Source of the DNA: a virus
Length of the DNA: 31,865 nucleotides
Virus record (IMG/VR): IMGVR_UViG_3300030104_004962
Location: 1-31,865 of that record
Reading direction: 5' to 3' (one strand)
Position 1 is the first letter of the stretch. Each line of letters starts with the position of its first letter. The translations under genes and the position numbers were made by a program. This document shows, one piece after another, positions 1 through 31,865 of this stretch. The notes below the pieces were generated by a model, which saw only the letters and a program-made list of their open reading frames with translations, had not been told where the DNA came from and made no database searches.

Positions 1-2
1 AC

Positions 3-140
3 AGACGTTACAAAACTTGGATTACTGGTTCTGCTGGTGGTGCAAGAACAAGTGATGTGGATAACATGCAAGTTAATTTCTTGTCTGAAAGAGCAGTTTG
101 TACTTTAGGTGCGAACAACTTCTTTATCTTTCAAGAATAG
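3..140 (+). CDS. Major capsid protein, C-terminal fragment (5' end outside window)
   Basis: An open frame runs in from the left edge and ends at TAG 138-140, giving the last 45 residues of a protein. The visible tail reads RRYKTWITGSAGG and later LSERAVCTLGANNFFIF. The late segment with its invariant-looking LSERAV and GANNFF stretches resembles, from memory, the C-terminal tail of major capsid proteins of marine phages. A strong terminator follows directly, as often seen after a highly expressed capsid gene, and head/adaptor-type genes follow. The identity is an inference from a short fragment. It could be another abundant head protein. Confidence 0.5.
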   Translation, partial: RRYKTWITGSAGGARTSDVDNMQVNFLSERAVCTLGANNFFIFQE

Positions 141-157
141 TAAATAAGTATTTTTTC

Positions 158-184
158 GGGGAGCTTTCGGGCTCCCCTTTTTTT
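158..184 (+). terminator. Rho-independent terminator after the capsid gene
   Basis: The arms GGGGAGC (158-164) and GCTCCCC (171-177) form a perfect 7-bp GC-rich stem with a 6-nt TTTCGG loop. A run of seven T (178-184) follows. It lies 17 nt after the stop of the capsid-like gene and before the next start at 206. Confidence 0.9.
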
Positions 185-205
185 ATAAATTTTAAATCTA
201 ATCTA

Positions 206-961
206 ATGAAAACTACTACAAAATATGTAGATAAAATCTACAAACTAACGCGCGATACAGCGCCCCTATCATTAACCTTAGCATCTAGACATACTAAAAG
301 ATTTCCTCTTTTATGGTTTGATGAAAAAAAAGGAATTAACAAAGCTTTAAGATATGCCAGAAATCAAAACTCACCTTTTCAAGATGAGCAAGATGATAAT
401 GCTATTTTAGAACCTATTGTATTTGAGGATGGATTTTTGTCTGTTCCCAAAAACAATCAAGTGTTACAGAAGTTTTTAGAATATCATCCAGGCAAAGGAA
501 GAATATATGTCGAGGTGGACAAAGCAAAGGAGGCTTCAGAAATTGTTGACAATTTAAATACGGAAGTAGATGCTTTAATTGAAGCACGTCAATTATCTGT
601 AGATGAGGTAGAAAATGTTGGGCGTGTCTTGTTTCAGCAAGACGTTACGCGAATGACTACGGCTGAGCTAAGAAGAGATATACTTGTCTTTGCAAAGAAT
701 CAACCTAAAGATTTTATGATGTTATTGCAAGACCCTATGCTTAAAATGAACGCTTCTATACAAGGATTTTTTGATAAAAACATTTTGCAATTAAGAAACC
801 AGAAGAAAGAAGTGTGGTTTAATACCCCTTCTAATAAAAAGAAAATGTTAAACGTGCCTTATGGGGAAGACCCTATTTACATGGTGGCTTCTTTTTTTGA
901 ATCGGAAGACGGCATAGAAGTATTAAAGCATTTGTCGGGATTGGCTAAAAACATGCAATAA
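206..961 (+). CDS. Conserved phage head-region protein of unknown function (251 aa)
   Basis: The start at ATG 206 is preferred because the frame open upstream to TTG 98 would run through the capsid gene end and the terminator. From 206 the protein begins MKTTTKYVDKIYKL, preceded by an A/T-rich leader without a Shine-Dalgarno. I do not recognise a domain. The N-terminal third is basic and includes HTKRFPLLWFDEKKGINKA. The middle has the motif SPFQDEQDDNAILEPIVFEDG, then an acidic helical stretch (NTEVDALIEARQLSVDEVENV). The C-terminus is again mixed charge. Its place directly after the capsid gene suggests a head-associated or morphogenesis role, but nothing in the sequence proves this. No signal peptide or membrane segment is visible. 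Confidence 0.75.
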   Translation: MKTTTKYVDKIYKLTRDTAPLSLTLASRHTKRFPLLWFDEKKGINKALRYARNQNSPFQDEQDDNAILEPIVFEDGFLSVPKNNQVLQKFLEYHPGKGRIYVEVDKAKEASEIVDNLNTEVDALIEARQLSVDEVENVGRVLFQQDVTRMTTAELRRDILVFAKNQPKDFMMLLQDPMLKMNASIQGFFDKNILQLRNQKKEVWFNTPSNKKKMLNVPYGEDPIYMVASFFESEDGIEVLKHLSGLAKNMQ

Positions 962-980
962 AACGTATTTGTATTTTACG

Positions 981-988
981 TATCTTTG
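981..988 (+). promoter_or_regulatory. Candidate Bacteroidota -7 promoter element (TATCTTTG)
   Basis: TATCTTTG matches the TAnnTTTG -7 consensus of Bacteroidota primary sigma factors exactly and lies 27 nt before the ATG at 1016. No TTG is present at the usual 17-23 nt upstream, so the element may be weak or use a variant -33 box. The same octamer recurs at 1608, 1745 and 13524. Confidence 0.45.
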
Positions 989-1015
989 TTTTTTTAACTC
1001 ATAAATTTTTTTATT

Positions 1016-1291
1016 ATGAACAAGTATGCAAGTATCACCGTTAGCGGTGCAGCAGAGCAGTTTTCTGTAAAAGATGTAGCATCTTGCTATTTAGATAGTG
1101 CAGATGATATTGTTATCGATTACAATGATGGCTCTCAAAGTAAAATTGGGTCAGGCTCTGCCTTAGTGCAAGCGGACGTAGACATCGTATTCGATGCGAT
1201 TAAAAGTGCTCAACAAGAGAAATGGACTCAAGTATTATACGTTATACCGGCATTGAGCCAAACGGTAAACGCCTTTACATTCACCTTTTAA
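1016..1291 (+). CDS. Small head-region protein, paralogue A (91 aa)
   Basis: A short, mostly beta-type protein without a recognised domain. It begins MNKYASITVSG. The core reads DDIVIDYNDGSQSKIGSGS, then a helix (ADVDIVFDAIKSAQQEK), then a strand-rich tail that includes ALSQTV. The next gene (1304-1546) shares the same order: a D/N-IV-L/I-Y-D strand, GSGS, a helix starting near AD, and LSQ close to the C-terminus. The two are therefore tandem paralogues. Small paired proteins right after capsid genes are often decoration or head-completion proteins, but this is inference. The spacing to the next gene is only 12 nt, so they are probably co-transcribed. Confidence 0.7.
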   Translation: MNKYASITVSGAAEQFSVKDVASCYLDSADDIVIDYNDGSQSKIGSGSALVQADVDIVFDAIKSAQQEKWTQVLYVIPALSQTVNAFTFTF

Positions 1292-1303
1292 ACCTTAGAA
1301 ATC

Positions 1304-1546
1304 ATGAATAAATTTTTAAAAATGGGAAATTATGTTTTTGGAGGCGATGTATTATACGTTGGATTAGTTACAAACAATATTGTTTTGAACTATCGTGACA
1401 AGCAAATAACTTTAGCAGGTTCAGGAAGTATGACTGCCGCAGACAAAACGGCTGTCGAAGCTGCTCTTGTAACTGTTTGGGGCCAAGGTTATACTGACGC
1501 AACCATTGACGTAACTCTAAGTCAAGCGATAACAACGGTTTCATAA
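1304..1546 (+). CDS. Small head-region protein, paralogue B (80 aa)
   Basis: Begins MNKFLKMGNYVF at ATG 1304; an internal Met at residue 7 is an alternative start. The core NNIVLNYRDKQITLAGSGS, followed by a helix (AADKTAVEAALVTVW) and a tail with LSQAITTVS, aligns by eye with paralogue A over most of its length. Function is unknown. The gene is followed by a hairpin terminator that overlaps a promoter-like sequence, so it likely ends a short abundant transcript. The composition is neutral to acidic, without cysteines or membrane segments. Confidence 0.7.
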   Translation: MNKFLKMGNYVFGGDVLYVGLVTNNIVLNYRDKQITLAGSGSMTAADKTAVEAALVTVWGQGYTDATIDVTLSQAITTVS

Positions 1547-1571
1547 AACTCGTTTTAGTCGACAATCTAAG

Positions 1572-1604
1572 AAGAGGTCATGAAAAATTGACCTCTTTTT
1601 TTTT
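1572..1604 (+). terminator. Rho-independent terminator, copy 1
   Basis: GAGGTCA (1574-1580) pairs with TGACCTC (1589-1595) around an 8-nt A-rich loop. Flanking A-T pairs extend the stem, and nine T follow (1596-1604). It lies 25 nt after the stop of paralogue B. A near-identical copy occurs 136 nt downstream. Confidence 0.85.
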
Positions 1605-1615
1605 CCTTATCTTTG
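1588..1615 (+). promoter_or_regulatory. Candidate promoter overlapping terminator copy 1
   Basis: TTG (1588-1590), which lies at the loop/3'-arm boundary of the terminator stem, is followed after 17 nt by TATCTTTG (1608-1615). This fits the Bacteroidota layout TTG-N17-23-TAnnTTTG. The terminator T-run forms most of the spacer. There is no intact gene directly downstream, only a possible gene remnant. Confidence 0.55.
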
Positions 1616-1619
1616 TGTA

Positions 1620-1676
1620 ACTGTAGCGGTTGATTTAAAAGATGATATGACTGTTACAGGAGTAGCAATTACTTAA
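1620..1676 (+). pseudogene. Possible C-terminal remnant of a third small paralogue
   Basis: Between the two repeat copies, a frame reads TVAVDLKDDMTVTGVAIT and stops at TAA 1674-1676. It has no start codon: the frame is closed by TGA at 1581 and passes through the terminator and T-run. The codons look like real coding sequence, with strand-like alternation of V, A and T residues resembling the tails of paralogues A and B. The coding-like part begins right at the end of repeat copy 1, as expected if recombination between repeats removed the 5' part of a third gene. Alignment with the paralogues is weak, so this is a hypothesis. Confidence 0.3.
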
Positions 1677-1707
1677 TCTTTTATTCATTTTTTATAGTTC
1701 ATTTAAA

Positions 1708-1741
1708 GAGAGGTCATGAAAAATTGACCTCTTTTTTTTTT
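1708..1741 (+). terminator. Rho-independent terminator, copy 2
   Basis: GAGGTCA (1710-1716) and TGACCTC (1725-1731) form the stem with an 8-nt loop. Ten T follow (1732-1741). It precedes the adaptor-type gene starting at 1768. Confidence 0.85.
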
Positions 1742-1752
1742 ACTTATCTTTG
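1724..1752 (+). promoter_or_regulatory. Candidate promoter for the adaptor/tail genes
   Basis: TTG (1724-1726) and TATCTTTG (1745-1752) are 18 nt apart, matching the Bacteroidota consensus. The next ATG (1768) lies 15 nt after the -7 box. If transcription starts about 5 nt after the box, the leader would be only about 10 nt, consistent with SD-less initiation. Confidence 0.6.
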
Positions 1753-1767
1753 TGTAAAAGAATACCA

Positions 1768-2499
1768 ATGATAAATTCTGTACGAAATACAGTTTTAGCT
1801 ATACTTAATAAGAACAACTACGGGTATATATCACCGCAAGATTTTAATTTATTTGCTAAACAAGCACAGCTAGATATATTTGACGATTATTTTTATCAAT
1901 ACAATCAATTGATAAACCAAGAAAATGCAAGGCTAATAGGTACTGGTTACGCGGATATTAGAAAAGGTTATGAGGAGGTTATTGATTTGTTTTCCGAAAC
2001 CAAAACTCTAACTCAAAATTTACTTAACCAATATTTTTTACCCTCTCAATCTACTACAGGAGATGATTATTATTTAATTAATAAAGTCTTGTGTTCTACT
2101 GGAGGGGTATACCAAGGAGAAGCGGAGAAGGTTTCTAATAGCCAAATTACTCTTTTGAACAATGCAAATTTAACCGCTCCTTCGTTAACGTATCCAGCTT
2201 ATTCGTTAGAGGGTATGTTTATTACTATTTATCCAGCGCAATTTAACGGAGCTTCAGATATTGAGGCTCAGTACATCCGCTACCCTAAAGATCCTAATTG
2301 GACTTATTTAAATGTAGCAAACGGAGAACCAGCATTTAACCAAAGCAATGCAGACTATCAAGACTTTGAATTGTCTAGAGATGATGAAACTTCTTTAGTA
2401 TTTAAAATTTTGCAGTATGCAGGAATGTCTATAAGAGAAATTCAAGAAGCGCAGTTTGGTGCAGAACAAGAACAGATGGAAGAACAAAAAGAAAACTAA
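1768..2499 (+). CDS. Putative head-tail connector/adaptor protein (243 aa)
   Basis: ATG 1768 is chosen over TTG 1750, which lies inside the promoter -7 box. The N-terminus MINSVRNTVLAILNKNNYGYISPQ leads into a helical block (DFNLFAKQAQLDIFDDYF). This kind of sequence is, from memory, common in uncharacterised structural proteins of marine Bacteroidota phages. A beta-rich middle follows, then the block ELSRDDETSLVFKILQYAGM and a Gln/Glu-rich tail. Its stop overlaps the next start (TAATG), so the two are translationally coupled. Position between the head genes and the nozzle-like gene suggests a head-tail joining role. I have no direct motif evidence for this. Confidence 0.65.
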   Translation: MINSVRNTVLAILNKNNYGYISPQDFNLFAKQAQLDIFDDYFYQYNQLINQENARLIGTGYADIRKGYEEVIDLFSETKTLTQNLLNQYFLPSQSTTGDDYYLINKVLCSTGGVYQGEAEKVSNSQITLLNNANLTAPSLTYPAYSLEGMFITIYPAQFNGASDIEAQYIRYPKDPNWTYLNVANGEPAFNQSNADYQDFELSRDDETSLVFKILQYAGMSIREIQEAQFGAEQEQMEEQKEN

Positions 2500-3419
2500 T
2501 GGCATATTTATCTCAATATCAATATTACGAAAACGCAGGAGTTTCTCCATCAAATGTTAATTGGGGGTCTTATCAATATGTTCCTTTAACGGATATCGTT
2601 AATAATTTTTTATTAATGTATGCAGGGAATCACTCTTTAATCAACAACGAAGAAAGGTATAAAATATTGTTTCATACTAAAAGAGGGATTCAGGAATTAA
2701 ATTATGACGCATTTAAAGAAATAAAAGCGTTAGAATTAAAAGTCTTTGACGATTTAAAATTTATTTTACCTTCTGATTATGTTAATTGGGTGCGTATATC
2801 CCTTTATAAAGACGGTTATTTAAGGCCTCTTACAGAAAACATTCAAGTAAATTCAGCCGTGTCTTATTTACAGAGCTCTACAGGGTCGTTAAGTTTTAAT
2901 GCCGACGGAACTATTCAATTAGCAGACTCTACCCTAGACGCTCAAAGAGTGGATGGCTCACAACAAAGTATTTATTTAAATAAAAATAATGCGAATGATG
3001 CGTCTGACATAGCTTCGGAAAATCCTGACGCTTGGAAAGATTATAATATAGGAGCGAGGTATGGGTTAAATACTGAGACGGCTAATTTTAATCCTACGTT
3101 TAGGATAGATAAAAAGGCCGGGGTAATAAATTTTGATTCTACCATGGCTAATGAGCAGTGTGTATTAGAATATGTTTCTGATGGCATGGAAGGTGGCGAC
3201 GATTCTGCAGTTAGCGTTAACAAGCTCTTTGAAGATTATTTGTATGCTTATATTAAATACGAAATTTTAAACAATAAATTTGGAGTACAAGAATATATAA
3301 TCAATAGAGCAAGAAAAGATAAAAGTTCTTTATTAAGAAACGCAAAAATAAGAATAAGTAATATTCACCCTGGTAGATTGTTAATGAATCTAAGAGGCGA
3401 GAATAAGTGGATTAAATAA
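2499..3419 (+). CDS. Putative tail adaptor protein, tail-tubular-A-like by position (306 aa)
   Basis: The start overlaps the previous stop by 1 nt. An N-terminal helical domain contains DIVNNFLLMYAGNHSLINNE, then RYKILFHTKRGIQELNYDAF. It is followed by KFILPSDYVNWVRISLYKDGYL, a beta segment typical in my memory of short-tail adaptor proteins. An Asn/Ser-rich insertion lies near residues 125-200. The C-terminus is basic and helical. In podoviruses the gene just before the large nozzle protein is usually the tail-tubular adaptor (T7 gp11 or P22 gp4 analogue), which matches this position; sequence similarity to those proteins is not visible. The next gene starts 1 nt after the stop. Confidence 0.65.
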   Translation: MAYLSQYQYYENAGVSPSNVNWGSYQYVPLTDIVNNFLLMYAGNHSLINNEERYKILFHTKRGIQELNYDAFKEIKALELKVFDDLKFILPSDYVNWVRISLYKDGYLRPLTENIQVNSAVSYLQSSTGSLSFNADGTIQLADSTLDAQRVDGSQQSIYLNKNNANDASDIASENPDAWKDYNIGARYGLNTETANFNPTFRIDKKAGVINFDSTMANEQCVLEYVSDGMEGGDDSAVSVNKLFEDYLYAYIKYEILNNKFGVQEYIINRARKDKSSLLRNAKIRISNIHPGRLLMNLRGENKWIK

Positions 3420-3420
3420 A

Positions 3421-6400
3421 ATGGCAAACATTCAAAGAAATTTTATCGCGGGAAGGATGAACAAATCTCTCGACGAGAGGCTTGTACCGAATGGGGAGTA
3501 CATAGACGCTTTAAATGTAAGGCTTGGGTCTACTGAAGCTTCAGAAATAGGGTCGGTAGAAAACTCTAAAGGTAATACCAAGATGACTAGTTTGCAGTAT
3601 GAGCAAACAGGGAGTATTTCAGGGGCCACATTGTTAAGCGACCAAGCGCGATGTATAGGGGCTTATGAAGATGGCCAAAATAATAGGATTTATTGGTTTG
3701 TTCATGACCCTGCATTTACTGTAGGAAATACAGGAAAAATAGACATGATCGTCTCTTTTAATCCTACCACTGAAAACCTTACCTACCATATTATTAGCAT
3801 AGATGATGGGTTCGCTGTTAATACTACTTTGAATTTTAACCCTCAGTATTTAATTACTGCTATAGATTTAGTAGATGATTTACTGTTTTTTACTGACAAT
3901 ATAAATCCGCCACGATTTATAAATGTTACTCAAAATTACCCTAACCCATTTTATAACATAGACCAAACAACGCCGGAAGAATTCATGGTGGTTAAAAAAC
4001 CTCCTATTAAAGCTCCCTCTATAGTTTTAAAGCAACAGATAAACAACTTAGATGATTTTTTAGAAACTAGATTTATATGTTTTGCTTATAGATACCAGTA
4101 TCCTAACGGAGAGTTTTCCGCTACATCTCAGTGGTCTGAACCAGCTTTCGATCCCGGCAATTATGGGTATGATTATGCAACAAATTTAAACGAGGGAATG
4201 GTAAATACGGTTACCGGAGTAGACGTGGTTTTTAATTCCGGAGGCGCTTTAGTAGAAAGTATTGAAATACTCTATAAGGAAATAACAGATGATACTATTA
4301 AAATTGTAGATAAATTATCTAAAAACTTACAAGGATTTGCCCACAATACTGAGTACTCTTTTACTTTTGATAACAGCAAAATATTTACTATTCTTCCTTC
4401 AACAGAGCTGTTAAGGCTTTATGATAACGTGCCGATTAAAGCTTTAGGCCAAACTATAATGGGAAACCGTTTAGTTTATGGTAATTATATAGAGGGCTAT
4501 GATTTAAAAGACATATTTAACAACCCAGTAAAATTAGAATTTCAAACTAATCTGGTTGAAAACACTATTCAAAACACTACTTTAACCGCAAGCACCGACA
4601 CAGGAGCTTATACTTTTGGCAGCTCTCAATCTATCAATAACTCTGTTGCTGTAATAGATTTTTCTGCTCTAGACCCTTTGACTCAGTTTAAAGCGGGTAC
4701 GTCTTTTACTATTTATTTTACTTTCGAGCATTCAATATACGACCCAACAGCTAGTCAGCCCACTACTACTACACAAAATACAGAGGTTCAATTTGCCTAC
4801 ACGTTGCCTCAAGACTATACATCTTTATACGATTTAGTCGCTGCTACTGATTTTCAAGAGGCGATTGGAACCGCCTCTAATATTAAACCTGTTTATGACG
4901 CCGTTAACCCTACCTCATGCGCAGGGTTTACCTTAACAGACTTAGTTAACTGCTATGTCCCTACAACTCAAACTACTTCTACAGGAACGGTAACTAAGTT
5001 TTCAAGTGGTATTACTGCAGCAGGAGAGCCTATAGCTATTGTAAATAACACCCCTGGCTCAAGCAGTCTTAAACTTCAATTGCCTGCAATAAGATATGTT
5101 ACCGACCCCGCAGTACCTAGTGGCGGATGGTATGAGTATTATAAAATAATATCTTTAAACGCTTCGTTTAGCTCAGTTTCTAATCCTAAAAGCTTACATA
5201 GTAATAGGGGATATGAAATAGGAGTGGTGTATATGGATGAATTTTTAAGATCTTCCACCGCTCTTGTTAGCCCTACTAACACTATTCAAATCCCGTGTTC
5301 TAATTCTAGATCTCAAAATCAAATACAGGTAAGTATTCCTTGGGCACAAAGAGCTCCCTACTGGGCTAAATATTATAAATTCGTTTTAAAGCCTAATCAA
5401 TCAACTTATGAAACTATTTATAGCGAAACGTTTTTTAAAGACCCTGAGAGCTCTAGCTACTACTTTTTATTAGAGGGAGAGAATGCATCCAAAGTTGAAA
5501 CCGGTCAAAGACTGATAGTCAAAAGAGATAGCGGAGGAGCGGTAGAGCAATGCGTTGAAGCTGTGGTAACCGATAAACAAGTTCAGTCTCCTGATTTTTT
5601 AAAACTTAGAAATCCTTTTGACACTACTACCTATAGCACGGAGCCTCCTGACAATCCTTTTGAGGTAGGGTATTACATTAGTGTTCCTGGAGGAGCCTAC
5701 ATGGAAATTGTTCCTAGTGGATTTAATATAACTTCCTCGGAAACGGTTGGGGGAAGTAGAGTAGCTCATCCAGCGATACGCTCGACATTTCCCAGGAGGC
5801 AGAAAACCAGAGGGTTTCCTATTGGGCGAGCTTTAGTAAATGTAAAAAATTTAGATCCTAGCGCTTCATCAACAGCGCAATATATTGACTATGACATCCC
5901 CGTTAATAGCCAAATTAACATAACTATTAAGCAAAGACGAGAAGGAAAAAAAGGGGGATTTTTAGGGGCATGTGAATACAGGTATAACACTTATGAGTCT
6001 CCAGATTTATTCGCTTCTACGAATTACGCCAATTTTCAAGCGTGGTTTGAAGGAGACAATATTGGGGATTTAATTACTCAAAATAGCATAGTAGATAACG
6101 GCGATGGTAGCGCAACTACAAACACTTATATTCCTGGGACCCCAATTGACGGAACTGCTTCAGGACTAAACGTGAGCGAGCCACCGGAAACTATAAAAGA
6201 CACGGATAAAAATCCTTTTATACCTGTAGCTTTTTCGACTAATTCATATCAGTTTTTTAACGCTAACGATGGATCAAAATGGCTTTTAGCTACGGGAGCT
6301 GTGAGCTGTAAGTCTGGCGCGTTTAATATTGGTGGGCATGCGTCTAATGTGGAAATGGAAATTACGGTGCAAAGAGCAGACCAAGGAGGAGTGGTTGTTT

Positions 6401-9156
6401 TTGAGAGCCTTCCTTCGGATGCGCAGCCAGATATATGGTATGAAAATGAACTTAATTTTAATGTTAGCGCTAATGGTGAACATGAAGGAAATGTTAGCAA
6501 TCAAAACGTATTAACAAAAACTGGTGCGGTTATAGACACAGGTTTCTTTAATTGTTACGCTTTTGGGAATGGAGTGGAAAGCTACACGGTAAGAGATTCT
6601 ATAAAAGGACAAGCTTTAGCTTTAGGGAACAGAGTGACTACAACGTCAGGACAAGATTATAAAGAAGCGCATAGGTTTGCCGACTTAACTTATAGCGGAG
6701 TGTATAATGATGAGTCTAACGTAAATAAACTTAATGAGTTTAACTTAGGGTTAGTAAATTATAAAACTTTAGAAGACTCTTTTGGATCTATTCAAAAACT
6801 ACATGCTAGAAAAACAGACATACTTACCCTCCAAGAAGATAAAATCTCTTACGTATTAGCAGGGAAAGATTTGCTTACAGACGCTGGAGGCACTGGCTCT
6901 TTAACTTCAGTACCTGAAGTACTAGGGCAACAAATCTCACGTATTGAAGAATATGGAATTAGTAGAAACCCTGAAAGTTTTGCAGTATTTGGGGCGGACA
7001 AATTTTTTACTGACGAGCAAAGAGGAGCTGTTATACAATTAAAAGGAGGGGCTTATAATCAAGAGTCATTAACAGTAATCTCGGAGCAAGGAATGAGGTC
7101 TTGGTTTAGAGATTTATTCCATGCTAATTTTGATGCTCAAAAACTGGGAGGCTTTGACCCTTACATGAACGAGTATGTTTTATCAGCTAACAGTATTACT
7201 TTACCATTTGTAGGCAATTGTGATTTGTGTGGCAGTTCACGTAATATAACTATTCCTATAGGGGAAACAATCTCTTATTGTGTAAATGTAACGGAGGAAG
7301 TAGGCACGGTAGAGATTGAATTTGTTATTCCAAGCGGAGGAAACTCTAACGTTATTACTGAAGCTAATACCCCGGCTGCTAGCGCAGGGTTAGTTAACAT
7401 AATGGCAGAAACCAATTCAGTGGCTTCGTCGGGAGGAGAGATTGTGGTGGAAGATTCTACATCAAACAACACCTATACTATTACCGCTTTGTATAATGGG
7501 ACCGTTACGACTGTAACGACTTCAGTTAATGGAATTTTAACTGTAGCTAAAAATTCAGTATATGCTAGCGACTTAACTGTTGAAGTGTCTTCTAACAGTA
7601 TTAACGTAGACACTATAGAGATTACAGTAAATTGTCCTGTTCCAGATGAAATATCCATAATCCAAGTAGGAATAGGAAGTAATGCAGATAGAGGTAAATT
7701 TATTCACAACGAATATAGGTGGCAAGATGGCTTGTTTAACTCGCCTCTTCATAGCGAACAGATGGAGTTTGCAAGTGGAACTGAAAATCCTTTAGTTGGA
7801 CAATATTTATCTTTAACAGGAAGTCAAGGAGCGGGAGTAATTCCGGACGATGATGCTAAAGTTTTTATTATTAGTAATAAAATAAAATTTGATGATTATG
7901 ATTTTTCTCCTAATACTAATAATTTTAGATACTTAAGATCTTCTACTTTATATGGGAACATAACCTCTGAAATAATAACTTTATTAGCCGCCTCTACCTC
8001 TGCTACGCCTATTGAAAATAATAGCCCTGAATTCTTTGCGACTTTTACTATGCCTAGTGGAGCTACTGGGGATAATTTATATTTAATTTATGACTATAGA
8101 GATTCAACAGAAGTTCAGTTATGTTATTCAACTGTAGATTTAAACGATGTTTGTTGTGTGGGTTGTAATGTAGAACCTACGCCGGTTCCAACTCCTTCAC
8201 CTACGCCTGGCCCGATAACGTGTACTTCTTACTCATTAGCGTCGCCATCAACGTGTACTTCTTATTCGGTGCAAGCCACTGTTGATACACTAAATATTGC
8301 TTTTACCAATTGTGATGGTTCTACAGGCGAAATAAAAGGGCTGCCACCTGGGGATGAAGTAGATGTATGTTCTACTGTTACTCCAGTTACACTTCCAGCC
8401 ACAGCAATAATAACCCCAGGATCAAATTGCGGGGGAACCACAAACACTTTTACCTGGTTGGGTTGCAACGGAACTCAATTACAAGAAACAGTAGGTGGGG
8501 GAACTAGCAGTACGGTTTGCGCTCGAAACATTCCTATTAGAACTCAAGGAGTTACCGGGACGGTAACAGCGGCCTCTACGTGTACAGAGTATTATTATGC
8601 GGCTATTCAATGTGGTCCAGGGGGAAGAAGAGTATTTTTATCGGCAACCGCCTCTGTACCTTTGGTGGGCGCAGGTAATATTGTTTATTATGATGAAATA
8701 AATTTAGCCGGAAATAATATCCCTATAAGAAAATGCGCGACTATAGAAAAAATCAACTGGGGTAATGGAGCTGATGGATCAATAGTGGGGCAAGCATCCT
8801 CGTGTAAGGACACTACGAATTGTCCGCCTCCACCCTCTCAAGCTGCAAACCCGGTGTGGCTATTTAGTGCAACTCAAGGAAATGGAGCGCTTTTTGATAC
8901 GGATTTAGTTTGCGGTACTTCTGTGTTTTGTTCGGATCCTGTATATACTTCGGTTACGTCTCCGGGTAATTTATTTTCGGGTGACACCCTGTTCTTTAGC
9001 GATCGACAATTTAATAAACCATTTAATGGAGATGCTTTATTTTATGGATTTAGAGCTCCTGTGACAGGCACGGTTTTACCTACTCCTGGATTTATGGAAG
9101 GATGGGTTCAAATTAGCAATGACGGAAGAGTAATATCATATTTAATTTGTCCTTAA
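3421..9156 (+). CDS. Giant tail nozzle/stabilisation-like protein with Cys-rich C-terminal modules (1911 aa)
   Basis: The N-terminus has RNFIAGRMNKSLDERL, then VPNGEYIDALNVRL and a run beginning GSTEASEIGSVEN. From memory this signature marks podovirus tail nozzle or DNA-stabilisation proteins (T7 gp12 or P22 gp10 class, beta-propeller). Beta-rich sequence continues to about residue 1260 and includes FGADKFFTDEQRGAVIQL and FDPYMNEYVLS. Residues about 1267-1410 look like an inserted beta-sandwich (Thr/Val/Ser-rich, bounded by Cys). The nozzle-type sequence then resumes. A Pro-Thr linker (PTPVPTPSPTPGP, residues 1586-1598) leads to a Cys-rich C-terminal part of about 310 residues. One unit there (about 1723-1780, YYYAAIQCGPGG) resembles units in the next protein. 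This suggests that host-recognition domains are fused to the nozzle. No signal peptide is seen; it should act in the virion. Confidence 0.8.
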   Translation: MANIQRNFIAGRMNKSLDERLVPNGEYIDALNVRLGSTEASEIGSVENSKGNTKMTSLQYEQTGSISGATLLSDQARCIGAYEDGQNNRIYWFVHDPAFTVGNTGKIDMIVSFNPTTENLTYHIISIDDGFAVNTTLNFNPQYLITAIDLVDDLLFFTDNINPPRFINVTQNYPNPFYNIDQTTPEEFMVVKKPPIKAPSIVLKQQINNLDDFLETRFICFAYRYQYPNGEFSATSQWSEPAFDPGNYGYDYATNLNEGMVNTVTGVDVVFNSGGALVESIEILYKEITDDTIKIVDKLSKNLQGFAHNTEYSFTFDNSKIFTILPSTELLRLYDNVPIKALGQTIMGNRLVYGNYIEGYDLKDIFNNPVKLEFQTNLVENTIQNTTLTASTDTGAYTFGSSQSINNSVAVIDFSALDPLTQFKAGTSFTIYFTFEHSIYDPTASQPTTTTQNTEVQFAYTLPQDYTSLYDLVAATDFQEAIGTASNIKPVYDAVNPTSCAGFTLTDLVNCYVPTTQTTSTGTVTKFSSGITAAGEPIAIVNNTPGSSSLKLQLPAIRYVTDPAVPSGGWYEYYKIISLNASFSSVSNPKSLHSNRGYEIGVVYMDEFLRSSTALVSPTNTIQIPCSNSRSQNQIQVSIPWAQRAPYWAKYYKFVLKPNQSTYETIYSETFFKDPESSSYYFLLEGENASKVETGQRLIVKRDSGGAVEQCVEAVVTDKQVQSPDFLKLRNPFDTTTYSTEPPDNPFEVGYYISVPGGAYMEIVPSGFNITSSETVGGSRVAHPAIRSTFPRRQKTRGFPIGRALVNVKNLDPSASSTAQYIDYDIPVNSQINITIKQRREGKKGGFLGACEYRYNTYESPDLFASTNYANFQAWFEGDNIGDLITQNSIVDNGDGSATTNTYIPGTPIDGTASGLNVSEPPETIKDTDKNPFIPVAFSTNSYQFFNANDGSKWLLATGAVSCKSGAFNIGGHASNVEMEITVQRADQGGVVVFESLPSDAQPDIWYENELNFNVSANGEHEGNVSNQNVLTKTGAVIDTGFFNCYAFGNGVESYTVRDSIKGQALALGNRVTTTSGQDYKEAHRFADLTYSGVYNDESNVNKLNEFNLGLVNYKTLEDSFGSIQKLHARKTDILTLQEDKISYVLAGKDLLTDAGGTGSLTSVPEVLGQQISRIEEYGISRNPESFAVFGADKFFTDEQRGAVIQLKGGAYNQESLTVISEQGMRSWFRDLFHANFDAQKLGGFDPYMNEYVLSANSITLPFVGNCDLCGSSRNITIPIGETISYCVNVTEEVGTVEIEFVIPSGGNSNVITEANTPAASAGLVNIMAETNSVASSGGEIVVEDSTSNNTYTITALYNGTVTTVTTSVNGILTVAKNSVYASDLTVEVSSNSINVDTIEITVNCPVPDEISIIQVGIGSNADRGKFIHNEYRWQDGLFNSPLHSEQMEFASGTENPLVGQYLSLTGSQGAGVIPDDDAKVFIISNKIKFDDYDFSPNTNNFRYLRSSTLYGNITSEIITLLAASTSATPIENNSPEFFATFTMPSGATGDNLYLIYDYRDSTEVQLCYSTVDLNDVCCVGCNVEPTPVPTPSPTPGPITCTSYSLASPSTCTSYSVQATVDTLNIAFTNCDGSTGEIKGLPPGDEVDVCSTVTPVTLPATAIITPGSNCGGTTNTFTWLGCNGTQLQETVGGGTSSTVCARNIPIRTQGVTGTVTAASTCTEYYYAAIQCGPGGRRVFLSATASVPLVGAGNIVYYDEINLAGNNIPIRKCATIEKINWGNGADGSIVGQASSCKDTTNCPPPPSQAANPVWLFSATQGNGALFDTDLVCGTSVFCSDPVYTSVTSPGNLFSGDTLFFSDRQFNKPFNGDALFYGFRAPVTGTVLPTPGFMEGWVQISNDGRVISYLICP
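8217..8267 (+). repeat. 33-bp tandem repeat within the nozzle gene
   Basis: AACGTGTACTTCTTACTC at 8217-8234 recurs with one mismatch at 8250-8267. It encodes TCTSYS twice with an 11-residue period, directly after the Pro-Thr linker. It looks like a recent in-frame duplication at the edge of the Cys-rich modules. Confidence 0.75.
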
Positions 9157-9176
9157 AAATTAATTAATTTTACACT

Positions 9177-11432
9177 ATGGCAACAGCTGGATTATATTAC
9201 ATAGACACTTTTAACTTTGCAGACGCTACTGCAGTCTATACTGATGCGGCTTTGACTACTTTTGCGCCAGATGGGTTTTATCAAATGGGGGGAGAAACTG
9301 CCCGTGAGCAAATAAGTGGTGTTTTAAAACCAGCAGAACCTTGCCCTTCGTGTGTAAAGCCTTCACCGGATCCTACACCTAATTTTATAATTTCATATAA
9401 AGCTATAGATAAAGTTACGAGCGCTGTAGATTATGTGCTCGCCGACACTAATTATAGTTTAAACCAAGAAGTTACTACTGATATATCAGCTAACTGTTGG
9501 CTTTTACAGCAATTCTCGGACGTCAGCACCTCAAACACCATCACAGGTTTATGCGTGCCTATTCCGCCAGATCAACCTGTATATTACGAGTTAAGGTTAT
9601 GTCCCGCTTCTAGCACTACGGGCGCACCAGACTCTATATATACCTCTATAGTCCCTACGCTCACTCAAAAAAGATATTTATATACTATATATGCGGCATA
9701 TTATCTATATGAAAATGCCCAACCTGTTGCTACTCCACTGCCTGGTATTCCTTTAATAGAAACCGGGCTCTCACTAGAGGCTCAGGCTACGTGCCCAGCG
9801 CCAGTGACAAAGTATAGTTATTGGAACGCTCAAAATTGTCAGACGCTAGCGACAAGAGTTTTCCGAGCTCCACTACAAACATTTTTTGTAGCAGGTGAGT
9901 CGGTAAAACATACTACTAGCGGAGGTTTTGTTACGTGTTATGAAATAACTGGAGCGCGTATAGGAAAGGACACCTCTTACGATTTAGAATATTTAGGTTC
10001 AGATCCTGTATACACAGGATGTACTACGGGTGCTTCCCCATGTATAGTAGCTGCTCCTACTAACACTTCGTTCTTAGCTAGAGAGACAACAACTAGCTTG
10101 GAGTATCATGTTCTATTTGATTCAAGTTTTAAAGTAAACGATAACGTAGAGATACAAGCTAGCGGCGGTGTACAAATTGCAGGGTGCTACAAATTAGTTG
10201 ACCAGTCTACTACTCCTACCACTAACACAATAGTAAATTTCTGCCCTGGTGTTACGGGCTGCGGCGTTTATAATGTGTCTGGGATAGGCACATGGAAACG
10301 ATGTAAAGATGGAGCTGTTCAAAACGAAGATTTCACCTTAGTTCCTAACGCTCAAGTATGTGCTCAGCTAGGTACGGCGTCTTTTTCAGGAGGCACACCG
10401 ACACAAGTAGGGGTTTGTAATCAAGACATAATTACCCCCCCAGGAACTACGTTTGACTATTTCAATGCTAAGCTGTGTGATGGTACAGGAGGAACAATAA
10501 GCGTTAAAACAGACGGTGTAAGACCGACGGTAGGGCAAGCGGTAAAAATAAACAGCGGATCAACATGTTATATAATAACTAGCACAGGAGGTTCTACTTT
10601 AGCTACCGATGTTATTACTAATATTTCTAATAATTGCAACCAGTGTAACCCTCCCGTCTCTTGCTATGCGCATAGCGTTGAATACAGCTCTAGCGCAACT
10701 GTTTGTCCAGATGGACAATCTGGAACTTTTGGAGTTACTTTTGCGGACACTAATGACTTTGCTACGGCTACTAAATTATTTAGCAGCGACGGATGTGTTA
10801 GCAGCTCGCCTGCAAACATAGGTACATACGCTGTAACTAGTGGAGGAACTAAAATATCTAGATATTGGGACGGTACAACTCTGGGACCAATTACTACCTG
10901 CAGTACTACGCCTCAACAAATAACAGGAACCATCACCACTATAGATAACAAAATACAAGGCGCCGCGTTAGGTGTAGGATATACCTTAACCGGATCGGGT
11001 CTTAATTCCACTACAACAGGATCGTCGCCTCTATCAATTGGAAGCCCTGCATTTAACACAGACGTATCTGTAAATAGCGGGTTTAGCATAACAGGAAAAA
11101 ACATAACATACAACCCTACAAGCATTACACAAGACTCTTCTATTACTGTAACGATAGAAGGAACAATTTCAATAGACACACCGGCCAACGTATATAGCGT
11201 GTTGACTTGTGGTAATAATCTAGTGTATAGTGTTGATTCAGGGGCTCAAACTTTATCCCCTGGTCAGGTTATCAGATTGCAACCCGATAATGGAGATCCA
11301 GCTAAATGTGCTAGAGTGATGTCTACCACACCTTCCCCAAAAAATGCAGAGTTTATAGATTTTGTAACAAACAATGGATGTGATAATATTAGCTGTGTAT
11401 CGGCAGGGTTTGACTTTGGCTTTGCCTTCTAA
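9177..11432 (+). CDS. Cys-rich modular tail adhesin / fibre-like protein (751 aa)
   Basis: The N-terminus has the block YYIDTFNFADATAVYTDAAL, then APDGFYQMGGETAREQISG and a CPSC pair. From memory such blocks occur in tail-fibre-like proteins of Bacteroidota phages. The rest is built from beta-rich, Thr/Ser/Gly-rich modules containing paired cysteines. One starts near residue 212 (YSYWNAQNCQ, ending CYEITG). A second starts near 426 (FDYFNAKLCDGTGG, ending CYIITS). A partial one lies near 682-751 (SPGQVIRLQ, then CARVMS). The pattern is aromatic-N-A-x-x-C, a V-x-G-x-x-V strand, then C-Y-x-I. Related modules end the preceding nozzle gene. A host-receptor adhesin is the likeliest role. The gene is followed by a glycosyltransferase gene, and its many Ser/Thr residues make it a possible substrate. 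Function is inferred, not shown. Confidence 0.7.
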   Translation: MATAGLYYIDTFNFADATAVYTDAALTTFAPDGFYQMGGETAREQISGVLKPAEPCPSCVKPSPDPTPNFIISYKAIDKVTSAVDYVLADTNYSLNQEVTTDISANCWLLQQFSDVSTSNTITGLCVPIPPDQPVYYELRLCPASSTTGAPDSIYTSIVPTLTQKRYLYTIYAAYYLYENAQPVATPLPGIPLIETGLSLEAQATCPAPVTKYSYWNAQNCQTLATRVFRAPLQTFFVAGESVKHTTSGGFVTCYEITGARIGKDTSYDLEYLGSDPVYTGCTTGASPCIVAAPTNTSFLARETTTSLEYHVLFDSSFKVNDNVEIQASGGVQIAGCYKLVDQSTTPTTNTIVNFCPGVTGCGVYNVSGIGTWKRCKDGAVQNEDFTLVPNAQVCAQLGTASFSGGTPTQVGVCNQDIITPPGTTFDYFNAKLCDGTGGTISVKTDGVRPTVGQAVKINSGSTCYIITSTGGSTLATDVITNISNNCNQCNPPVSCYAHSVEYSSSATVCPDGQSGTFGVTFADTNDFATATKLFSSDGCVSSSPANIGTYAVTSGGTKISRYWDGTTLGPITTCSTTPQQITGTITTIDNKIQGAALGVGYTLTGSGLNSTTTGSSPLSIGSPAFNTDVSVNSGFSITGKNITYNPTSITQDSSITVTIEGTISIDTPANVYSVLTCGNNLVYSVDSGAQTLSPGQVIRLQPDNGDPAKCARVMSTTPSPKNAEFIDFVTNNGCDNISCVSAGFDFGFAF

Positions 11433-11452
11433 AATATTATTTAGTATCTTAG
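11421..11452 (+). promoter_or_regulatory. Candidate promoter before the glycosyltransferase gene
   Basis: TTTG (11421-11424) and TATCTTAG (11445-11452) are 20 nt apart. The -7 box differs from TAnnTTTG at one position. It lies 18 nt before ATG 11471. The -33 element lies inside the end of the adhesin gene. Confidence 0.4.
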
Positions 11453-11470
11453 CGTATAAAATTAAATCCA

Positions 11471-12694
11471 ATGAAATCTATATTTGTTCAGATAGCTAGC
11501 TATCGTGATCCTGAGCTTATTCCTACTATTAAAGACTTAATTGAAAAAGCTTCTAACCCAGAAAACTTAAAGATATGTATAGCTCATCAATATAGTGAAG
11601 AAGATGAGTGGGACCGATTAGATCAGTTTGCTGATGACGCCCGGTTTACGGTTATTCAAATTCCTTATCTAGAGTCTCAAGGGACTTGTTGGGCGCGGAA
11701 TGAAATACAGCGTCATTATAATGGCGAAGACTATACGTTACACTTAGATTCTCATCACAGATTTTGTAAAGACTGGGATAAGGAGTGTATTGATATTATA
11801 ACTAACCTTCAAAAAGAAGGGTTTAAAAAACCTTTGCTTACCTCCTACTGCCCAGCTTATGAATTGCCGAGTGAACAAAAAAGAGACGGCGCGGTTTATG
11901 GTATGCGACTAAACACATGGAAAGACGGGGTAGCTTTATTTCACCCCTTTGAGCTGGAGAAAAGCGCAGCTCCTGTCCCTGCAAGGTTTTATTCAGGACA
12001 CTTTGCTTTTACATTAGGGCAGTTTTGTAAAGAGGTTCCTCACGATCCTTTAATGTATTTTTATGGGGAAGAAATATCTATATCGGTTAGAGCTTATACT
12101 CATGGCTATGATTTGTTTGCACCTCACAAGCATTTAGTGTGGCATGAATATACTAGAGAAGGGCGCTCCAAACATTGGGATGATCACAGCCGATGGTTTG
12201 ATAGGGATAACGCTTCTAAAGCACGAACACGTCAACTTCTTGGAGTAAACGGAGAAGTGTGTTCCCCTTGTAACAAAAACACTTTTAAAGAATATGGGTT
12301 AGGAGAAGTAAGGACACTTGAAGAATATGAAGTATATGCGGGGGTTAATTTTAAAAATCAAACTATTACTCATCGCTGCAAACGCAACTTACCTCCCCCA
12401 GGAATTCCCGGAGATTCGCTCTATTATGAGGCTAAGGAGTATCAAATTAAATTAAACAAATACGACTTCCTGTATAACGACATTGCTTTTGCAACCGTTG
12501 TAATGGAAGATGATGCTGGCATGGTGGTTCACCAAGACACGATAACTATTGAGGAAATAAAAACCCTTAAACAAGAAGATTTACCTTACATAACTGTTAC
12601 CCGCAGTGTAACAGGAGCAAACCCTTTGAGGTATTTAATATGGCCATATAGTCAAAGCCATGGATGGGGAGACAAAGTGGTTAGTTATTTTTAG
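11471..12694 (+). CDS. GT60-like (Skp1-type GlcNAc) glycosyltransferase (407 aa)
   Basis: The N-terminal 250 residues match the family of UDP-GlcNAc-dependent transferases typified by Skp1 GlcNAc transferase (Pfam GlcNAc, CAZy GT60). The start IFVQIASYRDPEL is the usual opening Rossmann strand. LHLDSHHRFCKDWD (residues 90-103) carries the D-S-H metal/sugar-nucleotide motif at D93-H95. MYFYGEEISISVRAYTHGYD (195-214) carries the family's GEE and THGYD blocks, followed by APHK and WHEYTR. Residues about 300-407 form an extra beta-type domain beginning KRNLPPPGIPGD. The enzyme should move a sugar from a nucleotide donor to a protein or glycan in the cytoplasm. Lying between two tail genes, it may glycosylate a virion protein. 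The substrate is unknown. Confidence 0.85.
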   Translation: MKSIFVQIASYRDPELIPTIKDLIEKASNPENLKICIAHQYSEEDEWDRLDQFADDARFTVIQIPYLESQGTCWARNEIQRHYNGEDYTLHLDSHHRFCKDWDKECIDIITNLQKEGFKKPLLTSYCPAYELPSEQKRDGAVYGMRLNTWKDGVALFHPFELEKSAAPVPARFYSGHFAFTLGQFCKEVPHDPLMYFYGEEISISVRAYTHGYDLFAPHKHLVWHEYTREGRSKHWDDHSRWFDRDNASKARTRQLLGVNGEVCSPCNKNTFKEYGLGEVRTLEEYEVYAGVNFKNQTITHRCKRNLPPPGIPGDSLYYEAKEYQIKLNKYDFLYNDIAFATVVMEDDAGMVVHQDTITIEEIKTLKQEDLPYITVTRSVTGANPLRYLIWPYSQSHGWGDKVVSYF

Positions 12695-12702
12695 TAAATT
12701 TG
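12695..12702 (+). promoter_or_regulatory. Candidate -7 promoter element (TAAATTTG)
   Basis: TAAATTTG fits TAnnTTTG and overlaps nothing coding: it starts directly after the stop of the glycosyltransferase gene and lies 19 nt before ATG 12722. No TTG lies 17-23 nt upstream, so confidence is low. Confidence 0.3.
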
Positions 12703-12721
12703 TATATCTAAAATTTTTACT

Positions 12722-13516
12722 ATGCCTGATTATACTTTAACATATAGCGAAACATCTAAAGGATGGCCTTCTTTCTATTCCTATTACCCAGAATACATGG
12801 TGGGAATGAACAATTATTTATATTCTTTTTCTGGAGGCAATATTTATCAGCACAATACTAATGTAGTTAGAAATAATTACTACGGGGTGCAGGGGATATC
12901 GGAAATTACTAGTGTGTTTAATGACGATCCTTTAACTAATAAAATATTTAAAACAGTGAATTTAGAGGCGGACACTGCGTGGACTGCTTCGTTAGAAACA
13001 GACCTTCCTAACACAGGGCTAATTGATTACAGTTGGTTTGTGCAAAAAGAAGGAGATTGGTTTGCGTACATTAGAACTGCAGGCGGAGATCCGGCAGAGT
13101 TAACTGAGTATGCGCTTCGGTCTATGAATGGTATTGCTCAAAGTTTATCGGTTACCGGGACAGCTAACACGCCTATTGTAAATTTTGCCACGACTATAAA
13201 CATAGGGAATATTATAAGTATAGGAGATAGTCTTTATTCCGCCAACCCTCCATATACAGGGCCTACCTTAATTGGAACCGTAACGGTAATAGAGGTGGAT
13301 CTGGTAAATGGAATCAATAGAATAACTGTTGACGCAACTGTCGCTGGTGGGGCTGCTCCCACGCTTCAAGATTCTTTTATTTTATACATTAAGAATCAAG
13401 AAGCTGAGTCTCATGGAGTGTTAGGGCATTATATGAAATTCGTTCTGCAGAATACTGCTACCATACCTACGGAGCTGTTTGCTGTAGAGTCTCAGGTTAT
13501 GAAAAGTAATCCTTAA
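12722..13516 (+). CDS. Conserved phage tail/structural protein (264 aa)
   Basis: The N-terminal block GWPSFYSYYPEYMVGMNNY, followed by LYSFSGGNIYQHN and RNNYYG, then SVFNDDPLTNKIFKTVNLE, is a signature that I recall from structural proteins of marine podo-like phages. KEGDWFAYIRT follows. The region around residues 140-230 is strand-rich (SVTGTANTPIVNF, SIGDSLY, VIEVDLVNGINRITVDATV) and may be a small beta-barrel inserted in the conserved frame. There are no Cys modules or membrane segments. It sits between the glycosyltransferase and acetyltransferase genes, so it is probably a tail component. The exact position in the virion cannot be told from the sequence. Confidence 0.7.
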   Translation: MPDYTLTYSETSKGWPSFYSYYPEYMVGMNNYLYSFSGGNIYQHNTNVVRNNYYGVQGISEITSVFNDDPLTNKIFKTVNLEADTAWTASLETDLPNTGLIDYSWFVQKEGDWFAYIRTAGGDPAELTEYALRSMNGIAQSLSVTGTANTPIVNFATTINIGNIISIGDSLYSANPPYTGPTLIGTVTVIEVDLVNGINRITVDATVAGGAAPTLQDSFILYIKNQEAESHGVLGHYMKFVLQNTATIPTELFAVESQVMKSNP

Positions 13517-13523
13517 AAATTAG

Positions 13524-13531
13524 TATCTTTG
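13524..13531 (+). promoter_or_regulatory. Candidate -7 element giving a nearly leaderless mRNA
   Basis: TATCTTTG lies only 7 nt before ATG 13539. A start of transcription about 5 nt after the box would leave a leader of only a few nucleotides. No clear -33 TTG is present 17-23 nt upstream. Confidence 0.4.
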
Positions 13532-13538
13532 TTAATAA

Positions 13539-13949
13539 ATGGAATTTAATATAAGACCATTGAACGACACTGACTATAAAGAAGTTCTTGTAGGCTGGTG
13601 GCGAGATTGGAAATGGACACCTCCGCTTCCTTCATTTTTACCAGACAATGGTAAAGGTGGTATAATGGTTTTAGATAAAGACACCCCTGTTTGCGCAGGG
13701 TTTATATATATGACTAATTCACAAGTAGCTTGGGTAGACTGGATTATATCTAATAAAGATTATAAGAAAAAACCACAGCGTCAAGATGCTTTGACATTAC
13801 TCATTAAAACATTAACAAACATCTGCAAGGATAGCGGTAAGAAATTCAGCTATGCTTTATTAAAAAATAAAAGTTTAATTAAAACATACGAGAATTTAGG
13901 ATATACCGCAGGAGATAACTACACACAAGAAATGATAAAATTATTATAA
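13539..13949 (+). CDS. GNAT-family N-acetyltransferase (136 aa)
   Basis: The length and order fit a minimal GNAT fold. The first strand and helix are FNIRPLNDTDYKEVLVGWW. The central strands are GGIMVLDKDTPVCAGFIYM and AWVDWIISN. The loop and helix after that (KKPQRQDALTLLIKTLTNI) correspond to the acetyl-CoA pyrophosphate-binding motif A, here without the usual glycines. The end has KNKSLIKTYENLGYTAGD, the typical late helix and N-L-G-Y turn. Small GNAT genes of this kind are, from memory, common among phage tail genes. It would acetylate an unknown amine, possibly on a virion protein or a host factor. The stop is followed one base later by the next start. Confidence 0.75.
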   Translation: MEFNIRPLNDTDYKEVLVGWWRDWKWTPPLPSFLPDNGKGGIMVLDKDTPVCAGFIYMTNSQVAWVDWIISNKDYKKKPQRQDALTLLIKTLTNICKDSGKKFSYALLKNKSLIKTYENLGYTAGDNYTQEMIKLL

Positions 13950-13950
13950 C

Positions 13951-14643
13951 ATGGCAGCATTTACAACAATCGCAACTACTGCTTTAGCCGTCGGTGGCGC
14001 AGGAATGAATTTTGCCCAAGCCGCTAAACAAGGGAAGCTACAACGTGAAGCCGAAGCAGATGCAGAAAAAGCAATGAAAGCGGCTCGCGACAAATTACAA
14101 ACAAATTTTTATAAAGGCTTAGATCTAAATCTAAAATCCTTTGAGCAAGAGCGTGATGCTTTAGCTGGCGTTGGACAGCAGCTTATACAGGCTGGCCAAG
14201 AATCAGAAAGGGGAGCTGCCGCAACAGCAGGAAGAGTAATGGCAGGAGTACAAGAAGCAGAAAAAGACATTACCAACAGACAGATACGAAGTCAAGAAAG
14301 TTTGGAGAAGTTAGTGGCCGGCGAAGAGTCACGATTAAATATGGCCGAGACTAGATTGGATTTAGCAGAAGCGGAAGGAGCTCAAGAAGCAGCGGCTGAA
14401 GCAGCTGAGAATGAAGCAGCGGCTATTACCGCAGGGATACAAGGGTTAGGATCAGCAGCAGCTGGTCTATCTGAGTCTTCAGAGCTTTATGGTCAAGATC
14501 GAGATGCAGCGAAAGCTGCTAGGCGTGCAGGCCGAGTAACGGCGGGTAATCCGGAAGGTAAAACTCAAGCAGGTAATTTATTGGCCGGTGTTGGAGGTAA
14601 AATTTCTGGTTTATTTAAGAGTATATTTGGCGGAGGTGATTAA
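13951..14643 (+). CDS. Internal virion / ejection protein, small (T7 gp14-like by type, 230 aa)
   Basis: The N-terminus AFTTIATTALAVGGAGMNFA is a hydrophobic, Gly/Ala-rich segment that could enter a membrane. It is followed by a long Ala/Glu/Gln-rich helix (QREAEADAEKAMKAARDKLQ) and another (AAAEAAENEAAAITAGI), then a Gly-rich tail ending KISGLFKSIFGGGD. This architecture is that of small podovirus ejection proteins that form a channel through the envelope. It lies directly before two much larger ejection-like genes, the same small-to-large order as in T7. Sequence identity to T7 gp14 is not visible, so the call rests on composition and position. Confidence 0.6.
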   Translation: MAAFTTIATTALAVGGAGMNFAQAAKQGKLQREAEADAEKAMKAARDKLQTNFYKGLDLNLKSFEQERDALAGVGQQLIQAGQESERGAAATAGRVMAGVQEAEKDITNRQIRSQESLEKLVAGEESRLNMAETRLDLAEAEGAQEAAAEAAENEAAAITAGIQGLGSAAAGLSESSELYGQDRDAAKAARRAGRVTAGNPEGKTQAGNLLAGVGGKISGLFKSIFGGGD

Positions 14644-14653
14644 AATATAAATA

Positions 14654-16537
14654 ATGGCAACGTACTATAAGTATAAATCTCGAGAGGGAAAGGATCAAAT
14701 AGACTGGAGGGGAATAACCAAAGGCATTACAGATGACATTACAAGAATAGCTGGTGAGCGTGAAGAGCAGAGGCAGCAAATTGATAAAGATGTTTTAACT
14801 AATTTAGAGACCATTGCTGACAAACCTCAAGGGGCTTACACTAAAGAAAACGAACGTATTGCCAACTATGCCGAACAAGCCTCAGCTATTGCTTTAGAAA
14901 ACCAAAAGCTTTTAAAATCGGGAGCTATCACTTTAAAAGAGTATACTGCGCGGACTAACACTGCTGGTTCTTCAACTAAAAAATTATTTACTTTATCCAA
15001 GCAATACCAAGCAAACTATGAAGAAGGAATGCAAAGATTGCAATCCGTAGACGGCAAGCCTCCAGTGGGAAGTGAAATTGAAGCTATGCTGATGGGTTCT
15101 GTAGAGCGCTTTGGGCCCCCAGGATCTACTGATTATTACATAGACCCTGTTACTGGAGAGGCTTTTTTGGCTAGCACTATAGAAGAAGGAGACCCTAATA
15201 GTTATAAAAATACCAAAGAAATAGGTGGGGTTAACAAAGCTTTAATGAGTGTAGGAACGGCCGAAGGTATTATAAATAGAAAAGTAGATCGTTACCAATC
15301 TGACGCCGAAGCTACGCGGCTTGCTGACGCTCTTGGGACTGAAATAAAAGTATTGCAAGATAAGTACCCTAACATTAAAACTAAAGAAGACGCTTTTGCT
15401 CGAATGTTTGATGCAGAGGGAGAGCTTAGTGATTTTGGTAAAGCGGTTAATAAAAGCATTGAGGCCTCGATGGTGACAGACATGTCTAAAGCTAGTATGT
15501 TAATAGACACTATGGGAGCAGACGGTTATTTTATGTATGCGAAAAATGAGGATGGAAGCTTTACAAATATCGCTACTAACGAAAGAATGGATAAGATAGA
15601 GGATGCCGACAAAGCAATTGAAATGTTTGTTGATAACAGCGGCGCCTATCAACCTAGGTTAAGTGAAGCCCAAGAAAAAGCTGCTATAGACGGGGTTCGT
15701 GATATGATGAGAACGAAGCTTGATATTAAAGAAACTGCTGGAGAGACAGATTCTGTAAGACGTGCGAGATTAGCTCAAGAAAGAAAAAATAATCAATCCA
15801 CTAGAAATAAAGGAGCAAAAGATAATACCGCTGTAACAAATCTAGCTAAATTATTTTATGGAAGCGAACAAGACGCAGGCGCGGCAGCTAACTTTATAAG
15901 AGGGCTGTCGGGTAATGAGGATTTGAGAATAGAATTGCAGGGTGATAATATGATTATTCAACGAGTAAAAGAAGATGGCACTCTTGAAACAACAGGAGAA
16001 ATATCTAAACAAGGTGGGCTTAAGAATTTTATCGAAAGCTCGGTTACTCTTTTAGGAATAGATATTAATAACATTCAAGACGCTTTATCTAGATCGGGGG
16101 TTTTAAAAGACAGGGATGGAAAGGAATTTCAACCTAATCTTATTTCTTTAATTTCGCAAACTACCACACAAAAAGTCCCCTCAACAGTAGATGAAATAAC
16201 TACAATGATAAATAAAGATGTTAATGACATTCAAATCACCGCACAGCAAGCAAAAGACGAGGAAGATTTAGCAGAAATTTTATCTTCTGCTCTGGGTAAA
16301 TATAATGTTCAAGTTACAGAAGAAACATTTGGAAGTGATGCAATTGGTTTAAAGCTTCCTACGGGGGAATTATTAACGGTGGATTTAAAAGAAGCTACCC
16401 CTGAAGACATAAAAGAAACTATTAAAACATTAATTCTTGGAGACATTAATAAAGATACTTTAATAAAATATAAAGGGAAATTGGAAAGCGGAGGCGGACA
16501 ACAAGGCTCGGATACCGGGGGGAATGTAAGAAAATAA
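14654..16537 (+). CDS. Internal virion protein, middle-sized (627 aa)
   Basis: Begins MATYYKYKSREGKDQIDWRG, followed by a long helix (GITDDITRIAGEREEQRQQ). The protein is acidic, soluble and mostly helical, with coiled-coil-like stretches and a basic Arg/Lys/Asn-rich hinge near residues 370-395 (RRARLAQERKNN). It has no cysteines in the parts I scanned and no membrane segment. No enzyme motif is seen. Being between the small Gly/Ala-rich ejection protein and the 2301-residue ejection protein suggests a T7 gp15-type role in the ejected core. A scaffold or unknown structural function cannot be excluded. Confidence 0.6.
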   Translation: MATYYKYKSREGKDQIDWRGITKGITDDITRIAGEREEQRQQIDKDVLTNLETIADKPQGAYTKENERIANYAEQASAIALENQKLLKSGAITLKEYTARTNTAGSSTKKLFTLSKQYQANYEEGMQRLQSVDGKPPVGSEIEAMLMGSVERFGPPGSTDYYIDPVTGEAFLASTIEEGDPNSYKNTKEIGGVNKALMSVGTAEGIINRKVDRYQSDAEATRLADALGTEIKVLQDKYPNIKTKEDAFARMFDAEGELSDFGKAVNKSIEASMVTDMSKASMLIDTMGADGYFMYAKNEDGSFTNIATNERMDKIEDADKAIEMFVDNSGAYQPRLSEAQEKAAIDGVRDMMRTKLDIKETAGETDSVRRARLAQERKNNQSTRNKGAKDNTAVTNLAKLFYGSEQDAGAAANFIRGLSGNEDLRIELQGDNMIIQRVKEDGTLETTGEISKQGGLKNFIESSVTLLGIDINNIQDALSRSGVLKDRDGKEFQPNLISLISQTTTQKVPSTVDEITTMINKDVNDIQITAQQAKDEEDLAEILSSALGKYNVQVTEETFGSDAIGLKLPTGELLTVDLKEATPEDIKETIKTLILGDINKDTLIKYKGKLESGGGQQGSDTGGNVRK

Positions 16538-16548
16538 AAGAATAAAAA

Positions 16549-19500
16549 ATGGATGAGCAATTATTAAAAGATTTTTTAGCAACCGCCCAAGCCAATAAAT
16601 ATGATTGGGAGGTAATAATGCCTAAGTTTCCAGAGCTTGCCGATGTAGATCTTCAAGTATTAAAAGACTACGCAGAAACAGCGAAGCAAAATAATTATGA
16701 CTATGCCGTTACAAACCCCTTGTTTCCAGAACTGTTTCCCCAAGATCCTTTAAAAAAAAAAGACGTTACGGAATCAAGTGGAAAAAATGGTTCTTTGGTC
16801 TCACCTACAATTACTAACACCCCTACTCAAACTACGGACGCTAGTGTTTTGCAGCAAAATGCGTTACAAGCTAGCCCCCGGTCCGATACGGCGGTTTCTA
16901 CTTTAACACCCCCGCCTTCCGTTCCAGAGACAGAAGGAACTGAGAGCATTACACCTGAGTTAATGACTTATGAGGAAGAGTTTGTGGTTCCTCAATTGAA
17001 TTACGAATACGGAAACCAAGGATTTATTTTTGAAGAGTCGGGAGCTTTTGGGGACTCAATGAAAGTTACGGCTGAAAACGGAGAAACTTTGGACGTTAAT
17101 TTAGATGTATTCCTAGATTCAACTAAAACTAAAGAAGCAGCTGCGCTGAAAGATTTTATAGTAAAAAATAAAACGCGCCGAGGATTAAATCAAATGGAGT
17201 CGGAATATATTTCCGCGCAGAAGAAATTTTATAATGAAGAAGAAGTTAATACCGCAGTAACAAAGATTGGCGAGCAAACTTTAGGTTATGTAAAACAAGT
17301 TCAAGAGTATCTTGCAGACAAAGCTAAGTTAGACGAAGAAATGGCGGCGCTCTCAAGCCTTACCGCTCAACAAAGGAGTAGTAAAGGTAAAGAAATCAGC
17401 GCAGTTATGGAAAGGTCTAAAGAGTTAAGAGAGCTTAAAAAGCAGTTAATTAAAGGGCAGTCTGTTTTAGTTAATAATGAAAGAAATTTAAAGGTAGCTG
17501 CAGGTAAATACTTTGACATGCTTGCGGAACAAGGTACCGTAGGAGGCGCAAGTTATAATAGAATTTTAAAAGGAATAGGAAGAATAGCTGCAGGAGCAAC
17601 AAGCTATGCTGTAGATGCCTTAGTCTCAGCGTTGCCTTATGCTGGAATGAATCCTGTAGAGTACCGTCAAATGTTTGTGGATATAGCTCGAGAAAAAGGT
17701 TTAGAAGTTCCCGAAAACTTTAAAAACATGACAGAAGATGAGCTTAAAGAATTTTATTCTGAGGTGGCAAGAACAGAAGAGCTTACCACACAATCTACTA
17801 CGGGACAAACTATTAAAGTTGGTGAAAAAAAAATAACATTTGGCGAAGAAATAGAAGCGGCAGTATATGATAAAGGAAAAAAGACTGTTAAATTTTCTGA
17901 TGATGTTGGATTAGGGGAAGGCCAAGGGCTTTTAGAGGCTATTAGAACAGGAGCTCCTACTCTTCTGGGGGATAAAAATGTGTCCGAACAATATGATCAG
18001 TTAACAAGTGAAGGGTTTTGGGGCGGTGCATGGCTGGGCCTTATGGAGTCTATACCGGCTATGATTGCGCCAGGAGGAGCGGCTGGTATGGCAGCGAGAA
18101 CTGCTATGATGTTTAGTCAAGTATCTGATCATTATGATGAGGAGATGGAAAATAATCCTGAGTTTAAAGACATAACCGAAAACGAAAGGGCTGCATTTAA
18201 ACTTCCAGTAGGAATTGTTGTCGGAGCTTTAGAGGCTATAGGTGTTCGCAACGCTTTGCGTCAATCTCCTTTTTTAAATAAACTTTTATTAAGAATAGCG
18301 GGAAAGACTCCTAAAAATGTTACAGGTAAAACATTTAATGATATAGTGCGCAATGAGATTAATAACATGTTCGCTAAAGGAACTATAGTTGTTACAGCCG
18401 CCGGCTTAGCAGAGTTTGAAACAGGAGCGCTTCAAGAAGTAGCGGACATAAGCGCTAAAAAAGTCTATAATGCTTTTAAAGAAAAAGAAATGTTTGTTAC
18501 TCCTGAAAGCTTTAGCGAGGGAGTTAGTCAAGTTTTAGTCGCCGGAGCTCAAGAAGCTGTGGGAGGTTTTGTTATTGGAACCCCCGGGGCTATAGTAGCG
18601 GCAGCCACAACACAAGATTTTACTCAAGTTGATGATGCTACTTTTGAAATGTTTGAAATATTAACGAGCCAAGACAATAGTTCTAAGTTTACTTATGCTG
18701 AATATAAAAATAAAGTAGCTAATCCTAATGATAAAATGACAAAGGAGGAGGCGGAAGCAGAAATAGCTTTGTTTGAAGAGGTGCAGGGGTTAGTAAAACA
18801 AATACCCACTGATTTATCTACTGAGCAAAAGAAAAAAGCTTTAGGTTTAATGTTGAATAGAAAACAATTAGAAGATTCTAAAGCAGGAAAAGATTCTAGC
18901 TTAACACAGAATATTGATAAAAAAATAGGTGAGATTGATCAGCAGTTGAACAACATATTGTTTACAAAAGAAGCTGAAAGTTCGGCTGATGCTATACCAG
19001 AGATGGAAAAAGAGAAAAAGGGCACGGTGATCGACAAAGGAAAATTAAGCGAAGAACAACAAGATATAGATTCTTTCTTTGGTGAAGATGTAGAAGAAAC
19101 AACTGAAACTGTGCAGTCTAATCTGAGTATTAATAGGGCTGGTGACGTTACTGAAAAGTCACCCGAAACTATTTCGAGAGAAAACGCAGTTATAAAGCTA
19201 GCTAAACTGGGCGCTAAATCTATATCTACTTTGCTTCCTAATACTAGAATTATATTACACGAATCAAACACAGAGTTTGAAAAGTATGGGGGGCCCGGAA
19301 GAGCAGAGCTTATAGGAGATACCATTCATATAAATCTTTCTAAAGCCACCTCCACTACAGTGCCCCACGAAATATTTCACGCGGTATTTTTGAGTAAAAT
19401 TAAAACCGACCCGAGAGCTTCTGCAATTGCAGAGGGCATGATGAAAGCTGTGCGTAAAACTTTACCCGATAACAGCGACCTCGCCAAGAGAATTGATGCT

Positions 19501-22500
19501 TTCGCGGATTCATATAAAGATGTAAGTGAATTACAAAACGAAGAAAGATTAGCCGAGCTTATAGGGATTATGGCTTCTGAATATAAAACTCTGTCTAAGC
19601 CTCAAAAAAATATAGTGGTTAAGTTTATAGAAGACTTAGCTCGGGTATTAGGAATAGATGTGAATATCTCTGAGTTTACCAAGACAGACGCAGACGTAAT
19701 AGACCTATTAAATACATTAGCTGTTAAAGTAGGAAGCGGACAAGTAATTACACAGCAGGATGTGGAGATTTTAGAAGGAGATCCAGCTCCTCCTGTTAAA
19801 AAGAAAGGGCCAGCACGTAGACAGCAGCGTAACATTGAGCAGATTACTCAACAATATAATATGAACACTCAAGGGTTTATTCCTAAGAGCGCAAATCTTT
19901 CTCAGCTACGTAAAATCGTAGAGCCATTAGGCTTTGAAGTTTTAAGGGCAAAAGAAGATCAATATGGCCGAGGAGGAGGATTGTATCTTAAACAAAACGG
20001 AAAAAGATATAAACCTCCTGTTCAAGGAAGAAGGCAACAAAGATCAGTGATTGATTATGTAAACGAAGGAAGAGATGCGGGGTTTAGAGATGAACTTATA
20101 ATTGATTATTTGCGTAGAGTTCGCCGGTTAAAGATGAAAGATATTAAAAAAGTAATGGATATTCCGGCAGGAGTTACCATGTCTTTGCCAGAAAGTTTTA
20201 AAAACATAAAAGGTGGTGCAGTTGCAGGATTAAAATTGTTTAAAAAAATAGAAGCCTTTAGGGACAAAGAAAGAACACTTAACAAGAGACGTAAAAACAA
20301 ATTGTCTGAAGCTCAGATAATGACTAAAGCAATTGAGTTCTTACAGTCACAACCTGAATATAAAAACGAGGGCGACACCTTTGTTTCTAAAGGAAAAGTT
20401 CGTTTTAAAACTGGCATTTCTACTCAGCAAGTACTATTAGAAAACGATTTGCAGAAAACTTTAGATCAAAGACCTACTGAGGATATGGCTCGTAGATTAA
20501 AGTTAGCTCGAGCAATGGTTACTCAAAGGGTGAAAGGTAAAAGAGATTTGCAGGCTATTAAAAAAGAAGTGCGTAGTTTTATTAGAAAAACATTGCCAGT
20601 AGACATGTACAGATTATCAGAAGTTAAATCTTTAATTAACGAAGTAACAGAAGCCACGGAAGAAAATATAGAGAATGTCTTAGATAAAGTATTAGATTTA
20701 GCCACAACTAAAAACAATAAATCTTTAGACTCTAAAATTAAAAAGCTTTTAAATAATGATTTTATAACTAATAGATTTGGAAGAAAAGTGGGAAAAAGTG
20801 TGGATCAATCTACCAGAGACCGCTTAGTCGCTATTAAAAAAGCTTTAGCTAATAAAAATGCTACGGAAGAAGAGATTGATAAAATAAATGAATCTTTAAA
20901 CAAACAATTTAACGAATTGTTATTGGACGCGGACCCTTCTCAAGATGTAGTAAACAAAATGATTGATTTGCAAATTGCTATTAACATTAATAACGCTCAG
21001 AAATTAGAGGACACTAATGTTTATAAAACTGAAGCGTTAGATTCTGCTTTAGTGGAGCTCGTGGGTCTAGTAGGGCAAGGAAGAACTTTATTGCAACAAG
21101 AATTAGACAGGTCGGCTAAAGGATATAGAGACCAGATGAGCAAAGTTTATGAAGCTATCACTGGCCAAAAAATTGATCTAGAAGCCGACGATGCAAAGGA
21201 AATATTAGAAAAACAAAAAAACGCTAGAATTAGTGAGAGAGAAAAAAATGAAGTTCAGAAGAGAATAGGAACAGCAATAAAAAATATTTTTAGCAAAATA
21301 GAAGAATATATTTTTGGAAGTGCAGAGGCTATTGATGGGTTGATGGACAGAATTGACAAGCTTCCAGGCGATGTGTTTGGAGGTGTAACACAAAGGTTGG
21401 TAACGGACAAAGTAGATAGGTCCACCAGGGTTTATAAGGAAAGAATGCTCGGGTTTGAAACCCTATTGCGAGAAACTTTGAGAGAGTTTTATGGTAAAAA
21501 TTGGGAAAGTAAATCTCGCAAATTTAGATCAGAAAAATTTGAGTTTAAAGATAGTAACGACATTTCTAGACGTTACACGCAAGACCAAATGTATTATTTG
21601 TATAATCAATATAAAGACCCTGCCTCTCGTGCGGCTTTTGAAAATATGTTTGGAAAAGATTATGCGCGGGTGATGAAAGATATTGAAAATAAATTAGAGC
21701 CCGAAGTTAAAAGGTTTGCAGATTGGCAAGTAGATGTTTATTTTCCTATGGTGTATTCTCATTATAATAAAACATATCAAAAAATATATAGAACAAACAT
21801 GCCTTGGAACCAGTTTTATGCAGGCAGAATATATAGAGATGGGATAACCCCTGAGCCGTTAGATTTACTAGCTAATAGCACAGTTTACAATACAGCAGCA
21901 AGCGCGGCTTCTACTCTTTTACGACAAAACTCTAAGGCTAAAATACTACCCATGAATGGCACCGATGCCCTAGTGACATACACTAAAGACATGGAATATT
22001 TTGCTGCGTATGCGGAAACCGTTAGGGATATAAACAAAATATTTGACAATGAGTACATTAAATCAGCCATAAGGGAAATACATGGTGATTTTACGCTTAC
22101 ATTAATACAAGACATGATTAAAAAAGTAGCCGCTAAAGGAATTCAGGACTCTAAAGTAGCTCAGCTTTTAAACACCATGAATACTGCTTTTATATTTGCT
22201 CGTCTCGGATTAAGTCCTGTAATTATGATTAAGCAGTTAACCTCTATCCCTACTTATGCTGCTGATATTGGTGCTGTTAATTGGTTAAAATATGCAGCTA
22301 AAAATAAAACAGAACAAATTAAACTATGGAAAGAAGTGCGAGACAATTCTGTTTATATGCAAGACCGTAGGAATAATAGTATTTTAAGGCAAATTGAATC
22401 TTATAGCGAGTCGTCGAAGTCAGGATTTTTACCGCAAAAAGGTTTAGTTTGGGCTGAAGATTTTTTAATGTGGACAACAAAATTTGGGGACAGAATGGCT

Positions 22501-23454
22501 ATTATGTTAGGGGGTCTTCCTAATTATTCTTATTATAAAGCAGAGTTTAAAAAGAAAAACCCAAACGCAACCGAACAAGAAGCTATTGATCATGCAATAA
22601 TAAAATTTGAAAGAGATACTAAAAGAACTCAGCAGTCTAGTGATTTACAAGATAAAGATTACACACAATCTAGCGCTTTTAGATCTTTTAATATGTTTAT
22701 GACAACCCCTAAACAATATTTAAGAAAAGAAATTAGAAGCACTAGAAATTTAATGAGAAAATTAAAAGCCATGGATTTAAAAGCGGGGAAGGGGAGCATT
22801 CAGCAAAACGCCGCGTCTCTTTTAACATATCACATATTTATGCCCATGCTTTTTCAATACGTAACTAATGGAATGCCTGGTTTGTTAAGTGATTGGGATG
22901 ATGAAGATAGTTCAGATTTACTTAGAGCTGCTGTAATAGGAAATTTAAATGCGCTTATCATTACTGGAGAGATTATAACAAACATTGGGGAGTCTATTCA
23001 AGGCAAGCCTTGGGCAAAAGAACTAACAGCTATTCCTTTGTACGATGTAATTAATGAACTTAAAAACAAAGTGTTTGGGTTTATTGACGCTAAAACACCT
23101 CCTAAGAAAGAAAAAGCTGCTTATGAGTTAATGGAAGCTATAGCTATAACGATAGGGGTGCCGGCTTATCAAGTTAAAAAAGCACTTAATAATTACCCTA
23201 AACTCACTGATTCTAAAGATTATGGAGAGTTGATTTTACGTTTATTAAATTATTCTGATTATCAGATTAGCGGACCAGCTAAAAAAAATACCCGAAATAA
23301 AAAGAAAAATAAAATGACTCAAAGAGAAATGAAATTATTGTTTCCAGATTTGTATAAAGATATGCAAGAGCTTCAAAATCCTTCTGAGATTAAAGAGTTA
23401 GAAAAAGAGTTACGAGAATTAGAAAAAGAAATGTTAGAAGATTTATATAAATAA
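16549..23454 (+). CDS. Giant internal virion protein with HEIFH metalloprotease motif (2301 aa)
   Basis: Residues 1-60 hold two copies of a 30-35-residue repeat: LLKDFLATAQANKYDWEVI with KFPEL, then VLKDYAETAKQNNYDYAVT with LFPEL. Hydrophobic Gly/Ala-rich patches lie near 490-530 and 610-690. VPHEIFHAVF places an HExxH zinc-protease motif at H940-H944; E999 or E1003 (in EERLAELIG) could be the third ligand. A basic region near 1165-1250 (YVNEGRDAGFRDELIIDYLR, then MSLPESFKNIKGG) recalls conserved parts of marine phage ejection proteins. Long charged helices follow. The C-terminal part from about 1978 (KFGDRMAIMLGG, ending in SSAFRSFNMFMTTPKQYLRK) resembles large polyvalent proteins. It is probably ejected into the cell, and the protease may open the envelope or process virion proteins. 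Confidence 0.75.
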   Translation: MDEQLLKDFLATAQANKYDWEVIMPKFPELADVDLQVLKDYAETAKQNNYDYAVTNPLFPELFPQDPLKKKDVTESSGKNGSLVSPTITNTPTQTTDASVLQQNALQASPRSDTAVSTLTPPPSVPETEGTESITPELMTYEEEFVVPQLNYEYGNQGFIFEESGAFGDSMKVTAENGETLDVNLDVFLDSTKTKEAAALKDFIVKNKTRRGLNQMESEYISAQKKFYNEEEVNTAVTKIGEQTLGYVKQVQEYLADKAKLDEEMAALSSLTAQQRSSKGKEISAVMERSKELRELKKQLIKGQSVLVNNERNLKVAAGKYFDMLAEQGTVGGASYNRILKGIGRIAAGATSYAVDALVSALPYAGMNPVEYRQMFVDIAREKGLEVPENFKNMTEDELKEFYSEVARTEELTTQSTTGQTIKVGEKKITFGEEIEAAVYDKGKKTVKFSDDVGLGEGQGLLEAIRTGAPTLLGDKNVSEQYDQLTSEGFWGGAWLGLMESIPAMIAPGGAAGMAARTAMMFSQVSDHYDEEMENNPEFKDITENERAAFKLPVGIVVGALEAIGVRNALRQSPFLNKLLLRIAGKTPKNVTGKTFNDIVRNEINNMFAKGTIVVTAAGLAEFETGALQEVADISAKKVYNAFKEKEMFVTPESFSEGVSQVLVAGAQEAVGGFVIGTPGAIVAAATTQDFTQVDDATFEMFEILTSQDNSSKFTYAEYKNKVANPNDKMTKEEAEAEIALFEEVQGLVKQIPTDLSTEQKKKALGLMLNRKQLEDSKAGKDSSLTQNIDKKIGEIDQQLNNILFTKEAESSADAIPEMEKEKKGTVIDKGKLSEEQQDIDSFFGEDVEETTETVQSNLSINRAGDVTEKSPETISRENAVIKLAKLGAKSISTLLPNTRIILHESNTEFEKYGGPGRAELIGDTIHINLSKATSTTVPHEIFHAVFLSKIKTDPRASAIAEGMMKAVRKTLPDNSDLAKRIDAFADSYKDVSELQNEERLAELIGIMASEYKTLSKPQKNIVVKFIEDLARVLGIDVNISEFTKTDADVIDLLNTLAVKVGSGQVITQQDVEILEGDPAPPVKKKGPARRQQRNIEQITQQYNMNTQGFIPKSANLSQLRKIVEPLGFEVLRAKEDQYGRGGGLYLKQNGKRYKPPVQGRRQQRSVIDYVNEGRDAGFRDELIIDYLRRVRRLKMKDIKKVMDIPAGVTMSLPESFKNIKGGAVAGLKLFKKIEAFRDKERTLNKRRKNKLSEAQIMTKAIEFLQSQPEYKNEGDTFVSKGKVRFKTGISTQQVLLENDLQKTLDQRPTEDMARRLKLARAMVTQRVKGKRDLQAIKKEVRSFIRKTLPVDMYRLSEVKSLINEVTEATEENIENVLDKVLDLATTKNNKSLDSKIKKLLNNDFITNRFGRKVGKSVDQSTRDRLVAIKKALANKNATEEEIDKINESLNKQFNELLLDADPSQDVVNKMIDLQIAININNAQKLEDTNVYKTEALDSALVELVGLVGQGRTLLQQELDRSAKGYRDQMSKVYEAITGQKIDLEADDAKEILEKQKNARISEREKNEVQKRIGTAIKNIFSKIEEYIFGSAEAIDGLMDRIDKLPGDVFGGVTQRLVTDKVDRSTRVYKERMLGFETLLRETLREFYGKNWESKSRKFRSEKFEFKDSNDISRRYTQDQMYYLYNQYKDPASRAAFENMFGKDYARVMKDIENKLEPEVKRFADWQVDVYFPMVYSHYNKTYQKIYRTNMPWNQFYAGRIYRDGITPEPLDLLANSTVYNTAASAASTLLRQNSKAKILPMNGTDALVTYTKDMEYFAAYAETVRDINKIFDNEYIKSAIREIHGDFTLTLIQDMIKKVAAKGIQDSKVAQLLNTMNTAFIFARLGLSPVIMIKQLTSIPTYAADIGAVNWLKYAAKNKTEQIKLWKEVRDNSVYMQDRRNNSILRQIESYSESSKSGFLPQKGLVWAEDFLMWTTKFGDRMAIMLGGLPNYSYYKAEFKKKNPNATEQEAIDHAIIKFERDTKRTQQSSDLQDKDYTQSSAFRSFNMFMTTPKQYLRKEIRSTRNLMRKLKAMDLKAGKGSIQQNAASLLTYHIFMPMLFQYVTNGMPGLLSDWDDEDSSDLLRAAVIGNLNALIITGEIITNIGESIQGKPWAKELTAIPLYDVINELKNKVFGFIDAKTPPKKEKAAYELMEAIAITIGVPAYQVKKALNNYPKLTDSKDYGELILRLLNYSDYQISGPAKKNTRNKKKNKMTQREMKLLFPDLYKDMQELQNPSEIKELEKELRELEKEMLEDLYK

Positions 23455-23456
23455 TT

Positions 23457-23630
23457 ATGCCATTTAAAAGCCAAGCCCAAAGAGCCTACATGTATAAGAA
23501 CCTTCCTGAGATAGCAGAGCAGTGGGAAAAAGAAACAACCTCAGGAGTATTGCCTAAAAGACTACATCCAAAAAAACCTAAACGCACATTGCTTACTCAA
23601 AGAAGAAGGCGTAGGAAAATTAAAAGGTAA
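23457..23630 (+). CDS. Small conserved phage protein with MPFKSQAQRAYMY motif (57 aa)
   Basis: ATG 23457 starts 3 nt after the stop of the giant ejection protein. The N-terminus MPFKSQAQRAYMYKNLPEIA, then EQWEKETTS and LPKRL, matches a motif frequently seen in small phage proteins (consensus roughly MPFKSxAQxRxMxxxxPExAxxWxxxTxxxxLPxR). Such proteins are found by many phage structural or lysis genes, with no established function known to me. The C-terminal half is strongly basic, with five Arg in a row close to the end, so nucleic-acid binding is possible. It is the last gene of the plus-strand module and its final 11 nt overlap a possible minus-strand gene. Confidence 0.8.
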   Translation: MPFKSQAQRAYMYKNLPEIAEQWEKETTSGVLPKRLHPKKPKRTLLTQRRRRRKIKR

Positions 23631-23688
23631 TTAAATAGATTAGGTATAGAGCGACTGCGGTAACCGTTATCGCTATAATAAAATCCAT
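23620..23688 (-). CDS. Possible single-span membrane peptide (22 aa)
   Basis: On the minus strand, ATG at 23688-23686 opens MDFIIAITVTAVALYLIYLITF before TAA. Nearly all residues are hydrophobic, with Asp2 as the only charge, so it would be a lone transmembrane helix. It begins 7 nt after the stop of the preceding minus-strand gene (23696-23890), a spacing typical of this operon. Its last 11 nt overlap the end of the plus-strand 57-residue gene. A chance frame of this length is easy to find, but its position and composition make it a candidate small membrane protein, for example of lysis or superinfection type. Confidence 0.4.
   Translation of the reverse strand: MDFIIAITVTAVALYLIYLITF
23651..23673. 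repeat. Imperfect dyad at the convergent junction
   Basis: GCGA (23651-23654) and CGGT (23658-23661) mirror ACCG (23663-23666) and TCGC (23670-23673) about a centre at 23662. Pairing is interrupted by 3-nt mismatches. There is no T-run, so it is not a standard terminator; it may be chance within the small membrane peptide frame. Confidence 0.35.
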
Positions 23689-23695
23689 GTCGGGT

Positions 23696-23890
23696 TTAAA
23701 TTTCATCAGTCACAGATTCGCTTACGCTTTTAAGTTTTTTAGATAATAAATTAACCTCGCTCCTTAGAGGAGTGTACTCTTTATCCATTAATAATTCGTA
23801 GATATTGTTTAATGAAGAGTGAAGATCAGCCATTACAAAATTAATATTTTGTATTCTTTTTTGTTCGACTGGAGATATTCTCAGTTTCAT
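23696..23890 (-). CDS. Small helical protein of unknown function (64 aa)
   Basis: The protein begins MKLRISPVEQKRIQNINFVM and continues with helical heptad-like sequence (ADLHSSLNNIYELLMD, then LRSEVNLLSKKLKSVSESV). It is likely a short coiled coil that forms an oligomer. I recognise no family. It is separated from the upstream minus-strand gene by about 60 nt of A/T-rich DNA (23891-23950) in which I see no clear promoter or terminator. Confidence 0.6.
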   Translation of the reverse strand: MKLRISPVEQKRIQNINFVMADLHSSLNNIYELLMDKEYTPLRSEVNLLSKKLKSVSESVTDEI

Positions 23891-23950
23891 GAACTCTAAA
23901 TTATAAATATTTTTTTATAAATAAAAGAACAAATAATAAATATTTTTTAA

Positions 23951-24286
23951 CTAAGTTTTGACTAGGAGTTGATTCTTGTTATAATAATCTAAAAATTCAT
24001 CAGAGTTTATAGGGTGTAAGCTTTGAAAAATCATGTCCTCATAATGAGATAATATCACCACAAAATAAAAAGGTTTTTTACCTTTAATTACTCCCGCTAA
24101 TTCTAATACATCATTAGGAGAGTAAGTGTAATTTTCGTCAACATACTTTTCTATCTGCATAACAACAGGAACAGAGGTGTAGAGGTCAAGCGTCATTAAC
24201 TCTAGTACAAAGTCACTGTCAAAAGTATATAAAACACTTTGATTGTAGCTTAAGTTAACCTCTGTGTATTTCCGTTTGAAACCCAT
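23951..24286 (-). CDS. Unknown protein overlapping the VRR-NUC gene (111 aa)
   Basis: Begins MGFKRKYTEVNLSYNQSVLY if started at 24286, which makes a 32-nt overlap in another frame with the end of the VRR-NUC gene. An internal Met (residue 31, MTLDLYTSVPVVM) would remove the overlap, but the earlier start keeps coupling with the upstream gene. The sequence is acidic and mixed alpha/beta, with a hydrophobic strand PFYFVVILSHYEDMIF and the end DEFLDYYNKNQLLVKT. I recognise no domain. The overlap with a nuclease gene suggests a functional link, such as a partner of the helicase-nuclease pair, but this is a guess. Confidence 0.6.
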   Translation of the reverse strand: MGFKRKYTEVNLSYNQSVLYTFDSDFVLELMTLDLYTSVPVVMQIEKYVDENYTYSPNDVLELAGVIKGKKPFYFVVILSHYEDMIFQSLHPINSDEFLDYYNKNQLLVKT

Positions 24287-24494
24287 GTTCTTCTAATTCT
24301 TTTAACCTATACTCTTGGAGCTTAGAAACCTTACCTTTTTTTGTCTTCACCTCTATAAACAATACTTTTTTATCGGGGTGTAAAGCAACTAAATCTGGTA
24401 TACCATTTTTATTTGTCTTGATAAGCTTCAGCACGTAATAGCCTTTTGATTCTAACTCCTTAATCTTTTTAGCCTGTACTTGTTGCTCGGTCAT
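24255..24494 (-). CDS. VRR-NUC domain nuclease (79 aa)
   Basis: The whole protein is one VRR-NUC domain, a compact PD-(D/E)XK-type nuclease. After an N-terminal helix (EQQVQAKKIKELESKGYYV) come a lysine-rich strand, then GIPDLVAL with D34 and VLFIEVKTKKGKVSK with the catalytic E48-x-K50, and the helix QEYRLKELEEHGF. This matches stand-alone phage VRR-NUC proteins of 80-110 residues, where the domain is commonly encoded beside SNF2-type helicases. Here the helicase gene ends at the base before its start codon. The nuclease probably cuts branched or flapped DNA during replication or recombination. Confidence 0.9.
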   Translation of the reverse strand: MTEQQVQAKKIKELESKGYYVLKLIKTNKNGIPDLVALHPDKKVLFIEVKTKKGKVSKLQEYRLKELEEHGFQTEIHRG

Positions 24495-25721
24495 TTATAA
24501 ATTTAATAAATCTTTTTTGAAATGATTAAGAGTATAATCTTTCTTGTTAACAACAGCTTTGTATATCTGATCCTCTATACCTCCCCTAGAAAAAATCCAA
24601 TACACATCATTGTGAAGTCTGTTTTTTGTAGTCATCCTGTCTTTAGATTGCCAATAACTAGTGGCGCTAAAATCAATGTTGTAATATACCAAGCACTCAG
24701 CTTGACGCAAACTTATTCCTTCTCTTCCACTCACAATCTGAAGAGCAATATTTTTTTTAGTGTTAATAAATTCTTCTAGTTCTGTGGTTAAAGTATTTTT
24801 AAATACTTGCTGAAGAGCTTTAAGTTCTTCTTTGAATTTATAAAATATCCCTATCTTTTTTCCTATAAAATGTTTCTTAATAAATTTAGCTTTGCTTAAG
24901 TCCAGGGTTTTAGAGGAACCGCTTTCAAACTTTACTGTCCCCGAATATATTTGATGTAGCTTCATCATTAATTTTACAGGGGTGTCGGCTAATATCACTT
25001 CTTCCTTACCTTCGATCACTAAATCTTTTTGTAGTTTTTTTGCTATGTTATAGGTTAAAGGATTCATGTTTACATACATTACATGCTCTTTAGTTTTTAC
25101 TTTAAACCCTGCTTCTTTTTGACTATAAGAAAGAAAGTAAGGCTTCATAGCATCCATAATACTAGGCAGACCTTTAGAATAATCTTTAATATATATCCCG
25201 TTGATTGGCCTTTGAGTTACATTCACATGCTCATCACAGAACCTATAAAAATTCATAAATCTTTTAAAGGGGTTGCTAGGTATGGCATAAACCTGATGGT
25301 ACATTTGACTGTAAGACTCAGGTGTTGGAGTTCCAGAAAGAAGGATAACTAAAGGCTCGTTCTTCTGAATAATGATTTTAACCTGCTTAGCTCTCTTGCT
25401 AGGCTTAGGAAAAGCGCCTAATGAATGAGCTTCGTCTAACACCACCAGATCAAAACTCCCTTCGACCTTATGTAAGCTTTCATAGTTAATAACTTCTAGG
25501 GTAAAGCTAGGCTTTAACAGCTGGTAGTCTGCCTCAATAGAGGGAATAGCTTTCTTTTTAGTTATGAACAACACTCTCTTCGCTCCCATCTCTTTTGCTA
25601 TACCTAAACTAGTAAGGGTCTTGCCTGTTCTAACCTCCATCGCCAGGTAAACAAACCCGTGCTCAGCTATAACACTAGTGCCTTTTCCTATTATCTCTTC
25701 TTGGTAATCTCTGAACTCCAT
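24495..25721 (-). CDS. SNF2/DEAD-box-type SF2 helicase (408 aa)
   Basis: SF2 motifs appear in order. The Q-like region is FRDYQEEI. Walker A is EVRTGKT (29-35). Walker B is VVLDEAHS with DEAH at 96-99. Motif III is LLSGTPTPE (SGTP 129-132). In the second RecA-like domain, motif IV is GIFYKF (291-296), motif V is QIVSGREGISL (328-338) and motif VI is YWQSKDRMT (357-364), with R362 as the likely arginine finger. The size is small for SNF2 proteins and typical of phage versions. Its start overlaps the stop of the primase-helicase gene (TAATG) and it abuts the VRR-NUC gene. It likely translocates on double-stranded DNA to remodel recombination or replication intermediates. Confidence 0.9.
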   Translation of the reverse strand: MEFRDYQEEIIGKGTSVIAEHGFVYLAMEVRTGKTLTSLGIAKEMGAKRVLFITKKKAIPSIEADYQLLKPSFTLEVINYESLHKVEGSFDLVVLDEAHSLGAFPKPSKRAKQVKIIIQKNEPLVILLSGTPTPESYSQMYHQVYAIPSNPFKRFMNFYRFCDEHVNVTQRPINGIYIKDYSKGLPSIMDAMKPYFLSYSQKEAGFKVKTKEHVMYVNMNPLTYNIAKKLQKDLVIEGKEEVILADTPVKLMMKLHQIYSGTVKFESGSSKTLDLSKAKFIKKHFIGKKIGIFYKFKEELKALQQVFKNTLTTELEEFINTKKNIALQIVSGREGISLRQAECLVYYNIDFSATSYWQSKDRMTTKNRLHNDVYWIFSRGGIEDQIYKAVVNKKDYTLNHFKKDLLNL

Positions 25722-28141
25722 TAAAAGACGAGTTCTTGTTGCACCTCACCCTCTTCCCTGGGTTTTATTCTCATCCATTTCCCCTGCTTATCTCTATTAG
25801 TTTCAGGTTCAATGTTTTGAGTGTAAACTCCATAAGCTATAAGCCATTTATTAAAGCGTGTCCTGGATAGTTTACGTTTCCCCATTGCTCCAAAGTCAGG
25901 GTTTAGCATAACAAAATCTCCAAACAAATGATCAGTATAAATTTTCTCATTTACTTTTAACAAAGTATTTTCTTGATTGTCAATAAGACCACACCACTCA
26001 GCAAAAATCTTGTCGGTTTGAACAAAAAATTGTTTCAGTTTTATATTCTTTTGCTCGCTCTCTATGAGGCCCTTCTTTAAATATAACTGCAAGCAAGAGA
26101 TCATATAGTTATCAAACTGGCAGTACTCATCTTCATCCCAGCCACTAAAAAAGAAACGTCCGTGTTCTTCAACGGGAGTTTTCTGAATGTAATGGTCAGT
26201 AAGTTCCAGTTCATACTTCCTTCTTTTAAATGAGTTCCCCGTGCCCTCTATTACATCGTTAGTTGTAATGGCGATCTTAGGGCTCTTCTCAAAAGGAATT
26301 TTAATAGCGTCCTTGTTTTTCTTTTCAATGGTCATACCCTCGGTGATTACGCTAAAGAGTCTTACAAACTGAAACCTTTCTTTTACATCATCAAACAAGA
26401 CGATCTGCGTATCTGGAGATACTGTTTGAAAAGCAAATGACTTCTCAAAATTAAAAGCCTTTCCATCTATGGTGGCCACTTTTTTTATAGCGCTTATGCC
26501 TTGAAAAAATATTCCTTTCCCTGTCCCTCCGTTAGCTGTGTCACTTATCATTTCATCATTTAATATCACGGCAGGACAATACGATACGTTCTTATACCCG
26601 TGCAGAAGATACCCGATTGTGGACTCCATAGACTTTACTCTTGCCTCATCTTTTCCACAGACATTAAAAACAAACTGACAAAAGTCAGGGTTCTCTAACT
26701 TACAATCAGTATAAATCCTGTCAATGATATGGTTCTTCCACACATACCCATCGAGCTCCAGGTAATCTATGGCTTCAATAGAATCCTTAGTAATTTTTAC
26801 TGCACAATTTTGATAATATAAATAGCTAGTGTCTGCTGTGTCTTCTATAAAATAAATATCAATGGTATCTAAAAGGGTTAAGAACTCTTCTTTGAAGAGC
26901 CTTGTCTGATCAGCAAAGTAGTTATAGACACTCATGTCGTCTTGCTCAATCAGATGGCCTAATATAAAATCTTTGATTTCCTTTTCAGTGGTATTGTCAA
27001 TTAGATTGTTAGTTACTTTAACAAATACATAGGTGTTCTGATTATCAGGACAGTATTTATAAAAGCCGTTAGACTCTAAAAACTTTTTAAATATTAATGG
27101 CAAAGCCTTAATTACTCCTTTGCTACTTTTAATCCAAAACTTTACTGAATTGTTTTCTTCTGCCGTTTCAAGTACTGAGTCTATTAACTCCGTGTCCAAC
27201 ATCGACTCAGATAACTGTTGGCGGATTACTTTTTTTGACTCTCCTCTTCTTAGCTGTTGTTGAATCTGATCTATTTTTTCTTCGTCCTCATAATATTTAG
27301 TGTTAAATTTATCTTTATGGGAGTAGGCGTTCTTTATTGTTTTATTTATCTCGGCAGGAGTAAAGTCAGAAGAAGCATATTGATTTAGAACTACAGTGGC
27401 TGTAGCTTCAGAAATACCATACTCATTAAACGCCATAGCCAGGGTAAACGCATTGTTATTCCTCTGCCCATCTACCATGGGGTAATTCTTTGTCCACCAT
27501 TTAACTAGATAAGAAGTTATTTTACTCTCTTCTGTAATAGGAATTGTTTTTATCCCCTGGTTTCTTATTATCTCTTTATACTCTACCTCTTCTACTTTAG
27601 TCCACTCCTGGGCTTTTTCATTTATATGGATATTATTATCATAGCTTTCATAACACACTCGACTTATATTCTTAGTGGTCTTGTCAAAGAACTCGGACTT
27701 AAAATATTTTTCTAAAGCCAGAAAGTAGCCTGTATGATTCTTCGGATCCCGAGGTATCTTTACCAGGACTTTTAATCCTTTGCCTGATGGAGAAACAAAC
27801 ACACTGTAAACGTATTTGTTTTTTATAAACTTATTCTTGTCAGCTAACAAAGACTTTTTTGTACTGTATCCATCAAAGTCTAAACATATTAAACCACTGT
27901 GTTCTTGAAGAGCAACATCACTTCTCTTATTAAATTTGCCACTAAAACAAATAGAAGGCAACTCTTTTTTTAAATCATTTCTCTTCCCTTTATTGTCTAT
28001 CGATCTGATTCTAGTTATCAAATCTTTTGACGCCCCATCTTTTATTCTCTGAAGAATTGCCTCTACATTTCTATAAAATGGGGTGTCGGTTTCTTTAATA
28101 TTTTTAAAGATAGTGACGATATTTTCTTGAATGATGCTCAT
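25721..28141 (-). CDS. Primase-helicase: VirE_N (BT4734-like) primase domain plus SF3 helicase (806 aa)
   Basis: The N-terminal domain (about 60-180) carries LPSICFSGKFNKRSD, GLICLDFDGY (D88, D90 metal ligands), FVSPSGKGLKVLVKIP (115-130) and ISRVCYESYD. This is the pattern of BT4734/VirE_N-type archaeo-eukaryotic primases of Bacteroidota. A PriCT-like helical region follows (about 205-285). Residues 515-650 form a D5/SF3 helicase: Walker A NGGTGKGI (537-544), Walker B QIVLFDDV (579-586), motif C KIAITTN (622-628) and arginine-finger candidates R640-R641. A winged-helix-like tail closes the protein. It should prime and unwind the phage DNA. The gene starts directly downstream of the AT-rich iteron-like region, which fits initiation at that site. 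Confidence 0.9.
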   Translation of the reverse strand: MSIIQENIVTIFKNIKETDTPFYRNVEAILQRIKDGASKDLITRIRSIDNKGKRNDLKKELPSICFSGKFNKRSDVALQEHSGLICLDFDGYSTKKSLLADKNKFIKNKYVYSVFVSPSGKGLKVLVKIPRDPKNHTGYFLALEKYFKSEFFDKTTKNISRVCYESYDNNIHINEKAQEWTKVEEVEYKEIIRNQGIKTIPITEESKITSYLVKWWTKNYPMVDGQRNNNAFTLAMAFNEYGISEATATVVLNQYASSDFTPAEINKTIKNAYSHKDKFNTKYYEDEEKIDQIQQQLRRGESKKVIRQQLSESMLDTELIDSVLETAEENNSVKFWIKSSKGVIKALPLIFKKFLESNGFYKYCPDNQNTYVFVKVTNNLIDNTTEKEIKDFILGHLIEQDDMSVYNYFADQTRLFKEEFLTLLDTIDIYFIEDTADTSYLYYQNCAVKITKDSIEAIDYLELDGYVWKNHIIDRIYTDCKLENPDFCQFVFNVCGKDEARVKSMESTIGYLLHGYKNVSYCPAVILNDEMISDTANGGTGKGIFFQGISAIKKVATIDGKAFNFEKSFAFQTVSPDTQIVLFDDVKERFQFVRLFSVITEGMTIEKKNKDAIKIPFEKSPKIAITTNDVIEGTGNSFKRRKYELELTDHYIQKTPVEEHGRFFFSGWDEDEYCQFDNYMISCLQLYLKKGLIESEQKNIKLKQFFVQTDKIFAEWCGLIDNQENTLLKVNEKIYTDHLFGDFVMLNPDFGAMGKRKLSRTRFNKWLIAYGVYTQNIEPETNRDKQGKWMRIKPREEGEVQQELVF

Positions 28142-28287
28142 TTTGATGTTGGTTTTTCTATTATTAACCCTTTATTTTTCTGAAAGGTGTTAAAAATGTT
28201 GATTTTTTTTCTGAAATAAATTCTAAAATATAAAATATAATAAATATATATATATAAATAGCAATCTCTTTTCAACATTCAACACCT
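28142..28287. other. AT-rich, iteron-containing candidate replication origin or operator
   Basis: This 146-nt non-coding segment lies between the SSB-gene terminator and the primase-helicase start. About 37 nt (28224-28260) are purely A/T, including a TATATATATATA run. Around them are related short motifs: GATGTTGG (28145-28152), AATGTTGA (28195-28202), and on the minus strand GGTGTTGA and AATGTTGA (within 28272-28287). A GGTGTT without the last bases lies at 28186-28191. An easily melted core flanked by repeats next to the initiator helicase is what an origin looks like. An operator controlling the helicase gene is an equal alternative. No clear TTG/TAnnTTTG promoter is visible. Confidence 0.45.
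28185..28287. repeat. Inverted repeat flanking the AT-rich core
   Basis: The left arm at 28185-28202 (AGGTGTT, A-rich gap, ATGTTGA) and the right arm at 28272-28287 (TCAACAT, two bases, CAACACCT-like end) are inverted copies. Each arm has two 7-nt blocks that match perfectly, differing only in the gap. They are 69 nt apart. The right arm touches the T-run of the upstream gene's terminator. Confidence 0.75.
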
Positions 28288-28316
28288 AAAAAAAGGGAAG
28301 CATGCGCCTCCCTTTT
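28288..28316 (-). terminator. Rho-independent terminator after the SSB-like gene
   Basis: Read on the minus strand, AAAAGGGAGGC (28316-28306) pairs with GCTTCCCTTTT (28301-28291) with one G-U pair and a GCAT loop. The T-run continues to 28288. It lies 18 nt after the SSB-like stop, separating the early genes from the primase-helicase unit. Confidence 0.85.
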
Positions 28317-28334
28317 GTTTAAGGCGCTAGTGTT

Positions 28335-28592
28335 TTAGAAGCCTAGATCATCATCCTCTTTTTTTTCAGAGGGGGTTGATATTTCTTCCGGCTTTACATA
28401 AGGCTCGCTGAATTGTAATGATAGCTTCTCATCTCCATTTTGAGTTTGTCCTTTCCATGCAGCAATTTCAATTTGCTTACCGTCTATTGTGGTTCCTGTT
28501 CCTTTATATGCAGGTTGATTATCTCCTTCTTTTTTATAGGAGTTAATAAATAAACTTCCTTTCCCGTTAGGGTGTACGTACTTTTCACTCAT
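28335..28592 (-). CDS. SSB-like small OB-fold protein with acidic tail (85 aa)
   Basis: Begins MSEKYVHPNGKGSLFINSY. The body is strand-rich, with KGTGTTIDGKQIEIAAWKGQ and KLSLQFSEPY, consistent with a small OB-like fold whose exposed aromatic and basic residues could contact DNA. The C-terminus SEKKEDDDLGF is disordered, acidic and ends with hydrophobic Gly-Phe. This resembles the partner-recruiting tip of bacterial SSB (DDDIPF). The gene follows 3 nt after a RecE-like exonuclease and an ERF annealing protein gene, a usual place for a phage single-strand DNA-binding protein. The call is based on shape and context; no full family match is visible. Confidence 0.6.
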   Translation of the reverse strand: MSEKYVHPNGKGSLFINSYKKEGDNQPAYKGTGTTIDGKQIEIAAWKGQTQNGDEKLSLQFSEPYVKPEEISTPSEKKEDDDLGF

Positions 28593-28595
28593 TTT

Positions 28596-29390
28596 TTAAA
28601 AATTTAAATTATAGATTACATTTCTTATGTCTTCTTTTTTGTCCTTTCCATGATAGTTCTCATACATTTGGACTGCTCGTTCTACCTTTTGCTTTCCCTG
28701 GAGTATAGTTTCCTCACTCACGGGGCAGACATAAATTTCATGATAAAACTCGCCAGTATTTCCATATTCTTTTCTAGCTTTATCTATAGCTACAAAAGTC
28801 ATTGACTTATTAAACAAAGTCTGATAAATAAAAGCCTGGGTGTCATAGAAATATTTATTCTTTCCTAGCCATACAAACTCTTCGATGGTCTTAGCTGAGG
28901 TTGTTTTTAAATCAACCACTATGCCCTGAGTTACCAGGTCAGCTTTAGCTTTGAAAGGGTGACCAAAAATCTCCCCAACTATTGGCTCTTCTCTTAAAGC
29001 TTCCTTGTTCATTAGGAGCTCCGTTAATTGATCGTTTCTACTTACAATTTCTTTAGCCATGTCTTGAATTAATATGGCCTCTGATTCTTTAAGCACAAAA
29101 TCCAAACCTTTTTCTTCTAAAAACTCTTTATAAGCTTTTCCCCTTGTCTCTGTCTCTGTCCAAATAGGAAAGTCTTTAACTTTGCTAGGCTCTAAGATTA
29201 GTTGATGAAAGTATCTGCCTTTTACAAAGTTCTCATTGTCAGGTTCTATCTTTCCATACTGTTTAAACGTAGAGGGTTGTAAGTTTTTTATGTCAGAGTT
29301 AGATAGATATTCTCTGCCTAATTTCCCATAGTAATGATTGTCGTCTCTTAACTTATCAATTACTTTTTTATCACTTTGTTTCTGTGCCAT
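28596..29390 (-). CDS. RecE-like PD-(D/E)XK exonuclease (264 aa)
   Basis: The residues of a RecB/lambda-exo/RecE-type nuclease core are present. FVKGRYFHQLILEP (55-68) carries the GRxxH motif with H62. EEPIVGEIFGHPFKAKADLV carries E135/E136 and D151. GIVVDLKTTSA carries D160-x-K162. FYDTQAFIYQTLF carries the Q185-x3-Y189 motif. The protein corresponds to the exodeoxyribonuclease VIII-like PDDEXK family (DUF3799 class). It should degrade one strand from a double-strand end to load the annealing protein made by the preceding gene. The two genes overlap by 20 nt, supporting joint action. Confidence 0.85.
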   Translation of the reverse strand: MAQKQSDKKVIDKLRDDNHYYGKLGREYLSNSDIKNLQPSTFKQYGKIEPDNENFVKGRYFHQLILEPSKVKDFPIWTETETRGKAYKEFLEEKGLDFVLKESEAILIQDMAKEIVSRNDQLTELLMNKEALREEPIVGEIFGHPFKAKADLVTQGIVVDLKTTSAKTIEEFVWLGKNKYFYDTQAFIYQTLFNKSMTFVAIDKARKEYGNTGEFYHEIYVCPVSEETILQGKQKVERAVQMYENYHGKDKKEDIRNVIYNLNF

Positions 29391-30009
29391 CGTATGCTTT
29401 TTTAATTTCCTTGTTTACTTTTTCAGTGTACTTATATTTCTTTTTTAAACCTTCGGTTATCTTGTCTAAGGTATGTCCTTGCTCTTTGAAAGACGCTATT
29501 TTTTCTAATACATCTACCCAATGGTCGTCCCCTATATCTAATGAGACATGAGTCGATTCTTTTTTAGGTGTTGGTTTTTTAGCTACCCCTAAGTCTAACT
29601 CTTGTTTAGCTACAGCGGGAACAACTTGTTCTCCATAAGCATCAACGTCTTTATCGCTTATTATTCCTAATGCAGAGCTGAGCTGGTATCTTTTAAAATA
29701 ACTGCAACCACTTCCGAGTGACTGATAAGAGTTTTGTCCTTTCATGTCTACTAGTGGAATGTCTACTGTGCTAGAACTATTTTCCCCACTCTCTACATGG
29801 AAAATTGTGGTAGTAACACAAGTGTTGCCACTCTCAGGGTTAGTACCTAACAGCTGAGTAAATCCAAGACCATGCTTTTTCATTAGTGGATTAATAGAAT
29901 GAATAATCTTGGTAAGGTCTACGTACTTATAGCCGTAACCTTCGGTGTCTTTTAATAACACAGGACATTCTTGCTGAAATCCTGCGAGTGCTTTGTAATA
30001 ATTTTTCAT
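29371..30009 (-). CDS. ERF-family single-strand annealing protein (212 aa)
   Basis: The N-terminal 130 residues match the ERF family (Essential Recombination Function, PF04404). The opening is YKALAGFQQECPVLLKD. It is followed by YGYKYVDLTKIIHSINPLMK, KHGLGFTQLL and the conserved SYFKRYQLSSALGIISDKD, then VDAYGE. A linker with Pro and Lys (VAKKPTPKKE) leads to a C-terminal helical segment with VLEKIASFKEQ and GLKKKYKYTEKV. ERF proteins anneal complementary single strands for phage recombination and genome circularisation. The start overlaps the previous stop (ATGA), and the end overlaps the exonuclease gene. Confidence 0.85.
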   Translation of the reverse strand: MKNYYKALAGFQQECPVLLKDTEGYGYKYVDLTKIIHSINPLMKKHGLGFTQLLGTNPESGNTCVTTTIFHVESGENSSSTVDIPLVDMKGQNSYQSLGSGCSYFKRYQLSSALGIISDKDVDAYGEQVVPAVAKQELDLGVAKKPTPKKESTHVSLDIGDDHWVDVLEKIASFKEQGHTLDKITEGLKKKYKYTEKVNKEIKKAYDGTETK

Positions 30010-30413
30010 TTTTTGTTGGTTAAATAATTTAATTTATTGGATACCTCTTGATGTTTACTATTTATAGTATCTCTACGAATTCGGTATCCTTTTAATGCTT
30101 TCATAGAGTTGGCTCCGTTGATCTCGTCACGGATTTTTAGTTCTAAATTTTTTTTTTGAGTCTGATATTTTATTAAAAGCAATCTACAACTACCCTCAAT
30201 CCATCCGTTTTTAAACAAATCATATTGCTCCTCTGTTAACTCTTGGTAGTAAGACATCCCAGAGGTCTGTATTCTGGTGGAGGTGCTGTCTTTTAGGATT
30301 TTTATTCCCTTATACATATAAGATTCAGATGGGGGGGAGCTTAGCTGTTTACTAGAATCGTCTGATTTAGCTTGTTGAAATATCATCTCTAGTTCTTTAT
30401 TAGTCAACAACAC
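30006..30413 (-). CDS. Unknown protein before the ERF gene (135 aa)
   Basis: The N-terminal third (MLLTNKELEMIFQQAKSDDS, then SPPSESYMYKG) looks partly disordered. The middle has GIKILKDSTSTRIQTSGMSYY and QELTEEQYDLFKNGWIEG. The C-terminal half is a basic coiled-coil-like helix (KYQTQKKNLELKIRDEI, ending LNYLTNKK). I recognise no domain. It overlaps the DnaA-like gene by 14 nt and the ERF gene by 4 nt, so it is translated as part of the recombination operon and may be an accessory of it. Confidence 0.65.
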   Translation of the reverse strand: MLLTNKELEMIFQQAKSDDSSKQLSSPPSESYMYKGIKILKDSTSTRIQTSGMSYYQELTEEQYDLFKNGWIEGSCRLLLIKYQTQKKNLELKIRDEINGANSMKALKGYRIRRDTINSKHQEVSNKLNYLTNKK

Positions 30414-30696
30414 TTAGTTTATCTATTACATTTTGAAGATCCTCATCCTCTTTAAGTAAGTTCTCTACGATAGAAACGCCATAAGTTATCGGAGGTCTTG
30501 TTAAAAAACACTCGTTGTTTTCCATGTATTGTTTTATCATAGCTGTTGTCAACCCTCTTTTACTGCACAAGTAAAATAAAGTTTGTCTAGCCAACACAAT
30601 CTCTCCGTTTTGAGACTTAGAAAAAAAATCTGATCTAGTTAAACCGGTGTGTTGGAGTATGTTTGAAATAAATTTATTGAATATATGCTCTTTCAT
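30400..30696 (-). CDS. DnaA domain IV-like DNA-binding protein (98 aa)
   Basis: GLTRSDFFSKSQNGEIVLAR followed by QTLFYLCSKRGLTTAMIKQY corresponds to the helix-turn-helix of the DnaA C-terminal domain (Bac_DnaA_C type: a G-x-S/T-x-x-D/E-L/F-x-S-K-S opening, then ARQ and the x-x-Y-L segment). The last helix ITYGVSIVENLLKEDEDLQ resembles the DnaA HSTV-x-HA helix and tail, with the DHST box replaced by RPPITYG. There is no AAA+ ATPase domain. The protein could bind DnaA-like sites in phage DNA or host oriC, or regulate transcription. Its place four nt after the previous gene fits the early operon. Confidence 0.75.
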   Translation of the reverse strand: MKEHIFNKFISNILQHTGLTRSDFFSKSQNGEIVLARQTLFYLCSKRGLTTAMIKQYMENNECFLTRPPITYGVSIVENLLKEDEDLQNVIDKLSVVD

Positions 30697-30700
30697 TTTT

Positions 30701-30889
30701 TTATTTAAGTGTCATATCTAAAGCGTAAGCAACTTCCTTACGAAAGTCTTCTAACTCTTTATTATTAAGGTCTCTGAATACAGTGGCTCTCAAGTGATCG
30801 ACCACTTTTCTTGCTTGAACATATCCTTTAGATTGATAGTCATCATCTAAAAATTGGTCAAAGGTTGGGTTGTTGGTTAGTGTTGGCAT
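30701..30889 (-). CDS. Small unknown protein (62 aa)
   Basis: The sequence begins MPTLTNNPTFDQFLDDDYQS and contains KVVDHLRATVFRDLNNKEL followed by a helix with FRKEVAYAL. It is helical with alternating charges. I recognise no family, and it has no membrane segment. A candidate promoter -7 element lies 26 nt upstream of its start, so it may open a transcription unit including the DnaA-like, ERF and exonuclease genes. Confidence 0.6.
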   Translation of the reverse strand: MPTLTNNPTFDQFLDDDYQSKGYVQARKVVDHLRATVFRDLNNKELEDFRKEVAYALDMTLK

Positions 30890-30914
30890 TTGATTTAATT
30901 TAATTTGATTTGTA

Positions 30915-30922
30915 CAAAGTTA
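30915..30922 (-). promoter_or_regulatory. Candidate -7 promoter element for the recombination operon (minus strand)
   Basis: Read on the minus strand the octamer is TAACTTTG, an exact TAnnTTTG match, 25 nt before the ATG at 30889. It lies in the 53-nt gap 30890-30942 that separates the operon from the upstream small genes. No TTG is present 17-23 nt upstream. Confidence 0.45.
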
Positions 30923-30942
30923 AGAATTTATTTATTTAAATC

Positions 30943-31116
30943 CTAATCTTTTTTTATGTTTTCTTTATTCAGTCTCATGTTTTCTTTACGTAGCTCTGTT
31001 AACTCTTCTTCTATTTCCTCTATTTTTTTTTCTAACTTTTTGACGAGCTCTCGCAACGTGTAGTTAGATAGAATAAGAAAATTCTTATCGTCTTCATTGA
31101 AAAATTCATGTTCCAT
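30943..31116 (-). CDS. Small coiled-coil protein (57 aa)
   Basis: ATG 31116 opens MEHEFFNEDDKNFLILSNYT, then a long Glu/Lys/Leu coiled coil (LRELVKKLEKKIEEIEEELT) and a basic end (LRKENMRLNKENIKKD), stopping at TAG 30943-30945. The heptads place Leu/Ile every 3-4 residues, which argues for real coding. It overlaps the previous gene by 11 nt. It is likely a short oligomeric adaptor or regulator; no family is recognised. Confidence 0.65.
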   Translation of the reverse strand: MEHEFFNEDDKNFLILSNYTLRELVKKLEKKIEEIEEELTELRKENMRLNKENIKKD

Positions 31117-31363
31117 ATTTTAAAAGTTGTTGAATTTCTAACTGCTGTAAAGATAAGAATATAATACGTTCACATTTTTTCCTATCTATTTTGTAGTCAG
31201 ATTTATTCAATGCCCTTTGGTTTTCTTTCGCTATTTGAAACCTTAATTTTCTACACAAATTATCATTGCGTATGAGCTTAGCCCATAACTTTTCTCTTTT
31301 GCTTTTTCTTTCTTTTTGTTTAGCTCTTTTTAGTTTCAGATACTTCCAGATTTTTTTTATCAT
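31106..31363 (-). CDS. Strongly basic small protein of unknown function (85 aa)
   Basis: The N-terminal 35 residues are packed with Lys and Arg (KKIWKYLKLKRAKQKERKSK), followed by KLWAKLIRNDNLCRKLRFQI and a helical end (CERIIFLSLQQLEIQQLLKY). The high positive charge would suit nucleic-acid or host RNA polymerase contacts, but no domain is recognised. The start shares ATGA with the previous stop. Small basic proteins are common in early phage regions. Confidence 0.6.
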   Translation of the reverse strand: MIKKIWKYLKLKRAKQKERKSKREKLWAKLIRNDNLCRKLRFQIAKENQRALNKSDYKIDRKKCERIIFLSLQQLEIQQLLKYGT

Positions 31364-31608
31364 AATAATTGGTTTGTAATTAATTCATATAACTTTTCTT
31401 TGTTTACGACATACTCTATGTCTAGCTGAACAGCCGTGCCGTTCTCTCTTAAGGTTACGCTACGAACCCCCTCTGCTCCTATTATTGCTTCAACAAAAAT
31501 ATTAAGATAAGCACCTGCTCTTCTTTGATATTTAGCTCTAACAATAAAAGCTACATGGATTTCATTAAGATACCCTGTTCTCTTTCCAAAACTTTCAATT
31601 AGTTTCAT
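31360..31608 (-). CDS. Small unknown alpha/beta protein (82 aa)
   Basis: The sequence contains HVAFIVRAKYQRRAGAYLNI, then EAIIGAEGVRSVTLRENGTA and VQLDIEYVVNKEKLYELI. This beta-alpha-beta-beta-alpha order is ferredoxin-like in appearance. I recognise no family and there is no metal or catalytic motif. Both ends overlap neighbours by 4 nt (ATGA), so it is coupled within a run of early genes. Confidence 0.6.
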   Translation of the reverse strand: MKLIESFGKRTGYLNEIHVAFIVRAKYQRRAGAYLNIFVEAIIGAEGVRSVTLRENGTAVQLDIEYVVNKEKLYELITNQLL

Positions 31609-31832
31609 CTTTGGTCGTGAGCATCTTGATATAAATCCTCTTCTATTTGATCGTGAATAAAATCAAAATAGAATTCTAAAGGTAGTAATTCTGAATCAAG
31701 ATAAGCCTCAGTTACTTCGAGTTCTGACTCAGGAGGGTTAGTATAATCTCCTTGCCACCAATAGTAAGTGTAGTCTACTGACAAGGTATAGTCTTTTTCT
31801 ACTCGCTGATATGTTCCTCTTATTTTATTCAT
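31605..31832 (-). CDS. Small acidic unknown protein (75 aa)
   Basis: Begins MNKIRGTYQRVEKDYTLSVD, then YTYYWWQGDYTNPPESELEV and an acidic helical end (FYFDFIHDQIEEDLYQDAHD). The aromatic-rich centre and Asp/Glu-rich tail suggest a small soluble protein, with DNA-mimic charge possible but unproven. The start overlaps the stop of a gene entering from the right edge. No family is recognised. Confidence 0.6.
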   Translation of the reverse strand: MNKIRGTYQRVEKDYTLSVDYTYYWWQGDYTNPPESELEVTEAYLDSELLPLEFYFDFIHDQIEEDLYQDAHDQR

Positions 31833-31865
31833 AGCTTCAATATTTTTTTTAAAGTTTCGGTTACC
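31829..31865 (-). CDS. C-terminal end of a further minus-strand gene (cut by window edge)
   Basis: A frame entering from the right edge reads VTETLKKILKL and ends with TGA at 31831-31829, which shares ATGA with the next start. The same overlap style as its neighbours supports a real gene end. Too little is visible to name it. Confidence 0.4.
   Translation of the reverse strand, partial: VTETLKKILKL

Follow-up and report, generated by a model that had tools for sequence, protein, structure and literature searches.

The glycosyltransferase families GT27 and GT60 form one clade, both having DxH in place of DxD, and are linked by O-glycosylation of polypeptide Ser/Thr (PMC7185993). TcOGNT1 of T. 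cruzi, a GT60 member and a mucin-type UDP-GlcNAc:polypeptide alpha-GlcNAc transferase, places alphaGlcNAc onto Thr of mucins (PMC9472816). Another member, Gnt1 of Toxoplasma, transfers GlcNAc to the hydroxyproline (Hyp) of Skp1 after the action of the prolyl 4-hydroxylase (P4H) PhyA (PMC6939170), the two enzymes making up the Skp1 pathway of Dictyostelium and Toxoplasma. Among viruses, a P4H is known from PBCV-1 (Eriksson et al. 1999, as cited in PMC9301287; PDB 5c5t), and P4H genes are plentiful in virus data from the Baltic Sea, their use by viruses having been called cryptic (PMC9301287). In mycobacteriophages Che8 and Rita, phage-encoded glycosyltransferases have been proposed to act on virion proteins (Freeman et al. 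2023, as cited in PMC11256854). A survey of the open-licence literature yielded nothing relevant on GT60 in phages and, as far as titles or abstracts tell, no treatment of phage hydroxyproline glycosylation or of a crAss-like hydroxylase together with a glycosyltransferase.

The window analysed here, i.e. the whole 31.9 kb stretch of the record IMGVR_UViG_3300030104_004962, derives from a crAss-like phage and harbours a tail operon in which a glycosyltransferase (GT) gene lies between the genes for a Thr-rich appendage protein and for MUZ_C:

3421..9156, + strand: crAss-like muzzle protein, 1911 aa (PF25731, 4e-9; phrog_14478, 8e-208)
9177..11432, + strand: Thr-rich tail appendage protein, 751 aa, the proposed main acceptor
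11471..12694, + strand: PF11397/GT60 glycosyltransferase, 407 aa, ATG start
12722..13516, + strand: MUZ_C, the muzzle C-terminal domain as a gene of its own, 264 aa (PF25729, 1.5e-17), right border of the modification slot
13539..13949, + strand: GNAT-like gene, kept with and without the GT, outside the glycosylation module
13951..14643, + strand: virion structural protein (phrog_13764), downstream in the same likely late operon

From the muzzle gene (3421) to position 16549, neighbouring tail genes are separated by 1-38 nt, which is consistent with one late operon; promoter and terminator scans stayed at chance level. The opposite strand of the window holds a replication/recombination block (helicase, primase-like, PDDEXK, ERF). 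An earlier note on this DNA had described the 407-aa ORF exactly as found here, and had set it between a Ser/Thr- and Cys-rich adhesin and another tail gene. The Thr/Ser richness of the upstream protein and the structural nature of the downstream one hold; the Cys content, however, is unremarkable (~3.8% vs 3.6% in GT-less relatives), and the "tail gene" is properly the crAss muzzle C-terminal domain (PF25729), the 1911-aa protein being the muzzle. The GNAT gene, which the note had offered as a partner in decoration, had to be dropped from that role: it is equally present in GT-less relatives and occurs in all three of the slot states defined below, including the GT-less phi13:2 and MW202828, and, conserved as it is whatever the slot holds, lends no support to a decoration system.

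No match in Pfam or PHROG was obtained for the 751-aa appendage protein. Its N-terminus is a 68-aa anchor domain common to most appendage proteins, from enzyme-bearing and empty slots alike, and its later modules are common to appendage proteins of the P4H class. The muzzle bears a C-terminal extension from residue ~1585 which starts with a TP linker, EPTPVPTPSPTPGP, and the protein is a possible second acceptor. The muzzle of the window is split, with one part at 3421-9156 and MUZ_C as a separate gene at 12722-13516; in other lineages (L036:8942-10801), MUZ_C carries at its N terminus a piece of what is in the window the C-terminal extension of the muzzle.

The GT60-like assignment proposed from the letters alone was borne out by the profile search that the earlier note had suggested. 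The 407-aa protein matches PF11397, "Glycosyltransferase (GlcNAc)", with E=5e-73 and 247 bits (cut-off 21), over positions 97-350 of the 352 of the profile plus an N-terminal stretch (1-44), and phrog_24687 ("glycosyltransferase") over its full length (7e-149). In an alignment of 22 diverse homologues, the other members of which are 25-83% identical to the window GT, D93-S94-H95, W102-D103, G212 and H225 (in "WHEY") are invariant. The layout is that of a GT-A catalytic domain (~1-300, with DSH at 93-95 and H225) followed by a beta-rich C-terminal domain (~321-406). Neither phmmer with P0001 nor a profile search against PDB sequences yielded a credible relative, so relatives were sought by fold instead. 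The full-length structure prediction, likewise suggested earlier, gave a confident AlphaFold2 model (pLDDT 87), the closest solved folds to which are GT27 polypeptide GalNAc-transferases, the enzymes that initiate mucin-type glycans (VIA-align Z 20-23 over ~270 residues), the next family reaching Z 17.6; residues above 321 are barely covered, and no row of this comparison is specific to the C-terminal domain. Profile match and predicted fold together support placing the enzyme in the PF11397/GT60 family, with the GT-A fold of the GT27/GT60 clade. The DxH motif and a C-terminal His are shared with GT27, yet identity to that family is ~14%, and a different domain occupies the position of its C-terminal lectin domain. 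Bacterial and jumbo-phage members have this domain too, and the P4H-paired short form lacks it; since many bacterial homologues match the window GT to about residue 403, it carries no phage specificity. A membrane segment is absent (maximum 19-residue hydropathy 0.71).

The window GT is probably a soluble polypeptide glycosyltransferase that modifies Thr/Ser of the tail appendage of its own phage, an acceptor to which neighbourhood, composition and predicted fold point. The idea that the phage decorates its own tail proteins, already raised in the earlier note, draws its support from context: operon position, synteny, a soluble enzyme, a polypeptide-transferase fold and the combination of P4H, GT and (XP)n in sister phages. 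As for mycobacteriophage virion glycosylation, a phage-encoded GT is proposed to act on virion proteins, the window GT lying among structural genes; there the major capsid protein is concerned, whereas here it would be the tail appendage proteins, accompanied in sister phages by a proline hydroxylase. The order muzzle - appendage - GT - MUZ_C is kept in 12/12 close contigs (67-94% identity) and in further members of the clade (L028-L032 and L141; L033 from the appendage gene on). In total, 20 clade contigs (the window and 19 others) retain the GT, always embedded among tail genes, and its dN/dS of ~0.1 indicates purifying selection. That the gene is a mere passenger (moron) with no virion function would agree with the recruitment of different GT families into the slot, but is highly improbable in view of this dN/dS, its retention in all these contigs and its intact catalytic residues.

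Phage glycosyltransferases that modify the host surface are common, seroconverting glucosyltransferases among them, and the window GT could by analogy alter a host glycan or surface protein, thereby blocking superinfection or changing receptors. Bacterial PF11397 members are widespread, some of them beside type VI secretion genes, and in XacN1 a carbamoyl transferase and a second GT are encoded close to the homologue. The GT60-long relatives (those with the C-terminal domain) of jumbo phages and bacteria lie outside such tail operons, which indicates that the PF11397 family can serve other acceptors. This role is nevertheless unlikely for the window GT, which has no membrane segment, shows no flippase partner and is found among tail genes in 20/20 clade contigs; moreover, slot content covaries with tail-protein composition, and the predicted fold is that of polypeptide transferases. 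A GtrABC-like seroconversion GT in particular, which would be a membrane-spanning transferase accompanied by flippase and bactoprenyl GT genes, was considered and rejected, as the protein lacks a membrane span and its neighbours are structural. DNA glucosyltransferases are likewise known in phages; glycosylation of DNA or of a small metabolite by an enzyme that sits in the tail operon by chance is, however, hardly credible given the conserved position and the peptide-transferase fold, and, for DNA, the searched proteins of the window, which represent part of the genome, include no candidate for making hydroxymethyl bases.

The surroundings of the GT were compared across phages by means of the modification slot, defined as the stretch from the appendage gene to the MUZ_C gene, the latter serving as anchor. 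Three states were found: empty, GT60 alone, and P4H followed by a GT. In 76 dereplicated slots, the residues in (T/V/A/S)-P runs (XP runs) of the muzzle, appendage and MUZ_C proteins were counted. P4H slots had 42-264 such residues in the neighbouring tail proteins (32/32), empty slots 0-8 (37/37) and GT60-only slots 0-30, with L155 (230) as an outlier, statistics that are largely between-lineage, since only ~5 changes on the MUZ_C tree explain the three states and an independent-pairs test of P4H against XP runs on the tree had too few pairs for power. The runs are mostly TP, PP, AP, VP and SP. A GT gene (GTx, GT32, GT60 or O-FucT) is present in 31/32 P4H slots, L055 having P4H alone, and P4H with a varying GT stands beside (X-Pro)n tail proteins in L036/L074, L041, L042/L050, L053, L078, L084 and others. 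A P4H+GT slot next to (Thr/Val/Ala/Ser-Pro)n linkers fits hydroxyproline-type O-glycosylation of tail proteins, and the association of P4H, GT and proline repeats in these sister phages suggests that they sugar-coat their own tail appendages. The outlier L155 is a GT60-only contig from a different lineage, in which the order runs muzzle, 147-aa ORF, GT60, 762-aa ORF, MUZ_C; the 762-aa ORF of L213, near-identical to that of L155, encodes a double Gly_transf_sug (PF04488) protein. L213 and L226 are contigs of metagenome bins (MAGs) assigned to Planctomycetaceae and Gammaproteobacteria which bear crAss-like MUZ_C and GNAT genes, i.e. phage contigs in MAGs.

The slot P4H is related to the P4H structures of Bacillus anthracis, Chlamydomonas and PBCV-1. 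Across 74 sequences, conservation reaches at least 95% both at its iron/2OG residues (H92, D94, H161 and K171) and at a second HxD...H set (H305, D307, H368). The PBCV-1 enzyme is thus a viral sequence relative, although from an algal virus, and the slot P4H differs in having this second conserved half and a GT partner. The most common GT partner, "GTx" (L050:11167-12009 and relatives), has no Pfam or PHROG match, and in fold its model (pLDDT 86) resembles GT-A enzymes, the blood-group A/B transferases and LgtC among them. Some P4H slots contain additional genes for radical-SAM, epimerase/dehydratase, O-fucosyltransferase or carbamoyltransferase proteins. Those to which O-FucT, carbamoyltransferase and GDP-mannose-dehydratase/epimerase genes have been added (L147:5588-9537, L095:2476-5037, L078:11299-13134) suggest more elaborate glycans.

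A Pro-rich tail protein, P4H and GTx also stand in a row in the tape-measure phages L068, L070 and L122 (e.g. L070:5702-11142; the PHROG match for this set was obtained on L070), where XP runs of the tail protein extend to 28 residues, and this trio points to a mobile cassette. It is somewhat more probable than its opposite that crAss-like and other tailed phages share an exchangeable tail cassette of P4H and one of several GTs, at times with an epimerase, O-fucosyltransferase or carbamoyltransferase, that turns X-Pro linkers into Hyp-rich glycoproteins comparable to plant or algal extensins, and of which the window clade is a P4H-free, mucin-like variant. The GT60-long form of the window falls with members from bacteria and jumbo phages, apart from the P4H-paired GT60-short form (support 100), which makes independent recruitment of the two probable.

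The question of the acceptor in the window clade turns on P4H. The GT belongs to the same family as Gnt1, which depends on the Hyp made by PhyA (PMC6939170), P4H and GT60 share a slot in some sister phages, and the muzzle carries the short TP linker; a Hyp-directed enzyme, supplied with Hyp by the host or by an unsequenced phage P4H, would accommodate these facts. The Skp1 analogy of the earlier note accordingly suits the sister phages but fits the window clade poorly. A search for P4H on the window and the other GT60-only contigs (all of them fragments, one of 60.1 kb) found none, and, a complete circular relative genome measuring 60.9 kb, P4H is likely absent from the clade. In addition, XP runs of the window clade are short and eroding, deeper members have lost the XP linkers and still retain the GT, and the separation of GT60-long from the P4H-paired short form also weighs against Hyp, which leaves this reading with a small chance. 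The substrate would differ as well, repeat linkers or Thr of tail proteins standing against the single proline of Skp1. Thr/Ser, as in T. cruzi mucins, is the likeliest acceptor because searches of the window clade turned up no P4H and its GT60 lies outside the P4H-paired lineage. Thr makes up 14.1% of the appendage proteins of the clade on average vs 10.0% in GT-less relatives (p=3e-5), an enrichment that comes mainly from one clade; together with the short, fading XP linkers it puts the Thr/Ser reading first and Hyp second. TcOGNT1 is alike in its CAZy family (via PF11397) and in the Thr acceptors within a Thr-rich surface protein that are proposed here; the window GT differs in that it is cytoplasmic, with no Golgi, belongs to a phage tail operon and has a putative acceptor.

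On the Thr/Ser reading, the GT would be made late, together with the tail proteins, and, as a retaining-type enzyme, would act in the host cytoplasm and attach GlcNAc, or else a related HexNAc, in alpha linkage, most likely to Thr/Ser of its upstream neighbour, the Thr-rich appendage protein, and perhaps also to the TP linker of the muzzle extension. The outcome would be mucin-like O-glycans on the tail tip, which may render the appendages stiff or protease-resistant or alter recognition by receptors or antibodies.

If true, the exchangeable cassette would account for the "cryptic" abundance of P4H genes in marine phages, for which the slot analysis supplies a testable substrate (the X-Pro linkers of the appendage) and a second step (O-glycosylation). 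Phage tails would then bear hydroxyproline-rich or mucin-like glycoproteins, a chemistry usually tied to eukaryotes, with a bearing on adsorption, tail stiffness and the recognition of environmental or gut phages.

Members of these enzyme families were also met in other settings. In L117:4400-7316 and L116:81-3006, the order P4H - radical SAM/SPASM - GT60 is found near head genes (portal-like in both, head-protease-like in L117). An alphaproteobacterial MAG (L289:4938-12293) encodes a 2452-aa P4H-GT60 fusion with eight PF11397 stretches as well as PF13640 and PF13661 (2OG-Fe(II) oxygenase). PF11397 genes are also located within type VI secretion clusters, in L257:2741-12144 and at many enterobacterial loci (L239-L288); the Pfam-assigned neighbours in L257 are TssF, TssG, an ImpA_N protein, a fimbrial-domain protein and an OmpA protein, and glycosylation of the secretion-linked fimbrial-like protein is a possible function there.
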